This document shows positions 1 through 64,000 of a stretch of 64,000 bases of DNA, piece after piece. Location: positions 62,001-126,000 of the IMG/VR virus record IMGVR_UViG_3300037297_000066. One strand, 5' to 3'. The stretch's first letter is position 1. Each line of letters starts with the position of its first letter. The notes beneath the pieces were generated by a model. That model was not told where the DNA came from, made no database searches, and worked only from the letters and a program-made list of their open reading frames with translations. The translations under genes and the position numbers were made by a program. The stretch comes from a virus.

Positions 1-1321
1 GGTCTAGGAGACCTTGAAGGATCAGGGCGATCCGGTTGTGCTTCTGGATCTCCCCGGCGATGTGTGCAGCAATGTCGTCGTAGTGAACGTTGGACTGGTC
101 GAACGGTTTGTAATCCCGAACGGTTTGTCGCCTGGATCCTTGATATCTCCAACGATCCTTTTGGGGACAGGTCCTGAGCTTACGAAGCCGCTCCGCCTCT
201 TCTCTCTCCTCTTCCTCCAAGAGCCCTTGGCGCTCATCGTCCGTGATGAGCCTATCCACGCGGTCAGCAAACATTCGGGCCCAGAGCTTGCCCCCCAGCT
301 TTTGCCGATCAAGATCTGGGAACAGCTTCTTGTCGAACTCGATAGCGGTAGCCATACGGTAGAGGTTGTCCCCATTCCGCAGGTACAGGAAAGTCTGCTT
401 ATCCGCTTCATAGGCGAACAAGAAGTTGATGAACTCGGACAAGCTCATGTACGGCCGGCCCTGTTGCTTGGAGTTACGACGGACTTTGAAAGCCACCACG
501 CAGCGAGGGAAGGGGAGGATGCGATCCCGGTTTGCAGGGACGGCCAGCCACTGGTCAAACTCCTCGATGTTCTTGAAGGACATCCCTCCAGTCTGATAAG
601 CGAGCAGGCACTCTTCGTCCATGTAGTGTCGTCGTTGCAGCAGATGCACCTTGGCATCGACGGCCGCACAATCCCCCTCGGTAATCTGGACCACCTTCTC
701 TGAGAGCCCAGCGTAGAGCTCGACGTTGAAGATCCGGCCCTGGATGACGTCTATGACCTTTTCCATGCCCCGAGCTTTAGCCTTAAGGGGGATGAGGTCG
801 GCACACATCCATTCGGCCAGCGCTTTGTTGGCCCGTTCGATCTCTTTGAACAGAGCTGGAAGGGTTTTGTCTTTGGCTTTGACCAAAGCCTTCTCGTACC
901 CCTTCAGGTCCCCGCTTCCGGAGTTCAGAGTGGCCAGGGCCTTCGTTTCGGTTCCTGACTGCAGCTCGGGGCTGGGAGCCACCGCCAACTTGGCGGTGAT
1001 TTCGTGAACCCGGGCCATGAGCTTGGCCACCCGTTTTTGGTACTTGGTTCGCTGGTTCTCGATGAAGTCCTGGGGACGGTGCTCCCGTTCACACACGTCC
1101 CAAAACTCATCCAGGTGGACGCGAGCTATGTAGCAGACTCCCTTTAGCTCGGCGTAGTTCGAGCCAACGTGAACTACACACCCAAGCCAACAACCCCCCC
1201 GGTCGAGGGCATCGTCATGCTTGTCCCCCTGGACCCAATACCACTGGCCGACTTCGACTTTCTCGTTGTCGGGAAGTTCCTTCGTGGGAACTACCTTGGG
1301 TTTGGCAATGGATCGGGTCAT
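1..1321 (-). CDS. Unknown protein, C-terminus beyond left edge
   Basis: A frame of about 440 codons stays open to the edge of the window, so the stop lies outside. I chose the ATG at 1321 because it overlaps the stop of the upstream gene as ATGA, the coupling used throughout this operon. The N-terminal 60 residues are rich in Trp and Gly (it contains EVGQWYWVQGDK) and look like a small globular domain. Residues about 85-170 are Lys/Ala/Leu-rich and probably helical. I recognise no family. The opposite strand is also partly open (14-703), but that frame has no partner genes and no ribosome-binding site. Confidence 0.75.
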   Translation of the reverse strand, partial: MTRSIAKPKVVPTKELPDNEKVEVGQWYWVQGDKHDDALDRGGCWLGCVVHVGSNYAELKGVCYIARVHLDEFWDVCEREHRPQDFIENQRTKYQKRVAKLMARVHEITAKLAVAPSPELQSGTETKALATLNSGSGDLKGYEKALVKAKDKTLPALFKEIERANKALAEWMCADLIPLKAKARGMEKVIDVIQGRIFNVELYAGLSEKVVQITEGDCAAVDAKVHLLQRRHYMDEECLLAYQTGGMSFKNIEEFDQWLAVPANRDRILPFPRCVVAFKVRRNSKQQGRPYMSLSEFINFLFAYEADKQTFLYLRNGDNLYRMATAIEFDKKLFPDLDRQKLGGKLWARMFADRVDRLITDDERQGLLEEEEREEAERLRKLRTCPQKDRWRYQGSRRQTVRDYKPFDQSNVHYDDIAAHIAGEIQKHNRIALILQGLLD

Positions 1322-1608
1322 CCGTCGCTTCTCCACCTCATTCGAGTCAACTGTTGTTCACGCTGAGTGTTGAACAAGGGACTGGAACATCCGGCTCCAA
1401 TCGCCAAGCCTTTTCGGGCGGCTTCATGGGCTTTCCCTGTAGTTTCCAAGAGAAGCAAGCAACGGTATCGTCTGGCTCTCTCGTTCCATTGGAGCCCCGC
1501 ACACACCCCTTTCTCATCCAGGCCGTAGATAGACTGTCCGGCAACACATTGCACTTTCTGGCAACAGTAGCCGCAGCCTACACAGGGGTGTACTGGTGCT
1601 TGGGTCAT
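1318..1608 (-). CDS. YkgJ-like CxxCxxCC zinc/iron-binding protein
   Basis: This 96-residue protein has the N-terminal pattern C9-x2-C12-x2-C15-C16, with a further Cys at 21 and others at about 36, 50 and 74. The CxxCxxCC core is the signature of the YkgJ/UPF0153 family, which is thought to bind zinc or an iron-sulfur cluster; no enzymatic role can be assigned. The protein is close to full length for a small family member. Its stop overlaps the start of the next gene, and its start overlaps the end of the gene before it. Confidence 0.75.
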   Translation of the reverse strand: MTQAPVHPCVGCGYCCQKVQCVAGQSIYGLDEKGVCAGLQWNERARRYRCLLLLETTGKAHEAARKGLAIGAGCSSPLFNTQREQQLTRMRWRSDG

Positions 1609-1853
1609 CTATGCTGGAACCTCTTGGAGTCCACTGCCAGGATGAGCTCGTCTCCCTGGTGGAGTAGCATGACGTTGAGGCCCTCGGCATAGAGTTGACC
1701 AGCCAATCTCAAGTAGGCAGCCAAGACGAAAGACTGATTCGACTTGGGGAGCTCTACGGTCTTTCCGTGCTCTAAGTCGAGTTTCCTCAGAGTCTCCTCT
1801 ACCTGGGGGGCTCGGGTCCAGTTGACAACGGTGATCTTGGTTGGTTCAGGCAT
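1605..1853 (-). CDS. Small unknown protein
   Basis: I took the ATG at 1853 as start because it overlaps the upstream stop as TGATG; the frame also extends upstream to 1901 through the neighbouring gene. The 82 residues begin MPEPTKITVVNWTRAP and contain a hydrophobic middle (about residues 40-62, LAAYLRLAGQLYAEGLNVML) followed by a strand-rich end, suggesting a small alpha/beta fold. No family recognised. It is the third gene of a tightly coupled operon. Confidence 0.65.
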   Translation of the reverse strand: MPEPTKITVVNWTRAPQVEETLRKLDLEHGKTVELPKSNQSFVLAAYLRLAGQLYAEGLNVMLLHQGDELILAVDSKRFQHR

Positions 1854-2038
1854 CACGATCCTTCTCGGTCGAAGAACTCCTCTAGATCCGTCAGGTAGCA
1901 AGCCAGATGGGGTTCTCTTTTGGGTTTTGAGGCGAAGTGTATCTCCTTACGCACCCGATCGATACTCACTACGTAGACGGGAGTCGGCATACCTTTCTCT
2001 CGGTACCTGTCCCCGACCTTTGGGTACTGCAGTTTCAC
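1853..2038 (-). CDS. Small unknown protein, GTG start
   Basis: A GTG at 2038 overlaps the stop of the preceding gene as GTGA, so I prefer it to the upstream in-frame starts that lie inside that gene. The product is 61 residues, starts VKLQYPKVGDRYREKG, and has a compact beta-strand pattern (TPVYVVSIDRVRKEIHFASK) like a small SH3-like barrel. It ends in an acidic helix (LTDLEEFFDREGS). This fold guess rests only on the strand pattern. No catalytic motif is visible. Confidence 0.6.
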   Translation of the reverse strand: MKLQYPKVGDRYREKGMPTPVYVVSIDRVRKEIHFASKPKREPHLACYLTDLEEFFDREGS

Positions 2039-2427
2039 GGGGACCACCCCTTCGGAGGTTTCCACCCCTCGGCAAGAGCCTTCTTGGCCCATTCAGGGAG
2101 GGGCTTGTTCGCCTTGTCCAGGTTCAGCCGGGCGTTGACAGCTCGGAGGGCCTCTCGGGCTACCGAAGTGCTATCGAATCGAAATTCCTGCCCTCTGAGG
2201 GGAAGCTCCAGCCCTTTGTTCTTGCAGAACCCACGAAGAGCATCGATGGCCGTGTCGTTCTCCCAGTTGTTGAGGCGTTCGTTGGCCAGGTAGAGCCCGA
2301 ACTCTCCCTCCACAGGATCGTACCAGGCGATTTGGGTATCATGGGCACGCTCGTCGAGGGCTAGGTACATACCGTCGGGGTCCACGTACCGAGGCACTCT
2401 CTGGGAGGTCTTCTTCTTGGCAGCCAT
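2035..2427 (-). CDS. Unknown basic protein
   Basis: This 130-residue protein has a Lys-rich N-terminus (MAAKKKTSQRV), a strand-rich first half containing WYDPVEGEFGLYLANERL, and a helical second half. It ends KPLPEWAKKALAEGWKPPKGWSP. The segment PLPEWAKKAL recurs as PLPEWMKNRL at the end of the gene at 4113-4547, so the two share a C-terminal motif that may be a divergent relative of the WER tail. Function unknown. Confidence 0.7.
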   Translation of the reverse strand: MAAKKKTSQRVPRYVDPDGMYLALDERAHDTQIAWYDPVEGEFGLYLANERLNNWENDTAIDALRGFCKNKGLELPLRGQEFRFDSTSVAREALRAVNARLNLDKANKPLPEWAKKALAEGWKPPKGWSP

Positions 2428-2433
2428 GGCTCC

Positions 2434-2679
2434 TCAGGTACAGCTACAGGTGTTACGGGGGCCTGGGCCGGCCCCACAGGTCTCGCAGCAGTAGCGCTTC
2501 AGGTAGAGGCAGGTCTCTCGACACGCCTCTGGGTGGGGGTGCTTCCGTTGCTTGCATAGGACGGTACACCGGAAGCATCGCTTGTGGCATTCCGCCTTCT
2601 GGCTGGGAGTGGGTTCCCGATCTGCTCTGGCCACGGTGGCCACGGTCAAGAGGGCCAAGAAAATCGTGAGGTGTTTCAT
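2434..2679 (-). CDS. Small secreted cysteine-rich protein
   Basis: The 81-residue product begins with a clear signal peptide (Lys, hydrophobic core LTIFLALLTVATVARA, predicted cleavage near residue 19). The mature part of about 60 residues contains 11 cysteines, several as CxxC or adjacent pairs, and many basic residues. That composition suggests an exported, disulfide-stabilised or metal-binding peptide. Exported Cys-rich peptides in phages can act at the cell envelope, but nothing here shows the target. The start overlaps the stop of the upstream gene as ATGA. Confidence 0.7.
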   Translation of the reverse strand: MKHLTIFLALLTVATVARADREPTPSQKAECHKRCFRCTVLCKQRKHPHPEACRETCLYLKRYCCETCGAGPGPRNTCSCT

Positions 2680-2816
2680 GCGTTCACCGACAGCAGCCGT
2701 TCGGCCTCATGTTGGAGGACATCGTCCAGAGCCTCTGCTTCGAAGTCGTAGTCGTAGTCGTCGAATTCGTCTTCGGGGAGAGTTTCGGGTTCGTGCTCTG
2801 AAGTGACGTTTTCCAT
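2676..2816 (-). CDS. Small acidic protein
   Basis: I place the start at the ATG at 2816, just downstream of a CACGTGTAGTA promoter box; the frame itself runs back to 2861. The 46 residues (MENVTSEHEPETLPEDEF...) are strongly acidic with alternating Asp/Tyr/Phe, and the last 20 look helical. It is the promoter-proximal gene of the operon that runs leftward to the window edge. No family recognised. Confidence 0.6.
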   Translation of the reverse strand: MENVTSEHEPETLPEDEFDDYDYDFEAEALDDVLQHEAERLLSVNA

Positions 2817-2819
2817 ACC

Positions 2820-2855
2820 ATTACTACACGTGAGGGGGTTGGATCTTAACCCTGC
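2820..2855 (-). promoter_or_regulatory. Promoter of the GGGTTAAGATC/CACGTGTAGTA class
   Basis: Read on the minus strand this is AGGGTTAAGATCC, a short spacer, then CACGTGTAGTA, 5 nt before the ATG at 2816. The same two boxes at the same spacing occur upstream of the genes starting at 3400, 13468 and 54240. The TTAAGA and TGTAGT segments are about 15 nt apart, close to -35/-10 geometry. Confidence 0.6.
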
Positions 2856-3106
2856 TTCCAACCTTTCTGGTGTCTGAGGTCGAAATCCTTCAGGTCAGGA
2901 GGGGTTTCCTCCCACTTTCGAAAAACTCCGTACCATTGAGAGGTGTCGTAGACGAACTCGCCGTCGGTAGTGTATGAAAGAGTGCCGTCTTTCAGTTGGA
3001 GCGCCTCCAGCATCAACCATCGGGGGTGAGGGGAAGGTTGGCATGTATCTCCGTAGAACAGGTAGGTCCCGGGTTCAGTCGGTAGTTGTGTGGACCACTT
3101 GGACAT
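2846..3106 (-). CDS. Unknown protein, possible beta fold
   Basis: An 86-residue protein starting MSKWSTQLPTEPGTYLFYGD; a GTG three bases upstream is an alternative start. The sequence has aromatic beta-strand patterns (GTYLFYGD, LSYTTDGEFVYD, WYGVFRKWEE). The phrase 'PTEPGTYLF' resembles openings of small phage proteins of unknown function. It follows the 3110-3400 gene closely and is probably co-transcribed with it. No catalytic residues stand out. Confidence 0.65.
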   Translation of the reverse strand: MSKWSTQLPTEPGTYLFYGDTCQPSPHPRWLMLEALQLKDGTLSYTTDGEFVYDTSQWYGVFRKWEETPPDLKDFDLRHQKGWKQG

Positions 3107-3109
3107 CAC

Positions 3110-3400
3110 TCACTCCTCTTCTTCGTCCAACAAGAGCGCCTTCACCATTTGAGAAGCGTGAACGAAGGGGCCCACCTTCCGAAGGAACTTCTCCAAGGCT
3201 GCTGTCTTGGCCTTTTCCAAGTCGGTGGTGCCAAGAGGGACCTTGTTGTAGAGGGGGTGGCAGTGGCTCACCCACTCATCCCCATGGCGGAGGTGCTTGG
3301 TGATCACGATACGAACCCGCCCCACATAAGTGGCCCAGGTTCGGGGTTCGACCTTCCCACGTTCACCACGACCGTAACTGGTCTCGTCTTTCCATTCCAT
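3110..3400 (-). CDS. Unknown protein, first gene of operon
   Basis: The 96-residue product begins MEWKDETSYGRGERG and ends in an acidic run (LLLDEEEE). The middle contains a strand-rich stretch (TYVGRVRIVITKHLRHGDEW) and a C-terminal helix. The ATG at 3400 lies 5-6 nt below a CACGTGTAGTA promoter box, so the start is well supported. I recognise no family. Confidence 0.7.
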   Translation of the reverse strand: MEWKDETSYGRGERGKVEPRTWATYVGRVRIVITKHLRHGDEWVSHCHPLYNKVPLGTTDLEKAKTAALEKFLRKVGPFVHASQMVKALLLDEEEE

Positions 3401-3403
3401 GCT

Positions 3404-3437
3404 TCTACTACACGTGAGGAGCCCGGATCTTAACCCT
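3404..3437 (-). promoter_or_regulatory. Promoter of the GGGTTAAGATC/CACGTGTAGTA class
   Basis: On the minus strand the sequence reads GGGTTAAGATCCGGGCTCC then TCACGTGTAGTAG, followed by the ATG at 3400. It matches the boxes at 2820-2855 almost base for base. The remaining bases to 3528 contain two GGGCCTAG copies (about 3439 and 3526) but no gene. Confidence 0.6.
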
Positions 3438-3528
3438 GGGCCTAGAAAAGTCTCTCCTATACCCTACACCGGGGGTTCCCCTTTTCAGACGAGTCCTAGA
3501 TGCCTGAGGCTAAATTCGGACCTTGGGC

Positions 3529-4146
3529 CTAGCCTTGGAGCTTGGACGCATTGTCCAAGTCGAACTTCTCGTCCAGGTAGAACTTCAGGTAGGTGGGTTC
3601 CCCGCCCTTTGGGGTATGTCGAAACTCCACGAACACTCGTCTACCTTCGAGACCAATAGTGTAACCACCGATTCTGCCTGTTCTTCGATGGTGCTCGATG
3701 GCCATCAGGGCGTGGTAGCCGTTGGCGGAGTGGACTTCTGAACGGGTGATCTTGAGAATGAGATCGTCGGAAAGAGCGTGGATGAAGGATTGTATCTCGG
3801 AAGGAGTGAGTTGCTGACCTTCGAGTACTATCTCGATGAGTCCGGCCAGATTGTTTCCTCGCAGTTCGCCGTACCAGATCTCCATAAAGGAGCGGACCCC
3901 CATAGTCACGATGTCAGTCAATACATCTGACGTGAGGGGTTGATCCTTGTATTTGCTTCCAAAGGTTTCTCGTAGTCGGAAGGCTGCCTTTTCAGCGGCA
4001 AGCATCATGGTACCTTTGACGTTGCTCGCACGTACCCCTGTGGAGAGCAGTATAGGAGACAGCACTCCTAGATCTGCCCACGCTTCTTCCAAGGGCTCTT
4101 CTTCGTCTTCACTCAAAGAAGAAGCAACAGTCGGTTCTTCATCCAT
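3529..4146 (-). CDS. Unknown 205-residue protein
   Basis: The frame extends to an upstream ATG at 4188, but I prefer the ATG at 4146 (MDEEPTVASSLSEDEEEP), which gives an acidic N-terminus and a shorter overlap with the preceding gene. Residues about 30-110 are helical (VKGTMMLAAEKAAFRLRE, EIQSFIHALSDDLILK). The C-terminal 60 residues are beta-rich (GGYTIGLEGRRVFVEFRH). No known motif. It overlaps the 4113-4547 gene by about 34 nt and is presumably translated from the same message. Confidence 0.65.
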   Translation of the reverse strand: MDEEPTVASSLSEDEEEPLEEAWADLGVLSPILLSTGVRASNVKGTMMLAAEKAAFRLRETFGSKYKDQPLTSDVLTDIVTMGVRSFMEIWYGELRGNNLAGLIEIVLEGQQLTPSEIQSFIHALSDDLILKITRSEVHSANGYHALMAIEHHRRTGRIGGYTIGLEGRRVFVEFRHTPKGGEPTYLKFYLDEKFDLDNASKLQG

Positions 4147-4547
4147 TCGGGTAAGGGATCCTTGCTGGTGAAGCCAATGGAGACCCATGGGACAGGCTCA
4201 TACTCCAGTTGAAGGATTCGGGACTGCAGCATCAAGCAGTGAAACAGACCCTGAATGATCTTGGCCGAAGCTGGGTTCTTACGTCGAGATTTGATCAACT
4301 GTAGAGCAGAGTTCCTCAACTGCTGCACCACTAGATCTTGCTGAGCTTTAGGGACCAACAACGACACTCGGTGCTGACGGTTCTCTGTCAGGTACAAGGC
4401 TAGAGTCAAGGAAGCCTGGAATCCCTCTGAATCCAACTCTCGTAGATCCAACCCTCTGTAGCCTTGCTCGTATGCTTCGTACAAGCTCTGAGCGATCTCA
4501 CTAGGGGGTGTACCGTAAAGTCGTTGATGGAAGTCACCCAAAGCCAT
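4113..4547 (-). CDS. Unknown helical protein, first gene of operon
   Basis: The 144 residues are mostly helical (HQRLYGTPPSEIAQSLYEAY, then VVQQLRNSALQLIKSRRK). It ends SKDPLPEWMKNRLLLLL; PLPEW-x-K is shared with the end of the 2035-2427 protein. A GGTGTATGGTGA promoter box ends 3 nt before its start codon, which supports the ATG at 4547. Function unknown. Confidence 0.7.
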   Translation of the reverse strand: MALGDFHQRLYGTPPSEIAQSLYEAYEQGYRGLDLRELDSEGFQASLTLALYLTENRQHRVSLLVPKAQQDLVVQQLRNSALQLIKSRRKNPASAKIIQGLFHCLMLQSRILQLEYEPVPWVSIGFTSKDPLPEWMKNRLLLLL

Positions 4548-4550
4548 AGC

Positions 4551-4562
4551 TCACCATACACC
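4551..4562 (-). promoter_or_regulatory. GGTGTA-class promoter box
   Basis: The minus strand reads GGTGTATGGTGA immediately before the ATG at 4547, leaving a leader of at most a few bases. Confidence 0.55.
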
Positions 4563-4864
4563 AGTTACCGTCCGTTGGGATCGAAAAGACTTGGCAGATG
4601 TTCCCGTCTGTGACTAAGGTGCGCCCCTGCGTTGGACTGGCCCACGAGTCTAAATCGGCCGGCCTTTTTGAGTCTGTAAGTGACCTTAAACATTGAGCTT
4701 TTCAGTATATTTAGAGGCAAGACATACCCCTTCCTGTTCTGCGAGTTTGCAATACCTTTCTATGCGTACAGACAAAGTACACGCAGAAAACCCCGTTGAC
4801 CAAAGGGTAGTGCGGGGACTAGCTACGGGGATAGCTTGGTAACACGCCACCAAGGAAAACAACT
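4563..4864. other. 302-nt gene-free divergent intergenic region
   Basis: No open frame of note. At about 4660-4677 there is a GGCCGGCC palindrome followed by five T residues, which could be a weak terminator. A stretch near 4680-4760 is AT-richer than its surroundings (CAGTATATTTAGAGG) and could hold the promoter for the plus-strand gene at 4865, but I see no GGTGTA box there. Confidence 0.4.
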
Positions 4865-5617
4865 ATGGACTCAGTCATCGCTTGGATTCTGTCCTTCATC
4901 GTGATGGTAGCTCCCCCGGGACGCACGGTTTATTACCCGGCGGCTCAAGAGACGAAGGAGGAAGCTGTAGTTCGCTACAACTCCATTGCCCAAGACGTGT
5001 TGGAGGTAGTCTACGATCCAGGCACCAAGCCGTTGTTTCGAGGTCCCAACGGAAGGGCTCAAACGGTGGCTTTGGTACTTAGCATCATGCTGCACGAATC
5101 GGGCTTCCGAAAGGATGTCGATTTCGCCTTGGGGAAGTACAGTCGAGGAGACCAGGGCAACTCCTGGTGTTTGATGCAACACAACATCGGCACTGGACGA
5201 ACGCTGCCTTGGAACACCAAGCACAACCGGGCCCCCAAATGGGGGGACCCTCCAGAAGAGATCCATCCGGGGTACACGGGTCCCGAGTTGATTGCCGATC
5301 GAAAGCTGTGCATCAGCGAAGGGGTAAAGGTCCTCCGGCTGTCCATGGGGGTTTGCCGGAAGCTGCCTCTCGACCAGCGTCTCAGATCCTATGCTTCGGG
5401 TACTTGCGAAAAGGGGGGTAAACAGAGTGCGGTACGAATGGGTACGGCTCTCAGATGGTTCTATAGGAGCCGAAGCAAACGAAACTTCGTGGATTCAGAA
5501 GTCACGGCAGCGGTAGCCCAATTGCTGAAGGAAAGTGCTGAACAGGAGGCCATGGAGGCCGAAAAGCAGCGTGAGAAAGCCGATCAGGCGGCAGCCGGCC
5601 CTATCGCCCAGAGATAG
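4865..5617 (+). CDS. Exported lytic transglycosylase-like enzyme
   Basis: The 250-residue protein starts with a hydrophobic export segment (residues 3-16). It then has a lysozyme-like core: LSIMLHESGF with the presumed catalytic E78, followed by GNSWCLMQHNIGTGR at 98-112, the G-x-x-L-M-Q motif typical of SLT-type transglycosylases that cleave MurNAc-GlcNAc bonds. The last 45 residues are Glu/Lys/Ala-rich and helical. It probably acts in the periplasm or cell wall, at entry or at lysis. It precedes a SAP-like protein and faces a second cell-wall enzyme at 6209-7318. Family assignment is from motifs only. Confidence 0.75.
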   Translation: MDSVIAWILSFIVMVAPPGRTVYYPAAQETKEEAVVRYNSIAQDVLEVVYDPGTKPLFRGPNGRAQTVALVLSIMLHESGFRKDVDFALGKYSRGDQGNSWCLMQHNIGTGRTLPWNTKHNRAPKWGDPPEEIHPGYTGPELIADRKLCISEGVKVLRLSMGVCRKLPLDQRLRSYASGTCEKGGKQSAVRMGTALRWFYRSRSKRNFVDSEVTAAVAQLLKESAEQEAMEAEKQREKADQAAAGPIAQR

Positions 5618-5672
5618 TTTCTGGGTTTCTTGGCTTCTATTTCCTGAGAAATCCAGGGTTTTCGAAGCTAAA

Positions 5673-5691
5673 TCTGCGGTTCAGCCGCAGA
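5673..5691 (+). promoter_or_regulatory. Leader stem-loop, copy 1
   Basis: TCTGCGG and CCGCAGA form a 7-bp stem around the loop TTCAG, followed by GACAA. The start codon of the next gene lies 36 nt beyond GACAA. A similar element, TCTGCGG-CTCA-...-GCAGAGACAA, stands 38 nt before the gene at 12985, suggesting a shared mRNA-leader element. Confidence 0.45.
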
Positions 5692-5732
5692 GACAATCTT
5701 CTTATGACTTCTTCCTTGGCAAGGAGTCATTC

Positions 5733-6212
5733 ATGTCGAATCCGACCACTCAGGAACTAGCTATTCTCAGGAGTCGTCTTGTCAAGGCGGTCCAAAAGAG
5801 ATACCTCGTCGGTCAGCCCCAGCGATACCTGCAAATGCTCGTGTCTGAGACGGGTCAGGACGTGGTTCCAGAAGGCGTCAAAAAAGGATCTGCTGCACAT
5901 CTTCTGCAGCTAGTTGACGAAGCTCTAGCCATTCGTTCGGGTGCCAAGAAGAAGGTTGCTCCCAAGGTTGCTCCCAAGGTTGCTCCCAAGGTTGCTCCCA
6001 AGGTTGCTGTGGCTCCCCCTCCTGAGCCTGAGCCAGAACCTGAGGAAGAGGAAGAAGAGCTCGACCTTTCCGTTCTCCCCAGTGTGAAAACCTTGGAGAC
6101 CTTGACCAAGGATGAGCTGTACGAGTACGCTCAGCAGGTAGACCTCGATGGCCGCTCGGCCATGAACAAAGAGGAGCTACTGAGCGCTCTGAAGGCTTTG
6201 AAGAAGGGCTAG
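5733..6212 (+). CDS. SAP/Rho-N-like domain protein with KVAP repeats
   Basis: The start at 5733 is preceded by AAGGAG; upstream in-frame starts fall inside the previous gene. The 159 residues comprise a helical N-terminal domain (about 1-72), then a linker with five tandem KVAP units encoded by a 12-bp DNA repeat. A Pro/Glu-rich stretch follows, and the C-terminal 45 residues (LTKDELYEYAQQVDLDG, MNKEELLSALKALKK) have the helix-turn-helix pattern of SAP or Rho N-terminal domains, which bind nucleic acid. The domain call is from pattern only; partners are unknown. The gene ends head-on against 6209-7318. Confidence 0.7.
   Translation: MSNPTTQELAILRSRLVKAVQKRYLVGQPQRYLQMLVSETGQDVVPEGVKKGSAAHLLQLVDEALAIRSGAKKKVAPKVAPKVAPKVAPKVAVAPPPEPEPEPEEEEEELDLSVLPSVKTLETLTKDELYEYAQQVDLDGRSAMNKEELLSALKALKKG
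5952..6005 (+). repeat. 12-bp tandem repeat coding KVAP
   Basis: The unit AAGGTTGCTCCC is repeated four times without change, followed by a fifth AAGGTTGC. It encodes the Lys-Val-Ala-Pro linker of the surrounding gene and is a likely site of copy-number slippage. Confidence 0.8.
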
Positions 6213-7318
6213 GTACAGATCCTAGCCCTCCACGCTTCTAGCAACTTGGCCCGGGTCTTGGGTCCAACGGCTTCGTCCTTTTTGAGACCGTTGCGCTCTT
6301 GGAACGTGTAGATGGCTTCTCGGGTCTTTCGGCCCATGACGTCGTCCACACCGTCTCCATTAGGGCCGCTCGACCCGAGGTCGTAGCCCATGTCCACCAA
6401 CTGCTGTTGGATCTCTGCAGTGGTTAGGAACTGGGGTTCCCCGGTTTCAGCTTGGCTCTCAGTGTCGTGTTGAGCCTGCCAATCCTTGAGCTCTTTGGCG
6501 AAGTCCGGAAGGTTCACTCCGTAGAGCTGCTCGATGACCGGTCGAATCTTGTCGTAACGGTGGGGGTAGATGGTAATCTTCGGACCAAAGGTCAGTTCCT
6601 TGAGCACGGAGATACACCAGTCAGAGCTCCACTTCTTGGCTACAGAGGCCCTAACAGCCTTCTGGAGATGCTTTGAGGCGTAGGCAGGGTTGTTGGCTGC
6701 GAAGGATAGAAACGCAGCCCTGAGGGCTCCTGGCCAGCCTGTGTCTGGTGTGGAGTCAAATAGGATGCCTCGGGCTTCCTTGGTAGCAAAAGTACGGACT
6801 CGGGGCACCGTCCAAGCGACCTGGGCCTCCACTGCCTCAGGTTGGGACAGTACGTTGGAAGCCGAGGCCACCCAAAGCTTCACGTGGTCTTTGCTGGCTC
6901 GGTCCCAGGTACCTTTTTGGCCATTGCTGTTGAGGAGGAAGAGCCGCTGCTGGTCTGTTCTTTGCCGGATGGGCTTGAGTTGCCCTTTCCAGAAGAAGTC
7001 TCCTCGGAAGTCTACTCCAGATGCGTCCAGGGCCGGCTGGAGGGGAGCTAGAAGGTCGGGGTTCTTCTTCTGGACGGCGGCCAACAACTTGGAAGAAAGT
7101 CGGTAAATTTCACACCACTGGAAGAAACCCAACGAGATCATGCAACGGTCATAGGCGTTGATGGCATCGGCAGCTCCTCCTTCGGTGCTGGTGATGACGT
7201 TCATCACCAAGTCAGCAGGAGTCGGGTTATCCGGGAGCTTGAACTTGGTCTTGCCCGGGTACCAAGCGCCCTCATACTGCTGGTAGCTTCCCCACTTCGT
7301 ATCGGCTGGAGTGATCAT
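6209..7318 (-). CDS. Lysozyme-like endolysin with C-terminal peptidoglycan-binding domain
   Basis: Of its 369 residues, the last 75 form a PG_binding_1 domain (TAEIQQQLVDMGYDLG, DDVMGRKTREAIYTFQERNG, VGPKTRAKL). The N-terminal half contains STEGGAADAINAYDRCMISLGFFQW, resembling the Glu-containing start of lysozyme-fold murein hydrolases. There is no signal peptide, so a holin or another route would be needed for release. A GTG one codon upstream is an alternative start. The catalytic assignment is an inference; the binding domain is clear. Confidence 0.75.
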   Translation of the reverse strand: MITPADTKWGSYQQYEGAWYPGKTKFKLPDNPTPADLVMNVITSTEGGAADAINAYDRCMISLGFFQWCEIYRLSSKLLAAVQKKNPDLLAPLQPALDASGVDFRGDFFWKGQLKPIRQRTDQQRLFLLNSNGQKGTWDRASKDHVKLWVASASNVLSQPEAVEAQVAWTVPRVRTFATKEARGILFDSTPDTGWPGALRAAFLSFAANNPAYASKHLQKAVRASVAKKWSSDWCISVLKELTFGPKITIYPHRYDKIRPVIEQLYGVNLPDFAKELKDWQAQHDTESQAETGEPQFLTTAEIQQQLVDMGYDLGSSGPNGDGVDDVMGRKTREAIYTFQERNGLKKDEAVGPKTRAKLLEAWRARICT

Positions 7319-7342
7319 CACCTCAGCTACGATACTAAAACT

Positions 7343-7612
7343 CTAAAGCTCAGACAAGATCCGATCCCACACCGTTGGGGCGGGTTTTGGCTCCTGCTCC
7401 TGCTCCTGTGCCCAACGCTTAGCCACTTTCTCCAACTCCACGAGCGGCTCGTTTGTCCTTTCCAAGTCCCCTGCCGGCTGAAGGGGTGGGTCAGGCGTAC
7501 GCCACTGTCTCCGTCGAGAAGCCACCAGCCTCTTGTGCAGACTTCTCATCACAGAGCCGCAGAGAGCGCCCGCCAGAAACCATCCCCACCAGGGAAGATC
7601 CAACCACCACAT
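7343..7612 (-). CDS. Single-pass membrane protein with WER tail
   Basis: The 89-residue protein opens with a Trp-rich membrane segment (MWWLDLPWWGWFLAGALCGSV), then a basic stretch (residues 24-36) that should face the cytoplasm, a Pro/Glu-rich linker, and the tail APTVWDRILSEL. The ATG at 7612 overlaps the upstream stop as TGATG. It is the last gene of the membrane-protein operon that contains the GT51 enzyme. Confidence 0.75.
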   Translation of the reverse strand: MWWLDLPWWGWFLAGALCGSVMRSLHKRLVASRRRQWRTPDPPLQPAGDLERTNEPLVELEKVAKRWAQEQEQEPKPAPTVWDRILSEL

Positions 7613-8217
7613 CACGGATCTCGATCAAGCCGTTCCCAGCAGGTAGGCGTTTGAGCTTGCTGTTTTCGTTCTTCGACTGCATTCAAAGCCTCCATCCTCT
7701 CCAACATGTCTCGCAGACTTTGAAGTGTAGCTTTGTCGGGGACAGCCTGCTCTTCGGAAGGTTTGGAAACCTGCACGATCTCCAACGCTCCTTGTCTACC
7801 TCGAACGAAGTACGTTCCCGTCACCCAAACTAGCTCCATTTCAGGAACATCCCTGTAGCTTCTGACAACGTGCACCAAACCAGGGGCTTCGTCAGCGTCT
7901 ACAGAAACAGATGCGTTGACTCTCACCGTAATCTGAGGGTTCTCGACTCCATCCCACCTGGAACCACGCACGTCTCTCAAAGAGTTCCCGTTCAACGACA
8001 AGCTTTCCAGATGGTCTGCTACCTCGGTGAATTCTTCGAGTTCTTCCGTGTCCAATCGCACATCGTACTGTAGATGGTGCTGATGAGACCAAGCCACCTG
8101 CTCAGCCTTTCGCTTCTGTTTTCGCTTTTCCCACCATTCTAAGGTCCTGACTACGGCACTTATCAGTAGCATCCCCACTACCGCTACTAGCAGCCCTACT
8201 GTGTGATCGGCAGACAT
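7612..8217 (-). CDS. Membrane-anchored protein with WER tail
   Basis: I chose the ATG at 8217 (MSADHTVGLLVAVVGMLLIS), which gives an N-terminal membrane helix followed by a basic stop-transfer run (EKRKQKRKAEQ). Upstream in-frame starts lie inside the preceding gene. The soluble part has a helical segment and a beta-rich region (NPQITVRVNASVSVDADEAP, MELVWVTGTYFVRG). It ends TPTCWERLDRDP. Role unknown; the context suggests the cell envelope. Confidence 0.75.
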   Translation of the reverse strand: MSADHTVGLLVAVVGMLLISAVVRTLEWWEKRKQKRKAEQVAWSHQHHLQYDVRLDTEELEEFTEVADHLESLSLNGNSLRDVRGSRWDGVENPQITVRVNASVSVDADEAPGLVHVVRSYRDVPEMELVWVTGTYFVRGRQGALEIVQVSKPSEEQAVPDKATLQSLRDMLERMEALNAVEERKQQAQTPTCWERLDRDP

Positions 8218-8218
8218 C

Positions 8219-8977
8219 CTAACGGTACTCTTCTCCATGGATGCTGAGATTCCGAACCCACCGGAGATTAACAGCAGCCTGAGGTTGAGGAGACTCCAAC
8301 TCACGGGAGCGACCCAGTATGTAGCTACCAGCATCTGAACCGTTTCGGAACCCGTTTAAGGCCACCTCTACTTCCTGATGGATGCTCTGAATGGTCCTAC
8401 GATTTCCGTTGAGGAGAACGGTTACCCTCCAAGGCATCGAATCAAGTGTCACATTCCCGGTCGTCACTCGAACAGCACTAGGACGCAAACACCTCAAGAA
8501 GTTGGTTGCCGCATTGTTCCAAGGGGTGCCCCACAGTTCTTGCAGCACAGGTAGACTGAACCACCCAAAAGAATGGTCTCGGGTTTCGTAATCAACCCCG
8601 TGACTAGAGATGTAAGAGTCGGCTACGTCGGTCGCCTCTCGTTGTGTTCTCAGAGCCGCTAGGTTCTCTGGAGAATCTCTTTCCGCAAGCTCTTCTGGAG
8701 TCCTCTCGTAGAAACGCAACCCTATCGGTTGCCGGACTTCATCCGCAGGCAATACCGTGAGCTCAGTCCGAACCGGAAGTTTGTTGAGGTCCGGAAGCTC
8801 TTCTTGCTTCGGACTTCCCTGTATGATGAGCCCTCCCCCCACCACTTGTTCTTTTGGGAACCGATCTAGGTGAATGAGGGTAGCCTCTTCCTCCATCTCT
8901 TCCAGTGAAGGATTTTCCGGACGAGGATTCACCTCTTCCCAGGCAGCTTCGATGGGTTCACGGCTGTCGTCAGTCAT
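8219..8977 (-). CDS. Unknown acidic protein in the envelope operon
   Basis: The ATG at 8977 overlaps the stop of the GT51 gene by 8 bp. The 252 residues start with an acidic, Pro-rich, probably disordered region (1-75), then a mixed alpha/beta part containing MPWRVTVLLNGNRRT. No transmembrane helix and no WER tail is seen; the end is NLSIHGEEYR. I recognise no family. Because it is embedded between membrane proteins it may be a cytoplasmic partner of them. Confidence 0.7.
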   Translation of the reverse strand: MTDDSREPIEAAWEEVNPRPENPSLEEMEEEATLIHLDRFPKEQVVGGGLIIQGSPKQEELPDLNKLPVRTELTVLPADEVRQPIGLRFYERTPEELAERDSPENLAALRTQREATDVADSYISSHGVDYETRDHSFGWFSLPVLQELWGTPWNNAATNFLRCLRPSAVRVTTGNVTLDSMPWRVTVLLNGNRRTIQSIHQEVEVALNGFRNGSDAGSYILGRSRELESPQPQAAVNLRWVRNLSIHGEEYR

Positions 8978-10676
8978 TGACTTCCCATCCTTCTCCACTG
9001 ACGGACTCAGGATCCGCTATCTGGGACAGTACGTTGTCTGGCAGGTAACCTGTACCAACTAAACGCCGAATGAAATTGCGGGTTCGCTTGAGATTCTCGT
9101 CCGGTGGAGCTGCTCGTTTCGGACGAGGCAGTATCCGGGCCAAATAGAATGCTTCATCCATAGCCAGTCGGGAAGCGGGCTTCTGGAAGTAGTGTCTTGC
9201 TGCCGCTCCTATCCCATACAGGTCTGGACCGAACTCGATGACGTTGAGGTACAGCTCCATGATCTGGGCCTTGGACAGACACCCCTCCAACCAGCGAGAC
9301 AAGATCACCTCCCGGGCTTTTCGGTCTAAGGTCCGGAATCTTTGCAGCCAAAGATTCTTGGCCAATTGCATAGTGATGGTGGAGCCCCCACGAACGAAAC
9401 GACCCTGTTCTAAGTTGGACTTAAGAGAGTTGAACAGGGCTTGCTTGAGGTAGCCCCGATGTCGCTTGAACCCAGGGTCCTCTAGGAGGGTGAAAGCGTC
9501 CGGTACATGTACCGGCAAGTCGGCAATCGATACCCAGTTAGCTGTGGTGGGCCCTGATTCTCGTTCGAAGGGGACGTTGTCTCGGTCGTAGGCAAAATAG
9601 GTGAACTTGCCACGCTTCAACTGAGCAATGAGAGGGTCGGAACAATCCAATTTGCACGTGTTATGGATCTTGAGCTTGGGTTTGGGTCGAATGCGGACTT
9701 CGAACCCGAGGGTGCCCGAGATGTTCTCCAGTTGTAGATCTGCAAAGGGTTTCCCAGGGATAGCTTCCCACCAGGCTCTGCAAGAAGCCTCGGCTCCCAC
9801 CAGATGCCAGTCGGAGGGGGTGACCTTGATGGTGACTTCCCCGCCTTGAGTCACCGTTACAGGCAAGGACATCTCCTGCTTCAGAAGGTAGCCCAAGGGA
9901 ACCTCCACCACGAGATCCGGTACCTCAGCAGGGCCTCCCCCTGGTTTCTTGAGCCAAGGGTGGCTGGTGGCAAGCTTCCGAACGGTTACCTGTACGGTCT
10001 TTGGAAGCAGGGACGCTCGCACGGTTTCAAGCCGAACCATGTCGTCCCCGAGCTCTACAACCTCTGCTTCAAGCCACTTCTCCTCGAAGCTGGCTCGCAG
10101 GTTCTCCAAACGAAGGGGTTCCTCGTCCTTCAAACCAGGGATTTGAATAGGGATTGGAACCGTAGTCTCAAGTCGTTCGGTGGTCACGGTCTTCGAGTGC
10201 ACCATGACACAAGCCGAGTGCACGGAGCTCTTCAAGCCCTTGTAGACTAAATCCCCCTTGGAACTACAGGCAAAACCTTCCTTGTAAGACACGTCTTCGA
10301 AGTTCCCGTTGAACCCCTCCTTCGACACTGTCACGTGTAGGCCGTTGACTACGATGCTCCGACCCGAGCTCCCTGTTCCCTTGGACTGAGGACGCTTGAA
10401 GGAATCAAGGTCCACAGTCACAGTTCCCCCTTCAATGAGGACCTGGTCGAAGTCTACCGTGATGCGTGTCAAGGTCGCCAGGAGGCCCTCACGCTCGACA
10501 ATCACCTTCTTGAACAGCAGCCGCCCCCACTCCAGCTCAACCTTATCGATGGATCGAACGTCAGGGTAACGATCTTCGACGTACTTCACGATCAACGAGG
10601 GCGCCAACAGGTAGACTGCCAACGACAAGAGAAACAGCGCTCCTAGTCCCCCAACCAGACGTTTGCACCAAGTCAT
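8970..10676 (-). CDS. GT51 peptidoglycan glycosyltransferase with AsmA-like N-terminal region
   Basis: The 568-residue protein polymerises lipid II into glycan strands if active. Residues 8-28 form a membrane anchor; residues 35-340 are beta-rich and look like an AsmA-type repeat region. Residues 395-520 carry the glycosyltransferase-51 motifs: LLEDPGFKRHRG (catalytic Glu at 399), GGSTITMQLAKN (430-441), RKAREVILSRWLE, AQIMELYLN, and YGIGAAARHYFQK. No transpeptidase domain follows, so it is a monofunctional enzyme with an unusual N-terminal half. All key motifs are intact. It lies in an operon with tail-bearing membrane proteins on both sides. Confidence 0.88.
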   Translation of the reverse strand: MTWCKRLVGGLGALFLLSLAVYLLAPSLIVKYVEDRYPDVRSIDKVELEWGRLLFKKVIVEREGLLATLTRITVDFDQVLIEGGTVTVDLDSFKRPQSKGTGSSGRSIVVNGLHVTVSKEGFNGNFEDVSYKEGFACSSKGDLVYKGLKSSVHSACVMVHSKTVTTERLETTVPIPIQIPGLKDEEPLRLENLRASFEEKWLEAEVVELGDDMVRLETVRASLLPKTVQVTVRKLATSHPWLKKPGGGPAEVPDLVVEVPLGYLLKQEMSLPVTVTQGGEVTIKVTPSDWHLVGAEASCRAWWEAIPGKPFADLQLENISGTLGFEVRIRPKPKLKIHNTCKLDCSDPLIAQLKRGKFTYFAYDRDNVPFERESGPTTANWVSIADLPVHVPDAFTLLEDPGFKRHRGYLKQALFNSLKSNLEQGRFVRGGSTITMQLAKNLWLQRFRTLDRKAREVILSRWLEGCLSKAQIMELYLNVIEFGPDLYGIGAAARHYFQKPASRLAMDEAFYLARILPRPKRAAPPDENLKRTRNFIRRLVGTGYLPDNVLSQIADPESVSGEGWEVND

Positions 10677-11396
10677 TCAGTTCTTGTCCTGTAGAAGGCG
10701 CTCAAACCAAGATTTGCGAGGCTTGGAAGGTTTTTCAAGGGCCGCTGGCTTTGCAGTGTTTTTTGCCGGAGATTTCCGTCGATCAGGAGTCTGGGTTCGA
10801 GGGGACACTCTCGTTACCCTCCTCTCTACGAACGAGGTATTTCCGAATCGAGCTATGGTCTGCATAGCCCTTCGCATCTCTTCTCCAACCCGCTGCATTT
10901 CCCGATGTATGGTTTCTTGGGCACGCCTCAACTCTTCCTGTTCGGTAGAAAGGGGGCTTCTTGTGTGGTTCTCATCGGGATCTTCGTCGTCCTCCTCGTC
11001 TTCGTCCTCCTCGTCTTCGTTCTCCTCGTCTTCGTCCTCTTCTAAGTCGTCTTCGTCCTCGTCCTCCTCGTCTTCGTCCTCCTCGTCTTCGTTCTCCTCG
11101 TCTTCGTTCTCCTCGTCTTCGTCCTCCTCGTCTTCATCGAGGTAATTGTCATCGTCCTCCTCGACCCACACCTCTCCCAAATCGTCCTCCTCGTCATCTT
11201 CTTCACTATCATCATCATGGCTTCGCCTGATGGTGATAGGGGCTCCTCCAGAACTGGAAAGGGACTCCTTCAGTTGGGAAGTTCGTTCTTGAACTCTTAA
11301 CCTCAAGTTTCCCAACCCCTTCAGCATCGCCAGGCTTCCGTAGTAAGAAAGCAAAACGACGGCTACCAAACCAACGATCAGAACCACGTAAATCAT
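10677..11396 (-). CDS. Membrane protein with long acidic repeat and WER tail
   Basis: The 239 residues begin with a membrane helix (YVVLIVGLVAVVLLSYYG). Residues 60-145 are almost entirely Asp and Glu, built from repeats of EDEEDEDEEN type encoded by an imperfect GAG/GAC tandem repeat. A helical segment follows (TEQEELRRAQETIHREM), then a basic Pro/Lys region. It ends KPRKSWFERLLQDKN. The stop immediately precedes the GT51 start codon. The acidic arm could bind basic proteins or cations; that is speculation. Confidence 0.75.
   Translation of the reverse strand: MIYVVLIVGLVAVVLLSYYGSLAMLKGLGNLRLRVQERTSQLKESLSSSGGAPITIRRSHDDDSEEDDEEDDLGEVWVEEDDDNYLDEDEEDEDEENEDEENEDEEDEDEEDEDEDDLEEDEDEENEDEEDEDEEDDEDPDENHTRSPLSTEQEELRRAQETIHREMQRVGEEMRRAMQTIARFGNTSFVERRVTRVSPRTQTPDRRKSPAKNTAKPAALEKPSKPRKSWFERLLQDKN
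10977..11205 (-). repeat. Low-complexity Glu/Asp-coding repeat
   Basis: The plus strand shows repeated TCGTCTTCGTCCTCC and close variants, coding on the minus strand for the acidic arm of the surrounding gene. Confidence 0.75.
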
Positions 11397-11956
11397 GTGT
11401 TTCTCTCTTCAGAGTCAGGTTCAACAATGCGTTCTTGCCAGGACCGGGGTTGTGGGGGAGCTGCTGCTGGAGTCCGAGACTCTTCTTCCCAATGTTGTCG
11501 CAGCACCCTAGCCAGATCGGTTTCTCTGGAAGGCTCCCCTGAGGCTCTGGCTTGGGGTTGAGGAGGGGGAGACGGCGCTTGGGGCTGAAGGTTCCTGATA
11601 CCCCGCATAAACTCCGTGATGCCTCCACCGAAGGCAGGAGCAACCCCTGAACCATGCCGAGCCAGATTCCTCAACCTCTCTTGATCTTCTTGGATCTCTT
11701 CAAACCGGCGCAAGGACCGCTGCAGGTCATTTCGCTCCTGTAACAACCCTTCGTTTGCGTTCCTCAGACGCTGATTGTTCTCCGTGTAGTGATCAAAGGT
11801 CTGCTTGTATGTATCAAGTATCCCTTCCATAGCCTTGAGCATGCTTTCATGATCTTGGGCCAGGAATTTCCACTTAAGTCCCCACCGGGTGACCAGGAAC
11901 AAGCCCACACTCAAAATCAGCACCACCACAACCCGAATGATGTCGGCCTGACTCAC
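11393..11956 (-). CDS. Membrane coiled-coil protein with WER tail
   Basis: The 187 residues contain an N-terminal membrane helix (IIRVVVVLILSVGLFLVT) and a long predicted coiled coil (residues 38-100: ENNQRLRNANEGLLQERN). A Gly/Pro-rich linker follows, then the tail PRSWQERIVEPDSEERNT, in which W precedes Q rather than the E/D. Its stop overlaps the next start as ATGA. It is the promoter-proximal member of the GT51 operon. Confidence 0.75.
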   Translation of the reverse strand: MSQADIIRVVVVLILSVGLFLVTRWGLKWKFLAQDHESMLKAMEGILDTYKQTFDHYTENNQRLRNANEGLLQERNDLQRSLRRFEEIQEDQERLRNLARHGSGVAPAFGGGITEFMRGIRNLQPQAPSPPPQPQARASGEPSRETDLARVLRQHWEEESRTPAAAPPQPRSWQERIVEPDSEERNT

Positions 11957-12000
11957 GGGCTTTCTCCAGACTGTGAATCTATCTGTAGAAACATAGAGAT

Positions 12001-12867
12001 ATGGATGCCCTTGCTCTGCGGGTCCGAGACCGGTTCCTGATTCGGAAGGCCGTAGACCTACAGTACACCGATTCCGTGCGGACAGCCTCCTGGAGTCCCC
12101 CCAAAGAGGAGGTACTGGCTCTGGTAGATGCTTTCTGGGAACCCCGGCTCGCCTCCGACAAGGAAGCCTTCGGGGGGATCATGCGGGCCGTCAGCAAACT
12201 GCTGGGCATGCTCAAACGAGCTCCCAGAGCTTGGCCCGCCATCCAAAGAGCGTTGGGCTTGGAGGAGATGGAAGGCCGAAGCCTTCTGGAAAAGGGAAAG
12301 ATTCTGGGGGCCCGACTCAAGGAATTGGCCAAAGAGGGAAAGCGCTGGCTTGGAAAGGCTCTCAAAGGAGCCTCCGAGAGATTCCCTCTCGCCCTCTTCT
12401 TTGTGTCCAAGAACAAACTCCCGGGCCTGACCGATCTGATGTCCCGCATCTTAGACAAGGTACCGTGGGCCCGGCAAGCCCTCAGCAAGATCCACGCAGG
12501 GTCAGTCAAAGTGGATGACTGGTTCAAGCGGTACTTGCCGAGGCTCCGACGCCCCCTCTACGCTGCCATCTTTGCGTGGGTATGGTTCAATGTTGCGGAG
12601 ATTTCGTGGGATCTCCAAGGGTTACTGGACGGATTCACAGGAAGTATCTCCTTGCCCGAGCTCTTGGCATCCCTTCCGGAGTCAGGTATTGGGTTCATTG
12701 CCGCCAGTTTTGGGCTGGGGTACGGAGCCCTCCCGGTGACATTGATTGCCCGAATCTTGTGGCTCGTGGCCAACCACTATCTGGAATGGATCCCAGGCAA
12801 GGGCCTCCAGGTCAGGTGGGACCTTCTGGGATTCCCGGACCAACGTCCAGAACTTGTGTCCGTCTAG
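12001..12867 (+). CDS. Unknown protein with C-terminal membrane segments
   Basis: The 288 residues start MDALALRVRDRFLIRKAV. Residues 60-160 are helical and very basic (GKILGARLKELAKEGKRWLGKA). From about 175 onward there are hydrophobic stretches (LYAAIFAWVWFNVAEISW and GFIAASFGLGYGALPVTLIA) consistent with two or three membrane helices. No family recognised. It is divergent from the GT51 operon across a 44-nt gap. An N-terminal LRVxxRFL-like pattern is common in virion-associated proteins of some large phages, but I cannot support that here. Confidence 0.7.
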   Translation: MDALALRVRDRFLIRKAVDLQYTDSVRTASWSPPKEEVLALVDAFWEPRLASDKEAFGGIMRAVSKLLGMLKRAPRAWPAIQRALGLEEMEGRSLLEKGKILGARLKELAKEGKRWLGKALKGASERFPLALFFVSKNKLPGLTDLMSRILDKVPWARQALSKIHAGSVKVDDWFKRYLPRLRRPLYAAIFAWVWFNVAEISWDLQGLLDGFTGSISLPELLASLPESGIGFIAASFGLGYGALPVTLIARILWLVANHYLEWIPGKGLQVRWDLLGFPDQRPELVSV

Positions 12868-12877
12868 GTCGAGCCCT

Positions 12878-12890
12878 GGTGTATAGTAGG
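12878..12890 (+). promoter_or_regulatory. GGTGTA-class promoter box
   Basis: GGTGTATAGTAGG lies 94 nt upstream of the gene at 12985, leaving an mRNA leader that contains the 12922-12942 stem-loop. It is one of the few boxes of this class that is not adjacent to a start codon. Confidence 0.5.
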
Positions 12891-12921
12891 TTGTCCTCAA
12901 ATGTGGGGCCAACAACGACAG

Positions 12922-12942
12922 CTCTGCGGCTCACAAGCAGAG
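12922..12942 (+). promoter_or_regulatory. Leader stem-loop, copy 2
   Basis: CTCTGC and GCAGAG pair around a 9-nt loop and are followed by ACAA. The sequence matches the 5673-5691 element at TCTGCGG-Y-TCA and at GCAGAGACAA, and lies at the same distance from its gene. Confidence 0.45.
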
Positions 12943-12984
12943 ACAAGGATTCGTCGTCATCGGACTTCTCTTGAGGAGAAACGA

Positions 12985-13437
12985 ATGAGCTCTAAATTCG
13001 AGCAACGGCTAGCACTGGTTTGTCTTCTGTTCGTGCTCTCCGGGGTCCCCGCTGTAGTAGTAGGCTACAACTACGGAGCTCTCTACGGGGTGGGAGTCTT
13101 GGCTTTCGCCACATGGGTGGGGATGGTGTCTTCGATCCTGGTCTTTTCAAAACGGCTAGAAGAATCCCGTGACCAGGTGAAAAGCCTACAAAAACGCCTG
13201 ACAGAGACCCGTACAGATCTTCGACGAAGTCATCTGACTTTGACCCAGGAGTTCCGAGAACACTGTCAACAGACGGTCCCCCCTGCTAGATCCCCCAGTT
13301 TGAGAGAGCATCGAATCGAGGGTACTAGACTTTTGATCAAGATACCCGTCAGAAAGAACCATCGTTTAGAAACCGATGCAGACCCTCCAACTGCTTGGGA
13401 TCGTTTGAATTCTGAGGAATCTGAGACCACGGGTTAA
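12985..13437 (+). CDS. Two-pass membrane protein with coiled coil and WER tail
   Basis: The ATG at 12985 has a good ribosome-binding site (TTGAGGAGAAACG); an upstream ATG at 12901 would place the leader hairpin inside the gene. The 150-residue product has two membrane helices (residues 8-28 and 33-55), a coiled-coil segment (RLEESRDQVKSLQKRLTE), a basic region, and the tail PPTAWDRLNSEESETTG. Confidence 0.75.
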   Translation: MSSKFEQRLALVCLLFVLSGVPAVVVGYNYGALYGVGVLAFATWVGMVSSILVFSKRLEESRDQVKSLQKRLTETRTDLRRSHLTLTQEFREHCQQTVPPARSPSLREHRIEGTRLLIKIPVRKNHRLETDADPPTAWDRLNSEESETTG

Positions 13438-13461
13438 GATCTGGGCCCCTCACGTGTAGTA
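13431..13461 (+). promoter_or_regulatory. Promoter of the GGGTTAAGATC/CACGTGTAGTA class
   Basis: GGGTTAAGATCTGGGCCCCT then CACGTGTAGTAG, 6 nt before the ATG at 13468. It overlaps the stop codon of the preceding gene (GGT TAA). It is the only plus-strand copy of this class in the window. Confidence 0.6.
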
Positions 13462-13467
13462 GAGAAC

Positions 13468-14136
13468 ATGACCAACATTGATGCCCAATGGGCAGCTGTA
13501 GAAGCCAAGCGATGTGCTGTCCTCAAAAAGGTTTGTGACAACATCAAAGCCCACGGCTATCCCGTGAAGGAAGGAGAGGGAGGAAGGGCCACTCTCGTGT
13601 ACGAGACGACTGTCATTGCCGCCTTTTCGGTAGATTTGAGAGGCAAGATCACGGTGCAGAATGTGGCGGGAAGAGAACGTACCCGAACCTACCCCCGCCT
13701 CAAGCAGACCGGTGAGTACAACGTCGAGAAGATGACGGAAACCATCCTCGACTGGGTGAAGGATCACAAACGACGGCAGGACCGACTTGAGGAAAGAAAG
13801 AGAGCTCTGGTTCCCTACGAGGAAGCTTTCCGGAAAATGGAAGCCGTTCGGAAAGGCCAGCGTGCTAAGTTTCGGGCCAGTCTGTCGGAAACGGGTGTGC
13901 GAGTTGTCAATGCCTTCAACGAATCAGCATTGCCCGTTCTGCAAGAGCTCATCACGGTCCAAGACGACAACGCCGCCGTTCACTTCGAAGGGGACATTCC
14001 CATCGCAGCCCTCAAAGTACTGCTGCCCTTCCTAGTATCCCCCGATTTCGGGGACGACAACTGTCGCCTCAAATTCGAAGCCAAGCTCAGTGCTGAAGAG
14101 GCCGTCGAGCTGGCTCGGAAGGTGTACGGTAAGTAA
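13468..14136 (+). CDS. Unknown protein, first gene of the ATPase/radical SAM operon
   Basis: The 222 residues have an N-terminal alpha/beta part (GGRATLVYETTVIAAFSVDL) and a basic helical middle (KDHKRRQDRLEERKRALVPYE). The C-terminal part is acidic (VHFEGDIPIAALKVLLPFLV). The next gene begins with GTG directly after its stop, so the two are coupled and may act together. No family recognised. Confidence 0.75.
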   Translation: MTNIDAQWAAVEAKRCAVLKKVCDNIKAHGYPVKEGEGGRATLVYETTVIAAFSVDLRGKITVQNVAGRERTRTYPRLKQTGEYNVEKMTETILDWVKDHKRRQDRLEERKRALVPYEEAFRKMEAVRKGQRAKFRASLSETGVRVVNAFNESALPVLQELITVQDDNAAVHFEGDIPIAALKVLLPFLVSPDFGDDNCRLKFEAKLSAEEAVELARKVYGK

Positions 14137-14835
14137 GTGGCAAGCAAGAAAAGTGCCCAGAAGTTCGAGAATGCTTCACAGCTCATTCAGCGGGCTGTGG
14201 AGCTCCGATACTTCAGTGAAAAGAGCCCGGCTATCCCTTACCACTGGGTTCGGGGATCGAACCCGTTGATCGTGATCGTGGGGGACAACGCCGGAGGCAA
14301 ATCCTTCGTTCGTAGGATATTCAACGCCCTCTGCCAGAAGAACCACATCGAGTTCATGGGGATCTCGATGGAAGGCCGGCAAGGCGTCTCAATGGCTCCT
14401 TGGCTCGCTTTGGTCTACGGGGACGAGTCCTACCAGAGCACGGGTCAACTCTCCGTGAGCACCGTTCTGGGGGGAATCAAGACCTGTACCAGTCGATGCG
14501 AGGAGAGAAAACCTCACGTCATCTTCTGGGACGAGCCTGACCTGGGCCTGAGTGAATCCTGGGCGGCAGGGGTCGGTGTGGCCATTCGAGATCTGACCCA
14601 ACAGGTGACTTCCTCGACCAGGGCCATTTGTGTGGTGACCCATAGCCGGCCCTTGGTCCGGGAATTGTTGCCAGTCAACCCTCACTACCTGCACGTGGGA
14701 TCGGACAAGGCTCCTGCCACCCTGAAAGAGTGGCTCACTCGAAAGGTACGCCCCCGAAAAATCGAAACTCTGGGGAAGTTGTCTCACCAACGGTTCACCA
14801 AAATCAGGAAGATCCTGAAGGAATGTGAGTCCTGA
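14137..14835 (+). CDS. ABC/OLD-type P-loop ATPase
   Basis: The 232-residue protein has a Walker A motif GDNAGGKS (residues 49-56), a Walker B VIFWDEPDLGLS (D132, E133) and a switch histidine in VVTHSRP (H169). These match the ABC-ATPase clan as seen in RecF/OLD/SMC-type single-domain ATPases. The signature loop is not obvious (possibly LSVSTVLGG, 105-113). It probably forms an ATP-driven dimer. The GTG start abuts the previous stop, and the stop overlaps the next start as TGATG. Substrate unknown; the operon then encodes a radical SAM enzyme. Confidence 0.8.
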   Translation: MASKKSAQKFENASQLIQRAVELRYFSEKSPAIPYHWVRGSNPLIVIVGDNAGGKSFVRRIFNALCQKNHIEFMGISMEGRQGVSMAPWLALVYGDESYQSTGQLSVSTVLGGIKTCTSRCEERKPHVIFWDEPDLGLSESWAAGVGVAIRDLTQQVTSSTRAICVVTHSRPLVRELLPVNPHYLHVGSDKAPATLKEWLTRKVRPRKIETLGKLSHQRFTKIRKILKECES

Positions 14836-15035
14836 TGCCCCGAAAGAAGAAGTCTGAACTCAATCTCAAGCTCCGCCCCATCCTGGATGCTCACGGACCC
14901 TACAGCATCATGTCGGTCCTGGCCGAGTTGCTGCGGGAAGACGCTGCCAAGGCCAGGAAGGAACACGACTACGAGCGAGAAGCGCTTGCCAAGAAGGTGG
15001 CCCACCACGTCGAGCAGGTAAGAGACGTCGAGTAG
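14835..15035 (+). CDS. Small helical basic protein
   Basis: The 66 residues start MPRKKKSELNLKLRPILD and are predicted to be helical throughout (IMSVLAELLREDAAKARKEH). It sits between the ATPase and the radical SAM gene, with a TGATG overlap at its start and a 2-nt gap at its end. No family recognised; the size and charge suggest a small adaptor. Confidence 0.65.
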   Translation: MPRKKKSELNLKLRPILDAHGPYSIMSVLAELLREDAAKARKEHDYEREALAKKVAHHVEQVRDVE

Positions 15036-15037
15036 CC

Positions 15038-16243
15038 ATGCGCAACATGCGAATGAGAATCAAGGGAGCGGATGGACGGTTCAAGACCGTTTACGAATCT
15101 CACTTCGATCCTAAAACGGGCAACCTTGTTCGCAGGGTTTGGGAACTTCGCAACAGGGATCGGTTCTCGTTAATCGAAGAGGATGAAGACCTGTGCACCC
15201 AGTTTCGCTCACAATTCCCTCACAGGCATAGGAGTTTTTGCTCCCCCTCCCCGGAGATGGTGGACATCTCCATCACGAACCAATGCAACTTCGAATGCCC
15301 TTACTGCTACCAGTGCAGCACCAAGGATGCTGAGCACGGGGAGCACAACCTGGTAGAGAAGGTGATCAAGGGATTCCAACACCCTCCCTACCAGATTGCC
15401 ATCGGGGGCGGAGAACCTACCCTCCACCCAGATCTGCCAGACATGTTGCGAACCGCCCGGCGACTCAAGGTAGTTCCCAACTACACGACCAATGGCAGCT
15501 TCATGACTAGAGAATTGGTCGAAGCCACCAACAAGTACTGTGGCGGGGTAGCCATGACCTACCACCCCCACAAGGGTATTGCCTGGTTTCGGAAGCACTA
15601 TCTCCGGCTGAAGAACAGTCTCACTTGCCAAGTCAACGTCCACCTCATTCTCAAGCGAGGAATTCTTCGAGATCTTCGAGCCTTGATGGGCCTCCAAAAA
15701 GAAGCGGGTCCCATCTCCCTGGTACTGCTCGCCTACGATCCCCAGGGACGAGGCACGATGAGCCAGCTTCCCAGTCGTAGCGACTTCAACGACCGGCTAC
15801 CCCAACTGCTGATCACTGCCCAAAACCAGGGAATGCGTGTCGCCTTCTCTGAGGGTCTCCTGCCTTACTTCCTCAGCCGCCCCCAAATCGCTGCCAACGC
15901 TGGACTAGGAACCCGGTCAGAGGGTCTGTTCAGCTGCTACGTCAACTCCCAGGGGCAGATGTTCGAAAGCAGCTTCGGGGCTGCTCCATGTGCAGGAGAC
16001 TTCCAAAAACCAACGGTTTTCGAGAATACTTCCCAAGAGCTCTGGGAGAATTTGTATGTGGGGTACAAACCTGACTTTCCTCCATGCTCTACCTGCAAAG
16101 GCAAAAGTCGGTGTGCACCTCGGGCGGTTACCTTTGGCTACCTGCTGTGTGCCCACTCAGAGATCCACAAGCTCCCTCATTGTGAACGCCCTGCCGAGGG
16201 AGTTAAGACCGCCTTCGAGAGACTTTTGGAGGAAGACGACTGA
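15038..16243 (+). CDS. Radical SAM enzyme with extra C-terminal cysteines and WER-like tail
   Basis: The 401-residue protein has the CX3CX2C cluster motif at C83, C87 and C90 (QCNFECPYC), and the GGGEPT SAM-binding motif at 123-128. A C-terminal region with several further cysteines (CSTCKGKSRC and others near 350-385) recalls SPASM or twitch auxiliary iron-sulfur domains of peptide-modifying maturases. Such enzymes use S-adenosylmethionine to generate a radical; the substrate is unknown. It ends VKTAFERLLEEDD, the WER tail with Phe in the Trp place. The next gene overlaps its stop and encodes a protein with a GFVTNSSS motif, a candidate substrate. Confidence 0.85.
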   Translation: MRNMRMRIKGADGRFKTVYESHFDPKTGNLVRRVWELRNRDRFSLIEEDEDLCTQFRSQFPHRHRSFCSPSPEMVDISITNQCNFECPYCYQCSTKDAEHGEHNLVEKVIKGFQHPPYQIAIGGGEPTLHPDLPDMLRTARRLKVVPNYTTNGSFMTRELVEATNKYCGGVAMTYHPHKGIAWFRKHYLRLKNSLTCQVNVHLILKRGILRDLRALMGLQKEAGPISLVLLAYDPQGRGTMSQLPSRSDFNDRLPQLLITAQNQGMRVAFSEGLLPYFLSRPQIAANAGLGTRSEGLFSCYVNSQGQMFESSFGAAPCAGDFQKPTVFENTSQELWENLYVGYKPDFPPCSTCKGKSRCAPRAVTFGYLLCAHSEIHKLPHCERPAEGVKTAFERLLEEDD

Positions 16244-16647
16244 TGCCCTACCAAGTTAGCGCCACTATTGGGTTCGTGACCAACTCCAGTTCCGCCATCA
16301 TGTTGTTCCCACCGGAACTGCTGAAGCACCCCGAGGTCAAAGCTTTTCTCGAAGCCTTCGAAATTGGGGAAGGTTTCGTAGGGGCCGACCTCTGGCATCG
16401 GGGCAGGTGCGGAACCATAGCCATTAGCCCGGCTCAAAAACGATTGGCCAAGACGCAACTCAAGCCAGACGTGGTTGACGAAGACACCTACACTGACAGC
16501 CGGGTTCCCGACTTCGATCCTGAAAGTGACGAAGTCTTGGTCATTTTCGGGGACGAATACAACACGGCCGCTTCAGAAATCGGAAGGTTTCTTCGTCTAG
16601 TAGCCGAGGAAGCTGGGATACCCTACTCCAGCAACGAGTACAACTAA
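16243..16647 (+). CDS. GFVTNSSS-motif protein next to the radical SAM enzyme
   Basis: The 134 residues begin MPYQVSATIGFVTNSSSAIM. A GFV[ST]NSSS segment close to the N-terminus occurs, from memory, in many otherwise unrelated bacterial and phage proteins of unknown function. The rest is an alpha/beta domain with an acidic middle (VDEDTYTDSRVPDFDPESDE). The TGATG overlap with the radical SAM gene makes stoichiometric co-translation likely, so the Ser/Asn-rich segment may be a modification site. That link is inferred from adjacency only. Confidence 0.7.
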   Translation: MPYQVSATIGFVTNSSSAIMLFPPELLKHPEVKAFLEAFEIGEGFVGADLWHRGRCGTIAISPAQKRLAKTQLKPDVVDEDTYTDSRVPDFDPESDEVLVIFGDEYNTAASEIGRFLRLVAEEAGIPYSSNEYN

Positions 16648-17045
16648 TGGCGGCCATCAAGCGACGAGGAGCAGGCCCTCTCGACAACCAGTCGGGGAAG
16701 GAATGGTTTCGTCAGATCCAGGAAGCTGTCTCCCAACAGATCTACTACGTGGCCACGCATCCTGAGGCTAGCCTGGTCAGTCATGACAAAGCCAGAGCGG
16801 CCATCGCTGTCCTATTCGCCTTGGAGCCGATGGTCGAGTTCCCTCTCACTACCTATGAGGATACGGTTTCGGTCCTTGCCCGGTTGATGCAGCATCCCCA
16901 ATGGCTGGCCCAGTGGCGCCATGAGGACGCTGTTTTGGAAGATCTCAACCGACACATAGACAAGGCTGAACGAGAACGAGATCGCCGGCTCACCGGGAAA
17001 CCAGAACGAGCATTCCCGACGGCCTGGGACAGAATTCGGCGCTGA
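16647..17045 (+). CDS. Unknown helical protein with WER tail
   Basis: The start overlaps the previous stop as TAATG. The 132-residue product is almost entirely helical (SGKEWFRQIQEAVSQQIYYV; EDLNRHIDKAERERDRRL) and ends AFPTAWDRIRR, with the tail at the very terminus. It is the last gene of the ATPase/radical SAM operon before a hairpin. Confidence 0.75.
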   Translation: MAAIKRRGAGPLDNQSGKEWFRQIQEAVSQQIYYVATHPEASLVSHDKARAAIAVLFALEPMVEFPLTTYEDTVSVLARLMQHPQWLAQWRHEDAVLEDLNRHIDKAERERDRRLTGKPERAFPTAWDRIRR

Positions 17046-17054
17046 GGTTCTTTT

Positions 17055-17074
17055 CATGCCCTGGCTAGGGCATG
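17055..17074 (+). promoter_or_regulatory. Hairpin overlapping the next start codon
   Basis: CATGCCCT and AGGGCATG form a perfect 8-bp stem with loop GGCT. The right arm contains the AGGG ribosome-binding core and the ATG at 17072, so folding would hide the start of the next gene. It could also act as an operator. Confidence 0.5.
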
Positions 17075-17875
17075 AGGCCCATCGCACTACCGCAAAAACA
17101 CGGAAAAGCCAGAGAACAAGCCCTCATAAACGCTGTTCTCGACGACAATTGTGACCTGCATTGGAGCGAGGTCACATCTGAAGAGGGGGGTCATCGCGGG
17201 GTATTTCGGATTTTCTCCGATGCCCTAGTCGTGAGCGTGTTGAACGGAGACACACCTCAAAACGTAAGGGTGAACGTCACAGCGGAGACTTCCCAGCACA
17301 TTGCGGACATCCTGGGGGCCTGCCTTCCCACAGCCAAACTCCTAGATCTGGCGTGGCTTCAAAGGAAAGCAACCCTGACTCCTTGCACCCGGAAAATCAC
17401 TTCCTCGACCAAGGCCATGATCGAGACAAGTCAGAGGGTGGATGCGCAGCTTCAAGCACTAGGCAACCCCCAGGGATTACTTTCAACGGTCGGCAAGCAC
17501 TGGATCCTGGACACAGCCATCCTGAAAAAGAAGAATCGAGCAGTCAACTATGGCTGGCACTTCGAAGGCTCCAGTTTCCACGATATCAAGGGAGAGGTAG
17601 CCGCCTCTGCCTACAAGGATCCCAATACGGGCCAGTACGGGAGACTCATCCAGGGAAGGGGGTCCGCCCATGACATCCACCACGTGGATTACTCCCAGAT
17701 CTGTCGGCTGGTAGCCCGAGACTGTGAGATCGATGGGGAAGTCAGAGATCTGGCTGACGTACTGAAGGACCCAGAGCTCAGCGTACTGGTCAGCCACCAG
17801 GGCCCTCTCTCCTTTCACCGGCATCCATACGTTGAAGAGAAGTACGTGGGGATGACCATTTTCGGAAGCCCGTAA
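17072..17875 (+). CDS. Unknown conserved-looking protein
   Basis: The 267 residues begin MRPIALPQKHGKAREQALIN. The C-terminal half has distinctive phrases (AVNYGWHFEG, AHDIHHVDYSQICRLV, LADVLKDPELSVLVSHQGPL) that, from memory, match an uncharacterised family found in actinobacterial and phage genomes. No enzyme motif is evident, although the clustered His residues around 193-196 could bind metal. Its start codon is buried in the hairpin at 17055-17074. Confidence 0.7.
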   Translation: MRPIALPQKHGKAREQALINAVLDDNCDLHWSEVTSEEGGHRGVFRIFSDALVVSVLNGDTPQNVRVNVTAETSQHIADILGACLPTAKLLDLAWLQRKATLTPCTRKITSSTKAMIETSQRVDAQLQALGNPQGLLSTVGKHWILDTAILKKKNRAVNYGWHFEGSSFHDIKGEVAASAYKDPNTGQYGRLIQGRGSAHDIHHVDYSQICRLVARDCEIDGEVRDLADVLKDPELSVLVSHQGPLSFHRHPYVEEKYVGMTIFGSP

Positions 17876-17877
17876 CC

Positions 17878-19224
17878 ATGCCCGCTCCTTCCTACCCCTA
17901 CCCCACGGACCAGTACGAGCCAACCCGGCCCGAGCTCTGGAGGGATGTGCTGGAGGTGGCAACAGGGAGGCGCCGAGAACTAAGAATCGGAGATCGTACC
18001 ATTCACTCCCCTAATGAGGGGCAGGGATTCGACAACATGCCTCACAACCCCAATGGCATTGCCTGGGCCGTGAAGCAGTACAATGGGTTCATGGGCGGTT
18101 GGCGTAAGAAGGAAGCAACGATGCCAGACACGGACACCTCCGACAACCCGATCAAACAGCCAGAGTTCACGGTCTTCCAACGTCAATCCCTGCAGAGGAT
18201 GGGTTTAGGAGGAGTGGTTGTTACCGATCACTTCGAGACCCATTGCCAAATGCAAGAGCTGCAAGCTCAAAGACTCGTGATGGGGTCAGCCGGCAAGAAG
18301 CCTGGTCAGTATTTCTGGAGTCTAACAGAGGCAGGTCAACGTCGAGTCACAGCAGCCCTCGGGGAAGACCTGAAGAGCCGAGTAGAAACCTTGATGCAGG
18401 CTTCTGACGAAGACGCCAAGAAAATGTCTCGGGACCTGGCCAAGTGGTTCGGAGAGAACTTCCAGCGGGTTCGGTCGGCCAAGACCCCTCGGGGCCAGAA
18501 ACGTGTCAAAGAGGAGGCCCAGCGTCTCTTGGATGTGTTGGAACTGATGGGAAACCCGGGGGGCCGAGTCACTCCAGGGGGAACCCAATCAGTGGTCAAA
18601 CAAGTCTGGGATCGCCTGGAACCCGACTTAGGGAACCTGGTGAAGTTCTTCACCTCGGAAGGGGACTTGTCCCGAGGCAAGCAAGAAGCTGTCACGGAAC
18701 TGAAGCTGTCTCACGCTACCTATCAGAACCGAGCCAACATCAGCGAGGCCAACTTCCGCAAGTACGCCGAAGCCGTGGACAAGGTCTTCGGATCCCTTAA
18801 GGGTTGGAGGAAGAAGGCTCTAGCCGGTAATCTCAAGGTAGCCTTCGTGGGACGAGGCGAAATGAAGCCTCAAGGCAAGTACGTCCGAGCCAAGGACGAA
18901 ATGCTGGTTCGGGCGACCCCCCAAGTCCTGAAGCGCTCTGCCGGCTACGGGAGCTTGGAATACATCCTGATCCACGAGCTGGGACACCGGTACGAGGAAA
19001 AGAACAAGCTCCCCACGGACTTCGACCGAGACGTGACCTGGAGGACCACCCGCTACAGCTGGACGGAGGGGGAAGCCTTTGCCGAGCTCTTTGCCCTCAG
19101 CCAGTTCAAATTGACCGGCAACTGGGATGCCAAGAAGGTCGAGAAGTTCGAGGACCTGATGTCTGGCAAGACCAAAGCAGCAGCTTTTCGAGTCCTCCAG
19201 CGCTACCAGCAGAGGGAAGCATGA
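17878..19224 (+). CDS. Putative zinc metallopeptidase with long N-terminal region
   Basis: The 448-residue protein carries a gluzincin-like motif HELGH at 366-370 (YILIHELGHRYEEK). About 30 residues later comes EGEAFAELFA, where a Glu could be the third zinc ligand. Residues 70-130 resemble a short DNA-binding-like helical part (FQRQSLQRMGLGGVVVTDHF), and residues 160-300 are helical. The location at the end of a run of unknown genes gives no target; it could be a virion-maturation or anti-host protease. Catalytic residues are intact by eye. Confidence 0.7.
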   Translation: MPAPSYPYPTDQYEPTRPELWRDVLEVATGRRRELRIGDRTIHSPNEGQGFDNMPHNPNGIAWAVKQYNGFMGGWRKKEATMPDTDTSDNPIKQPEFTVFQRQSLQRMGLGGVVVTDHFETHCQMQELQAQRLVMGSAGKKPGQYFWSLTEAGQRRVTAALGEDLKSRVETLMQASDEDAKKMSRDLAKWFGENFQRVRSAKTPRGQKRVKEEAQRLLDVLELMGNPGGRVTPGGTQSVVKQVWDRLEPDLGNLVKFFTSEGDLSRGKQEAVTELKLSHATYQNRANISEANFRKYAEAVDKVFGSLKGWRKKALAGNLKVAFVGRGEMKPQGKYVRAKDEMLVRATPQVLKRSAGYGSLEYILIHELGHRYEEKNKLPTDFDRDVTWRTTRYSWTEGEAFAELFALSQFKLTGNWDAKKVEKFEDLMSGKTKAAAFRVLQRYQQREA

Positions 19225-19817
19225 CCGTTCTGGTACTCCAGCCTCCACCGAGGGAGGCCCTTCAGTTGCGCCGGCTGAAAGTTCCAGGAGACAGAACCAT
19301 CCCCGGAACCCAGCACATCACCGTGTTCCATTTCGGGAAAGACGTGCCCAAGGGGATGCTGGACAAGATCCTTAAGAGCACCTACGAGGTGGCCGAACAA
19401 GTCCAACCCTTCTCGGTGTCGCTTCGGCAGATCTCCAGCTTACCCCGCCACCCGGACAAGGGAACCATCCCTGTGGTCTGTCCCGTGGAAGGCTCCGAGC
19501 TCCAGGATCTGTGGAAACGGCTCAAGAAGGTCTACGATCGAGACAAGGTGGAGTACAGCGGTAAATTCCCCACCTACAAGCCTCACACGACACTATCCTA
19601 CCTAGGAGAAGATGAAGAGGCGCCCCCTGACAGGCCGCTGCCCGAACCTCTCTCCTGGGACGTTTCCCAGCTCGTGTTATGGGGAGGGGACAAGGAAAAC
19701 GCTATTCTGGAGACCACCTTCCCCTTGGGGAAGAAGATGGCGACGATCCAGAAGGTAGCTACCCGGAGTCTTTGGAGACGATTTCCGAGTGGGGCTTTAC
19801 CTTGGGAATTGGAATAG
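19221..19817 (+). CDS. 2H phosphoesterase (LigT / 2'-5' RNA ligase-like)
   Basis: The 198-residue protein has the paired HxT motifs that define the 2H superfamily: H32-I-T34 in QHITVFHFG and H122-T-T124 in HTTLSYLG, at the expected separation. Members hydrolyse 2'-5' or cyclic phosphodiester bonds in RNA or cyclic oligonucleotides, and some phage members destroy defence second messengers; which applies here is unknown. The ATG overlaps the preceding stop as ATGA. The last 20 codons overlap a convergent gene. Confidence 0.8.
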   Translation: MTVLVLQPPPREALQLRRLKVPGDRTIPGTQHITVFHFGKDVPKGMLDKILKSTYEVAEQVQPFSVSLRQISSLPRHPDKGTIPVVCPVEGSELQDLWKRLKKVYDRDKVEYSGKFPTYKPHTTLSYLGEDEEAPPDRPLPEPLSWDVSQLVLWGGDKENAILETTFPLGKKMATIQKVATRSLWRRFPSGALPWELE

Positions 19818-20031
19818 CCTGCCACACCACTTTCTGGTCCTTGTTGTAGGATGCCCAAGCTTCGTGTCGGCTATCGAGCCACGCCAATCCGTTGCGCACG
19901 TTGCTTTCAGAAATTTTCTCTGCCTTGCACCACAGAGATAGTTCTTCCCAAGTACGAGGAGTGGCCAGGAACAGAACCAGCGGACGAGTTGCCTCGTACC
20001 ACCTCTCGTCTTCTGCTACCCACCAAGCCAT
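19759..20031 (-). CDS. Small protein, possible winged helix
   Basis: The 90 residues start MAWWVAEDERWYEATRPL and include TWEELSLWCKAEKISESN, then VRNGLAWLDSR, which has the helix pattern of a winged-helix domain. It overlaps the 3' end of the 2H phosphoesterase gene by 59 nt on the opposite strand. That overlap lowers confidence, but the codon pattern and amino-acid composition look natural. Confidence 0.5.
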   Translation of the reverse strand: MAWWVAEDERWYEATRPLVLFLATPRTWEELSLWCKAEKISESNVRNGLAWLDSRHEAWASYNKDQKVVWQAIPIPKVKPHSEIVSKDSG

Positions 20032-20109
20032 CTTACCTGTGAACCCCGGGAATGCTAGGGTACACTCCTGGAGAATGATTTGATAGGATTTGCCTCATAG
20101 GGGCTAGAA

Positions 20110-20925
20110 ATGCCTACTGACACAGAACGTTCCCTGCTTGCGTTGCTCGAACAGCATCGTCAGGAAACCAATACACCAGTCGCTGCTCCTCCTTCCCAAC
20201 TTCCTGAGCTGACTCCACAGGTACTCTTGGGAGCGGGGGCCCTGCTGGAGTTTGAAGCGGCTCAACAGATCCAGCCGGGGACCCCCGTGACCCCAGACGG
20301 AAGCCCCCATAGGGTACGAGCGGCTCAACAGGGAGAGCCCGTGGTAGGGTTGGCTCACTCAATGGGAAGACGAGTCGTAGAAGGCCGGGACGTCCAAACG
20401 GTTGTGACGTCCGAACCGTCGGTTCAGGAGTTGTCTCAACTTTTCATGAACTCCGAAGCAGAAGCGGCGTTTCAACTCTCTGGTGGAGACCATACAGTAG
20501 CGGCTGAGGACGCTTTTTCGGTGGAGTTCGACAGCGAGTTTGGAGGAGAGGGCACAACCACTCCCAACCCGGCTGCTCGGTTCCAGGTGGGTAGAGAGAG
20601 CCCTCCTCCAATCAACTTCAACCGAGCTCCAATGTCCGGCCCGTCGGACGGGGTGGTGGTGGCTACCCGAGGGTCCGATGGCAGCTTCAGGCAAGTGCCC
20701 CATAACGCCCCTCAGAGGCCCTCCTACGGCTCCTTCAGAGACGGGGCCCCAGGGTCCGTAGCAAGATCATTGAGGGACCACGTGACTCATGTAGAGGCCC
20801 AGAGGGACCCTATGATGGGCCCCTCCTCCAGACAACCAACGAGTCACCGAACGGTAGCTGCTCCGAACCCCAACCGTCACGTGTACCGACCGACTGCTTG
20901 GGAGCGCCTCATCTCAGACGACTAG
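20110..20925 (+). CDS. Unknown Ala/Pro-rich protein with WER tail
   Basis: The 271 residues begin with a helix (TERSLLALLEQHRQETN). A beta-rich domain (AAQQIQPGTPVTPDGSPHRV, QQGEPVVGLAHSMGRR) recalls small trimeric decoration proteins with G-x-P-V-x-x-D/G turns, but the likeness is weak. Residues 150-255 are low-complexity and likely disordered. It ends with the textbook tail VYRPTAWERLISDD. Confidence 0.7.
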   Translation: MPTDTERSLLALLEQHRQETNTPVAAPPSQLPELTPQVLLGAGALLEFEAAQQIQPGTPVTPDGSPHRVRAAQQGEPVVGLAHSMGRRVVEGRDVQTVVTSEPSVQELSQLFMNSEAEAAFQLSGGDHTVAAEDAFSVEFDSEFGGEGTTTPNPAARFQVGRESPPPINFNRAPMSGPSDGVVVATRGSDGSFRQVPHNAPQRPSYGSFRDGAPGSVARSLRDHVTHVEAQRDPMMGPSSRQPTSHRTVAAPNPNRHVYRPTAWERLISDD

Positions 20926-20941
20926 CCCTATTGGTCACTCT

Positions 20942-20954
20942 GGTGTAGGTAGTA
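20942..20954 (+). promoter_or_regulatory. GGTGTA-class promoter box
   Basis: GGTGTAGGTAGTA ends 3 nt before the GTG at 20958. Confidence 0.45.
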
Positions 20955-20957
20955 AGA

Positions 20958-21251
20958 GTGTCTCACGAGATCCCCAAGCACCTAGCCGACCTGTACCAGC
21001 TCATAGAGACGACAGAAGATCCTACGGCTCGGCTCAACCATCTCATGGATCTGGCCAGCAAGTTTGCGGCCAACCACGACTTACTCGACCACACGATGAT
21101 CGAGGAAATCCACGAACTGGTTGAACTGTACGAACGGAGCCGGTTAGACTACCGCCAAACAGCCGTTCGTTTGGGCAGACTTGCCATGACCATCATTCAA
21201 TCGGCCATCGACGAGGGAGACACCCTCGCCCCTAACCCGGAAGCCAACTGA
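20958..21251 (+). CDS. Small all-helical protein, GTG start
   Basis: The 97-residue product (VSHEIPKHLADLYQLIE...) is predicted to be helical throughout, with TMIEEIHELVELYERSRLD in the middle. The GTG is fixed by the promoter box just upstream. Its stop overlaps the endolysin start as TGATG, so it may be made in proportion to the endolysin. No family recognised. Confidence 0.65.
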   Translation: MSHEIPKHLADLYQLIETTEDPTARLNHLMDLASKFAANHDLLDHTMIEEIHELVELYERSRLDYRQTAVRLGRLAMTIIQSAIDEGDTLAPNPEAN

Positions 21252-22051
21252 TGCAACTCAAGACCATTCGCTCCGGTTCTCGTGGACCTATCGTCTGTGC
21301 CTGGCAGGAGTTCCTACTAGGTAAAAACTTTTACCTAGGCGAAGCTCACGGAATCTTCGACGAGGCCACAAAGGCATCCACTGAGAGCTACCAACGGTCG
21401 AAATTCCTTGATGACGACGGCGTTGTCGGAGGGATGACGTGGGGAGCGGCCTTGAGCGAGGGGTTTTCCTCCGAAGGTATCATCGAGGACAACCGTACGA
21501 AAGATGGCCCCAACTGGCCTCCGGCGCCCTCTGGCCTCAAGCCCCTCAGCTTGAAGAAGCGAAGTGAACTGTTTGGGTGGATCACGTTCAAGCCCAAGCC
21601 CACCAAAGGCAACCCCGAGGGCATTGTCATCACGAACAACTGGCAGAAGCAGCACCTGGGCAAGGTGGTGGTGCCCCAGCTCAAGGGAGTCGTGGGGGCC
21701 CCAAAGAGTGGCCGGGTATTCTGGCACACCGACGGCATTCCCCAACTCCTAGCGTTGTTTCAAGCCTGGGAGGATGCTGGGCTCAGGGGACTCATCCTGT
21801 CCTGGGCTGGCTCCTGGAGTCCTAGGTTTGTCCGAGGCTCCCGGACTTATCTCAGCAACCATAGTTGGGCGACGGCCTTCGACATCAACGTCCCCTGGAA
21901 TGGTCTCCGCAAAACTCCAGCCCTGGTGGGCAAGAAGGGAAGCGTCCGAGAGCTAGTTCCTATCGCCAATGAACTTGGTTTCTTTTGGGGCGGTCATTTT
22001 AAGCGTAAGGACGGCATGCACTTCGAGATGGCTAAGATCATCAAAGTCTAG
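21251..22051 (+). CDS. Endolysin: peptidoglycan-binding domain plus M15 (VanY-like) peptidase
   Basis: The 266-residue protein has a PG_binding_1 domain at 1-70 (IRSGSRGPIVCAWQEFL; GIFDEATKASTESYQ; DGVVGGMTW). An M15 LAS-type D,D-peptidase domain follows, with zinc ligands H204 and D211 in SNHSWATAFDIN and H257 in GMHFE. It should cut peptide cross-bridges in peptidoglycan. There is no signal peptide, so release probably depends on one of the small membrane proteins downstream. All zinc ligands are present. Confidence 0.88.
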   Translation: MQLKTIRSGSRGPIVCAWQEFLLGKNFYLGEAHGIFDEATKASTESYQRSKFLDDDGVVGGMTWGAALSEGFSSEGIIEDNRTKDGPNWPPAPSGLKPLSLKKRSELFGWITFKPKPTKGNPEGIVITNNWQKQHLGKVVVPQLKGVVGAPKSGRVFWHTDGIPQLLALFQAWEDAGLRGLILSWAGSWSPRFVRGSRTYLSNHSWATAFDINVPWNGLRKTPALVGKKGSVRELVPIANELGFFWGGHFKRKDGMHFEMAKIIKV

Positions 22052-22411
22052 ATGACTCTCCCCGCTTCCTACTGGGCACAGATTCCAGAAGTACGAGACT
22101 GGCTTCACCGGACCTACTCCCGGGGCCTGGGTCATGGGGCTCAACTCGTCGAGGCATACCGCCGGGCCGACAACGTAGCCACGGTGGACCGTATCCTCAC
22201 CAGCCTGGAAGAGGAGGGGTGGATCAAGAGGCTGAAGTACGTGCCTACTGTAGAGCAGATCTTCTTTGGGGTAGGTGGGAGGCCCCCGGGAAAGAAGGCC
22301 AGCCACGCTACAGGGTACGCTGTAGAGTTCACGTGGGAGGCGGTCTACGATTGTGAGGAACTGATGAAGTTCCTCGGCATAGGCCAATCAGCCCCTCCAG
22401 CCGGTGTATAG
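22052..22411 (+). CDS. Unknown protein, possible winged helix
   Basis: Its ATG directly follows the endolysin stop. The 119 residues have the alternating helix pattern VEAYRRADNVATVDRILTSL followed by EEEGWIKRLKYVPTVEQI, which would suit a winged-helix fold. It ends in a flexible Ala/Pro tail. The downstream promoter box sits inside its last codons. Function unknown. Confidence 0.7.
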   Translation: MTLPASYWAQIPEVRDWLHRTYSRGLGHGAQLVEAYRRADNVATVDRILTSLEEEGWIKRLKYVPTVEQIFFGVGGRPPGKKASHATGYAVEFTWEAVYDCEELMKFLGIGQSAPPAGV

Positions 22412-22413
22412 TA
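22403..22413 (+). promoter_or_regulatory. GGTGTA-class promoter box
   Basis: GGTGTATAGTA lies 9 nt before the ATG at 22423, within the end of the preceding gene. Confidence 0.55.
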
Positions 22414-22422
22414 CCTGAAAAG

Positions 22423-23016
22423 ATGTCAGACGACTGGCCTGAATTCACGAACCCTCCTTGTCAAGAGAACCTCTTGTTGGAGCCTCCCCCTATCGATGAG
22501 TCGATAGAAGCAGATTGGCTTGCCGTACAAGGGATAGAGATAGAGGAAGAACACAACGATGAGGGGCCTCCTAGGATTTCCAAAAAGGAACTTCGGGAGT
22601 TCATTCAGGCTGTGATCGAAAACAGGGTCTTCCTCTCGGCTCAAATCCAGAATCCTAACTCCAGGTTGGTTGGAAGCATTTTCCTGCCTCTATGTTTGGG
22701 AGGGTTTAGAGGGTGGACAGACAGAGCCATCAACAACATCGGAGTCATCTACGAGTACTACGGGAAAAACCAATCTCCTCGTAGCATCAACGGCTACCCG
22801 ATATTTTTCTCATGTCGTCTCTTGCACAAGGAAGACTGGGCTCTTGCAGATCGAGCTATCCGAAAGGTCACTGAGGCCCAACAACGGGCCCTAGAAGAAG
22901 TGGAGAACCGTGGAACTGAAATTGGACAAACTAGGCGCCAACGAACTGAAAGCACTCTCGACAGCGGTGAAGCAGGAGAGGGACCGGCGAGGCAAGAAAA
23001 ATCCTGCCAACCATGA
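22423..23016 (+). CDS. Unknown acidic protein
   Basis: The 197 residues begin with an acidic Pro/Glu-rich segment. A folded middle follows (SRLVGSIFLPLCLGGFRGWT, NGYPIFFSCRLL), then a helix (AIRKVTEAQQRALEEVENRG). The last 35 residues (GQTRRQRTESTLDSGEAGEG...) look unnatural, whereas the +1 frame over the same DNA looks protein-like (see 22910-23080). Either two genes overlap or a frameshift joins them. Confidence 0.65.
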   Translation: MSDDWPEFTNPPCQENLLLEPPPIDESIEADWLAVQGIEIEEEHNDEGPPRISKKELREFIQAVIENRVFLSAQIQNPNSRLVGSIFLPLCLGGFRGWTDRAINNIGVIYEYYGKNQSPRSINGYPIFFSCRLLHKEDWALADRAIRKVTEAQQRALEEVENRGTEIGQTRRQRTESTLDSGEAGEGPARQEKSCQP

Positions 23017-23080
23017 GCCCCCCACCTGGGTCATTCCGAACAAGGCTGTTGGGAAACCACAAGTAGCTACCCAACAGTGA
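22910..23080 (+). CDS. Possible overlapping small gene, GTG start
   Basis: In the +1 frame a GTG at 22910, with GGAG 5 nt upstream, opens a 56-residue frame (VELKLDKLGANELKALSTAV...) ending VATQQ at 23080. It is helical and basic, followed by a proline-rich part (EPPTWVIPNKAV). Its composition is more typical of this genome than the overlapping end of the gene above. No family recognised. Confidence 0.45.
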   Translation: MELKLDKLGANELKALSTAVKQERDRRGKKNPANHEPPTWVIPNKAVGKPQVATQQ

Positions 23081-23105
23081 TCTTTTGAAGTATAGCCTAT
23101 AGAGG

Positions 23106-23519
23106 ATGCTAGTAGCCTACGCAGCCTCTCAGGCAGACAACTTCTCCGATGCCCTCAAGGTCATACTGAAGGAAGGGGGCGTGTGGGGCGCCTTCGTCGT
23201 TTTGCTGATCCTGGCCTTGGTGGGAGTCCTAGGGGTCCTATGGAAAGTGGTGAAGGCACTTCTCAAAGCCAAGGATGACCGGCTGAGTGACCAGAAAAGT
23301 ATGACGGCCACCTTGAGCCAACTAAACCTGACTCTTAAGGATCAAGCCGTAGAGAGCAGTGCCCTGGCTAGCCGGTTGAGTGCAGAAACCACCACCAACA
23401 ACACGCAAGTGAAGGAATGTGCTCAGCAGACGGGACAAAAGGTAGAGAAGCTGGAAGCCTCTATCGTACAACTCCAACAGCAACAGGCGATCCTCCTCGT
23501 CAAACTAGGACAAGGATAG
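23106..23519 (+). CDS. Small membrane protein with coiled coil (holin/spanin-like)
   Basis: The 137 residues have one strong membrane helix (GAFVVLLILALVGVLGVLWKVV, residues about 28-50) followed by a coiled coil (LSQLNLTLKDQAVESSALAS ... EKLEASIVQLQQQQ). Its position two genes after an endolysin that lacks a signal peptide suggests a role in lysis. A holin normally has more membrane segments, so spanin-like is equally possible. Confidence 0.65.
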   Translation: MLVAYAASQADNFSDALKVILKEGGVWGAFVVLLILALVGVLGVLWKVVKALLKAKDDRLSDQKSMTATLSQLNLTLKDQAVESSALASRLSAETTTNNTQVKECAQQTGQKVEKLEASIVQLQQQQAILLVKLGQG

Positions 23520-23521
23520 AC

Positions 23522-23728
23522 ATGCACTGGTTCTGGAGAATGTTGAGCTGGTTCTGGCCTTTCGGGCGGGCTGCCAAAGTCCGACGGGAAAGAGTGGCCC
23601 AAGAAGCGGCTGTGGACTCGGCGTTCAGCAGCAAGCTACAGGAGACTCTGGTCTTGGGTAAAGACCTTCAGAAAGCGGTAGCTCGCATGAGGGAGTCCCG
23701 AGAAGCCAGGCAACGTGCAACACGGTAG
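23522..23728 (+). CDS. Small amphipathic/basic protein
   Basis: The 68 residues open with a Trp-rich amphipathic segment (MHWFWRMLSWFWPFGRAAKV) that would lie on a membrane. A charged helix with many Arg and Glu residues follows. The start is 2 nt after the preceding stop. The shape resembles small phage membrane-active proteins; function unproven. Confidence 0.6.
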   Translation: MHWFWRMLSWFWPFGRAAKVRRERVAQEAAVDSAFSSKLQETLVLGKDLQKAVARMRESREARQRATR

Positions 23729-23733
23729 TAGTT

Positions 23734-24447
23734 ATGGACTCAAAACTCGAAAACACCATCCAGTCGGCTGACCCCAAAATGATCAAGAAGGTCAGAGAGG
23801 CTGTTGAAAGACACTCTCCTCACCCACCCCCGACCGCGGAACAAGCTCTGTTCGAACCCGAAGAGCAACTCACCAACCCCGGGGGCAGCAACCAGATAGC
23901 GTGTTTTCTCAGGAAGGCTACTCAAAAGCTAGAAGAGGTTGGGGAGACGGCCAACTTCTTCACGGGGGGCCTAGACAAGATCGAAAGAGTGTTGCTGTTG
24001 GTCGTGCATCGCATGGGACGTTTTGGTATGGCCATGGCGTTGCTAGCCTTGTTCTGTGCCATCGCTTGTGTGCTTATGGTGCTGGTGATCCTTCGTCAAG
24101 AAGACATCTTGATGAACTACCAGGAGCTCAAGGCTCAACAAAGCGCATCCCACAAGCAGCAGACCACCCTGGTCGAATCTCAGAAACGAGTCGAAGAGAA
24201 GGTAGAGAAGGCCCAGGACAACATCGCAGAGGCCCAAGAACAGCTCGACGAGATGCCCAAGATCGCTGTCGTGGATGACGAAAAGTCATCGTCTTCAAAG
24301 CCTCGGTTAATCCTGAAGGCCCCCAAGCGAAGGTCCGTGAAGCACATGCCCTTCCCAGACTCAGATCCCCCTATACCTGTGGCGGAGCCCGACGAGCCTG
24401 AGGAAACTGTAGAGATACCTTTAGAACTGCCCCGCAAATCCCGCTAG
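23734..24447 (+). CDS. Membrane protein with coiled coil
   Basis: The 237 residues comprise a soluble N-terminal 85, a membrane helix (MAMALLALFCAIACVLMVLVIL, about 98-120), a coiled coil (LVESQKRVEEKVEKAQDNIA), and a Pro/Glu-rich C-terminus. This is the layout of a membrane-spanning linker protein and could be an i-spanin or part of a secretion-like complex. It completes the run of three membrane-associated genes after the endolysin. Its stop overlaps a convergent gene. Confidence 0.65.
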   Translation: MDSKLENTIQSADPKMIKKVREAVERHSPHPPPTAEQALFEPEEQLTNPGGSNQIACFLRKATQKLEEVGETANFFTGGLDKIERVLLLVVHRMGRFGMAMALLALFCAIACVLMVLVILRQEDILMNYQELKAQQSASHKQQTTLVESQKRVEEKVEKAQDNIAEAQEQLDEMPKIAVVDDEKSSSSKPRLILKAPKRRSVKHMPFPDSDPPIPVAEPDEPEETVEIPLELPRKSR

Positions 24448-24683
24448 GTAGCTTCCAGGATTCTCTGCCAGCAAGTAGGGGGAAGGGTTCGCCCTGCCAA
24501 CGTGATGCTGACGGTGTATTGCAGTTCGTTGAGGTTGTGTTCCTTAGAGCTCACACAAGCCTCAACCAGCCTTCCTTTCTCATCTAGACAGGTAACGGGA
24601 TCCCCTACGTTCAATGTGGACAAGTCCTCGGGTATGTCTGCCGACACTACCATGCCGTTCATGACGAACACCTGGAAAGGCAT
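24444..24683 (-). CDS. Small beta protein with WER tail
   Basis: The 79 residues have a beta-barrel-like strand pattern (MPFQVFVMNGMVVSADI, TLNVGDPVTCLDEKGRLVEA) and end LPPTCWQRILEAT; here Gln replaces the acidic residue of the tail. The G-D-x-V-x-C-L-D turn recalls KOW/SH3-like domains. It is the distal gene of a three-gene operon whose members all carry the tail. Confidence 0.7.
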   Translation of the reverse strand: MPFQVFVMNGMVVSADIPEDLSTLNVGDPVTCLDEKGRLVEACVSSKEHNLNELQYTVSITLAGRTLPPTCWQRILEAT

Positions 24684-24685
24684 CG

Positions 24686-25279
24686 TCAGTCCTCGTCCTC
24701 ATCTTGCATGAGTCTCTCACCCCAAGTAGGGGCTGCCGTTTCAGCTCGACGCTCTAGGACTCGCAGAAAGGCCGATCTAGCTTCGGGCAGTGTCTTGGGT
24801 TTCCTTACGATCTGGAACACTGCCCCGGGCATTTGGTTATTTTTCCACCAGGTTTCCGAAACACAGTACTCAGGACTACGCACAGAGTCACTAACCTCCC
24901 CCTGTCCAGAGAATACTACTAGATCTCCCCCATAATCAGGGGACCCTTCATGCAACGAGATGTCCCCTCCAACGTGTCTCAGTGACTGAGTTTGTCCCAG
25001 ACGAAGAGAACCGTCTGGGTTGAAGCCCGGGGGAACCGTTGCTATGGGGGGCAACACATCGTGTTCAATGATGTCGAAACGCCTGGTTCGTATGTCAGCG
25101 ATACTGATCGTAGGGTTGGACTGGAGGGGAGCGCCCCAAGGGTTCTCCCAAGAATTTCCGACCCTGATGAGTTCGTGTTCAGGAGGGGTAGGCGAATGGT
25201 GCTCTACCACCTCTTCTGATCCCACCGACCGAATACGCTCTACCTGCTCTCGGGTAGGAGTCTCTGGTTCATCAGGCAT
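24686..25279 (-). CDS. Unknown acidic protein with WER tail
   Basis: The 197-residue protein is largely disordered-looking, with a Glu/Pro-rich N-terminus and Gly/Ser/Asp-rich middle. A short folded segment (SPEYCVSETWWKNNQMPGAV) and a helix (ARSAFLRVLERR) come before the tail AAPTWGERLMQDEDED. In this copy Trp comes right after Thr. No family recognised. Confidence 0.7.
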   Translation of the reverse strand: MPDEPETPTREQVERIRSVGSEEVVEHHSPTPPEHELIRVGNSWENPWGAPLQSNPTISIADIRTRRFDIIEHDVLPPIATVPPGFNPDGSLRLGQTQSLRHVGGDISLHEGSPDYGGDLVVFSGQGEVSDSVRSPEYCVSETWWKNNQMPGAVFQIVRKPKTLPEARSAFLRVLERRAETAAPTWGERLMQDEDED

Positions 25280-25311
25280 AACCTGACTCTACCTCACCTT
25301 GACAGGTTTGC

Positions 25312-25629
25312 CTACGCCTGACCAGTGATGGGACGCCCGAGGAAGGTTCTGTCCCACCCCGTCCGGTACTCATCGGACACAGCCCCCGAAGAGACTTTGG
25401 AGCTACCCTCTTCCAAGAGAGGGGAGACCCTGTAGAGGGGACCAGGGCCTTCATGCTCCAGGTGGACGGCCTCTCCTGAGACAGGCGTTCCCTCTTTGAG
25501 CGGCAGGAGCACCCCTAGCTCCGGCTTTGTATCCGGAGACTTTCTTCTCAGACAGGGTATGGCTTTTCTGTCTCCTAAGGTCTGGGGGGTACCCAACAGA
25601 ACCAGGTCCTTGCTTTTCTCGCTAGTCAT
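25312..25629 (-). CDS. Unknown protein with divergent WER tail
   Basis: An in-frame GTG at 25638 is an alternative start; I prefer the ATG at 25629 (MTSEKSKDLVLLGTPQ), which lies just after a GGTGTATCGTG promoter box. The product of about 105 residues has beta-rich segments (LGVLLPLKEGTPVSGEAVHL). It ends YRTGWDRTFLGRPITGQA, where RTGWDRT matches the tail core but the following Leu/Ile is replaced. It is divergent from 25671-26054. Confidence 0.6.
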   Translation of the reverse strand: MTSEKSKDLVLLGTPQTLGDRKAIPCLRRKSPDTKPELGVLLPLKEGTPVSGEAVHLEHEGPGPLYRVSPLLEEGSSKVSSGAVSDEYRTGWDRTFLGRPITGQA

Positions 25630-25635
25630 CGTGTT

Positions 25636-25665
25636 CACGATACACCGGTTTGGTGTACTGTAGGG
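25636..25665. promoter_or_regulatory. Divergent pair of GGTGTA promoter boxes
   Basis: TACACC-GGTTT-GGTGTA forms a back-to-back palindrome. The minus-strand box reads GGTGTATCGTG and serves 25312-25629. The plus-strand box reads GGTGTACTGTAGGG and serves 25671-26054. Confidence 0.6.
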
Positions 25666-25670
25666 TAATC

Positions 25671-26054
25671 ATGGGTATTTTATTTCTGAACGAAGGCGTA
25701 GAGCAGCGAATTTTCGACATTGTGGCACATGCCTCCAACCCCTTGCATTGGTACAGACCTGGCAAGAGCGACTGGGTTCCTGGGGACAAACCGGAGTATG
25801 TACTGCTCTCAGGAGACACGAAAGCCGTCTTCAGTTGGACGGAAACCACGGCTGTTTTCCGCCACCTATCTGTCTCGGTCAGAACCCCTGGAAAGTACCC
25901 CGACCTAACCGTAGTCTGGACGCTTGCTCACAAGTTTGGATTCCAAGGGGCCACTCCAGATAAGGATGGGTTTGTTCACAAGCCTTCACCTACCTGGGGG
26001 TGTGGGTCGAGCCAAGCGCACGAATGCGTAACTCTCATTGAACAGGTTTCTTAA
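25671..26054 (+). CDS. Unknown 127-residue protein
   Basis: The ATG at 25671 is 5 nt after the GGTGTACTGTAGGG box; an in-frame upstream start would lie inside the promoter. The sequence is alpha/beta (GVEQRIFDIVAHASNPLHW; PEYVLLSGDTKAVFSWTE) and contains a W-G-C-G turn near residue 113. There is no tail and no known domain. Confidence 0.65.
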   Translation: MGILFLNEGVEQRIFDIVAHASNPLHWYRPGKSDWVPGDKPEYVLLSGDTKAVFSWTETTAVFRHLSVSVRTPGKYPDLTVVWTLAHKFGFQGATPDKDGFVHKPSPTWGCGSSQAHECVTLIEQVS

Positions 26055-26098
26055 CCTCCTTCCGAAAAGACATCTACATCCCCGTTGGCAGGTGATCC

Positions 26099-26653
26099 AT
26101 GCGTTACTTTTTCGACACCGAATTCATTGAGGATGGCAAGACCATCGAGCTCATCTCCATTGCTCTTGTGGCAGAAGACGGACGTGAGCTCTACTGCATC
26201 AACGACGAATGCAAGCTCGACCGAGCCAACGACTGGGTCAAGCAACACGTGATCCCACATCTACCCAAACACCAGAGTTACGGATGGGCTTCCCCCCATC
26301 CTTGCGGGACGTCGATCCCACCTTGGATGTCTCGGCGAGACATCAAGAAAGCCGTTCTGAAATTCGCTCCTCCGGAAAGCAAGCCACACTTCTGGGCCTA
26401 CTTCGCCGACTACGACTGGGTGGTTTTCTGCCAGCTCTTCGGGAAGATGGTGGACCTGCCCCAGGGCTACCCTATGTTTTGCAGAGACTTGAAGCAGCTC
26501 ATGTGGCACTTGGGAGTTAGCAAGAAGGACACCCCTCCCAAACCGGCAAACGCTCACGATGCCTTGGCCGATGCTCGCTGGAACCTAGCCCTCTTCAAGC
26601 ACCTTGAAGAGCATGGAAAGCTCCACGGGATCACCAGCTACATCACCCTCTAG
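26099..26653 (+). CDS. RNase AS-like DEDDh 3'-5' exoribonuclease
   Basis: The 184-residue protein begins MRYFFDTEFIEDG with metal ligands D6 and E8. It continues with an internal Asp pair near 104-106 (FADYDWVVF), and ends with AHDALADARWN, which supplies H153 and D158. This is the DEDDh arrangement of the small Rv2179c/RNase AS family, which removes 3' nucleotides, with a preference for adenylate tails in characterised members. Length matches the family. In this setting it could degrade host mRNA or mature crRNA ends; neither is shown by the sequence. Confidence 0.85.
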   Translation: MRYFFDTEFIEDGKTIELISIALVAEDGRELYCINDECKLDRANDWVKQHVIPHLPKHQSYGWASPHPCGTSIPPWMSRRDIKKAVLKFAPPESKPHFWAYFADYDWVVFCQLFGKMVDLPQGYPMFCRDLKQLMWHLGVSKKDTPPKPANAHDALADARWNLALFKHLEEHGKLHGITSYITL

Positions 26654-27189
26654 TCCTCTTCCAGACGCTCCCAGAGGGTTTTAGGCTTTGGCTTAACTAA
26701 AACAGATCGCAGGTCATCCAAGGCCCCTCGCAGTCTACGACTAGCCTCGGAAGTGCTGGTTCCATCCATACGACTGGATCCATTGCTCATGTGAACCTGG
26801 ATTCTCCAGTTTCTGACTCGCTCGGGGATCTCTCCATCTGGGGGCATCCAATCCAGGATAGGAGCTTCCAAGTTCAAGCGGAAACGATCACGTCTAGCCT
26901 CCATGAAGGGAGCCAGTCGAGGGTCACTCGCCACCAGGTCTTCTACGAACGTAGAGGTAATCTGTCGTATGTTTTGGGTAGGAACAATTACCTCTAAGTG
27001 ATCTGAGTAGTACACCCATAATCTAGGGCTTCTGACGGCCAAACGTATCAAGGCCACTGCCCAAGCAAAGGTTCGTCCGGTAGCTCTGGGGCCGTTTCCC
27101 AAGCTTTCTTCAGCAAGGTTTACCTGACCTCGATCAAACAACCAGTCGAGGACTTCAACAGCTCTGAGTTGGGCGTCTGACAGGGGCAT
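26650..27189 (-). CDS. Unknown paralogue A with WER tail
   Basis: The 179-residue product opens MPLSDAQLRAVEVLDWLF and contains TGRTFAWAVALIRLAVRSPR. It ends KPKPKTLWERLEED. The next gene (27192-27770) starts MPLSENQLRALEVLDWLF and has TGRSLVWVVALIREAARHPG, so the two are tandem duplicates. The shared N-terminal 60 residues include a possible nucleotide-binding-like GRT/S segment, but no Walker motif is complete. The C-terminal halves have diverged except for the tail. Confidence 0.75.
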   Translation of the reverse strand: MPLSDAQLRAVEVLDWLFDRGQVNLAEESLGNGPRATGRTFAWAVALIRLAVRSPRLWVYYSDHLEVIVPTQNIRQITSTFVEDLVASDPRLAPFMEARRDRFRLNLEAPILDWMPPDGEIPERVRNWRIQVHMSNGSSRMDGTSTSEASRRLRGALDDLRSVLVKPKPKTLWERLEED

Positions 27190-27191
27190 CG

Positions 27192-27770
27192 CTAATCCTC
27201 AGGAATGTCTTCTTGCAGGCGCTCCCAGACGGTCTTGGGGACCTTGGGGGGCTCAGCTGCCCGAATTTTCCAACCAACCTGTCGAGTTTCCTTGTCCTGA
27301 AGCCTGATCTCCTCCACCGGCATACTGGAGTCCAGCCTGATTGCCGGAAACTCCTCAGACCGCTCTTGTGCTTGTTGACGAGCATACTCTGAGGCCCAAG
27401 TCACGATATCTCTGTTCGTCACTTGTGGAGGAGGGTTATGGTCCAGGACGGGCAACCAGTTGTCGATAGGCTCCGGAAGGCTTAGCCGAAAGTGGTGCTG
27501 GTCTATTTCTAAGTTACCATCTAGCCGAAAGTCACGACTCACGAGCTCTCGAAGGATACTTTGGGTACCTTCGTGAAGGTGACGGTGGAGATGCGTGTAC
27601 TGTTCGGCATGATCCGAGATCTCCACCCATTGACCAGGGTGACGAGCTGCTTCCCGTATAAGGGCCACAACCCAAACCAAAGAGCGTCCGGTTTGACGGA
27701 GGCTGTCGTCGGAACGGAACAGCCAATCCAAGACTTCCAAGGCTCGAAGTTGGTTTTCTGATAGGGGCAC
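27192..27770 (-). CDS. Unknown paralogue B with WER tail
   Basis: The 192 residues share the N-terminal domain of the neighbouring 26650-27189 gene, including the spacing of LEVLDWLF and WVxALIREA. A different His-rich middle (HAEQYTHLHRHLHEG) follows. It ends VPKTVWERLQEDIPED, so the tail is conserved while the sequence between is not. No function can be named. Confidence 0.75.
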   Translation of the reverse strand: MPLSENQLRALEVLDWLFRSDDSLRQTGRSLVWVVALIREAARHPGQWVEISDHAEQYTHLHRHLHEGTQSILRELVSRDFRLDGNLEIDQHHFRLSLPEPIDNWLPVLDHNPPPQVTNRDIVTWASEYARQQAQERSEEFPAIRLDSSMPVEEIRLQDKETRQVGWKIRAAEPPKVPKTVWERLQEDIPED

Positions 27771-27779
27771 GCTCTCAGG

Positions 27780-28199
27780 CTACTCCCCGAACAGGTCTTC
27801 GTCTAGAAGGTCCCAAGCCGTAGGGGGGTCCTTCTCCCAGTTGGGCCACTCGAACAGAATGCTCGTGCCCCCCAGAAGCTTGCGGTTGTAGCTGGTGCTC
27901 TGGATGTAGGGGATGTAGTCTAGGAGGGCCCGAGGGTGTATCTTCACGTCCACATCGTTCAAGGGAAGCCCCAGGAGAGCTCGGGCCCGCTTACCCGTGA
28001 ATACAACCCGGTCCGAACGCCGGACCAGGACCACTTCTTTGGTCCCTTGGACCAATTCTCGTTTAGTCAACTCGTAGAAGCAGCGGCCTGGAGCAAACTT
28101 GATGCTCTTCAAGGCGCAGAAATCCCGGATGGCCATGTTCTGGGGAACCTCGAAAGTCCCGAACCGTCTAGGGGGTACCTCAATCAAGTCATTCGGCAT
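27780..28199 (-). CDS. Unknown protein with WER tail
   Basis: The ATG at 28199 follows a GGTGTATCC box. The 139-residue product is basic in the middle (TKRELVQGTKEVVLVRRSDR) with a beta-alpha pattern. It ends WEKDPPTAWDLLDEDLFGE, where Leu replaces the Arg of the tail. It is the first gene of a three-gene tail-bearing operon. Confidence 0.7.
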   Translation of the reverse strand: MPNDLIEVPPRRFGTFEVPQNMAIRDFCALKSIKFAPGRCFYELTKRELVQGTKEVVLVRRSDRVVFTGKRARALLGLPLNDVDVKIHPRALLDYIPYIQSTSYNRKLLGGTSILFEWPNWEKDPPTAWDLLDEDLFGE

Positions 28200-28205
28200 A
28201 CCCTG

Positions 28206-28233
28206 AGGATACACCATTTGGTGTATGGGTAGA
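28206..28233. promoter_or_regulatory. Divergent pair of GGTGTA promoter boxes
   Basis: TACACC-ATTT-GGTGTA is a perfect palindrome of box cores with a 4-nt centre. It serves 27780-28199 on the minus strand and 28236-28463 on the plus strand, each start codon within about 20 nt. Confidence 0.6.
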
Positions 28234-28235
28234 AC

Positions 28236-28463
28236 ATGGACTCGTTTGACATCATCACCGGAGCGACTCTGGTTGTCGTTGTGGTATTTGTCTCAATCTT
28301 CCAGCTGCTGCTCCCTTGGCTCCATTTCCGAAAGGTGGAGCGTCAAAACCAGCTCAAGTTCGAGAAGATCCTGAAAAAGCTCGAAACTAGAGACCCGGAC
28401 CAGGTAAGAGAAGCCTCAAAGGAAGCCATCGACTTGATTTCCAAGGGCCCCTACGGATGCTAG
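28236..28463 (+). CDS. Small single-pass membrane protein
   Basis: The 75 residues contain a membrane helix at 9-31 (GATLVVVVVFVSIFQLLL) followed by a charged coiled-coil-like helix (RKVERQNQLKFEKILKKLE). It is coupled to the next gene by a short overlap. No tail. Possibly a small assembly or lysis factor; not determinable. Confidence 0.65.
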   Translation: MDSFDIITGATLVVVVVFVSIFQLLLPWLHFRKVERQNQLKFEKILKKLETRDPDQVREASKEAIDLISKGPYGC

Positions 28464-28762
28464 CTGCCGTCATCAAAAGCGTCGAACCTCACCCCACCCG
28501 AAGGGAACGGGTGGTGATAACGGGAACCTGGAGCGACGGCCTTCCCAATCCGGATAAGTGCCCCCGCCGGCTGGAGCAAGTCCGGGAGGGCCGAACGGTG
28601 GGGGTATGGGTGCTGAAGACTGCCGACTACAAATCCCAAGAAGTCGTTCTGTGGAGGGAAAGCGGCAAGACACCTCTTCAAGCCGGAGACCAGTTGCAGT
28701 GGCGGGCCTCTTCCAGCAGAATTCCCCTCTACAGCCAGCCTCCCCCCAAGCCCTCCGCATGA
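28457..28762 (+). CDS. Small beta-rich protein
   Basis: The 101 residues start MLAAVIKSVEPHPTRRERVV and show regular beta strands (RVVITGTWSDGL, TVGVWVLKTADYK, VVLWRESGKTPLQAGDQL), consistent with an OB- or SH3-like barrel. A Ser/Pro-rich end follows. It overlaps its neighbours on both sides (7 nt and ATGA). Confidence 0.65.
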   Translation: MLAAVIKSVEPHPTRRERVVITGTWSDGLPNPDKCPRRLEQVREGRTVGVWVLKTADYKSQEVVLWRESGKTPLQAGDQLQWRASSSRIPLYSQPPPKPSA

Positions 28763-29169
28763 TTGCCTACCTCCCCAATTGTGACCTTCACACCACTACA
28801 CACAGCAACACCCGACCGTTTGTTTACGTGATCTCAATCACGGACTGCGTAACCTGTCAGACCAATAGTTCCAGCTTCCAAATCCCTTTCATTGCCAATG
28901 CTGATAGGGGATCGTGCCCAGAAGACCTACCGTGGGGGGTACCGAGAAGTCGGGAAAAAGAGCGGCTCAAGCGGTTGGCTGAGTTGGCTGCTTGGACACA
29001 CCAGGCTATCGAGGAGTTTCGTAAGGCAGTACTCCAAAGTAGAGCACTCCCAACCGCTCCCATCCAAAAGCAGCCCAGGCCCGTAGAGCACAAGCACCTT
29101 CACGTTCGCAAGCTCAGCAAGCGACGAGTGTGCTCAGGGGCAAGTCGCTATCGAGTGATGGCCAACTAG
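28759..29169 (+). CDS. Unknown basic protein
   Basis: The ATG at 28759 overlaps the previous stop as ATGA. The 136 residues have an N-terminal strand region with a CVTC pair (TDCVTCQTNSSSFQIPF), a helix (KERLKRLAELAAWTHQAIEE), and a very basic C-terminus. Nucleic-acid binding is plausible. The stop overlaps the convergent Nudix-fusion gene by 4 nt. Confidence 0.6.
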   Translation: MIAYLPNCDLHTTTHSNTRPFVYVISITDCVTCQTNSSSFQIPFIANADRGSCPEDLPWGVPRSREKERLKRLAELAAWTHQAIEEFRKAVLQSRALPTAPIQKQPRPVEHKHLHVRKLSKRRVCSGASRYRVMAN

Positions 29170-30407
29170 CGACTCTCTTCCCAAGAGTCGTGTAGAGCCG
29201 AGAAGATCATCCCCATCTGGGACCAATCTACGAGTCTCTGTCGGATGATCTTAGACATCGGAACAACTTCTACGTAGGTACGTTCCGAATCCCCCTCAAC
29301 CCCATGGGCACTTGAGTCCGATCGCAGCTGCTCCAACTGTTCGGGAGTCAACTCTGTCCGAAACAGGTTGCAATGGTAGGAGGCCCCTGTAGCGTTGATC
29401 TGCCTGGAACCCAAGGGCCGGACCTCGGTTACTGATAACCTGAGTCCCGTTTCCTCGAAAACCTCTTCTACGGCCACCTCTCTGGGGTCCTCATTGGGAT
29501 CCTTGGAGGAGCCCCCTGGAAGTTCGTAAACGAAACCCTCCTCGTTTCTGACAGAGCTCCGAAACTCTTTGACCAAAACCACCTCTGCTTCAGCCCCATA
29601 CCCGTACATCACAACGGCAGATATGTCCGGACGGAAGGAAACCACTTCGTTGGTCTTGTTGCGATCCTCGGCCTCGATGTGGACATTGACGTGGAGGACG
29701 TACGAGAACAACCCGCTCCTGGGCCTACCTTTGGCCGGCTCGAAGGTCCCTCTAGGGATTCGGAAGGTCCATTCGACCCGGCAACCATCGAGACGATTGC
29801 CTACAGCCTTCTGGGCGCTCAGCCACGCCTGGAAGTCGTTTCGATTCCAGATCTCCAAGGGTACCTCGCACTCCCCGCCCATCCTCAGAGCCCCCTCAGC
29901 GGTTCGGGAAAGGGCACATTGAAGGGTAGCCTCCAAAGCCTCCCTGATGGGCACCCCCAGATGGCGGGCCCACCACAGTTGGTAGCCCACTTTCTCGGCC
30001 TCGGGAGGAGCTCCGAAAACGCATTTCCCGGAGTGCTTCCAGGTGCCCCACTCATCATTCGTCGTCAGGGCCGCCATGGGCTGGGGGAAGAGCTTGCCCC
30101 CATAGATGTCCCGGGGGACCCAGAACACGATGCAGTCGCACCGGTTCATGGCCTCCTCTTCCCACTCGATCTGGGTATCGTAGTCAATCCCTGGATTTTT
30201 ATTCTCCCGGTACTCCGGATTGTAGACCACTCCATCGTAGCCTAGCCGCTCCAAGATCTCCAAAGCGGTGGTCCTCCAGGACTCCCCCTTTACTCGTGGA
30301 GACGGCCCGGCCAGGAAGATGGCTCGGGTAAAGGTCTCGGGAACAGGTTCTCCGGTGTAGACTACCTGCATGGCTTGACCCCTCTTCCAATGTCCGGCAT
30401 CGTGCAT
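29166..30407 (-). CDS. Deoxyribosyltransferase-like / Nudix hydrolase fusion
   Basis: The 413-residue protein has two domains. Residues 25-165 resemble nucleoside 2-deoxyribosyltransferases (RAIFLAGPSPR at 28-38; CDCIVFWVPRDIYGG at 90-104, where family members place active-site residues). Residues 255-400 form a Nudix fold (FVYELPGGS at 292-300; REVAVEEVFEETGL at 309-322). The Nudix box has EEVFEETG in place of the usual REVxEETG, so one consensus Arg is missing. Together they suggest processing of a nucleoside or NAD/ADP-ribose-type compound. There is no WER tail. An ATG at about 30371 is an alternative start. Confidence 0.82.
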   Translation of the reverse strand: MHDAGHWKRGQAMQVVYTGEPVPETFTRAIFLAGPSPRVKGESWRTTALEILERLGYDGVVYNPEYRENKNPGIDYDTQIEWEEEAMNRCDCIVFWVPRDIYGGKLFPQPMAALTTNDEWGTWKHSGKCVFGAPPEAEKVGYQLWWARHLGVPIREALEATLQCALSRTAEGALRMGGECEVPLEIWNRNDFQAWLSAQKAVGNRLDGCRVEWTFRIPRGTFEPAKGRPRSGLFSYVLHVNVHIEAEDRNKTNEVVSFRPDISAVVMYGYGAEAEVVLVKEFRSSVRNEEGFVYELPGGSSKDPNEDPREVAVEEVFEETGLRLSVTEVRPLGSRQINATGASYHCNLFRTELTPEQLEQLRSDSSAHGVEGDSERTYVEVVPMSKIIRQRLVDWSQMGMIFSALHDSWEESR

Positions 30408-30442
30408 GACTACCTCTTACCCCACAAGGGTCTAGAAAAGCA

Positions 30443-30895
30443 ATGGCGATAGAAGAAGGTGAGACCAGTGCTGGAGAACGTTGCCTGAGCATCGGCCGCA
30501 ATCATGAAGAAGATGGTGGAGGAGCCTACTTCACAAGCGAAGACAGGCTGCTAAGGATGACCATCCCTTTGGTGTACAGGAACTTTCTGCGCATCGATCC
30601 TTCTGTTGCCACTGACATGATAGAGGTTCTCCAGTACTACTTGCGTCATCAGGCGCTAGGAAAAGGCGAGGTGTTCCAAGTAGGTGATTGGGTTAGAGGG
30701 ATCAACGGAGTCAAGGGAGAGGTAGGGGTTATCAAAAAGCTGGACGAAGAAAGAGCTGTCATTCTGTGTCCGGGTCCCCCTGAACAAGAATGGTTCTCTT
30801 CTCAGCCTATTGGAGTCAGCTGGATCAGGTGTGATCCTCCTTCTACCCACAACTCAGCGCCCACGGCCTGGGATCGAATCCAAGAGGACGACTGA
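30443..30895 (+). CDS. Unknown protein with WER tail
   Basis: The 150 residues include a helical first half and a small barrel-like segment (GKGEVFQVGDWVRGINGVKG, EVGVIKKLDEERAVILCPG) resembling KOW/Tudor-type folds. It ends HNSAPTAWDRIQEDD. Its stop overlaps the next start as TGATG. Confidence 0.7.
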   Translation: MAIEEGETSAGERCLSIGRNHEEDGGGAYFTSEDRLLRMTIPLVYRNFLRIDPSVATDMIEVLQYYLRHQALGKGEVFQVGDWVRGINGVKGEVGVIKKLDEERAVILCPGPPEQEWFSSQPIGVSWIRCDPPSTHNSAPTAWDRIQEDD

Positions 30896-31182
30896 TGCCA
30901 CGAGAAGACGATCTGAACATGCTCCGAACGCTCCTAGCGAGCACCAACATCGAACGTCACGACAAGGAAGCGTTCGAGAACATGTACGACTGGCTATTCC
31001 GGGGACGCCGTACATTGACCCCCAAACAGCGAGCCTGGGTGGAGAAGGTCTATCACAAGCTTGGAACCAACCGGCCGAAGCTCCAAAGGCATCGAGCGGC
31101 CGTCAATCCCAAGATGAGCCCCGAGGAACGCAAGCTCATGGAATCTCTTCGATCCCGAAAAAGGGTCAAGGGCGGTGTATAG
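30895..31182 (+). CDS. Small basic helical protein
   Basis: The 95 residues (MPREDDLNMLRTLLASTNIE...) contain WLFRGRRTLTPKQRAWVEKV followed by a Lys/Arg-rich end. The pattern LTPKQRAWVEKVYHKLG is common in small phage proteins and suggests DNA or RNA binding. The promoter box of the next gene lies in its last codons. Confidence 0.65.
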   Translation: MPREDDLNMLRTLLASTNIERHDKEAFENMYDWLFRGRRTLTPKQRAWVEKVYHKLGTNRPKLQRHRAAVNPKMSPEERKLMESLRSRKRVKGGV

Positions 31183-31187
31183 TAGGG
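31174..31187 (+). promoter_or_regulatory. GGTGTA-class promoter box
   Basis: GGTGTATAGTAGGG, with the ATG at 31192 only 4 nt further on; a TATAGT hexamer at 31178-31183 would put the start of transcription at or next to the start codon. Confidence 0.6.
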
Positions 31188-31191
31188 CACG

Positions 31192-31500
31192 ATGCCCGAG
31201 CTCTCTGTCACGCCCGAGGTGCTCTGCCCATTCTGTAGGAGGCCCATCATCAGGATGATGCGTCACCACACGGTGCCCAAGTCCCTAGGGGGAAAGGAGA
31301 AGATGGACTCCTGTAGGGACTGCCACCGGGCTATCCACCTCTGCTTCACGAACAAAGAACTGGAGAAGGAGTTCAACACTGTCAAGAAGCTCTTGTCCCG
31401 AGCTAAGTTTCGTAGGATGGTGGAGTTCATCAAGGGGCAAGATCCCTACCACAAGGTTCGGATGCTACGCCCTCAAGGAGCCCGACGGAAGCGATGGTGA
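31192..31500 (+). CDS. HNH-type nuclease-like protein
   Basis: The 102 residues have zinc-ligand pairs C12/C15 (CPFC) and C41/C44 (CRDC). H25-H26 starts an HNH-like motif (RHHTVPKSLGG), and the later HRAIH supplies H45 and H49. This is the usual beta-beta-alpha metal layout of small HNH endonucleases. The C-terminus is very basic. Such enzymes can act in DNA packaging, restriction or homing; there is no terminase nearby. The stop overlaps the next start. Confidence 0.75.
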   Translation: MPELSVTPEVLCPFCRRPIIRMMRHHTVPKSLGGKEKMDSCRDCHRAIHLCFTNKELEKEFNTVKKLLSRAKFRRMVEFIKGQDPYHKVRMLRPQGARRKRW

Positions 31501-31760
31501 GGTCAAAGCATCCAACCGTGGAGGAAGCTCGGGTGCTTGCCTTACGGAAGCTGCTCGACCAATGGCCTACTGGCTCAACCTGTTCCAGAGAGCATTTGCA
31601 GAAAGCGTTGGATAAAGCCCAAGCAGAGCTCGAAGGTGAACTGAATTTTCAGGGCGTTGCATGTGACCATCAGCGGATGATCGAGTGTCATCCAGGCTGT
31701 GGCCACTTTTACTGCCCCGATTGTGGTCTCACCTGGGACGATGGGTGCGATTTCCCCTGA
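31494..31760 (+). CDS. Small zinc-ribbon-like protein
   Basis: The 88 residues have a helical N-terminus (EARVLALRKLLDQWPTG) and a C-terminal Cys/His cluster (CDHQRMIECHPGCGHFYCPDC) that should bind one or two zinc ions. The start overlaps the end of the HNH gene, so the pair may work together. No tail. Confidence 0.65.
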   Translation: MVRSKHPTVEEARVLALRKLLDQWPTGSTCSREHLQKALDKAQAELEGELNFQGVACDHQRMIECHPGCGHFYCPDCGLTWDDGCDFP

Positions 31761-31774
31761 AGGGTGAGCTGTCA

Positions 31775-31948
31775 ATGACCGAACCTGAAAAGCAACAGAC
31801 TTCTCTAAGAGAGCGCCTCTGGCTACTTAGGTACGGAATCGACGCCTTGGTTGCCACCGGTATGATCTCAGTGGATGCCGCTGCAATCTACATCAAACGG
31901 AAACGAGCCAAGGAACTGGCAACCAAAGCCCAGAAACGAGACGTGTAA
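31775..31948 (+). CDS. Small basic helical protein
   Basis: I take the ATG at 31775 (MTEPEKQQTSLRERLWLLRY) rather than a start inside the previous gene. The 57 residues are helical and end in a basic run. No family recognised. Confidence 0.55.
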   Translation: MTEPEKQQTSLRERLWLLRYGIDALVATGMISVDAAAIYIKRKRAKELATKAQKRDV

Positions 31949-31961
31949 AACGGTACTAGTC

Positions 31962-32153
31962 ATGTGCGACATCGAACGAATCTTCGGACTGTGCAAGGAC
32001 ACCTTGGTCCTAAGGAAGGGTAAAGAGGACCCCGAAGTGCATGTTTGCGAGTTGCCAAAGTACCATAGAGGGCCCCACCAAGTATGTTTCACAAACAAGG
32101 GCATACACGTCACCACCCAATGGGAAAACGATGGAACCAAAAAACTCTCCTGA
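31962..32153 (+). CDS. Small Cys/His-containing protein
   Basis: The 63 residues start MCDIERIFGLCKDTLVLRKG and contain cysteines at 2, 11, about 29 and 42, with HVCELPKYHRGPHQVC in the middle. That pattern suggests a small metal-binding fold: the C-x2-L-P-x-x-H-x-G-x-H arrangement is typical of short phage zinc modules. Overlaps the next gene by 23 nt. Confidence 0.6.
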   Translation: MCDIERIFGLCKDTLVLRKGKEDPEVHVCELPKYHRGPHQVCFTNKGIHVTTQWENDGTKKLS

Positions 32154-32541
32154 ACCCGAATGTTGGCAAGAAGTCCCTTCCGAGGATCATCGGATTCATC
32201 CTAGCCGAGCCCTGATCGCCTACTCCGACGACGCCGAAGTGAGTATCGTTTTGGAATACGTGGGAGACACCCTCGAAGAGGAGATCGAGAACCTCGACAG
32301 CCGGCAAACTTGCGACTTGGGACTGAACGTCCCCGAAGGTCAAGAAGATCCTCCCCTTCCAACTTCTGGGTTGTGCATCTGGGAAGGTGAGTTCGTGTCC
32401 AAGTCCGTCTCTTCCCCTGAAACGGGCTACGATTACGACACTGAGGCCCGAGGATCCTTTCGTCCCCTGACGGACGAGGAATGGGAGAAGGTGAAACGAG
32501 GGGAAGCTCTTTTCATTGTGGATCCCCCACCCGGCTCATGA
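32131..32541 (+). CDS. Unknown acidic protein
   Basis: The start at 32131 (MEPKNSPEPECWQEVPSEDH) falls within the end of the previous gene. The 136 residues are acidic with a central beta/alpha part (EVSIVLEYVGDTLEEEIENL). No tail; it ends FIVDPPPGS. The stop overlaps the next ATG as ATGA. Confidence 0.6.
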   Translation: MEPKNSPEPECWQEVPSEDHRIHPSRALIAYSDDAEVSIVLEYVGDTLEEEIENLDSRQTCDLGLNVPEGQEDPPLPTSGLCIWEGEFVSKSVSSPETGYDYDTEARGSFRPLTDEEWEKVKRGEALFIVDPPPGS

Positions 32542-32822
32542 AACTCACTGATGCACAAGTTCTGAAGCTTCGAGAAGCTGTTGAACATGGTCAGACGTGT
32601 GAGTACCATCCCACTCAGCGCAGGACCCTCAAGCGTCTAGTAGTGTTGGGGATGCTACGACGGAATCCAGATCCACCTTGGGGCAAGGTGCTATTTCCTC
32701 TTCACTACCCCACCGCTCGGGGCCGAGCCTACATGCGTTGGTGGAGCTGCAAGTACGATAAGCCCATCAAGCCTTTCCGTTGCCTTCCAGGGGGACAGAT
32801 CCTGCCTTTCCACCGACTCTAA
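32538..32822 (+). CDS. Small protein, possible winged helix
   Basis: The 94 residues include MKLTDAQVLKLREAVEHGQ, RTLKRLVVLGMLRRNPD and a basic wing-like end (TARGRAYMRWW), together the pattern of a compact winged-helix DNA-binding protein. No partner evidence. Confidence 0.6.
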   Translation: MKLTDAQVLKLREAVEHGQTCEYHPTQRRTLKRLVVLGMLRRNPDPPWGKVLFPLHYPTARGRAYMRWWSCKYDKPIKPFRCLPGGQILPFHRL

Positions 32823-32862
32823 AAGGCTAGACTCCCAGAAAAAGGTAGCAAGGACGGCATCT

Positions 32863-33069
32863 GTGAAGAACGGTAATCTCTGGCTGCGAGAGGTGTTCGA
32901 TGTTTTGGACACTAAAGGAGAAGTGTGCCAGACCCTCTGCCCCGAGGAGTCGGATTGTCACCCTTACGAGCCGAACGATGCTTGTGGGGGCTGCGACAAC
33001 TGCCTGTTGGCCCAAGCAATCCACTACAAATACGAAGTGAAACGAAGGGTGGAAACCTATGCCCGGTGA
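32863..33069 (+). CDS. Small Cys-rich protein, GTG start
   Basis: The 68 residues contain six cysteines, four in the segment NDACGGCDNCLL and before it, suggesting a zinc- or cluster-binding knuckle. It overlaps the start of the MazG-like gene by 11 nt. Translation from GTG has only a weak ribosome-binding site. Confidence 0.55.
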   Translation: MKNGNLWLREVFDVLDTKGEVCQTLCPEESDCHPYEPNDACGGCDNCLLAQAIHYKYEVKRRVETYAR

Positions 33070-33661
33070 AGTGAGTCGATCTAACCCTGGCCCCTCTGAC
33101 GAGAGTCCCTACTGTCCAGACTACTGTTACCCCAATGGGCCGAGAATGTGCCCATGTGGGCATCACGAGGGCTACCACAACGACCAGGGCGAGTGCCTAC
33201 TGGCCCACCAATGCCAGTGTAAGGGACTCCCCCTCACGTGTCGGACCCCGACCCCAAATGAAGAAGGTCAGGGAATACGGGAAATACAACAGCGCATCGG
33301 AGACTGGGTTCGTTCCACCCTTGGGGAAAAGTCCCTCAATAACCCCTTAGAACGGTGCCTACGCTTGATGGAAGAAGCAGCCGAGCTCTCTCAAGCAGTG
33401 GGGGTGAATGCCGAAACCTTGCATCGGTTGATTGACTATGTCTACGCCCGACCCAAAGGGAAAGCACCTCAGGAGATAGCCGGTTGCATGGTCACAATCT
33501 GTGCTGCCGCCTTCTCTCTCAAGGTCGATCTGCTCGCCGTGACCCTGAAAGAGATCCGGCGCATCCACACCTCCGAGGTCATAGCCAGGGTCCGCAGACG
33601 ACAACACGAGAAACGAGAGGCCGGCCTTGAGGGAAAAGGTCTCAAAGGGACCGGGAGATAA
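33059..33661 (+). CDS. MazG-like NTP pyrophosphohydrolase with N-terminal Cys cluster
   Basis: The 200 residues begin with a Cys/His-rich region (residues 19-61, about nine Cys) and continue with a MazG-type helical domain at 75-175. LMEEAAELSQAVG supplies E105, E106 and E109 of the EExxE metal site. MazG proteins hydrolyse nucleoside triphosphates, and phage members alter ppGpp or dNTP pools. The zero-frame C-terminus (LEGKGLKGTGR) is odd, while the -1 frame continues with natural-looking protein (see 33631-33768). Confidence 0.75.
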   Translation: MPGEVSRSNPGPSDESPYCPDYCYPNGPRMCPCGHHEGYHNDQGECLLAHQCQCKGLPLTCRTPTPNEEGQGIREIQQRIGDWVRSTLGEKSLNNPLERCLRLMEEAAELSQAVGVNAETLHRLIDYVYARPKGKAPQEIAGCMVTICAAAFSLKVDLLAVTLKEIRRIHTSEVIARVRRRQHEKREAGLEGKGLKGTGR

Positions 33662-33768
33662 AGGAGGCCCTGGCCGCTCTGGAAGAGGGAGACTTCATTG
33701 AGTTGAGCGACTTGTTCTGGGAGTGGGCCGATGGCTACCCCAACTCTTGCAAACCCCACAAAAAATGA
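33631..33768 (+). other. Candidate -1 frameshift site and extension of the MazG-like gene
   Basis: GGGAAAA at 33631-33637 is read G GGA AAA in the MazG-like frame, the canonical slippery form. A -1 shift gives AGG TCT CAA..., which continues for 43 codons (RSQRDREIKEALAALEEGDF, then IELSDLFWEWADGY) to TGA at 33768. The extension frame has no ATG, GTG or TTG start of its own after the in-frame TGA at 33628. Confidence 0.5.
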
Positions 33769-33792
33769 GCGTCTTTACCCCTCACTTTTTTC

Positions 33793-33821
33793 TTGACACC
33801 TGTGAACGGGGGGACTAAACA
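33793..33821 (+). promoter_or_regulatory. Sigma70-like promoter
   Basis: TTGACA (33793-33798), 17 nt, then TAAACA (33816-33821), upstream of the XRE gene at 33832. It is unlike the GGTGTA boxes and looks like a host-type promoter, as expected for a regulator expressed independently. Confidence 0.55.
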
Positions 33822-33831
33822 CTACACACCG

Positions 33832-34164
33832 ATGTTTGGTGACTACGCAAGGGCCCGTCGAGAGGCCAAAGGGATAGGTTTGAGAGAGATAGCCAAGGCT
33901 CTCAAAAAGTCCCCCACGTTCATCTCACGGGTAGAGTTAGGTCACGAGGTCAGAGTAGGAGAAGAGACTTTGGTCAAATGGGCCCACGTTCTTGGAGAGG
34001 ACCCTGACCTGTTCCTAGCCCGAGCCGGAAAACTTCAAACAGACATTCGGGAGGCCATTATGGCCAATCCGGAGATCTTTCTGGAGCTCATCCGGAGGGT
34101 TCGAGCACTTCCTAGGAAGCGTCAAGCAGAGGTGGTTCGCAAGGTCAAAGACGGAGATTGGTAA
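33832..34164 (+). CDS. XRE-family helix-turn-helix regulator
   Basis: I take the ATG at 33832 (MFGDYARARREAKGIGLREI); a TTG further upstream is actually the -35 box. Residues 5-65 form an XRE helix-turn-helix (GLREIAKALKKSPTFISRVE), and the C-terminal 45 residues are helical. The 110-residue protein is probably a repressor or activator binding as a dimer; its own sigma70-like promoter suggests constitutive or autoregulated expression. It lies directly upstream of the gene at 34166. Confidence 0.82.
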   Translation: MFGDYARARREAKGIGLREIAKALKKSPTFISRVELGHEVRVGEETLVKWAHVLGEDPDLFLARAGKLQTDIREAIMANPEIFLELIRRVRALPRKRQAEVVRKVKDGDW

Positions 34165-34165
34165 G

Positions 34166-35362
34166 ATGACGATCAAATTGGAACAAGACAAGCTGAGTTT
34201 CTCATTCCCCGAGGTGCACACGGACGCCAAGTTCTCGTTGGATTTCCAACGCACGCTGCGTCTCCCCGACGACGGCAAGACCTACCCGCTTCCGCCTGGC
34301 CTGGGTCGTTTTCCCATCCGGCACATCGAGGACTATGCCGACCGAGTCCCTGCTGAGTGGCTCAAGCGGCTCGGCGTGATGACGCCCCTCTACCAGTCCG
34401 AGGCTCTGTGGATCAACTTCCACCCGAGCACCGGAAGCTGTCGCCCGTCGGCCTACCCGTTTGCCATCAAGATCGCCGCCGGCAAGCGGTGTGCTCTGAC
34501 CGGCAACGCCTGGTGGCCCAAGCTCCGCAACCGCCCTGGTGAGGACCAGGACTACGTGGTCATCCCCGGCCAGCCGTGGCTCGATGGGTTCGTGGTCGAG
34601 AAGGGAAAGGTCCGGCAGTTCGTGGCCGTCCCCCTCGGGATGGGGCTTACGGTCGAGGGCCAGATGGATGGCAAGGAGGAGTTTGGAGGCATCCAGATCC
34701 AGGTCTACCCCATGAAGGCCGAGGTCTACGAGCGCAAGTTCCCCCAACGAAAGATGGAAGCACGTTTGGGGGTGTGTCGTGGGATGAGCGCTACTTTTGA
34801 CAGCCTCAGCCTAGACTGCAAAAGCCTCGGGGCCGCTCCAGCCGGGGCTGACATGGGTCTCGGCATGGGAGGTTCGATGAAGCAAGAGGTATTCCAAGAC
34901 CGCTTCGACTTCGACGACTGGGATCACGAGCACTCTAGCCGGCTATATGTTCACCTGGCCAACAGCCTGGCTTGGAAAGCCATCACACAACAGGATCCCC
35001 CCTCGGCTCCTCAAACGGCAGCTCTGTACGCCCGGTACGGCCTTCCTTGGTTCGACTACTACGACGACAGCCTCAAGGCTCTGGAAGGCAGTGGGAAACT
35101 CGCCGCTCTCAAGAGCATCCTGGAGCTGGGTTTCCAGAAGGGACTCACCGGAGTCCTGCCAGAGAACGAGTCCCCGAGCCCGGGAGGCGCCCAGACGCTC
35201 TACGGAATCCCAATGGGCAGTGGCCGGGAAGTGGCGACCGCTTGTAGTGGCACCCGGTACGGTATCCCCATCAAGGAGCCCCAGAGCGACAGTCCCATCC
35301 CCAGTGACCAGATCCACGTCATCAAGGGACAGCACGGAACCGTCAGAAACGGGAAGTGGTGA
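34166..35362 (+). CDS. Uncharacterised protein of a cellular-bacterial family
   Basis: The 398-residue protein has phrases such as FSLDFQRTLRLPDDGKTYPL, VVIPGQPWLDGFVVEKG and RQFVAVPLGMG. From memory these match a widespread, uncharacterised family of bacterial chromosomes (for example actinobacteria). Roughly the first 600 nt use G/C-ending codons more strongly than neighbouring genes, a sign of recent transfer. It follows the XRE gene by one base. No catalytic motif recognised and no WER tail. A strong hairpin follows its stop. Confidence 0.75.
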   Translation: MTIKLEQDKLSFSFPEVHTDAKFSLDFQRTLRLPDDGKTYPLPPGLGRFPIRHIEDYADRVPAEWLKRLGVMTPLYQSEALWINFHPSTGSCRPSAYPFAIKIAAGKRCALTGNAWWPKLRNRPGEDQDYVVIPGQPWLDGFVVEKGKVRQFVAVPLGMGLTVEGQMDGKEEFGGIQIQVYPMKAEVYERKFPQRKMEARLGVCRGMSATFDSLSLDCKSLGAAPAGADMGLGMGGSMKQEVFQDRFDFDDWDHEHSSRLYVHLANSLAWKAITQQDPPSAPQTAALYARYGLPWFDYYDDSLKALEGSGKLAALKSILELGFQKGLTGVLPENESPSPGGAQTLYGIPMGSGREVATACSGTRYGIPIKEPQSDSPIPSDQIHVIKGQHGTVRNGKW

Positions 35363-35371
35363 AAGCTCAGA

Positions 35372-35407
35372 TTTCCGGGAATTGAGTTAACCCTTGATTC
35401 CCGGAAA
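35372..35407. terminator. Bidirectional hairpin terminator
   Basis: TTTCCGGGAAT (35372-35382) and ATTCCCGGAAA (35397-35407) form an 11-bp perfect stem with a 14-nt loop between two convergent genes; the stem contains short A/T runs on each side. It includes the last codons of the minus-strand gene. Confidence 0.65.
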
Positions 35408-35944
35408 CTCATTGCCCACCAGCAAGCGTTCCCAAGCCGAGGGGAGTCTCTCGTAACGGTTTCGGCGAGACCGTTCCTTGGACTCCTCCTTGGCTTTGGC
35501 TCTTTTGGCCGTCTTCTTCCAAGCTCTGGGGTCCACCCATTCTTGGACGAAACCCTTGGTCCACACGCCCTTGAGCTTGAAGAGAATGGTTGTGCCTGCA
35601 GGAAGCTTCTCTAGCCTACGAAGGGTGTACTTCCCTATCTCCTGGCCTCGAAGAGGGGAAGGTTCGTTGCTAGAGGGAGGGTTCGAACCCCACCGTCTCC
35701 AATCAAAACAACCCCGAACCTGCCCCTTCATCAGGGAATGGGACCACCTGACTGTCCTGTAGCTAGGATTTGACCATCGAGAACGATCTACCTGGAAGTG
35801 TTGGTCAGGTACCTGATTGTCCTTCACTACCAGGACTACTTCGTCCCGCCCAAAGTAGTGGGTGTCCCACTCATCCTCGGAGCGTGAAGATCCTGGTCGC
35901 CGGACCTTCACCCCGATGGGCTTCTGTCGAGTAGAACCAGGCAT
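35387..35944 (-). CDS. Unknown basic protein with WER tail
   Basis: The 185 residues are Arg/Lys-rich, with Trp-containing strands (HYFGRDEVVLVVKDNQVPDQ, TILFKLKGVWTKGFVQEW) and a very basic helix (KAKEESKERSRRNRYE). It ends RLPSAWERLLVGNEFPGIKG, so a short segment follows the tail core. RNA or DNA binding is plausible from composition only. Confidence 0.7.
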   Translation of the reverse strand: MPGSTRQKPIGVKVRRPGSSRSEDEWDTHYFGRDEVVLVVKDNQVPDQHFQVDRSRWSNPSYRTVRWSHSLMKGQVRGCFDWRRWGSNPPSSNEPSPLRGQEIGKYTLRRLEKLPAGTTILFKLKGVWTKGFVQEWVDPRAWKKTAKRAKAKEESKERSRRNRYERLPSAWERLLVGNEFPGIKG

Positions 35945-36016
35945 TAAACACCTTCACGCCCCAAGGATGGCAAAAACTACTGCCCAAAACAAGCTCTCTG
36001 TTGTAGTCTCCGGGTC

Positions 36017-36673
36017 ATGAGCCTTAGCCGACGCCTTCAGCGCAAGAAGCAGCAACGTGAGGAGAAAGAGGCCCAGGGGCCAAAAGGGCAAGACCACCGG
36101 AAGCTCCCAGTGGGAAAGCTCATCTCCCCACCTGTGAAGGGGGACTTCCTCTGTCTTCCCTTGTTCGGTTGGGTAGCAATCCGGGAAAAGGCGGATACAC
36201 CTCTGGTGATGTTGGTGGTGACCCTCATCCGGAGCACAGAGGATCCAACTCCCCGGGGGACCCTACAAATCGAACTGCCTGTCTGGCCAGAGACCGAGAG
36301 AGCCACGGTAGCGGCCTTGGCTCGATTCGGGTGGGACGGCAGGATTTGGCCCAAAGAGGACGGTTGGCCGGAAGGGGACGAGACAGATTCCCAGAATCTG
36401 ATCGAGCTCATGAGCCAGGCCAAGCTTCGAAACACGATGACGTTTCCCCCGGACGATCGGGGAGTTGCCTGCCAGTCCGTAACGGTAGCCAGAGCTCGTG
36501 GGCCCTTCTTGATGCCTCCTCTAGAGGTGCCTGAGGGGGATGTGGACCCGTTCTTGCTGGAGAGGCTCCAAGCCCTTTGCGAAGATCCAAAGCCGTTCTA
36601 CCCCATCATGCAAGCCCGGAGACCTATGCCTGCGGCTATCGAGCGTCTGGATCCGGACGCTGGTGTACAGTAG
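36017..36673 (+). CDS. Unknown protein with weak WER-like end
   Basis: The 218 residues start with a highly basic helix (MSLSRRLQRKKQQREEKE), followed by an alpha/beta part (FLCLPLFGWVAIREK, PLVMLVVTLIRSTEDP). It ends MPAAIERLDPDAGVQ, which matches the tail core with Ile in the Trp position. The promoter of the next gene overlaps its stop. Confidence 0.65.
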   Translation: MSLSRRLQRKKQQREEKEAQGPKGQDHRKLPVGKLISPPVKGDFLCLPLFGWVAIREKADTPLVMLVVTLIRSTEDPTPRGTLQIELPVWPETERATVAALARFGWDGRIWPKEDGWPEGDETDSQNLIELMSQAKLRNTMTFPPDDRGVACQSVTVARARGPFLMPPLEVPEGDVDPFLLERLQALCEDPKPFYPIMQARRPMPAAIERLDPDAGVQ

Positions 36674-36675
36674 GG
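36662..36675 (+). promoter_or_regulatory. GGTGTA-class promoter box
   Basis: GGTGTACAGTAGGG is separated by one base from the ATG at 36677. With TACAGT as -10, transcription would start on the start codon. Confidence 0.65.
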
Positions 36676-36676
36676 C

Positions 36677-37417
36677 ATGGGAAAAGACAGTTCCTCCGAA
36701 ACCAGCTACTGGGATCTCCTTGATGAAGGGGATCAACTCTTCCGGGAAGGGCCCGTCCCCAAACCCATGGTGGAACGAGAGTCCCGGCCTTTAGACCGTG
36801 CAGAAGTAGCCGTTTTCAACGCCATCGGATGTTGTTCCGGGGACGCTGAGGGAGCCCTGGGACTAATCAACAAGCTTTCTGCTGAGCGAGCCTCAGGGGA
36901 TGAATCTCTTCCAGTTGAGGGCAGCGACCACGAAGCCTTCCAGCTCATGGGGTTCGAACTGGGGGAAGTCCGAAAACAGAGCACGCTGTTTCGAAACGTC
37001 AAATACCCCGAGGGGTGGACTAAGATCTCGGATCCAGAGGACCCTGAAGGCCGAATGACAGCCATCCTAGACACGAAGGGCCGGTGGAGGGTCAGCATCA
37101 CACATCTGGGGCAGTTCTGGGACGACTACGCCAGCTGTACTCCACTCTCTCTGTACAGGGCCAGAAGTCAGAGCAATGTCCCTGGCAAGGTGGTTTGGGA
37201 ATGCCTCGAAGGGGGCACCACCGTGATCCACACCTGGGAGGAGGAAGTCTCAGGCAGGGCCTACTCCGAGAAGTGGTGGGCCGCCTACAAGGAGGGGAAG
37301 GCCGAGTGTGAGCGGTGGCTCACAGAGCATTACCCAGACTGGCGTAACTGCCTGGCCTACTGGGACGACTACCCCAAGACGGCCCTGGAGAGAGTCTCCG
37401 ACGACTCAGAATCCTGA
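36677..37417 (+). CDS. Unknown protein with degenerate WER tail
   Basis: The 246-residue product has an acidic N-terminus, a CC pair (GCCSGDAEG) and a Trp-rich second half (QFWDDYASCTPLSLYRA, SEKWWAAYKEGKAECERWL). It ends DYPKTALERVSDDSES; the tail is intact except that Leu replaces Trp. It is immediately upstream of the first CRISPR leader. No family recognised. Confidence 0.7.
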   Translation: MGKDSSSETSYWDLLDEGDQLFREGPVPKPMVERESRPLDRAEVAVFNAIGCCSGDAEGALGLINKLSAERASGDESLPVEGSDHEAFQLMGFELGEVRKQSTLFRNVKYPEGWTKISDPEDPEGRMTAILDTKGRWRVSITHLGQFWDDYASCTPLSLYRARSQSNVPGKVVWECLEGGTTVIHTWEEEVSGRAYSEKWWAAYKEGKAECERWLTEHYPDWRNCLAYWDDYPKTALERVSDDSES

Positions 37418-37435
37418 CCGACTTTTTCAGATTCC

Positions 37436-37642
37436 GGTGTACAGTAGGGGAGCGAAGCCATTTGCGAGAGGTTCAGTGGCAAGAGTTTCCTAGGGACCGC
37501 TCGAAAGTGTGTGTTCCTTGATAGTTAAACCCTGTTTCCTGCTGGTCAGAGTCTGGTGATATAGGGTCAGAAGACCAGAACTGGACAACCTATCGCAGAG
37601 TCCTGTCCAAAGGTCTGATCTGACACCCCCATTTAGGGGTGG
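37436..37642 (+). promoter_or_regulatory. CRISPR leader 1
   Basis: The leader starts with GGTGTACAGTAGGG, the same box that drives many genes, runs 207 nt, and ends with CACCCC-CATTTA-GGGGTG, a 6-bp hairpin directly before the first repeat. It is nearly identical to leader 2 (about 14 differences by eye, half of them in one 10-nt block). The box fixes the direction of pre-crRNA transcription. Confidence 0.8.
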
Positions 37643-39603
37643 GTCGAGGGAGGAAAATCCTCTCTCGGGAGTTCCAACCTCAGCATGCCTTAGCCGGCGA
37701 GGAAGACCAACACCAGGTCGAGGGAGGAAAATCCTCTCTCGGGAGTTCCAACTCGTCCCTGCCTCTCGTGAGTTGGGATGCACTGTGCGTCGAGGGAGGA
37801 AAATCCTCTCTCGGGAGTTCCAACGCACTAGCGTACGTGTCCTCGGTGGAGCAGGCGGAGGTCGAGGGAGGAAAATCCTCTCTCGGGAGTTCCAACACGA
37901 GGCTTCGGGCTCGCTGGTCCGGGCTGACGTTCGTCGAGGGAGGGTGATCCTCCCTCGGGAGTTCCAACACCGTTCCATCCCCCTGGTGAACCCAACACGG
38001 AACACGTCGAGGGAGAAAAATCCTCTCTCGGGAGTTCCAACGCACTCGTCCACTGCACCGATAGGGGGCTACCCGTATAGTCGAGGGAGGAAAATCCTCC
38101 CTCGGGAGTTCCAACGGCGAGGTCGAGGATCGCCCCCTGCACTACATCCGGGTCGAGGGAGGGGGATCCTCCCTCGGGAGTTCCAACGATGATCGAGATA
38201 TCCCGGGCCACCCTCAGACCAGCTGTCGAGGGAGGGGTTTCCTCCCTCGGGAGTTTCAAGCCACCATGGGTAGACGCGCCAAGCACGCAAGTCGAGGGAG
38301 GGGGATCCTCCCTCGGGAGTTCCAAGCACGTGCCCGGCACTGGCGACGATTCCCGCTTCGATGTCGAGGGAGGGCAATCCTCTCTCGGGAGTTCCAACAA
38401 TGCACCAGTCGTTGACGACGTTCGCTCCAGGTCGAGGGAGGGGGATCCTCCCTCGGGAGTTCCAACTCCTCCCAGCCCCTGAACTGGGCCTCCACTGCCT
38501 GCAGGTCGAGGGAGGGTCCTCCTCCCTCGGGAGTTCCAACCCGTCACCGCTCGGAGAGACGACCATCACCCAAAGGGTCGAGGGAGGGTGATCCTCCCTC
38601 GGGTGTTCCAAGTGGACGCTCCACCGAATCCACGCCACGAGCGAGTGAAGTCGAGGGAGGGGGATCCTCCCTCGGGAGTTCCAACTGCGGGATCTTTGAG
38701 AATGCGGGGGGTCTGTAGTCTGGTCGAGGGAGGGAAATCCTCTCTCGGGAGTTCCAACATCTCCATTCTTTCGGGTTTCGGATGTGAATCTCTTGGGTCG
38801 AGGGAGGGAAATCCTCTCTCGGGAGTTCCAACCTCACCTTGCGATGCCTGTCGGCCGTCACGAGGGCCATGTCGAGGGAGGGAAATCCTCTCTCGGGAGT
38901 TCCAAGATCTGGCTCTTCGCCCCGGACTTCCTGGTACTGAGCGGTCGAGGGAGGGTTTTCCTTCCTCGGGAGTTCCAAGCAGAAGCTCGTGGACGCTGCC
39001 GTGCCTGCCGATCCCGTGTCGAGGGAGGGGGATCCTCCCTCGGGAGTTTCAATCAGACGGATGACGGTCGCGAGGCCCAGTCGAGGGAGGGTCCTCCTCC
39101 CTCGGGAGTTCTAAGAATCGGACGCTAGGGCCATCGCCCCCATAGCCTGTCGAGGGAGGGGTTTCCTCCCTCGGGAGTTTCAAGCCGGATGATGAGGCGA
39201 GGCTCATCAGCGATGTCGAGGGAGGGAGATCCTCCCTCGGGAGTTTCAACCGATCCCACCACCTCTGAGCGAGGCCGATGGCCATGTCGAGGGAGGGGTT
39301 TCCTCTTTCAGGAGTTCCAAGGCCGGGCCCGACGATCGCTTCGTGCAGCCCGACGACGGGTCGAGGGAGGGAAATCCTCTCTCGGGAGTTCCAAGCGAGA
39401 ACAACCGCATGTGGGTACCTGCCGCACCAGGGGTCGAGGGAGGGTCCTCCTCCCTCGGGAGTTCTAACGGGAGTTCAAAATCCACGGCCGGACGTTGTGA
39501 ATCGGTTGTCTGGTGCGTCGAGGGAGGGTGATCCTCCCTCGGGAGTTTCAATCAAGGCTTTTCGCTAATCGAGAGGGATCATTTCCCTCTCGGGAGTTTC
39601 AAT
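37643..39603 (+). CRISPR. CRISPR array 1, 28 repeats
   Basis: I count 28 repeats of about 36 nt with starts mostly 72-74 nt apart, giving 27 spacers of usually 36-38 nt (extremes 15 to 48). The repeat is GTCGAGGGAGG, a variable 3-6 nt loop, CCTCCCTC or CCTCTCTC, then GGGAGTTYCAAS. It forms an 8-bp stem, and every loop variant keeps the pairing, with only G-U changes in the stem. After the stem, GGGAGTTCCAAC would be the crRNA 5' handle, as in type I-C. The final interval is only 15 nt and the last repeat (39568-39603) is degenerate. Confidence 0.95.
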
Positions 39604-39694
39604 AAGCGATGCTGTCTCGTAAGTTGCTGAAATAACTAGACTACCCAAAAAAGTGTACGTTTAGAGAAAACCCTTGGAAGAATTCGTTCTAGTT

Positions 39695-39708
39695 GGTGTA
39701 CGGTAGGG
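39695..39708 (+). promoter_or_regulatory. GGTGTA-class promoter of the cas operon
   Basis: GGTGTACGGTAGGG lies one base before the cas5 start codon, so the cas message should begin at or next to the ATG at 39710. Confidence 0.65.
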
Positions 39709-39709
39709 C

Positions 39710-40393
39710 ATGCCTACCCCCCCACTAAAACGAGTCTACGTCAGAGCCTGGGCTGAGCTGGGTTGTTGGAACACTCTTTCCCAGCAAGCCGAGCGCATCT
39801 CCAACATCGTACCCACTCATTCGGCCGTTCGAGGTTTTCTACGATCCATCCTTGGGAAATGGGAAACCGACTACCAGGTCCACGAATGTTGGTTGCTCCG
39901 GGAGCCGGAGTTGACCTCCCATGTCGTTAGCGAGGTCAACTTCAAGCCTACGGTCAACCCGCAAAAGCCCGTTCACATTGAAGGGGCTCGCATCATGCGC
40001 ACGAACACGTGCTTGAGAAACCCGGACTATATGTTCGTGTTCACCCCCATGCGTAGTTGGTGGGGAGACAAGGTCTTCCAAAAGGATCCCACCGAGACTC
40101 ACGAAAAGAACTGGAACATGTCAGTGAGGCGGTTGAAGCACGGTAAGCAACACCGACCGCCCTACTTTGGGATGAGCGACTACCCCGCCTCCTATGAATA
40201 CGTTGACAAGCCTCAACTCAAGCCTGTTCCTGTCAACCGAAACCTCGGCATCATGTACTGGGGGATCGACTACGCAGATCCTCAAGAACCCAGCTACTAC
40301 ACCGCCCTGAGCGTTGTGGACGGTGTAGTCCGTTACCCAACGGTAGAAGAAGTCCGGAAGAACGGCCTCAAATTGACGGATAGGCGATCATGA
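39710..40393 (+). CDS. cas5c: Type I-C Cas5 (Cas5c/Cas5d), pre-crRNA processing
   Basis: The 227-residue protein fits Cas5 of subtype I-C. THSAVRGFLRSILGK (about 43-57) matches the TPSAARGxLxxI segment of the family, and VRRLKHGKQHRPPYFGMSDY (about 138-157) matches the conserved RR...G...PxLG region. In subtype I-C this protein replaces Cas6 and cuts the repeat hairpin. It then stays on the crRNA 5' handle in Cascade. No cas6 is present, consistent with that role. Its stop overlaps the next gene as ATGA. Confidence 0.85.
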   Translation: MPTPPLKRVYVRAWAELGCWNTLSQQAERISNIVPTHSAVRGFLRSILGKWETDYQVHECWLLREPELTSHVVSEVNFKPTVNPQKPVHIEGARIMRTNTCLRNPDYMFVFTPMRSWWGDKVFQKDPTETHEKNWNMSVRRLKHGKQHRPPYFGMSDYPASYEYVDKPQLKPVPVNRNLGIMYWGIDYADPQEPSYYTALSVVDGVVRYPTVEEVRKNGLKLTDRRS

Positions 40394-42246
40394 TCACAGC
40401 TCTCTACTCGTTTGGTAAGAACCGGGGGCTGGGATTCGATCCCTACTTCCCCCTGAAGCCCCACTACTACCTTCGACTATCTTCTTCGGGATCCGTGCGA
40501 ATCGAACCCATCAAGGAACCTGAGATCCGCCTCCCAGAGAAGTCCGGACGAAGCAGCAACATCGAGGCCAACTTCCTGTACGACACGGCCATGTACGCTC
40601 TGGCCTTCAACGCCATCCGCAAAGAGCGCTTGCTGACTCAGTTCCTGACTTTTTGGGGCAAGACCCTGGAACATCTGACCAACTGCGAAGACGTGGAAGC
40701 ACTGAAAGCCGTGAAGGCATTCTGCGACCAACTGGCCTTGTCAGAAATCTGCTCCGCCGTGAGTCAATGGGAAAAGAGCTCCAAGAAGCGGCTAGTGAGC
40801 CTTAAAGGCCCGAACCGTATCTCGGGTCTTGCTGAGATCCGGAAGGGACTCTCCGAGGTGGCTTTGGAGACCTTCGAAAGTCTAGCCAGTGGAAAACCCC
40901 CGGCCCCCATTCAAAAGGCCATAGGAGATCTGGCTATAGAAGGAGAGCAGTGGGTCATACTGACTTTGGAGGATGACAACACGCCCCTAGCGCTCAGGCC
41001 CAAGCCTTCTGAGCTGTGGGTTCAGCTCCAAAAGCCTACTGACGACAAGCCCACCAGCACCTGCTTGCTCACAGGGAAACCTTGTAAACCAGTCCGACTA
41101 CACCGGGCTCTCAAGGGTGTACCTGGTGGGGACAAAGGGATTCCTCTCATCTCGTTCGAGCAAGAAGTGACCCGCTACAAGGGCCGCAAGAAGGAAGACA
41201 ACTTCCCCATCAGTCGAGAAGCTCACGACACGTATGTAGCGGCCTTCCGGCACATTGTAGATCAGGGGAATGTCTTCGTGAGCATCAACTCCTGCCTCTT
41301 GGTATGGGTAGATGAGGCCGAGCATGACGAGCTCCTAACCCCCCTGCTGACGGTCCTACGATCCAAGGAAAAGGAGGAGGTCAAAGCAGCCTGGGACGAA
41401 GTAGAACGTCTAGACAGCGACGTCACGGTGCATCTGGCCATGCTTCGTAGCTCCAAGGGCCGCATCTCCATCCTAGGCTATCACACGCTTTCCGTGAATC
41501 AGTTGAGGGCCAACCTTCTCCGATTCCACGAAGAGTTCTCCGAGTTCCCAGAGTACACCCCAAGAGGGTTATTTTCCTGGATGCTCAAGAAGAACATCAA
41601 GGGCAAGGACAAGGAAACAGCCAAGCTCTACACCATGGTGACTTTGGCCGTAGTACTAGGGACTCCTTACCCGTTACAGATCTTCCCTAGCCTCATCCAG
41701 TGGATCAAGAACACGGACAGTGCCCTGGACTTGTTCTTGCATCTTACCTGGCTGCGAGCCTACGTCTGCAGGGACTACGGTATTAACCCGCCTCCTATCA
41801 AAAACCCCTTTCAAAAGGAGCCCCTCGTGTGCGAACCACGCATTGAAGAGAACGTCAACCTCAACGAAACCGACATCGGATACAACCTTGGAAGACTGGT
41901 CGCCTTAGACTGCCATCTGCGCAGAATGACCGGCATCAGTGTCAGTGAGATTTCCGAGGTACGTTCAGCCACCAACAACCCTCACATGTACATCAGCCGG
42001 AGCTACCGGATGCTCCCCACGCTGGAGAAGCTGGAGAAGAAGGGATGGGGGAAGCCTCTCAGGGAGATGCGTGAAGAGGTCAAGGCCAAACTTGCTCCTC
42101 TCGTGGCTACTCCCATTCGTCTAACTCTCCTTGAAGAGTCCAGCTTTCAGATGGCCTTCACGTACCAGAAGACCTACCTTCGCCGCTACAACGCTTGGAG
42201 GAAGCAGCAGTACAAGGCCGCCAAGGCTGCTGAGGAAGAGAACTGA
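40390..42246 (+). CDS. cas8c: Type I-C Cas8c (Csd1), large Cascade subunit
   Basis: The 618-residue protein opens MITALYSFGKNRGLGFDPYF, typical of Csd1 proteins (which open with short hydrophobic strands and then KPHYYLRL-type segments). Its length, position between cas5 and cas7, and a CLLTGKPCKPVRLHRALKGV segment (about 222) where many Csd1 proteins carry Cys residues, all fit. It should recognise PAM and hold the target strand. The C-terminus is basic and helical (YNAWRKQQYKAAKAAEEEN). I cannot judge PAM-contact residues by eye. Confidence 0.82.
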   Translation: MITALYSFGKNRGLGFDPYFPLKPHYYLRLSSSGSVRIEPIKEPEIRLPEKSGRSSNIEANFLYDTAMYALAFNAIRKERLLTQFLTFWGKTLEHLTNCEDVEALKAVKAFCDQLALSEICSAVSQWEKSSKKRLVSLKGPNRISGLAEIRKGLSEVALETFESLASGKPPAPIQKAIGDLAIEGEQWVILTLEDDNTPLALRPKPSELWVQLQKPTDDKPTSTCLLTGKPCKPVRLHRALKGVPGGDKGIPLISFEQEVTRYKGRKKEDNFPISREAHDTYVAAFRHIVDQGNVFVSINSCLLVWVDEAEHDELLTPLLTVLRSKEKEEVKAAWDEVERLDSDVTVHLAMLRSSKGRISILGYHTLSVNQLRANLLRFHEEFSEFPEYTPRGLFSWMLKKNIKGKDKETAKLYTMVTLAVVLGTPYPLQIFPSLIQWIKNTDSALDLFLHLTWLRAYVCRDYGINPPPIKNPFQKEPLVCEPRIEENVNLNETDIGYNLGRLVALDCHLRRMTGISVSEISEVRSATNNPHMYISRSYRMLPTLEKLEKKGWGKPLREMREEVKAKLAPLVATPIRLTLLEESSFQMAFTYQKTYLRRYNAWRKQQYKAAKAAEEEN

Positions 42247-42378
42247 TCGTTCAGACAACGGAACGCAGACTTTTGCCGAAAAGTACCGCTACAAGGGTTG
42301 ATTAACCCTCAGGTACTTCAGGTATCAGGAGGTATCTCCTGGGAGTCATCTAGATCGAAATCAAAACAGGAGGGCCTC

Positions 42379-43386
42379 ATGGCTCATTCATCGTATCCAA
42401 AAAACAATGACACCAACGTTTCTATCGTCCCCAACCGAATGGAGATCGTGACTCTCACGGAATATCGGGACGGCACTCCCCAACTGGCGCCTGACGAAAA
42501 CGGCACTCGTCAGGATCCCTTCTCTGGTCAAGGCTTGATCACGGGAGTGGGTACCAAGCGCAAGATTCGGGACTTCGCAGCCCTGCTCGGCCAGTCTCTC
42601 TACGTGGCCCGTCGAGCCGTCTTGAGCCACGCCGTCAACGAAGCAGCTCAAGCCCTGGGGGTGGAAGCCGATGCCAACCAGGAGGAAGAAAGCCCTCCCA
42701 TCGACGAGGACAAGGAAACCGAGCCCGAGCCCAAGAGCAAGGGCAAGAGCAAGGGCAAGAGCAAGGCCAAGGGCAAGGCCAAGAAGGAAAAGAACAAGGA
42801 GCTCGATTACGAAGTTGCCCTGAAGGTCAGGGATGAACTGTGCCGACGGTACTGGGACATCCGGGCATTTGGGGCCGTTCTGTGCAGCCCCGTGAACATC
42901 CCCGTTCGAGGGCCTCTCCAAGTTGGGATGGCCAGGTCTGTGGATCCGATCAACCCCCTCACGCTCTCTATCACCCGGGTCGCTGTGGCTACGGACCGAG
43001 AAGCGGAGGAGCAGAAAGGGCGCAACCACACGATGGGCACCCAGACGGTCGTTCCCTACGGGGTCTACCAGCAACACCACTACTACAACCCCCACGACGC
43101 CGAGGTCACGGGCTTCTCCCAGGAAGACTTTGAGATCTACCTCAGGGCTCTCAGGGAGATGCATGACCACACCAGGTCATGCATGCGGACTGAGGTGGTT
43201 CCTAGGAAGATCGTCATCTTCCGGCACAGCTGCCCTTTGGGCAACGCTCCCAGCCACAAGCTGTTCGAGTTGGTCAAGTTGACCAAGAAGCCGGGGGTTC
43301 CTACCCCCACCTGTTGGGAGGACTACGAGTTCAGCGTGGACGTAGAAAATCTACCTGAAGGGGTGGAAATCGAAGTCATCGGCTGA
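42379..43386 (+). CDS. cas7: Type I-C Cas7 (Csd2) with charged insert
   Basis: The start is the ATG at 42379 after AGGAGGGCC; an earlier in-frame start lacks a ribosome-binding site. The 335-residue protein contains FSGQGLITGVGTKRKIRDFA, the Csd2 signature corresponding to GL[VI]T...KRKIR, and matches the family in its C-terminal half. Between about 95 and 145 it has an insert absent from ordinary Csd2: an acidic stretch, then KSKGKSKGKSKAKGKAKK encoded by an AAGGGCAAGAGC repeat. Cas7 forms the crRNA-covering filament. The 132-nt gap before it may hold a hairpin at 42294-42309. Confidence 0.85.
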   Translation: MAHSSYPKNNDTNVSIVPNRMEIVTLTEYRDGTPQLAPDENGTRQDPFSGQGLITGVGTKRKIRDFAALLGQSLYVARRAVLSHAVNEAAQALGVEADANQEEESPPIDEDKETEPEPKSKGKSKGKSKAKGKAKKEKNKELDYEVALKVRDELCRRYWDIRAFGAVLCSPVNIPVRGPLQVGMARSVDPINPLTLSITRVAVATDREAEEQKGRNHTMGTQTVVPYGVYQQHHYYNPHDAEVTGFSQEDFEIYLRALREMHDHTRSCMRTEVVPRKIVIFRHSCPLGNAPSHKLFELVKLTKKPGVPTPTCWEDYEFSVDVENLPEGVEIEVIG

Positions 43387-43392
43387 CCCCGT

Positions 43393-43433
43393 GGTGTATG
43401 GTGGGAGAGACGAGAAAGCCTCTCCCACCATAC
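43393..43433 (+). promoter_or_regulatory. Promoter box inside a 14-bp inverted repeat
   Basis: GGTGTATGGTGGGA (43393-43406) overlaps GTATGGTGGGAGAG (43396-43409). That arm pairs perfectly with CTCTCCCACCATAC (43420-43433) across a 10-nt loop. The structure sits between cas7 and the helicase gene, 12 nt before the helicase start. It could be a terminator for cas7, an operator, or an RNA hairpin controlling helicase translation. Confidence 0.6.
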
Positions 43434-43445
43434 CAGGTCCTAGAA

Positions 43446-45470
43446 ATGCCTAGAAGAATCACTCTCCACAACTTCCAGAGCAGAGACGCTAACCGCCTCT
43501 GCCCTCGGTTCGTTGACCACAAGGTCTTCGCTATCATCTACGCTACTGGAGCAGGCAAGACCTTGGAGATAAGGGCCATCGTTTCTAGGCTGTACCACCA
43601 CCGATACGATCCTGAATACAAGGGGTTCAGTTTCACTCACTGTATTTTTGCGGCCCCCCAACGAGTCATCCGAGACAACTTCATTGAGGACATCTCCGAA
43701 CTGGTGGACGGAAACCTAGTCTACCCCTGTCTCAATGTCGTCACCAACGTAAGTCGAGAGGACCTGGAAAGGTTCCTGGGGCAACGCTGGACCGTAGACC
43801 GTATGTGTATGGCGGTCACCCACAGTATCATCGTAAGGCTGATCCCATGGTTGGAAGAGGCCCTGCGTCAAGACCCTAGCTTTCTCGTGGGAAAAATCCT
43901 GGTTATAGACGAAGCTCACCACATTCCGGCCAAGAGGCTGGCCCAACTGTGTCGGTTATGGAAAGACCACGGTGGACATCTGGTACTCCTGACCGCCACC
44001 CCCAGCCATCCTGACATCGAAAAAGTCATCCCTGACAATGCCATCGTAGCTTGCAGAACTCTGCCGGAGCAGATGGAAGGCGGAAAGTACGCCCCCCAGA
44101 TCCTTGAGACCGGTATCATCAACGTCACCGGAGAGGGGTACTCGGACAAGGAGATGTGTGGGATCCCCGTAGACGCAGACACCGCCATTCAGGAGATTGT
44201 AGACGACTACGAAAAGCAATGCCTGGAAGCCAAATGCAAGCCTCGGGCCCTGGTAATCATCCGACCTCGTAAGACCAGAGAAGAGAACCGGAAGATCATT
44301 GAGCGCTTCCTAGAGTGCTTTGAAGCGAAGGGGGACCTGAACGGTCTCGGGAAGATCCGGCCCGTAGTTGGAGTAGGGGCACACAAGTCGGTTATAGGGG
44401 ATGTGTCTGACTGCATCGCTCACGACAAAGCGATTCATTCAGGGGAGCAATGCACCTGCTCGAAGTGCCGAGGGCTCCCGTACCGGAGACTGACCTTCAA
44501 AGACTCCAACTACGATGTCCTGATTCTGATTGGCCGAGGACGAGAAGGGCTGGATACCGTTCTAGCCAGTCACATGTACCTGTTCGGCCTATGCCACTTC
44601 TTGCCTTCGGTGGGGCAGCTTCTGGGACGCATTATGCGTTGGCGTAAAGAGGTTCTCGACTACCCTGACAAGTGGCGGAACAGATCCTACCTCCGCATCA
44701 TCACGGCCGGAGTCAAAAATCTGGCAGCCCACAGTCAGCAGGTACTGTTGACTATGCACTACCTCAACCTCCTAGGCTTGCAACAGTGGAGTGTCCTGAG
44801 CCTAGTCAGCCGAATTGTTGACAAGATGGCTTCAAAGGCAGGCCACCCTCGACTCGGTGGAAAGCGTATTCCCTACATCACCTTGGAGAAGCGAGCCGCC
44901 ATTCTCACCTACCATAGTGAGATGATGAAGTGGTACAACGAAGGCTCTTCTCAGAATGAGCGAAATCACGGGGCCCCCCTCAACAAAGTACTGACTCGTA
45001 ATGAGCAGGCTAAGCTCACACTCAGTAGGATAGAGTTGGGTTGCCTCAGGCTAAAAGGAGCCCCTAAGGACAAGATCACCGAAGCAGAGATCCTCTTGGT
45101 CCTCACTGACCTTGAAGCCTCCTTCCACCGTGAGCAAAAAGAGGCCCTCCAAAGAGAGTTGTGGAAAGCCTTGGAAGAGCTGTTGCCCGAGGAAGGGGTG
45201 ATGAGTGCCGTCAACAGAGCTCTGGTTCAAGTGGCCTCCTCATTCCGAGAAGCCACTCTAAGCTACTCCCTGCTTGCCAGCCGGGTTCAACAGGAAATCC
45301 TGAGCTTGACTACTGAGCATATTGAAGACTTCTCAGCCCGCTTGGACGAGGCCCTCAAGAACAGCACGGCTCAAGCAGAAAAGAAACTGGAGACCCGCTA
45401 CGGGTACTCCCCCGGAACCTTGGAGACGTTCCGAAGAACCATAGCCAACCACCCGCCGGGTGTAAGATGA
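43446..45470 (+). CDS. SF2 DEAH helicase in the cas operon (not Cas3)
   Basis: From the ATG at 43446 the 674-residue protein has the SF2 motifs in order: I (YATGAGKT, 32-39), II (VIDEAHH, D155-H158), III (TATPS, 183-187), V (GREGLD, 365-370) and VI (QLLGRIMR, 391-398). There is no HD nuclease domain and no phage or bacterial Cas3 signature, and the C-terminal 250 residues are helical and unassigned. A CTCSKC knuckle lies at 336-341. It stands where cas4 or cas1 would be in a normal I-C operon. A role as a target-DNA unwinder recruited by Cascade is plausible but unproven; unrelated helicases in phage are common. Confidence 0.8.
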   Translation: MPRRITLHNFQSRDANRLCPRFVDHKVFAIIYATGAGKTLEIRAIVSRLYHHRYDPEYKGFSFTHCIFAAPQRVIRDNFIEDISELVDGNLVYPCLNVVTNVSREDLERFLGQRWTVDRMCMAVTHSIIVRLIPWLEEALRQDPSFLVGKILVIDEAHHIPAKRLAQLCRLWKDHGGHLVLLTATPSHPDIEKVIPDNAIVACRTLPEQMEGGKYAPQILETGIINVTGEGYSDKEMCGIPVDADTAIQEIVDDYEKQCLEAKCKPRALVIIRPRKTREENRKIIERFLECFEAKGDLNGLGKIRPVVGVGAHKSVIGDVSDCIAHDKAIHSGEQCTCSKCRGLPYRRLTFKDSNYDVLILIGRGREGLDTVLASHMYLFGLCHFLPSVGQLLGRIMRWRKEVLDYPDKWRNRSYLRIITAGVKNLAAHSQQVLLTMHYLNLLGLQQWSVLSLVSRIVDKMASKAGHPRLGGKRIPYITLEKRAAILTYHSEMMKWYNEGSSQNERNHGAPLNKVLTRNEQAKLTLSRIELGCLRLKGAPKDKITEAEILLVLTDLEASFHREQKEALQRELWKALEELLPEEGVMSAVNRALVQVASSFREATLSYSLLASRVQQEILSLTTEHIEDFSARLDEALKNSTAQAEKKLETRYGYSPGTLETFRRTIANHPPGVR

Positions 45471-46183
45471 ACCTTGTAAAATTCAACAAACAGCCCTGGA
45501 GGTTGCGAACCTTTCAGAGCATGCGTAGTGAAAGCAGATTGTGGGATGGGTTTAAGCTGCGAGGGATCTACGCAGAGATGACAGCTCTTTCTGGCCACGA
45601 AATGTACCTCATCCTAAAAGAACACAAGGCTCTTGAAAAGCCTTACTACTTCGTAGGCTCTGATCTCAATGTGAAAGTCTACGTAGAACTCAGGGAAGAC
45701 AAGGAACGTGGGAAAATCCCGTGGACGGTAGCCTTCGGGGACATCATTCAAGTAGTCCAACAGATCATCCACAACAAGGATGGCCTCCCTGTTGCCGTTC
45801 TGAACATGGATGGGTTTGATCAGGTAGGGGGAAGCAAGTGGTGGAGTGAGACGGCCTCCCCCCTCGTAGAGATTGTCGAGGATTCCGTCAGGCGTCTAGG
45901 CAGTTTCATGTTGATTCTCAACAAGACCCTCGACACCCGAACCAAGAGTGATCCACTAGAGGCTTTGAGAACCCAGACGGCCCTCCTTTGCAAGGTCTTC
46001 GGCAAACGTTGGCCCTTGAGTCATAGCGACATCGTAACAGACATCCCCCCAGAAGTAGCCAACCGCAGCTTCGTAGGAGACGTGGGCGCCTTCCAGATCT
46101 ACAAGAGCAAAGGACGCCAGCTTCGAATGGCTACCTTGAGACTGGCTTTTCAACCCAGAAGAATTGTGGCCAAGCTTAGCTAG
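45467..46183 (+). CDS. Unknown protein coupled to the cas-locus helicase
   Basis: The start overlaps the helicase stop as ATGA, so the two are translationally coupled. The 238 residues are mixed alpha/beta (PYYFVGSDLNVKVYVELRED, WTVAFGDIIQVVQQIIHN, RLGSFMLILNKTLDTR), with no nuclease motif and no similarity I recognise to Cas3, Cas4 or DinG. Position suggests a partner of the helicase. There is no tail. Confidence 0.7.
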   Translation: MNLVKFNKQPWRLRTFQSMRSESRLWDGFKLRGIYAEMTALSGHEMYLILKEHKALEKPYYFVGSDLNVKVYVELREDKERGKIPWTVAFGDIIQVVQQIIHNKDGLPVAVLNMDGFDQVGGSKWWSETASPLVEIVEDSVRRLGSFMLILNKTLDTRTKSDPLEALRTQTALLCKVFGKRWPLSHSDIVTDIPPEVANRSFVGDVGAFQIYKSKGRQLRMATLRLAFQPRRIVAKLS

Positions 46184-46211
46184 TAACCCAACCCATAACC
46201 AGAGGAATCCG

Positions 46212-46421
46212 ATGTCCAAATCCAAAGACAGCTTCAACTCCGACGTCGTTCTCACGTTCGCCCAAAAGGCCAAGCGCTTCACGACTCAAGGTGTAGCAGG
46301 ACGCTTCAAGGTCCCCAAGCAGAGGGCCGCAGCGTGTATCGCCATCCTTCGTATCAAGGAAGTGGTCGAGTCCGACGGCAAGACCAGAGACGGCGACAGC
46401 AAGTGGGTCTACTGCGGGTAA
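46212..46421 (+). CDS. Small basic protein, possible helix-turn-helix
   Basis: The ATG at 46212 follows a GAGGAATCC site. The 69 residues contain RFTTQGVAGRFKVPKQRAAA, then CIAILRIKEVVESDGK, a helix-turn-helix-like pattern with a wing-like end. It may regulate the cas operon. It ends convergent with a tail-bearing gene (13-nt overlap). Confidence 0.6.
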   Translation: MSKSKDSFNSDVVLTFAQKAKRFTTQGVAGRFKVPKQRAAACIAILRIKEVVESDGKTRDGDSKWVYCG

Positions 46422-46714
46422 TTAGGCTCCACCATCGAAAACCTGTCCCGATCTTGATGGGGCATGACGCCCAAAAGGCGTTCCCAAGCTGTACGGGGAA
46501 CCTCTGGCTTCTTAGGTAAAGGCGTAGGAGCCGGAGGGAGCCCCGCTGATAGCCTTTTGTTCCGGTGGTACTCGTTGTCCACCCAGGACACGAAACGCCT
46601 TAGGGAGGGCTCCAGACGGTGTTCTCGGAGCTTTTCTCGGGCTTCGAACAAGAGACAGACGATGTCCTTCTGTTCTCGAAGGGTCAGTTGGCTAAACATG
46701 TAGGATAACGACAT
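46409..46714 (-). CDS. Helical protein with internal WER motif
   Basis: The 101 residues are helical (LTLREQKDIVCLLFEAREKL, EPSLRRFVSWVDNEY), then a Pro-rich linker and VPRTAWERLLGVMPHQDRDRFSMVEPNYPQ. The tail core is therefore followed by about 19 further residues, an exception to the terminal rule. Upstream on the minus strand is TTGACACTAAGTGTAGGCC, then AGTGTAGGTAAGG, a plausible promoter. Confidence 0.65.
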   Translation of the reverse strand: MSLSYMFSQLTLREQKDIVCLLFEAREKLREHRLEPSLRRFVSWVDNEYHRNKRLSAGLPPAPTPLPKKPEVPRTAWERLLGVMPHQDRDRFSMVEPNYPQ

Positions 46715-46773
46715 ACCCTTACCTACACTGGCCTACACTTAGTGTCAAGTCCTACTTGTGGTACTCTCAGGGC

Positions 46774-46947
46774 ATGAAGATAGACGGCAAACAGCTATGT
46801 CTGGCCTGCGGGACGAACGTGGCCACCCGGATGGACGGGACAGTCCCCCTCTGTGACTCGTGTGCAAGTCACGTCACAGACCGACGAGGGGTCCGATTCG
46901 ACAACCCTCGCCTCACGAAGGACGAAATTCCTCCAAACGTTCACTAG
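46774..46947 (+). CDS. Small zinc-ribbon protein
   Basis: The 57 residues have two CxxC pairs, CLACG and CDSC, about 16 residues apart, forming a zinc ribbon. The rest is short and basic. A GTGGTACTCTCAGGGC box, loosely like the GGTGTA class, lies just before the ATG. It sits between the cas operon and leader 2. Confidence 0.65.
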   Translation: MKIDGKQLCLACGTNVATRMDGTVPLCDSCASHVTDRRGVRFDNPRLTKDEIPPNVH

Positions 46948-46954
46948 GTGGTTT

Positions 46955-47161
46955 GGTGTACAGTAGGGGAGCGAAGCCATTTGCGAGAGGTTCAGTGCTA
47001 CCCGTAGCCTAGGGACCGCTCGAAAGTGTGTGTTCCTTGATAGTTAAACCCTGTTTCCTGCTGGTCAGAGCCTGGTGATACAGGGTCAGAAGATCAGAGC
47101 TGGACAACCTATCGCAGAGTTCTGTCCAAAGGTCTGATCTGACACCCCTATTTAGGGGTGA
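46955..47161 (+). promoter_or_regulatory. CRISPR leader 2
   Basis: GGTGTACAGTAGGG followed by 193 nt nearly identical to leader 1, ending in the hairpin CACCCC-TATTTA-GGGGTG next to the first repeat. The one divergent block is at about 46998-47007. Equal length (207 nt) indicates a recent duplication of the leader. Confidence 0.8.
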
Positions 47162-49116
47162 GTCGAGGGAGGGCAATCCTCTCTCGGGAGTTTCAACGAG
47201 CGACAACATCGTGCGGACCGTCGCCAGCTGCAACGTCGAGGGAGGGGGATCCTCCCTCGGGAGTTTCAACCGGGGCAGCTACCTTCCTTTCGAGCGGTAC
47301 ACGTTGGGTCGAGGGAGGGGATCCTCCCTCGGGAGTTTCAACGTAGCTCACGTAGGCGTTCTCGGAATCGCCGGTACCTCGTCGAGGGAGGGTCCTCCTC
47401 CCTCGGGAGTTCCAAGCAGCTACTCGACGCTTTGGGCAAGCCGAATGACATCAAGTCGAGGGAGGAAAATCTTCCCTCGGGAGTTCCAAGGAGCTCGGGT
47501 CCAGGTGACTCAGACTGGTACATCTGGGTCGAGGGAGGGGATCCTCCCTCGGGAGTTCCAAGTAGGTAGTGCTCGACTGGCGTGGTCATTCGGCCTCTAC
47601 GTCGAGGGAGGGGATCCTCCCTCGGGAGTTCCAAGTGGACCACCTCGGGTGGCAGTCGCCCCGATACTAGGGTCGAGGGAGGAAAATCTTCCCTCGGGAG
47701 TTCCAAGAGATCGTCGGACATCACACCACCTCCAGCAGCTGCGAGGTCGAGGGAGGAAAATCTTCCCTCGGGAGTTCCAAGGAACGAAACTGACGGATAC
47801 TCAGCCAGCGCGTTAACGGTCGAGGGAGGGGGATCCTCCCTCGGGTGTTTCAACGAAGGACGGACACAGCAAGCCACGGACAGAGGTCGAGGGAAGGAAA
47901 TCCTCCCTCGGGAGTTCCAACTGACCCGCCTTTCGGGCAAGAGCCGCCTGGCTCGTCGAGGGAGGGTGATCCTCCCTCGGGAGTTTCAACCCGAACGCGG
48001 TAGTGGCAGCCGTGCCCCACCCCACGTCGAGGGAGGGTCCTCCTCCCTCGGGAGTTCCAACACCATATCGAAGGGAGCAGAAGCCATGAAGCAGAGTCGA
48101 GGGAGGAAAATCTTCCCTCGGGAGTTCCAAGGTACGCGAGCCTCGCGACGGTTCTGACCACAGGTGTCGAGGGAGGAAAATCTTCCCTCGGGAGTTCCAA
48201 GTCGGGGTAACGCCGTTGGCCTTGCGGCGAGTCGAGGGAGGGGTTTCCTCCCTCGGGAGTTCCAAGAGTTTGCTCAGCCGGGGTGGGTGCGTCGGAGTGC
48301 GTAGTCGAGGGAGGGGTTTCCTCCCTCGGGAGTTCCAAGATCAGCGTTCAGCGCCCATGAGATTTGATCGTGATGAGTCGAGGGAGGGTCCTCCTCCCTC
48401 GGGAGTTCCAAGTCGGGACCAGTGCCCCAGACCGCGCTGAAGTTGATGTCGAGGGAGGAAAATCTTCCCTCGGGAGTTCCAAGAGAAGCCTCGTCCCCCT
48501 TCTCCCTTTCTTCTTCCAGCGTCGAGGGAGGGGGATCCTCCCTCGGGAGTTTCAACTAAAGACCGCCGCGTCTTCCAGTTCCGCCACGAGCGGTCGAGGT
48601 AGGGGGATCCTCCCTCGGGAGTTTCAAGTTGTACACGGTGGTCGTCCCCACCTTGAGGGCACGGTCGAGGGAGGAAAATCTTCCCTCGGGAGTTCCAAGG
48701 AGGACTACCAGGCGAGGCAGGCCAAGGACGTGTTCAAGGTCGAGGGAGGGGGATCCTCCCTCGGGAGTTCCAAGACGCCCGGACCTGACGAGCCCGTAGT
48801 CCCTCCAGAAGTCGAGGGAGGGAAATACTCCCTCGGGAGTTCCAAGAGCGCCCTGATGCGTCTGGATGAAAGCTTCGCTGCCGTCGAGGGAGGAAAATCC
48901 TCCCTCGGGAGTTCCAAGAGGACGGACGACGGACGCCATTCTGTCGCTTGCTTCTTGTCGAGGGAGGGTCCTCCTCCCTCGGGAGTTCCAAGAGCTAGTC
49001 ATCCCACGGGCGTTCCGTTCGACTCGAAGTCGAGGGAGGGGGATCCTCCCTCGGGAGTTCCAAGAATGTCAGGAAGCAGTGTCGAGGGAGGGAGATCCTT
49101 CCTCGGGAATTTCAAT
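47162..49116 (+). CRISPR. CRISPR array 2, 28 repeats
   Basis: The array has the same orientation and the same number of repeats by my count (28; 27 spacers). Starts are mostly 70-75 nt apart, and the last interval is 52 nt, leaving a 16-nt spacer. Loop variants include AAAAT, GGGAT, GGTTT, GGTCC and GGTGA. Many repeats here end CAAG and carry TCTTCCC, unlike the TCTCTC form of array 1, so the two arrays have drifted apart. The final repeat (49081-49116) is degenerate and its last base touches the stop codon of the convergent gene. I saw no shared spacer. Confidence 0.95.
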
Positions 49117-50093
49117 CAATCAATCAACAACGACTCGATCAGAAGTCTCTCGTGCCAGGTCTTTCTGGGATCCGAGACCTGTTTCCACACGGACTCGAAG
49201 GACTTGTTCACGAGACGGCTCCAGTAAATGCGTTCCCCCGTGTCCAACCGCATCAAACTGACGACAGTGGCATCAATCAAGAGCACCCGGTGAACCAACC
49301 CGATGTCTCTCCGGGCCACCCAAGCACCAAGAGTGCACCACTCGGGAAGAGCACACCCCCGCACTGAAGTAGAGACAGGGTAGTGCCCCCTCAAAGGACT
49401 GTTAGAGGAGTGGCGCAGGAGCGAAGGTCCATTTGAGGAAACGAAGCTGACTTCAGTGAAGGTGATCCCAGTCTGGTCAGGGCCTCTGCCAGGGTCCACG
49501 CCCATCACTCTTCTAGAGGGATCAAAAGGCACGTTCGCTCCCATGGATACTGCCACATCTCCCCCGGCCCTCAAAATTGGTTGTACACCGGCAGGAATTA
49601 CCGTCTCTGCCTCTGGGAGAGCTCTTTCTACTATCGGGAGAGCTCCTTCTGGCAGTTCCTCAACCGAGAAGACCCTCCTCCCTATCGAAGTGTAGTCCAA
49701 CCTTTGGCGTAGAGGAGGGATCAAGGCTTGGAGACTTGTCCCCATCCCGCTCCAATCCCGTCTGCCTTCTCGGATGTAGTTTTCTACGATGTTCCGAAAG
49801 TCATCCCGGTTCTGGTTGGGACCAGACCTCCGGAAGGTTTCCCCAAAGGTCAACGGAAACGGATTAGCACCTCTGCGGTGTTCTTCTAGGAGCTTAAGTA
49901 GCCTGGAATCCTGGGGTCCCTCACACCCCTCACGAAAAGTTACCCGAACCTCGATTTCTCTGGTAGAAGGGATCACCGCAGGAACTTCTACCCGTTCCAC
50001 GTGAGGATCCGATTGGAGCGTAACCACATCTCCCCGGAGATTGATCCTATCGTCCAAAGAACGCAGGAAATAAACCAAGATCCAGGTTTCCAC
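49116..50093 (-). CDS. Unknown 325-residue protein with WER tail
   Basis: The frame starts METWILVYFLRSLDDRINLR, but a shorter start is possible; no promoter box fixes it. The protein contains beta-rich stretches (HVERVEVPAVIPSTREIEVR, GITFTEVSFVSSNGPSLL) and ends SDPRKTWHERLLIESLLID, with Trp preceding His. Its stop at 49116-49118 abuts the last CRISPR repeat. No family recognised. Confidence 0.65.
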   Translation of the reverse strand: METWILVYFLRSLDDRINLRGDVVTLQSDPHVERVEVPAVIPSTREIEVRVTFREGCEGPQDSRLLKLLEEHRRGANPFPLTFGETFRRSGPNQNRDDFRNIVENYIREGRRDWSGMGTSLQALIPPLRQRLDYTSIGRRVFSVEELPEGALPIVERALPEAETVIPAGVQPILRAGGDVAVSMGANVPFDPSRRVMGVDPGRGPDQTGITFTEVSFVSSNGPSLLRHSSNSPLRGHYPVSTSVRGCALPEWCTLGAWVARRDIGLVHRVLLIDATVVSLMRLDTGERIYWSRLVNKSFESVWKQVSDPRKTWHERLLIESLLID

Positions 50094-50111
50094 GAGATGG
50101 GCAGTCTACCT

Positions 50112-50125
50112 GGTGTATTGTGGGG
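50112..50125 (+). promoter_or_regulatory. GGTGTA-class promoter box
   Basis: GGTGTATTGTGGGG lies 7 nt before the ATG at 50133 and shows that the long upstream in-frame extension of that gene is not translated. Confidence 0.6.
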
Positions 50126-50132
50126 CATCAAC

Positions 50133-50432
50133 ATGACTCTTCGAATTCTGCTATTCTCCGCAATCGCTATCTTCTGCATGATCTTCCTCACCCAGGTGAT
50201 CATCCCCGCCTGGCACAACCGAAGACTCTTCCCTGCGTTCCGAAAGGACCGAAGGAAGGCACGTGTCAGGCTCGAAGAGGCCAAGGGCAAAAACCTGGCC
50301 CAGCAAGACATTCTGGAAGCCGCCCAAACCGATGTTCATACGGCTAGGATGGCTGCGGAAATCGAAGCCTGTATCGAAACCGCCTACGATGAAGCGATGG
50401 ACCCCTCAAAGTCCCGTAGAGAAAACAAGTAA
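50133..50432 (+). CDS. Single-pass membrane protein with charged helix
   Basis: The start is set by the promoter box. The 99 residues contain a membrane helix (LRILLFSAIAIFCMIFLTQV, about 3-23) and a long charged helix. It is 23 nt upstream of the SPFH gene and is probably its partner, perhaps an accessory like those encoded beside stomatin or HflK/C genes. No known family. Confidence 0.7.
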   Translation: MTLRILLFSAIAIFCMIFLTQVIIPAWHNRRLFPAFRKDRRKARVRLEEAKGKNLAQQDILEAAQTDVHTARMAAEIEACIETAYDEAMDPSKSRRENK

Positions 50433-50455
50433 ACCCAATCCGAAAAGGAACCCAA

Positions 50456-51772
50456 ATGACACCCAAACGAATTGCACTCTTGGTCACCTCTCTCATCGTG
50501 ATGGGGGTGGTAACGATCTTGGGCTTCAAGGTCGTATGCAACGTGGACGACACCGAGATCGTCGTCCTGCAAGAACTCGACGGCGACATGGAAGTATGGA
50601 GTACTGCCGGTTGGCGCTACCAGGGATTTGGGAAGGTCACCCGTTACCCCAAGTCTCAGGAGTACACCTTCCAGCATCAAGAAGACGACCAAGGCACCAT
50701 CACCAGCACGAAGGAATGCTTGCCCATCCGCTTCAACGACAAGGGCAAGGCGGTGATTTCCGGCAACCTGTCTTGGGACATGCCGACAGATCCCGAACAG
50801 GTATTGGCCTTGCACAGCAAATACCGAAACTCTGAGGGTATCGAGAATCGGCTCGTGAAACCCGCCGTGAATCGAGCCATCTACCACTCCGGCCCCCTGA
50901 TGTCATCCAAGGAATCAGCAGGACAACGTCGTGGTGAGTTGATTCGGTTCATCCAAGATCAAGCCATCCAGGGCGTCTACAAGACCGTTTCCCGAGAGGT
51001 CGAGGAAATCGACCATCTGGCTCCTCCCGTGGAAGTAGTCGAAAAGGTCAGGGAAGCGAAGCTCGACGACAAGGGTGACCCAATGCTCGACGACAAGGGC
51101 GATCCCATCATGATCGAGGTCCCCAAGAAGGTGAAGAAGCCGGCCACCAAGAAGATCACCGTCTACGAGCCTGAAATGAAGGACGGTCAACCCTTAGTGG
51201 AAGAGGAAAGCAACGCCACGAAGTTCGGAGTTCTCCTCCACAACATCACGATCAAGAGCATCATCTACGAGCCCAAGGTTCAGGAACAGATCAACGCTCA
51301 ACGTGACATGGAGATGTCTGTCCAGACCAAGATCGCTGAAGCCAGCAAGGCCAAGCAAGATGCTGTGACGGCTGAGGAAAAAGGGAAGGCTGAAGCTGCC
51401 AAGGCCAAGTGGGAGCAGGAAGTCAAGAAGGCCCAGGCCCTCACGGCTGCCGAACAAAAGCAGGAAGTGGCCAAGAAAGACCTAGAGGCCGCCAAACTTG
51501 AACGTGAGGCTGCGATCGAACGAGCCAAAGGCGAGTCCGAGGCCAAACGACTCGTGATGCAAGCTGACGGGGCCCTTCAGCAGAAGTTGGCAGCCTGGGT
51601 CGAAGTGCAAAAGGCATACGCTGCTCAGATGGGCAAACAACGATGGGTGCCGACTATCCAGATGGGAGAAGGTTCGAGTGGAGGGGGAGCTGCTGCCGGT
51701 TTCATGCAACTCATGCAGGCTCAAGCTGCACGTCAGCTCAACCTCGACATGCAGATGGGTAGAAAGAGATAA
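50456..51772 (+). CDS. SPFH (band 7 / stomatin-like) membrane protein
   Basis: The 438-residue protein has an N-terminal membrane helix (residues 5-25), then an SPFH domain (about 30-215: ECLPIRFNDKGKAVISGNLS; RGELIRFIQDQAIQGVYK). Two tandem copies of LDDKGDPM(I) come next. A long Ala/Lys/Glu coiled coil (about 280-385) follows, and the C-terminus is Gly/Met-rich. Such proteins oligomerise into membrane cages and often regulate proteases; phage homologues exist but are not well understood. A terminator follows. There is no WER tail. Confidence 0.85.
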   Translation: MTPKRIALLVTSLIVMGVVTILGFKVVCNVDDTEIVVLQELDGDMEVWSTAGWRYQGFGKVTRYPKSQEYTFQHQEDDQGTITSTKECLPIRFNDKGKAVISGNLSWDMPTDPEQVLALHSKYRNSEGIENRLVKPAVNRAIYHSGPLMSSKESAGQRRGELIRFIQDQAIQGVYKTVSREVEEIDHLAPPVEVVEKVREAKLDDKGDPMLDDKGDPIMIEVPKKVKKPATKKITVYEPEMKDGQPLVEEESNATKFGVLLHNITIKSIIYEPKVQEQINAQRDMEMSVQTKIAEASKAKQDAVTAEEKGKAEAAKAKWEQEVKKAQALTAAEQKQEVAKKDLEAAKLEREAAIERAKGESEAKRLVMQADGALQQKLAAWVEVQKAYAAQMGKQRWVPTIQMGEGSSGGGAAAGFMQLMQAQAARQLNLDMQMGRKR

Positions 51773-51788
51773 GCTGCGCCCAGCTTTG

Positions 51789-51823
51789 GAGAGAAGGCTC
51801 CCGAACCCCGGGGGCCTTCTCTC
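51789..51823 (+). terminator. Intrinsic terminator after the SPFH gene
   Basis: GAGAGAAGGC (51789-51798) pairs with GCCTTCTCTC (51814-51823), a 10-bp stem with a GC-rich interior, followed by ATTT. Confidence 0.75.
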
Positions 51824-51891
51824 ATTTGAGCGTTGTGCATCTTGTAAGATCCCGAAGAAAAAGCTATTACTTACAAGTCACCTATACCAAC

Positions 51892-52230
51892 ATGCCTCCC
51901 TCCAAACAGCAAAAACGTAAGGCCACCAACCGCCGAGAAGTACTGGTCATACGCAACCAGATAGGGCCTCTGCAGCTACCCAAAAGGAAAGAAGAGTTCC
52001 TCCGGAAGATGCTGCAGTACCGATTCAAAAACCTCTACACGAAGCTCCGAACCGACCATCCAGAAGTCTTTGAAGATCGTCGGCAGGACTACAACGGAGA
52101 GGCTCGCAACTACTGGCACTACGGGTATCTAGCGGCTCTCAAAGACTTCCTGCATCTAGTCCAACGGGGGGTATGGCCCCTTGATGCCTACAACCCCAAC
52201 CACCCCCTAGACTTGCCCGAGGACGACTGA
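51892..52230 (+). CDS. Small basic protein
   Basis: The start is the ATG at 51892 downstream of an inverted repeat CTTGTAAG...CTTACAAG (51841-51878). The 112 residues have a basic N-terminus (MPPSKQQKRKATNRREVLVI) and a helical, aromatic C-terminal half (NYWHYGYLAALKDFLHLVQR). Its stop overlaps the next start. No family recognised. Confidence 0.65.
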   Translation: MPPSKQQKRKATNRREVLVIRNQIGPLQLPKRKEEFLRKMLQYRFKNLYTKLRTDHPEVFEDRRQDYNGEARNYWHYGYLAALKDFLHLVQRGVWPLDAYNPNHPLDLPEDD

Positions 52231-52838
52231 TGACTGCACACCTGGTAGGGGAAGACCGAACCAGAACCTTGTGTGGGATATACGTGTCAGTCCTTCCCGA
52301 GGGGGACACCTGGGCTTTTCAGTCTTCAGCCACCTACTCCAGCTGTGCTGCCTGTATCAACGCTAACAACGCCCCCGTCACAGTCCGAAGAGAGGGGTTT
52401 ACTGTACATCGAGAAGGGAACCCCCGAGTTTCAAACGAAGAGCACGGGAGTTGGGCCACGCTGCTTGGATCTGCTTTTGACTACCATCAAGAGTGCACCA
52501 AAGAACTCCAAATCAAAGTGGCCCAACTCGAAGAGGATGTCTCCGTACTGACACTGGTGTTGGCGACCTTTCTGCCTCATCTGAACTCAGAGTGCAGGGA
52601 GACTGTGATGAGCCTTCTGAAGTCGAGGCCCCTCCCCTCATGTCGCCCCGAGCTGGAGACGTCCGACGATGGCGGTGTATGGTTCAAGCCAGAGATCCTT
52701 CGAACCACCCAGGATCCCCCCACGGTGCTCACCATTTGGGAACGACTCTTAGAGGATGCGTCTCCTCCCCAACCCGTCCCGACCGTACGGCTGACTCATG
52801 GATCCGATACTGCTGAGACTGGCAAAGAAGGCGATTGA
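52230..52838 (+). CDS. Unknown protein with internal WER motif
   Basis: The 202 residues include a Cys-containing N-terminal part (SATYSSCAACINANNA), a helix (ECTKELQIKVAQLEEDVSVL), and near the end VLTIWERLLEDASPPQPVP followed by about 25 residues. That extension overlaps the start of the next gene (52798). The WER core is thus subterminal here. Confidence 0.65.
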   Translation: MTAHLVGEDRTRTLCGIYVSVLPEGDTWAFQSSATYSSCAACINANNAPVTVRREGFTVHREGNPRVSNEEHGSWATLLGSAFDYHQECTKELQIKVAQLEEDVSVLTLVLATFLPHLNSECRETVMSLLKSRPLPSCRPELETSDDGGVWFKPEILRTTQDPPTVLTIWERLLEDASPPQPVPTVRLTHGSDTAETGKEGD

Positions 52839-53007
52839 AGAGCACCCCCACGAGTGGGAGAATCATCGCAAGGGGAAGGCTAACGTCACCTACCTAGCAG
52901 GGTGGCTCCTGTCCGCTCTGAGAACTCAGAACCCAGACACCCAGGCCACCCTAGCCGAAGCTCGAAAAGCCATTGTAGGGGCACTTAGCCAGGATACAGA
53001 GGGTTGA
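52798..53007 (+). CDS. Small helical protein
   Basis: The 69 residues begin MDPILLRLAKKAIEEHPHEW and are helical throughout, acidic and basic residues alternating. It overlaps both neighbours by short stretches. No family recognised. Confidence 0.6.
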   Translation: MDPILLRLAKKAIEEHPHEWENHRKGKANVTYLAGWLLSALRTQNPDTQATLAEARKAIVGALSQDTEG

Positions 53008-53411
53008 TTCCCAAAGTCGGCTCCTGGTGGCGAACCAAGAGCGCCCAGTGGCCCAGTACGGCTTTTTTACTCACAGGCTTCAGGGACGTCTTCCACGAGG
53101 TGGTTTCCATCACTGAAGAGGACGTCTGCCTGATCCAAAACGGAGCGGACCGGCCCTACTTCATCCCCAAAGACGAATTCGACCAAGGAAAGTTCAAGCC
53201 TTTCCGGCCCCGAGGCTCAATACCTTCGTGGGTGAGACCGGGGGTCCTTTTTCGTAGACCCCGGGGAAAAACCTGGACAGTCACGACGGTTCGAGGAAGG
53301 TTCTTCACCGCCGAGATCAGGTACGGCACCTTTCGGTTCTTCAGTCCTGACGAGATTTCGAACTTACGGCCGTACCTGACGTGGCACGAGCGACTTCTAT
53401 CTACAGATTGA
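53004..53411 (+). CDS. Beta-rich protein with WER tail, TTG start
   Basis: The TTG at 53004 overlaps the preceding stop (GGTTGA). The 135-residue product has tandem SH3-like strand sets (VGSWWRTKSAQWPSTAFLL; RPGVLFRRPRGKTWTVTTVR) and ends RPYLTWHERLLSTD. Its 3' end overlaps the convergent integrase gene by 11 nt. The domain reading rests on strand pattern only. Confidence 0.65.
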   Translation: MIPKVGSWWRTKSAQWPSTAFLLTGFRDVFHEVVSITEEDVCLIQNGADRPYFIPKDEFDQGKFKPFRPRGSIPSWVRPGVLFRRPRGKTWTVTTVRGRFFTAEIRYGTFRFFSPDEISNLRPYLTWHERLLSTD

Positions 53412-54240
53412 GGAACTGCGAGCTTCCCTCGTTCGGCCGAGCGTGGAGATAGCGGCTAGTAGTCGCCACGTTGGCGTGCCCGAGGGTTGCTTGCACGAGG
53501 TGTATGGGGGCCCCGTTGTCCAGGGCATGGCTAGCATGAGCGTGACGCAGCCAGTGAGGGGAAGCCTTCTCGCCGATGGCATCAGCGGTCTCGTAGATGA
53601 TCTGCCGAGCTTCTCGGACACACAGAGGGTTGCCTCGCCGGCTCTTGAACACGAGGCTATGGTCGGTGTCGTTCTTCCAACGAAGTTTTCGGAGCTCGTT
53701 GACGAACTGGGCAGAGAGCTTGACGGTTCGGGTCTTACCGCCCTTCCCGTGGAAGGTGACCCTGTCGATGCTCAGGTCCGCCCATGTAAGGTTCACGGTT
53801 TCGGTGATACGGGATCCCGCCGCATATAGCAGCTTGATGAGCAGGTAGTTGCGGCCAGGCTCTGCTGCGGCCAGCAATCCCTGAACGGTTTCCTCGTTCA
53901 GGATTCTCTCGTGGAGAGTGTCTCTCACTGAGGGGGCCTTCAGGATGAGGGCCACGTTGAACACCGTGTAGCCGGTCTGGTGAGCGTACTTCATGAGGCT
54001 CTTGACCGAGCGGATCCGGCGGGCCTTCGTCGCTGGGGAGCCCACCAGGGATTCAGCATAGCGAACCACGTGGTCCACCTTGGCTTCCTGAAGACCTACA
54101 TTCTCCGACTCTAGGAACTCCAAGAACATCTGGGCATCCCGGGAGTACGCTATGGCTGTATTTTCAGGACGACCCGACAGCCAAAGTTGAACCAAATGCT
54201 TGTCGGAAGTAGCGCCGGAGTAGTTTTCAGGAAGCCGCAT
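53401..54240 (-). CDS. Tyrosine recombinase (integrase/Xer-like)
   Basis: The 279-residue protein has an N-terminal SAM-like core-binding domain (about 12-95) and a catalytic domain with all key residues: R144 (AAGSRITE), K169 region (HGKGGKTR), H229-x-x-R232 (SPHWLRHAHASH), H255 (TLGHANVATT) and nucleophile Y264 (SRYLHA). It could integrate the element, resolve dimers or invert DNA. The size is that of Xer-type recombinases. No attachment core is visible beside it. Its promoter is of the GGGTTAAGATC class. Confidence 0.88.
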   Translation of the reverse strand: MRLPENYSGATSDKHLVQLWLSGRPENTAIAYSRDAQMFLEFLESENVGLQEAKVDHVVRYAESLVGSPATKARRIRSVKSLMKYAHQTGYTVFNVALILKAPSVRDTLHERILNEETVQGLLAAAEPGRNYLLIKLLYAAGSRITETVNLTWADLSIDRVTFHGKGGKTRTVKLSAQFVNELRKLRWKNDTDHSLVFKSRRGNPLCVREARQIIYETADAIGEKASPHWLRHAHASHALDNGAPIHLVQATLGHANVATTSRYLHARPNEGSSQFLNL

Positions 54241-54244
54241 ACCT

Positions 54245-54276
54245 CAATTACACTTGAGACTCACGGATCTTAACCC
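54245..54276 (-). promoter_or_regulatory. Promoter of the GGGTTAAGATC class, variant
   Basis: The minus strand reads GGGTTAAGATCCGTGAGTCT then CAAGTGTAATTG, 4-5 nt before the integrase ATG. CTCAA and TTGAG around the box form a small inverted repeat (54243-54258). Confidence 0.55.
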
Positions 54277-54394
54277 GGCTTGTTGATCAAATTTGAGACC
54301 TTGCTCTAGTACTTACAAAGCGCATCCATTCAACTTTGAAAGGAAGGGCTTAGGTAGGCGAATTCCTTGATATATCTGCAGAGGGGAGGGTAAG

Positions 54395-54595
54395 ATGGCA
54401 GTATCCGACGAATTCCGGGACGTCAGTGAATCTCTGCTGCAGGAACTTCCGGAAGTGCTGCGAAGCCTTCCAGGGTTCGAAAAGCTACCCTCCAAATGTC
54501 ACCTCAAACACCACCAAGAAACCGAGCTAAGAAAAGCGGTTGAGGGCTTGCATTTAGCCCTCAAACACATGCATCATTTCCTAGACGGAGACTAA
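54395..54595 (+). CDS. Small helical protein
   Basis: The 66-residue protein starts at the ATG at 54395, after GAGGGGAGGG. It is helical (MAVSDEFRDVSESLLQELPE, TELRKAVEGLHLALKHMHHF). It overlaps the next gene as TAATG. It is the first gene after the divergent integrase, but shows no excisionase-like basic helix-turn-helix. Function unknown. Confidence 0.6.
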   Translation: MAVSDEFRDVSESLLQELPEVLRSLPGFEKLPSKCHLKHHQETELRKAVEGLHLALKHMHHFLDGD

Positions 54596-54921
54596 TGGAC
54601 CTCAGAGACTTTGCAGAGCGGCATGAAGACCGGATTTCCCGGGCTTGGGCCACCACGTTTGCCCAGACGGGGTCTCTAGATTTGGCGGTGGTGCTGCTGG
54701 AAGTAGACCGAGACACGATCGCCATAGGGTGTGGCCTTCGAGAGAAGTTCCTGGAGCGTTTAGGCCCCGAGTTTGCCGAGTTCCAAACGCACATGCGACA
54801 ACCTGCTTACGAGATGGGGGACCCGGGCCCCTTCCATTACTGGGTGTTAGCCCTGGCCAATCAACAGGCTGCTTGTTGGCCAGTCACTCGTTGGGTCCTC
54901 TCTCCTGGAGGCTCCTGCTAG
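54595..54921 (+). CDS. Unknown helical protein
   Basis: The 108 residues start MDLRDFAERHEDRISRAWAT and look like a compact helical bundle with a Trp-containing C-terminal region (FHYWVLALANQQAACWPVTR). No domain recognised. Its stop overlaps a convergent membrane-protein gene. Confidence 0.6.
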   Translation: MDLRDFAERHEDRISRAWATTFAQTGSLDLAVVLLEVDRDTIAIGCGLREKFLERLGPEFAEFQTHMRQPAYEMGDPGPFHYWVLALANQQAACWPVTRWVLSPGGSC

Positions 54922-55118
54922 TGCATGATCTTGTGGGTCAGATACAGCACCATCACGACCCCGAGGGCTCCTAAGAAGGCTCCTGTCCACTGGTAATACC
55001 AGTAGCCTACTCCTACGAAAGACACGCTGAACAAAGCCTGGATCAGGCCCCCCAAGAAGTGGTCCTCGGGAGGAGGCACGGACTTTCTAGTCCAAACGAT
55101 TTCGGGATCGGAGACCAT
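54918..55118 (-). CDS. Small two-pass membrane protein
   Basis: The ATG at 55118 sits beside the divergent promoter box for the plus-strand unit. The 66 residues contain two hydrophobic segments (GGLIQALFSVSFVGVGYWYY; GAFLGALGVVMVLYL) and a His/Lys end. Possible holin-like or regulatory membrane peptide; unproven. Confidence 0.55.
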   Translation of the reverse strand: MVSDPEIVWTRKSVPPPEDHFLGGLIQALFSVSFVGVGYWYYQWTGAFLGALGVVMVLYLTHKIMH

Positions 55119-55119
55119 C

Positions 55120-55134
55120 GGTGTACTGTAGGGG
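55120..55134 (+). promoter_or_regulatory. GGTGTA-class promoter box
   Basis: GGTGTACTGTAGGGG, 5 nt before the ATG of a 10-codon frame (55140). Confidence 0.55.
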
Positions 55135-55139
55135 TAGCT

Positions 55140-55172
55140 ATGGGTAAATCCTGGAAAGAAAAGACCCGATGA
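55140..55172 (+). CDS. Possible 10-residue leader peptide
   Basis: ATG GGT AAA TCC TGG AAA GAA AAG ACC CGA, then TGA, whose last base begins the next ATG (TGATGATG). The position right after a promoter box suggests a leader peptide whose translation couples to the gene at 55169, or simply the site of ribosome entry. Confidence 0.35.
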   Translation: MGKSWKEKTR

Positions 55173-55465
55173 TGTGCCAACAGACGCCACTCGACACTAG
55201 AAGGTGTCTCCCCAACAACGAGGTGGGACAGTTGATGGGGTCAATCCTCGACCATGCAGAACGGGTCGAGGGAAGGATCTTCAAGCCGGAAGAGATCAAC
55301 ATCACCAAGCGTCCCCGCCTACTGGGCATCCCCGGAGGGCTGACTTGGGAGTGGAGAGCTACGATTGGCAAATCGAGCACCCACTGGGCTTACGGATCCG
55401 GAGAAAAGCTCATACTAGAAGCGCTGTTGGGGGTCCTGGGCTCACTGCCTAGCCACAACGAATGA
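55169..55465 (+). CDS. Unknown protein
   Basis: The 98 residues begin MMCQQTPLDTRRCLPNNEVG; a second ATG three bases on is equally possible. It contains EGRIFKPEEINITKRPRLLG and ends in a hydrophobic helix (ILEALLGVLGSLPSHNE). No domain recognised. Its end overlaps the next gene as ATGA. Confidence 0.6.
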   Translation: MMCQQTPLDTRRCLPNNEVGQLMGSILDHAERVEGRIFKPEEINITKRPRLLGIPGGLTWEWRATIGKSSTHWAYGSGEKLILEALLGVLGSLPSHNE

Positions 55466-56145
55466 CTACACTTCCACGAGCCATCTGGGTAGCCCTTTTT
55501 AGGGGACGGAAAGAGCTTTTCGAGAGCCGCATTCGGGTCAACCTACCTTGCCAAAGGATCAACCTTCAATGGCCTCAAGAGGCCGGGGTGGCCACCAAAC
55601 TAGCCGTCTACTCTGCCAATGATCAAGAACGGGAACTCTACCAAGAGACAGTCCAGCTCAACTCAAGGGTTGATTTCAACTCGGGAGAGCGCCTCTATTG
55701 GGTTTGCTTCGAACCCAACATCCCTAGGATCTACCACATCCTAGGCACGGAGATCCCAAAGCCCGGGGAAGTCTGGAAATGGGAGGACTCTAGGGGACTG
55801 GTGCTTTCCAGCGACGGGACTCTCACCAAGGTTGCTCTCAGAGACGGAACTCACCAAGAAGTACCGACTGAGAGCCTGCTCCAGGGGGGTAGAGCAGAAA
55901 GTGTCCAGCAACCCGTCGTCGATGGTGTATGGATTGGTAGAGACGACGACATCTCCTACAAGATAGTTAGCTTTGAAGGAAACCAAATCGTGCTCTGTTC
56001 CGAAAACCTTGTCTATGACGCCACTGAGAAACGTCACGTGACAGAGACGGTTTGGGTCACACGAGAACAACTCTACCTGGACTACCGTCCCCTAGAGAAA
56101 CTAAGTGCCTGGGAGCGCCTGACTCTCTCAGACGAGGAAACATGA
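55462..56145 (+). CDS. Unknown beta-rich protein with WER tail
   Basis: The 227-residue product contains repeated strand-turn patterns (PKPGEVWKWEDSRGLVLSSD; DISYKIVSFEGNQIVLCSEN) like two small barrels, and ends LEKLSAWERLTLSDEET. Serine stands in the Thr position of the tail. Downstream start overlaps its stop as ATGA. Confidence 0.7.
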   Translation: MTTLPRAIWVALFRGRKELFESRIRVNLPCQRINLQWPQEAGVATKLAVYSANDQERELYQETVQLNSRVDFNSGERLYWVCFEPNIPRIYHILGTEIPKPGEVWKWEDSRGLVLSSDGTLTKVALRDGTHQEVPTESLLQGGRAESVQQPVVDGVWIGRDDDISYKIVSFEGNQIVLCSENLVYDATEKRHVTETVWVTREQLYLDYRPLEKLSAWERLTLSDEET

Positions 56146-56474
56146 ACAACAATCACTATCGGGGCCCCCGCCGCCCCCCACTGTCCACTTTCGTTCCCCC
56201 CCTGACTGAGGACCAGCTAGAACTGCTACTGGCTTTCTATGACGAGGCCAACAAGACCTCTCCCGCTGTGTCAGCCGAGGAAGAGCAAGACATCTTGCGG
56301 TTGGTGGAAATGGGACTTCTGGATGTGTACTCCAAACAGGGCCGGAAGGATCACTACAGCATCAACCAGAACGGCAAGGATCGTTTGCTCGACCCTATCG
56401 GCCTAGCCAAGCGCAGGGCCAGGGAAGCAGGCTTCTCCCGAAAGCCCTACCAGAGCCGCCCTCATCACCCCTGA
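56142..56474 (+). CDS. Putative winged-helix protein
   Basis: The 110 residues have a Pro/Arg-rich N-terminus, then LTEDQLELLLAFYDEANKTS, EEQDILRLVEMGLLDVYSKQ and DHYSINQNGKDRL, the helix-helix-wing pattern of winged-helix DNA-binding domains. The C-terminus is very basic. Likely regulator; targets unknown. Confidence 0.6.
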   Translation: MNNNHYRGPRRPPLSTFVPPLTEDQLELLLAFYDEANKTSPAVSAEEEQDILRLVEMGLLDVYSKQGRKDHYSINQNGKDRLLDPIGLAKRRAREAGFSRKPYQSRPHHP

Positions 56475-56734
56475 TGGCGCAGCTCATCAGACGCACCAAA
56501 CAAGGAAAAGTACTCTCCACCCGAGAGGTATCCTTCGGAGTCTTTCCTGAAGACCCCCCATACCTTGGTGTGAGGACGGTACCTGAAGGCATCGCTAACT
56601 ACGAGATTGTACTCAAGCTAACTCCTGGAGAAGCCTTCATCCTCTCCCGAAACCTGGTGCGGGTCCTCGACGAGACGCACCAGAAACGACAAGGGCGCCT
56701 CAGGACTCTTTGGGAACGATTGATGGACTTCTGA
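56474..56734 (+). CDS. Small protein with WER tail at the extreme end
   Basis: The 86 residues start MAQLIRRTKQGKVLSTREVS and are beta-rich, then helical (GEAFILSRNLVRVLDETHQK). The last residues are GRLRTLWERLMDF, one of the shortest forms of the tail. The gene overlaps its convergent neighbour by 35 nt, so the tail codons are read on both strands. Confidence 0.7.
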   Translation: MAQLIRRTKQGKVLSTREVSFGVFPEDPPYLGVRTVPEGIANYEIVLKLTPGEAFILSRNLVRVLDETHQKRQGRLRTLWERLMDF

Positions 56735-57491
56735 GGAACTTGTAGACGGTCCCGTAGGGTTCTTGCTTCGAGAGGGCTATGCGAAGGGCCGCCTCTAGAA
56801 CCTTCATAGCCTTAGTCTGGCTCCACAGCATGAAGAGGTAGCCGGAGCCCGTGAAAATAGGAGCCAAAGTCTCGGCCGTCAGAGCTCCCCCCTTCCACTG
56901 AGCGATGGCCAGATTCATGGCGTATCCCCTAGCCTCCCAACGAGTCCGCCAGGTGGAGGGCCAAGGCACCATGAACAAGGCTGCCATCAAGAGCCAAAGG
57001 GCACCCCATTCAGCCGCCAGACTAAGGTAGCCGGCAGACCCTATAGAGGCAGCAAGAATCACGTAGAAGAGCGATACGTGTAGCCGAGCCAGCACACAGC
57101 CCAGCAGGTAGCCCCCCAAAGGAATGAGCAGGATCCCGCTTAAGTTGAACTGAAAGATGGCGAACATCAGCAAAGGGAATACGATCAAGAGCTGGGGCAA
57201 GAAGTAGCTCAAGGAAAACCATACTCCATGCTTCTTCCGATCGTGTATGTGCACAAACTCGTGAGCTAAGGTCACGAAAGTCAACACAGCGTCCTTTTGA
57301 TAGAGCTTCCGGGGGAAGTACACGGTAGTTCCCAGAGTCGTGGTGAATTCTGTCATGAACGAGGGACAGAAGGGGTACACCAAGAACCCCACCAGCCGCA
57401 TGAGCCACGACTGCTCTTTCCACTTCACTTGGAAGGAAGGGTACTTCTTCCGGACTACGCTCTCGAAAAAGGCAATCGTTTCTCTATCCAT
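56700..57491 (-). CDS. Membrane zinc metallopeptidase-like protein
   Basis: The 263-residue protein carries HEFVH at 77-81 within LAHEFVHIHDRKKH. Several membrane helices follow (about 93-180), then the segment RWEARGYAMNLA, where the Glu could be the third zinc ligand. Soluble and membrane proteases of this type occur in phages and in host stress pathways. Catalytic residues look intact. Substrate unknown; it could act on envelope or host signalling proteins. Confidence 0.65.
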   Translation of the reverse strand: MDRETIAFFESVVRKKYPSFQVKWKEQSWLMRLVGFLVYPFCPSFMTEFTTTLGTTVYFPRKLYQKDAVLTFVTLAHEFVHIHDRKKHGVWFSLSYFLPQLLIVFPLLMFAIFQFNLSGILLIPLGGYLLGCVLARLHVSLFYVILAASIGSAGYLSLAAEWGALWLLMAALFMVPWPSTWRTRWEARGYAMNLAIAQWKGGALTAETLAPIFTGSGYLFMLWSQTKAMKVLEAALRIALSKQEPYGTVYKFLRSPSIVPKES

Positions 57492-57551
57492 TGCTTTCCC
57501 CTACGTGGTAGGCTGCTTCACCATCTATACCAAGTCACAAGAGATTTCGGA

Positions 57552-58106
57552 ATGCCGTGTTACGACCATACCCTGATACAGACCCTTGTCCTAGACAAGA
57601 GTGGCAGTTTGTCCAACCACTATGAGTGCAATCCCTTGGGCAGTCACTACATGCTGCGATCCAAAAAGATACACTTACTATGGGGCAACCTGCAGATCAA
57701 TGTGTCTCCGATCCGATGGCCCAATGAGGACATGCTAAACCAACACTTGGTCCGGGCCTACCGTCGGGTTTCCAGAGACTGTTCCAACGGAATCGACCAT
57801 CAAGCCATCTGGGCCCACATGAAGAAACACCCCGAGTTCCTGGGAGCCACTGAAGGAACTCGAAAGGTTCAGATCATCTGCAAACCCGCAGATGGGGAAC
57901 GGCTGGCCGAAGCTTGGCATTTCCTGAGTCCCATCATCTACACCACCAAGTTCATGGGGGAAGCCCCCTACAAGGATCTCGGGGGTTACCTACTCATGCC
58001 TCCCCCTGAGCTCTTGGGTTTCTCTCCAGTGCGAGGGGATGAGTACGGGTTTTTCGTACGGGAATCCAGAAAAGTCCTGTGTGTTCACTCACTTGGTGTA
58101 CGATAA
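57552..58106 (+). CDS. Unknown 184-residue protein
   Basis: The ATG at 57552 is preferred to an in-frame start inside the divergent gene. The sequence MPCYDHTLIQTLVLDKSGSL... is mixed alpha/beta with a Cys-His-rich start. The C-terminal part includes YGFFVRESRKVLCVHSLGVR. The next promoter box overlaps its last codons. No family recognised. Confidence 0.65.
   Translation: MPCYDHTLIQTLVLDKSGSLSNHYECNPLGSHYMLRSKKIHLLWGNLQINVSPIRWPNEDMLNQHLVRAYRRVSRDCSNGIDHQAIWAHMKKHPEFLGATEGTRKVQIICKPADGERLAEAWHFLSPIIYTTKFMGEAPYKDLGGYLLMPPPELLGFSPVRGDEYGFFVRESRKVLCVHSLGVR
58095..58106 (+). promoter_or_regulatory. GGTGTA-class promoter box
   Basis: GGTGTACGATAA, 3 nt before the ATG at 58110; it coincides with the last codons of the upstream gene. 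Confidence 0.55.
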
Positions 58107-58109
58107 CAC

Positions 58110-58709
58110 ATGTCGGCTGAGCTCATTCAGCAAGCTGTCCGGGAAAGACTGTTCAAGAGCCTCGTGTTCGATCTCGTAGGTGAGGGGGAGCCTCTTTACG
58201 AGATGCCCAACCCCAAAGGGATCTGGTACCTGTCCTGGGCCACCAGACCTGATGCTGAGATCCGATGGAGGAAAGCCAAGATCCACAGGAAGGACAACTT
58301 GTTTCGACCCCCTTACACTAGGCTTGGTTTACTGAATCGGCTACAGGGGACGATCGAGCAGGGACTTGCTAGCGGAGAGCGTTTGACCAAAGCCCTTCAG
58401 AAAATCCCCAAACTCAACAACGCGCACATCGTGGTCTACTACAAACGTGAATCGGCTCCTCCACCGACCACAGTGGCCTTCGGGGTAGTGGCTACCCCAC
58501 GAAAAGTAAAGCTCGCCAAGCTCCGAGACAACGCCATCCAGAAAGCCTGCACAGGTGCCGAGCTCGAACTGAACATCCCTGGCTGGGCCAATCCCTTGGA
58601 GCTTTGGATCAGAGAACTCCTAAGTGTTGCCAAAAAGACCAGCGCTTGGGACCTCATCTTAGAGGATTCGCTGTTCACTCCCCCCACTCGGGAAACCTCA
58701 CTGGCTTAG
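58110..58709 (+). CDS. Unknown protein with subterminal WER motif
   Basis: The 199 residues are alpha/beta with a basic middle. Near the end is VAKKTSAWDLILEDSLFTPP followed by TRETSLA, so the motif has Leu for Arg and a short extension. The extension overlaps the convergent ribbon-helix-helix gene by 35 nt. No family recognised. Confidence 0.65.
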   Translation: MSAELIQQAVRERLFKSLVFDLVGEGEPLYEMPNPKGIWYLSWATRPDAEIRWRKAKIHRKDNLFRPPYTRLGLLNRLQGTIEQGLASGERLTKALQKIPKLNNAHIVVYYKRESAPPPTTVAFGVVATPRKVKLAKLRDNAIQKACTGAELELNIPGWANPLELWIRELLSVAKKTSAWDLILEDSLFTPPTRETSLA

Positions 58710-58932
58710 CTCGGCCTTGCTTGACCCATTTGAGGCTGGAGTCAGGGTTGTCATCCTGTTGATGCATGAGAGCATCGTAAAACCGGACGCAATACCGAAC
58801 GATCTCAGCTTTGCTCTTGGCCCCCGTTCGCCGCATCAAGCTTTCCAGCTGAGCTACCTCTTTAGCCGTGAGGTCAATCGAGAAGCGGGTTCCCCGGCCT
58901 AGACGAGGCGGACGCTTGAAAGGTTCAGCCAT
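58675..58932 (-). CDS. Ribbon-helix-helix DNA-binding protein
   Basis: The 85 residues begin with a basic N-terminus, then GTRFSIDLTAKEVAQLESLM and GAKSKAEIVRYCVRFYDAL, the strand-helix-helix pattern of CopG/Arc-type regulators (residues about 16-60). It should bind DNA as a dimer; family members include antitoxins and phage repressors. No toxin gene is adjacent. It shares a divergent promoter palindrome with the gene at 58974. Confidence 0.75.
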   Translation of the reverse strand: MAEPFKRPPRLGRGTRFSIDLTAKEVAQLESLMRRTGAKSKAEIVRYCVRFYDALMHQQDDNPDSSLKWVKQGRAKPVRFPEWGE

Positions 58933-58937
58933 ATGTA

Positions 58938-58966
58938 CCGATATACACCAAACCGGTGTATCTTTC
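58938..58966. promoter_or_regulatory. Divergent pair of GGTGTA promoter boxes
   Basis: TACACC-AAACC-GGTGTA (58944-58960) is a box palindrome with a 5-nt centre. The minus-strand box serves the ribbon-helix-helix gene (58932) and the plus-strand box serves 58974. The ribbon-helix-helix product could bind this palindrome itself. Confidence 0.6.
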
Positions 58967-58973
58967 TAGAGCG

Positions 58974-59441
58974 ATGCCTTCCGACGACATCAGGAATAGA
59001 TCCAAGCGGTACCGCCATAATGTACCAGAAGGCTACTGCCCCTGGTGCTGTCTGCCCAAGGAATACGATCCCGGCCACACACCCCCTGGCTATTTCAGGA
59101 ACCAAAGCTTTAACACAAGCTCCTCCGAGTTTCGGCAATTCATGAAAGCCAGAAGGGAACAGTACCAAAGGGCCATCGATCTGCTGCCCGTGGCCGAACT
59201 GCTGAAAATGCCTGAACCGGTCAACTCTTCTTGGAGACTGACCATCTACCAACGAGCTTTTGCAAAAGCTTCCTCCAAACCTGCCAAGACTGCTTGGGAC
59301 CATCTCATGGAACGGGAGCCCGAATTCGACCTCTCGCCTGACGAGTTCCAGACTCAAGTCCAGAAGCTCATCAACACAGCCCGAAAGGCTGGTCTGTCAG
59401 TGGGCCTGATCCGAACCATCCTGGATGGGATGATCCTCTAG
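58974..59441 (+). CDS. Unknown protein with internal WER motif
   Basis: The ATG at 58974 follows the divergent promoter. The 155 residues include a CPWCCLPKEY motif near the N-terminus and a helical middle. PAKTAWDHLMEREPEFDLS is then followed by a 40-residue helical extension. This is the largest displacement of the motif from the end. The Cys motif suggests a metal or thiol function, not a known family. Confidence 0.6.
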   Translation: MPSDDIRNRSKRYRHNVPEGYCPWCCLPKEYDPGHTPPGYFRNQSFNTSSSEFRQFMKARREQYQRAIDLLPVAELLKMPEPVNSSWRLTIYQRAFAKASSKPAKTAWDHLMEREPEFDLSPDEFQTQVQKLINTARKAGLSVGLIRTILDGMIL

Positions 59442-59803
59442 TCATCCGCCAGGAGACGGTCCCAAACCGAAGGCTTACGAAGGTAGGCAGCCTTGGCCCT
59501 ACTCCGACGTTTCTCTTGCTTCCTGAGCGTCTTGAGGGCCTGGACCTCCTCAGGGTCGTCTTCCCACTCCTCGGGCTCAGGGAGGGCCTCCTCGGGCTCG
59601 GGAAGGGACTCCTCGGGCTCGTCAGAGGGGGCCGGGGGCACCCATCCTTTGGGTTTACGGATCACCCGGGTGACGACCCGATGCGTGGACGCAAAATCCT
59701 CGGAAGCGTCCTGGCACTCCTTTTGTTTGAAGGAGGCCAAAGACGGAAGGTCTGTCCAACCCCTAGCCCGGTGACAGTACTGGACCACGTAGTAACGGGG
59801 CAT
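59438..59803 (-). CDS. Protein with PEPEE repeats and WER tail
   Basis: The 121-residue product has a basic, folded N-terminal half (MPRYYVVQYCHRARGWTDLP). A Glu/Pro repeat region (EESLPEPEEALPEPEEWEDD) is followed by a basic helix, and the end is LRKPSVWDRLLADD. The linker resembles a spacer between a folded domain and the docking tail. The start is fixed by GGTGTATGGTGAGG one base upstream. Confidence 0.75.
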   Translation of the reverse strand: MPRYYVVQYCHRARGWTDLPSLASFKQKECQDASEDFASTHRVVTRVIRKPKGWVPPAPSDEPEESLPEPEEALPEPEEWEDDPEEVQALKTLRKQEKRRSRAKAAYLRKPSVWDRLLADD

Positions 59804-59804
59804 G

Positions 59805-59818
59805 CCTCACCATACACC
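59805..59818 (-). promoter_or_regulatory. GGTGTA-class promoter box
   Basis: On the minus strand GGTGTATGGTGAGG, one base before the ATG at 59803, so the mRNA is predicted to be leaderless. Confidence 0.6.
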
Positions 59819-59890
59819 GTAGAAAGATCAGGATCTCTTGATTTTACCAGAAAAAGAAAAGGACTCTTCGACCTGAAAAACGGCTCCTCT

Positions 59891-59900
59891 GGTGTACTGT
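59891..59900 (+). promoter_or_regulatory. GGTGTA-class promoter box with a leader
   Basis: GGTGTACTGT followed by a 26-nt stretch that contains a strong ribosome-binding site (CCGGAGGG). Here, unlike most boxes, the message has a conventional leader before the ATG at 59927. Confidence 0.5.
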
Positions 59901-59926
59901 CTTAAGAGATCTCTCCGGAGGGACGT

Positions 59927-60436
59927 ATGGCTACAAGACGGGGCAAAAAACAACGTGTTTCATTCAAGAAGGTAAAAGGCGGAAGCTGGAACCTTCTGGA
60001 TGTGGCCGCATTCATTGTCCAGGTCCACGAAGAGGTCACTGGGAATCCTCAGATCACCTCGATCAAACTACATCGGCTGCTCTACTACGTTCAAGCGGCA
60101 AGTTTCGTTTGGGACGGCCGTCCGCTATTTGACGAGTCCATCCAAGCCTGGGCAAACGGCCCCGTGGTACCCGCCATCTACCGACTCCACAACGGCAGCT
60201 TCAAGCTCACGGAACCATGGCCTGAAGAGGGCCAGCCAGATCGGCTCGACAAAGACGCTATCGGGGTCATTGACGGAGTGGTGCGGTGGTACGGCCGAAT
60301 GAGCACTTACGAGTTGAGTAAACGGGTACAAAGCCAGAAGCCCTGGCTAGACGCACGCTCCCGAGGGCAACGCTGCGAGGAAATCATCACGACCGACGCT
60401 ATTTTGGAGTTCCATAGAAGTGTCGGGTTCGAGTAG
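59927..60436 (+). CDS. Panacea (DUF4065/SocA-like) domain protein
   Basis: The 169-residue protein contains a Panacea domain at about 20-125: LDVAAFIVQVHEEVTG, TSIKLHRLLYYVQA and AWANGPVVPAIYRL are the conserved segments. Panacea proteins act as antitoxins or proteolytic adaptors and are found in many phages, where they may guard against host toxins. No obvious partner toxin is adjacent; the next genes are small and one has a WER tail. The N-terminus is basic (MATRRGKKQRVSFKKVKG). Confidence 0.8.
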   Translation: MATRRGKKQRVSFKKVKGGSWNLLDVAAFIVQVHEEVTGNPQITSIKLHRLLYYVQAASFVWDGRPLFDESIQAWANGPVVPAIYRLHNGSFKLTEPWPEEGQPDRLDKDAIGVIDGVVRWYGRMSTYELSKRVQSQKPWLDARSRGQRCEEIITTDAILEFHRSVGFE

Positions 60437-60447
60437 ACTCCCCTTCC

Positions 60448-60639
60448 ATGTCAATGCGAAAAGCCCGGTGCCCCAAGTGCCGGGCCTTCAAGGTCAAGAT
60501 CCTTCGAGCCAACCTGAAGTCTCTGGCCAACACGACTCAAGCCACTGTTCAGTGTGAGGAGTGTGGCCACGAGTGGGAGATGACGGTTCTAACCGAGAGG
60601 GGTAAAGAGCGTCGAGCCCAAGGACGGTTGAGAGTCTGA
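60448..60639 (+). CDS. Small zinc-ribbon protein
   Basis: The 63 residues have CPKC near the start and CEECGHEWE further on, a two-pair zinc ribbon like that of TFIIS or small ribosomal-type ribbons. It is likely a nucleic-acid-binding module. Short spacings to both neighbours suggest one transcript with the Panacea gene. Confidence 0.7.
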   Translation: MSMRKARCPKCRAFKVKILRANLKSLANTTQATVQCEECGHEWEMTVLTERGKERRAQGRLRV

Positions 60640-60641
60640 AG

Positions 60642-60944
60642 GTGTCGAAGCCCCCCACCACACTCGAAGAAGCCTACAAGGCTCTCGATGAGATGCTCAA
60701 TTCAGAGGATCTGGAGTACATCGATAGTTCCCCTGAAGCCAAGGCAATGGGGCGTTTTCACAACAACTTAGGCAGGCATCTGAGAAACGAGTGGGGGCTC
60801 TGGAACGGTTCACTTCTGAAGGAGAAACTTCGTCAGGAATTTGGAGTCAACCATCCAGATGACCTTAGCCACCACCTGCTAATAGGCTACTGGCACTACC
60901 GTCACCAAGGAAAGACCATGTGGGAACGGCTCCAGGAAGGGTAG
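60642..60944 (+). CDS. DUF6794-like protein with WER tail, GTG start
   Basis: The 100-residue product matches a small helical family I recall as DUF6794: TTLEEAYKALDEMLNSEDLE, FHNNLGRHLRNEWGLW, and HPDDLSHHLLIGYWHY. The typical family domain is followed here by QGKTMWERLQEG, so the tail has been added to a known domain. Function of the family is not established. Confidence 0.75.
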   Translation: MSKPPTTLEEAYKALDEMLNSEDLEYIDSSPEAKAMGRFHNNLGRHLRNEWGLWNGSLLKEKLRQEFGVNHPDDLSHHLLIGYWHYRHQGKTMWERLQEG

Positions 60945-60958
60945 AGTAGGTACCTTCG

Positions 60959-61339
60959 ATGGAAGGATCGGTTCTACACAACAAGCACCTGGACTTGGAT
61001 ACGTGGGCGGATTTCTTGGATCGATGCTCTTCGAGGTACGTTTCAAGACGACCTCATCTGACGTGCCCCCGAGGCTGCAAGCCCATTGAGATAGTGTCGG
61101 AGCCAGGCCACGCTGATGCGGGATACTGTCCCCGCTGCATGATTCGTTTTCAAATCCCTCTCACCTGGCATGAACGCCTTTTGGAACTGAAACCCAAGTA
61201 TGCCCCTGGCCAGGTTAGCCACTGGACAACGCTCTCCTATAGCGACGCCACCGTCACCAACGCACCTGTCATCTGGCAAAGCTCCACCCTTACCATCAGC
61301 ACTATTTACAGTACCTCCTCAAGAAACACCTTCCTATGA
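60959..61339 (+). CDS. Cys-containing protein with internal WER motif
   Basis: The 126-residue product has CPRGCK and CPRCM about 20 residues apart, consistent with a zinc ribbon, then IPLTWHERLLELKPKYAPGQ and a 45-residue Ser/Thr-rich extension. The extension overlaps the next gene by 4 nt. The motif is again of the TWxER type. Confidence 0.65.
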   Translation: MEGSVLHNKHLDLDTWADFLDRCSSRYVSRRPHLTCPRGCKPIEIVSEPGHADAGYCPRCMIRFQIPLTWHERLLELKPKYAPGQVSHWTTLSYSDATVTNAPVIWQSSTLTISTIYSTSSRNTFL

Positions 61340-62133
61340 TCATTGGAATTACAGGCTTGAGCCAAACTCCGGACAGACGAAACAGATGGTGCATGGGTAG
61401 CGGCAAGGATACTGTTGCAGACCTTGTTCTTTCCCGAGAAGGGTGGGTCAAGGTAGCCTTGGCAGACGCCATGAAGCGATTTGTCCGAGACCTTTACTCC
61501 TTTACGGACGAGCAGTTGTGGGGGCCCTCCGAAATGAGAAATGCTCCCGACAAACGCTACCCCAGAGAGAAACACCACTGGTACGAATGGGACGAACATC
61601 ACCCAGAGATCTACTGCACAGATTGTGGGATGCTTCTGAAGGACTACAAGAACAGCAAGGAAACCCCTTGCTACCTGAGTCCTAGACTGGTGTTGCTTTC
61701 CTTGGGTAACTGGGGTCGCAAACTGTACCCTAGAACTTGGGCTCCTAAGGTACTGGACATTGCCCAAGCGCTACTAAAGTCGCAGATTTACCAAAACGGC
61801 GAACTGTACGCCCAAAACAGGTTCTTGCCTGGTTGGCACGGATACTCAGCCCAGCTGGGTCTTCTGCCAGTAGGACTTGGGCCCCCTAACAAGGGCGTTC
61901 TCATTTCGGACGTTCGCTATCGGGAGGAGTGTCTAGCCATCCAAGAAGCTGGGGGCAAGATCATACGAGTCAAAAGAATCCAAACGGAACCCCCTAAAGT
62001 CGGTGTATTGTCAGACAGTACGGAAAGAGATCTCCTCACCTGGGGGGATGACAAGTTCGACTACATCCTCCCCAACAACCGGTTGGAGGATCTTCCTGCC
62101 CAGGTAGCCCGGATGCTTGAACAACTAGCGTGA
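61336..62133 (+). CDS. Deoxynucleoside monophosphate kinase-like enzyme with P-loop insertion
   Basis: The 265-residue protein has the fold of phage dNMP kinases: MIIGITGLSQ, then GSGKDTVADL with G21-S-G-K24-D-T26, and a downstream region with GVLISDVRYREECLAIQE. Between the first beta strand and the GSGKDT lies a 14-residue insert (QTPDRRNRWCMGS) that a normal P-loop lacks. Such kinases phosphorylate dNMPs for phage DNA synthesis. The C-terminal third (LPNNRLEDLPAQVARMLEQL) fits the family end. No tail. Confidence 0.8.
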   Translation: MIIGITGLSQTPDRRNRWCMGSGKDTVADLVLSREGWVKVALADAMKRFVRDLYSFTDEQLWGPSEMRNAPDKRYPREKHHWYEWDEHHPEIYCTDCGMLLKDYKNSKETPCYLSPRLVLLSLGNWGRKLYPRTWAPKVLDIAQALLKSQIYQNGELYAQNRFLPGWHGYSAQLGLLPVGLGPPNKGVLISDVRYREECLAIQEAGGKIIRVKRIQTEPPKVGVLSDSTERDLLTWGDDKFDYILPNNRLEDLPAQVARMLEQLA

Positions 62134-62155
62134 ATGACAGCTGTCAAACAGGTAG

Positions 62156-62407
62156 ATGATGTCGGAGTACATCGACAAGAGAACGAAAATCACAGACGAT
62201 AACGCTGCCGAGTGCGCAATGGCGTTGCGTTCGATGGAAAAGGATCGAGACAGCCTTGTCGAAAAACTGAGACACTACCCGATCGAGATGTGCTTCGGAG
62301 GTCTGCGTTATGTGTTCTCTCAGGCAAACGAGTTGGATTCCCTTATTTCCCGACTTGACGTCTTGCTCACGGCCTACTGCGCTAAGAAGAGCAAGTCGAG
62401 AGGTTAG
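62156..62407 (+). CDS. Small helical protein
   Basis: The 83-residue product starts MMSEYIDKRTKITDDNAAEC and is helical with a central CFGG. It follows a CTGTCAAACAGG motif, the first of a series in the last 2 kb. No family recognised. Confidence 0.6.
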   Translation: MMSEYIDKRTKITDDNAAECAMALRSMEKDRDSLVEKLRHYPIEMCFGGLRYVFSQANELDSLISRLDVLLTAYCAKKSKSRG

Positions 62408-62422
62408 TTGTCAAACAGGGTG

Positions 62423-62611
62423 ATGGTGATGGAATATAAGCTCTACTTGACTGAGGTGACTGTTGCAGGAAGCGAAGAATGGATTCCCTGCGGCGAACAC
62501 CCAACGCAGGATCGTCAACTTGCGGAACGCCGGCATGAAGAATGGGCCCGTGGAAATCCGCATCTAGTGTTTCGGATAGCGTCGTTCTCTCGTGACGAGC
62601 CGTCTAAGTAA
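62423..62611 (+). CDS. Small beta-alpha protein
   Basis: The ATG at 62423 (or 62429) follows the TTGTCAAACAGGG motif. The 62 residues, MVMEYKLYLTEVTVAGSEEW..., look like a small beta-strand/helix fold. No family recognised. Confidence 0.55.
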   Translation: MVMEYKLYLTEVTVAGSEEWIPCGEHPTQDRQLAERRHEEWARGNPHLVFRIASFSRDEPSK

Positions 62612-62630
62612 CCGTCAGAAAGGGAGACTG

Positions 62631-62762
62631 ATGAAGACAGACGGAATACTGGGGCTCATCATCGTCCTGGCCGCGGCTGGACTGATGGTGACTACCTGCA
62701 CAGCCGCCAACCGGATTGTGTGGAGCATCGAGGATGCTGCACGAATCTGTGCGCCCAAGTAA
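62631..62762 (+). CDS. Very small membrane or lipoprotein-like peptide
   Basis: The 43 residues start MKTDGILGLIIVLAAAGLMV and include TTCTAANRIV, so the hydrophobic segment is followed by a Cys. A lipobox-like L-M-V-T-T-C is imperfect. The gene is preceded by CCGTCAGAAAGGGAGA, related to the repeated motif. The size is typical of phage membrane peptides. Confidence 0.5.
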   Translation: MKTDGILGLIIVLAAAGLMVTTCTAANRIVWSIEDAARICAPK

Positions 62763-62783
62763 CTGTCAGACAGACGCAGGACC

Positions 62784-63116
62784 ATGAACCACTGGAAGTT
62801 AGCTACCAACGAGTTCAAGCTGCCGTGGTACGTACAAGAACCCTACAACGGTTGTAATGGTGGACGGATGCAACACTCAGTCGTCGATGACGACGGGTGC
62901 CTTGTGTGCGAGTGTGATGGTGAAGACGAAGGTCTACAGGTAGCCGTCGCCATCGTGACTGCAGCCAACCGCTCGGGGCCTCGTATCTGCCATCACTGCG
63001 GGAAGCCGGCAACGTGCTTCGGCTCTTATGAAGACAACCTGCATCCAGCCTTCGCCTGTGATGAGTGCTGTGGTCACGGCAACGAGGATGGTTGGTGTGA
63101 GCCAGTAGAGGAATAG
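62784..63116 (+). CDS. Cys/His-rich protein
   Basis: The 110 residues hold about ten cysteines including CLVCECDG, CHHCGKPATC and CDECCGHG, so two zinc sites are likely. The acidic end resembles small phage zinc proteins. It follows the CTGTCAGACAGACG motif. Confidence 0.6.
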   Translation: MNHWKLATNEFKLPWYVQEPYNGCNGGRMQHSVVDDDGCLVCECDGEDEGLQVAVAIVTAANRSGPRICHHCGKPATCFGSYEDNLHPAFACDECCGHGNEDGWCEPVEE

Positions 63117-63124
63117 GAACTGTC

Positions 63125-63412
63125 GTGACGACTCCCGACCCAGAACGACCGTTTGAACCTGATTGGGCAAGCCCCCCAGGAGCCACCATCACTGATCTTA
63201 TGTTTGTACGTGGCGTGACACGAGCTAAGTTGGCTTCCCAGTTGGGGATCAACCTGCCAGAAGTAGACAAGCTGTTGTCGGGTGAACGCCATATGACGGC
63301 TTGTGACGCTTTGGGGTTGGAGGAAGTGTTTACGGTACCCGTGAGCTTCTGGTGCCGGCTTGAGGTTCAGTATCGCAAGACTCTTAAACGGCTTGAACAC
63401 AAGGCCGAGTGA
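63125..63412 (+). CDS. HigA/XRE-like helix-turn-helix protein, GTG start
   Basis: The 95 residues include ITDLMFVRGVTRAKLASQLG and INLPEVDKLLSGERHMTACD, the helix-turn-helix of HigA-type antitoxins or phage regulators (about 20-65). It then has LEEVFTVPVSFWCRLEVQYR, as in the HigA C-terminal helix. No HigB-like toxin is next to it; the gene after carries a WER motif. Confidence 0.7.
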   Translation: MTTPDPERPFEPDWASPPGATITDLMFVRGVTRAKLASQLGINLPEVDKLLSGERHMTACDALGLEEVFTVPVSFWCRLEVQYRKTLKRLEHKAE

Positions 63413-63414
63413 CA

Positions 63415-64000
63415 ATGAGTGAAGCAGTTGACACTTCAGTGACGTCTGAGAATCTGAGTGAACTCTTCGAAGAGCCCTCAATCGAAGACGCTGTTCAAGC
63501 ACGCAGGGGCTGGTACTACTCCCAAAAAGGTTTCGTGGATGAGTGGGATGAGTGGCACTCCAGTGACTACTGGGAGGCCGAACGAGTTCTGTGGGAAACC
63601 CCCTTACGAGGCATTCGTTCAAACCTCCGACAACACTACTACGGACTCCCTTGGTCAGCCCAGCTCAAATACAGGCTTACGATCTACGGTAAACGTGACA
63701 AGAACCGAAGACTTCGTCCTGTGAGGTTCACCCCTGAGCTCCGCTTCGGTCAAACTCGGATCTACCTACCCTCGGTCAACTGTGCCTCTTTGAAGACGGC
63801 GTTTCGAAGAGCCGACGCTCACCCTGAGTTGAAAGCCCGGGTCCGAGAGTTGATGAAAAAGGTCTATAGCAAGAGAGAAGCCGCCTGTGTCTTTCGAAGA
63901 GTGGGTGGGCACAAAGACACCCCCATACGTACAGCTTGGGAACGAGTACTGACAGGACCTCCAGAGTGGTGTCCCTGGGCTACCTTGTTTCACGCCTATG
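63415..64000 (+). CDS. Unknown protein with WER motif, C-terminus beyond right edge
   Basis: An ATG at 63415, 2 nt after the previous stop, opens a frame still open at the edge (195 codons). The sequence is Trp-rich (VDEWDEWHSSDYWEAERVLW), then basic. PIRTAWERVLTGPPEWCPWA lies near the edge, so the motif is likely subterminal. No family recognised. Confidence 0.6.
   Translation, partial: MSEAVDTSVTSENLSELFEEPSIEDAVQARRGWYYSQKGFVDEWDEWHSSDYWEAERVLWETPLRGIRSNLRQHYYGLPWSAQLKYRLTIYGKRDKNRRLRPVRFTPELRFGQTRIYLPSVNCASLKTAFRRADAHPELKARVRELMKKVYSKREAACVFRRVGGHKDTPIRTAWERVLTGPPEWCPWATLFHAY

Follow-up and report, generated by a model that had tools for sequence, protein, structure and literature searches.

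The closest described systems are the RiPP pairs SuiB-SuiA, SkfB-SkfA and EpeE-EpeX, in which a small partner gene stands beside a radical-SAM gene and the partner has a conserved N-terminal segment; both features recur at the locus described here, and these pairs also supply the best structural matches of its enzyme family. The locus lies in a 64,000-nucleotide stretch (the window) comprising bases 62001-126000 of a 437,331-base IMG/VR virus record, a 437-kb phage, and consists of a radical-SAM enzyme gene followed by the gene of a protein with an N-terminal [ST]NSSS tag. Our preferred reading, to which we give a probability of about 0.6, is a phage-borne enzyme-substrate system in which the radical-SAM enzyme modifies this tag in trans.

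The enzyme-tag pair in the window

Both open-reading frames that the first-pass annotation had proposed, a radical-SAM gene overlapping a GFVTNSSS gene, are present where it had placed them, and the enzyme matches PF04055 over cut-off (Table 1). The TGA stop of the enzyme gene (16241-16243) gives its A to the ATG of the GFVTNSSS open-reading frame (TGATG), and the open-reading frame after the tag gene likewise begins by a one-base overlap (TAATG, 16647). With its CX3CX2C motif and the partial TIM barrel of PF04055 the enzyme belongs to the radical SAM superfamily; it is the single PF04055 gene over cut-off in the whole 437,331-base record, which also contains one true tag gene. The pattern also matched GFASNRTS at record position 130698, but this is without NSSS and was rejected as a tag. 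The motif [ST]NSSS occurs within the first 30 residues of none of the 344 other open-reading frames of the window, and of none of 1642 open-reading frames lying at least 3 kb from a tag gene in related loci. Searches of Pfam, NCBIfam, PHROG and PDB assign the tag protein to no family. Comparison with a second jumbo phage (G001) showed that, of the neighbourhood genes, the enzyme and tag gene alone are conserved, with 32% identity for the enzyme and 44% for the tag protein.

Table 1. Positions of the enzyme-tag pair, its motifs and the upstream ATPase gene in the window
Feature	Position	Strand	Evidence and remarks
AAA_21/OLD-like ATPase	14137-14835	+	weak scores; upstream of the pair
Radical-SAM enzyme, 401 aa	15038..16243	+	PF04055, E 1.1e-10, over cut-off
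CX3CX2C motif (C83-C90), radical-SAM cluster	15284..15307	+	sequence motif
C-terminal CX2CX5CX11C (C350, C353, C359, C371), probable auxiliary Fe-S site	16085..16150	+	spacing near-identical in G001
Tag protein, 134 aa	16243..16647	+	one-base overlap with enzyme gene; N-terminus MPYQVSATIGFVTNSSS
N-terminal tag GFVTNSSS	16270..16293 (record position 78270)	+	exact pattern position; class comparison

An ABC-type ATPase gene had also been noted just upstream; an ATPase gene does lie there, with a weak AAA_21/OLD-like assignment, but it is not conserved with the pair in the comparison with G001. No neighbour family other than the tag proteins was common to more than 7 of 99 loci (among the matches listed), so there is no constant third component, and the ATPase was dropped as a candidate for one. 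The same ATPase is also weakly similar to AriA of the PARIS system (E 3e-7 over 52 residues).

Other genes around the pair were recorded in passing. A 448-aa protein at 17878-19224 (+) has a HELGH zinc-protease-like motif and no Pfam family, and a 2'-5' RNA ligase/LigT phosphoesterase is encoded at 19221-19817 (+), about 3 kb downstream of the pair. In Salmonella phage Arash a protein annotated 'RNA ligase' lies three genes past the fused enzyme described below (locus L003, 6404-6856), which is probably coincidence. On the opposite strand, the C-terminal half of a 568-aa protein (8970-10676, -) contains, as judged by eye, RGGSTITMQLAKNLWL, which we take to be typical of GT51 peptidoglycan transglycosylases; such a protein would presumably be unusual for a phage.

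Association of enzyme and tag in phages and plasmids

IMG/VR was scanned with DNA patterns for three tag classes, GFVSNSSSSSF, GVFETNSSSTHS and GFATNSSSSHS. The GFVSNSSS scan gave 16 matches, of which 10 proved to be true tag genes, many standing in tandem arrays of 2-4 genes, and a family enzyme adjoins these tags in eight records (G001, G002, G004, G006, G007, G008, G009 and G010); on a 55-kb fragment (G003) two tag genes occur with no enzyme. The GVFETNSSSxH scan returned at least 120 loci and the GFATNSSSSH scan 17. Across 153 pooled loci (1.29 Mb, among the matches listed), whose boundaries are arbitrary and some of which are near-copies (for example L123, L133 and L143), 106 radical-SAM open-reading frames match the enzyme-family HMM, 16 of them as tag-enzyme fusions. 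At the listed loci, all 90 stand-alone enzymes share the strand of their nearest tag open-reading frame, with a median gap of 16.5 bp; for 61 the distance is no more than 100 bp, for 84 no more than 1 kb. Gene order goes either way (71 enzymes upstream, 19 downstream), and with the fusions included 105 of the 106 family enzymes lie within 2 kb of a tag open-reading frame, a single one being farther off. Among 33 tag-bearing records with no enzyme in the fetched flank, 24 hold a family enzyme elsewhere in the record and 9 have none anywhere in the record, several of these being fragments; of the five records that entered via a chance pattern match, one holds a family enzyme. Each enzyme locus listed encodes between 1 and 6 tagged proteins (mean 1.87), and tag genes can be scattered on contigs with a single enzyme, as at L112, L157 and L124 on IMGVR_UViG_3300026549_000001. 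On a tree of 98 enzyme sequences (95 different) tag class changes 7 times, against a shuffled mean of 31.2; tag class follows enzyme clade.

Named phages and plasmids repeat the association. The best tblastn match of the window enzyme among 50,697 phage records was in Salmonella phage Arash, in which gp146 is a single polypeptide of MYLTQIRYGFATNSSSSHS... followed by a radical-SAM domain. In the Slopekvirus and Pseudotevenvirus phages (KP15, KP27, RB43 and others) the enzyme is found at ~90 kb and two GFVSNSSSSSF genes at ~67-72 kb. Within the phage collection the enzyme query finds 173 records and the pooled GFVSNSSS proteins find 175, and the near-identical enzyme/tag tallies by organism (Enterobacter 20/20, Cronobacter 14/14, Citrobacter 11/11, Escherichia 9/9, Klebsiella 110/115) amount to co-occurrence inside one clade, because Slopekvirus and Pseudotevenvirus are closely related. 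More distant examples are Prevotella Lak-A2, where five tandem GVFETNSSS-type genes come after the enzyme; Microcystis phage LMM01, where gp130 (GVFETNSSSTHS) lies beside the 'Fe-S oxidoreductase' gp128; Rhodothermus phage RM378, with the variant tag GLSTNSSSSHS in p106 and the enzyme as p108; and Thermus phage phiYS40, in which gp162, with the variant tag SMTNSSSAS, overlaps the enzyme gp161. On plasmids, fusions occur in Deferribacter pDF308 (NNTNSSSSHC) and Methylobacterium pVL1_2 (HATNSSSSHS), and in Agrobacterium pAt a MKLKMDFVSNSSSTSF gene stands immediately before the enzyme gene. Going from enzyme to tag, all nine lineages inspected (Slopekvirus/RB43, Arash, Lak, LMM01, RM378, phiYS40, pDF308, pVL1_2 and pAt) carry a tag gene, and the core common to every tag class is [ST]-N-S-S-S and nothing more.

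The first-pass annotation had named a lack of association between such tag genes and radical-SAM genes elsewhere as what would count against its pairing. The neighbour survey instead shows a clear association across IMG/VR, phages and plasmids, and we assert the pairing as real. Adjacency, fusion, persistence in unrelated replicons where the other neighbours have changed and matching of tag class to enzyme clade together make it, on this sequence evidence, near certain that enzyme and tag protein are a functional pair.

GFVSNSSS-like proteins had been described as widespread; the occurrences we see are in phages and a few plasmids, with none in the chromosomes sampled. The FETNSSSxH form was found in 0 of 391 genomes of one class and 0 of 119 of another, and a codon-limited scan of 84,980 species for GFVSNSSSxxF gave three chance matches and no true tag. 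The tag is found in phage records and a few plasmids, with no matches in the sampled chromosomes, a result that covers those genomes and does not extend to all chromosomes; some IMG/VR entries may moreover be proviruses of isolate genomes. Searching IMG/VR directly by homology, with the window proteins and Arash gp146 as queries, gave no matches, nor did the 20-aa tag as a tblastn or phmmer query, the tag being of low complexity.

Several loci showed features of their own. In Klebsiella phage Kpn35c1 (OK631813.1; L217 1-674, L216 6401-6931) the enzyme gene is split in two frames and the stretch read contains just one of the usual two tag genes, possibly a single case of joint decay of enzyme and tag gene. 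On pAt of Agrobacterium tumefaciens Ach5 (NZ_CP011248.1, L215 1514-5966) the pair follows, on the same strand, an 888-aa SMEK-NACHT protein (PF21941) that resembles short-Argonaute-associated REase and Avs2 NTPase models, and the locus is possibly a defence module using a phage-like pair. A 193-kb phage contig (IMGVR_UViG_3300033153_012477; G008:C1:18000-98000, L060, L061) has 11 radical-SAM genes, among them 8 that lie at 62-83 kb, and several GFVSNSSS genes stand beside them; eight radical-SAM genes have been reported for a jumbo phage (PMC12390700). Family radical-SAM genes in six records (G412, G425, G431, G437, G438 and G439) contain a single in-frame TAG, TGA or TAA, and may come from recoded phages or reflect sequence errors. 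A family enzyme in a 508-kb record reached by a chance pattern match (IMGVR_UViG_3300049793_000366; G406:C1:441290-442141) has two in-frame stops.

Enzyme, tag and the competing readings

The radical-SAM cysteines are intact: C83, C87 and C90, together with P131 and T150, are invariant among 26 family members, and the family keeps CX3CX2C, the first spacing being longer in some GFVSNSSS-class members, as well as a conserved N-terminal hairpin region near D-x-x-[DT]-G-x-[KL]-x-R. Its members match phrog_16999 ('Fe-S oxidoreductase') and phrog_13987 ('radical SAM domain-containing protein'). The first-pass annotation invoked auxiliary-cluster maturases, and auxiliary-cluster cysteines are present in some branches only. 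C-terminal cysteines are present in the window enzyme (300, 318, 350, 353, 359, 371 and 382 in its C-terminal half), in its G001 counterpart (C417, C420, C426 and C437) and in the RB43 and Agrobacterium branches, but the set is not constant; the C-terminal CX2C is kept in 0 of 72 GVFETNSSS-class enzymes (among the matches listed) and 1 of 15 fused enzymes. Pfam SPASM (PF13186) has no match in the window enzyme and is above cut-off in the RB43 and Agrobacterium relatives. Foldseek with an AF2 model of the fusion (of moderate confidence, pLDDT 70) gave the RiPP maturases SuiB and SkfB as its best six matches, followed by other RiPP maturases and then BlsE, viperin, MoaA, EpeE, TigE and PqqE. A PqqD/RRE domain had no Pfam match in the proteins searched.

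The partner had been pictured as a peptide substrate of the kind encoded beside such maturases; a short RiPP-like peptide is not what we find, as the tag instead stands in front of folded bodies of many kinds. In a set of 204 unique stand-alone tag proteins at the listed loci, N and the first two S are 100% conserved, the third S 98%, and R at position -4 of the tag 87%, with the core beginning near residue 11; these values are partly forced by the search patterns, and tandem neighbours outside the pattern constraint still keep [ST]NSS[ST]. The bodies behind the tag fall into 36 clusters (blastp, 1e-4). Partners are 34-296 aa long as read (some incomplete), with a median of 163 and the invariant segment at residues ~8-18, and include short (65-100 aa) and zinc-finger-like proteins. 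By hhalign (probability 99.4, E 6.6e-22), the domain of the largest body cluster (FGW...DH...GNDN) recurs as the N-terminal half of the fusions. An AF2 model of the tagged domain has a pLDDT of 91 overall and a mean of 52 over residues 1-10, with the tag preceding strand 1, and because confidence is low over the tag, it is probably an exposed, flexible end on a well-ordered body in the modelled family. Foldseek found no solved relative of this domain; 48 of 53 tag domains match phrog_28997 and GFVSNSSS N-termini match phrog_7397, both of unknown function.

Since one enzyme goes with several tagged proteins, whose bodies share the tag alone, the tag appears to be what the enzyme handles, which is why we favour modification of the tag in trans. 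The enzyme would recognise the flexible N-terminal [ST]NSSS of its partner and bind it in the active site, where the 5'-deoxyadenosyl radical would abstract a hydrogen and a residue in or beside the tag would be modified, the invariant [ST], N and S positions being the candidates. In trans, one enzyme would serve one to several tagged proteins; a fusion of tagged domain and enzyme is seen in the GFATNSSSSHS class and in the pDF308 and pVL1_2 proteins related to it. The putatively modified proteins would probably act in a step of host takeover or particle biology. A broader proposal, which we advance tentatively, is phage-wide tagging in which one radical-SAM enzyme would install a new backbone or side-chain modification at the N-terminal [ST]NSSS of many unrelated phage proteins, mostly free of auxiliary clusters, with the pair in some bacteria set beside a SMEK-NACHT guard-like protein (pAt), possibly as anti-phage bait.

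By analogy with the leader-guided maturases that head the structural matches, SuiB with its bound precursor SuiA among them, the tag might be a leader-like docking handle whilst the enzyme modifies residues in the partner body; a conserved N-terminal segment followed by variable C-terminal parts is, after all, the normal RiPP layout. However, 36 unrelated folded clusters at the listed loci offer no shared motif to modify, and the invariant residues sit in the tag, which is flexible in the model on a well-ordered body, so that we regard docking as doubtful, if the foremost of the alternatives. The tag protein could otherwise be a partner subunit (a peptide clamp, RRE-like, or for electron transfer) of an enzyme that acts on another, perhaps host, target. 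The fixed fusions speak for this, as in these the tag domain could be a subunit rather than a substrate, and the Foldseek alignment of the fusion to SuiB covers the greater part of either chain and takes in the RRE, at 7-9 angstrom rmsd and with poor quality in the RRE region; yet a subunit needs neither several differing versions per enzyme, short and zinc-finger-like ones included, nor genes far off from the enzyme, and we hold it to be improbable.

We consider it very improbable that the enzyme is of viperin or MoaA type, with a nucleotide or small molecule as its substrate and the tag protein in a regulatory role. The best NCBIfam and PADLOC matches of the enzyme are indeed prokaryotic viperins (56 and 59 bits) and both viperin and MoaA stand in the fold list, but only residues 75-169 are matched, ~95 around the cluster motif, and 56 bits is far under the 180-bit cut-off, on which grounds identity as a prokaryotic viperin was rejected; such an activity would also leave the tag and its many carriers unexplained. 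That the pairing is mere shared inheritance or phage gene clustering is barely credible: many contigs are related and some loci are near-copies, but phages of unrelated hosts and plasmids alike retain the pair, which occurs in both gene orders and as fusions and is kept where every other neighbour differs, as between the window and G001.

Comparison with known systems

Modification of the [ST]NSSS tag in trans, which we prefer, would place the pair among systems that work like enzyme-substrate maturation pairs, and it looks like an undescribed protein-modification system found across numerous large phages as well as a few plasmids. Neither Pfam nor NCBIfam has a family that covers the enzyme-tag system, and open-licence papers in PMC gave no relevant paper with the motif and no report of such a system; four PHROGs (phrog_28997, phrog_7397, phrog_16999 and phrog_13987) hold its members, and the enzyme-tag link is not recorded there. 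A recurrent, unexplained N-terminal motif of phage proteins is now tied to a specific enzyme family, and the function of NSSS can be tested in the cultivated phages RB43 (on E. coli), KP15, LMM01, RM378 and phiYS40. Should the tag prove to be modified, radical chemistry would serve phages to label groups of their own proteins, an unusual post-translational layer, and an enzyme that tolerates unrelated bodies behind so short a tag would have uses in protein engineering.

Prokaryotic viperin (pVip) shares sequence similarity around the CX3CX2C core, but the coverage is partial and far below cut-off, the C-terminal half is different and pVip has no known tag partner. The likeness to SPASM/Twitch enzymes is in the RB43 and Agrobacterium members above cut-off and in the CX2CX5CX11C kept by the window enzyme, which itself is without a Pfam SPASM match; unlike them, most family members are without auxiliary cysteines, which speaks against a chemistry reliant on an auxiliary cluster. 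Sactipeptides and ranthipeptides differ in that their Cys thioether donor is absent from the [ST]NSSS core in every tag class, which excludes thioethers within the tag core. As to triceptides (three-residue cyclophanes), in which the crosslinked triplet begins with an aromatic residue, F-x-[ST] is present in most tags but absent in phiYS40 (SMTNSSS), RM378 (LSTNSSS), pDF308 (NNTNSSS) and pVL1_2 (HATNSSS, with His instead), and the loss of Phe in these four lineages argues against a universal Phe cyclophane. Set against RiPP systems in general, a partner gene does lie beside the enzyme gene at the listed loci, as precursor and maturase genes do, but a short precursor of leader and variable core was looked for and not found, and because of this we do not file the system as a RiPP. 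Compared with SuiB-SuiA, SkfB-SkfA and EpeE-EpeX, the partners here are folded and varied, several per enzyme, phage-borne, with no clear RRE and no Cys in the tag core, and it is the conserved N-terminal segment that is the feature common to them.
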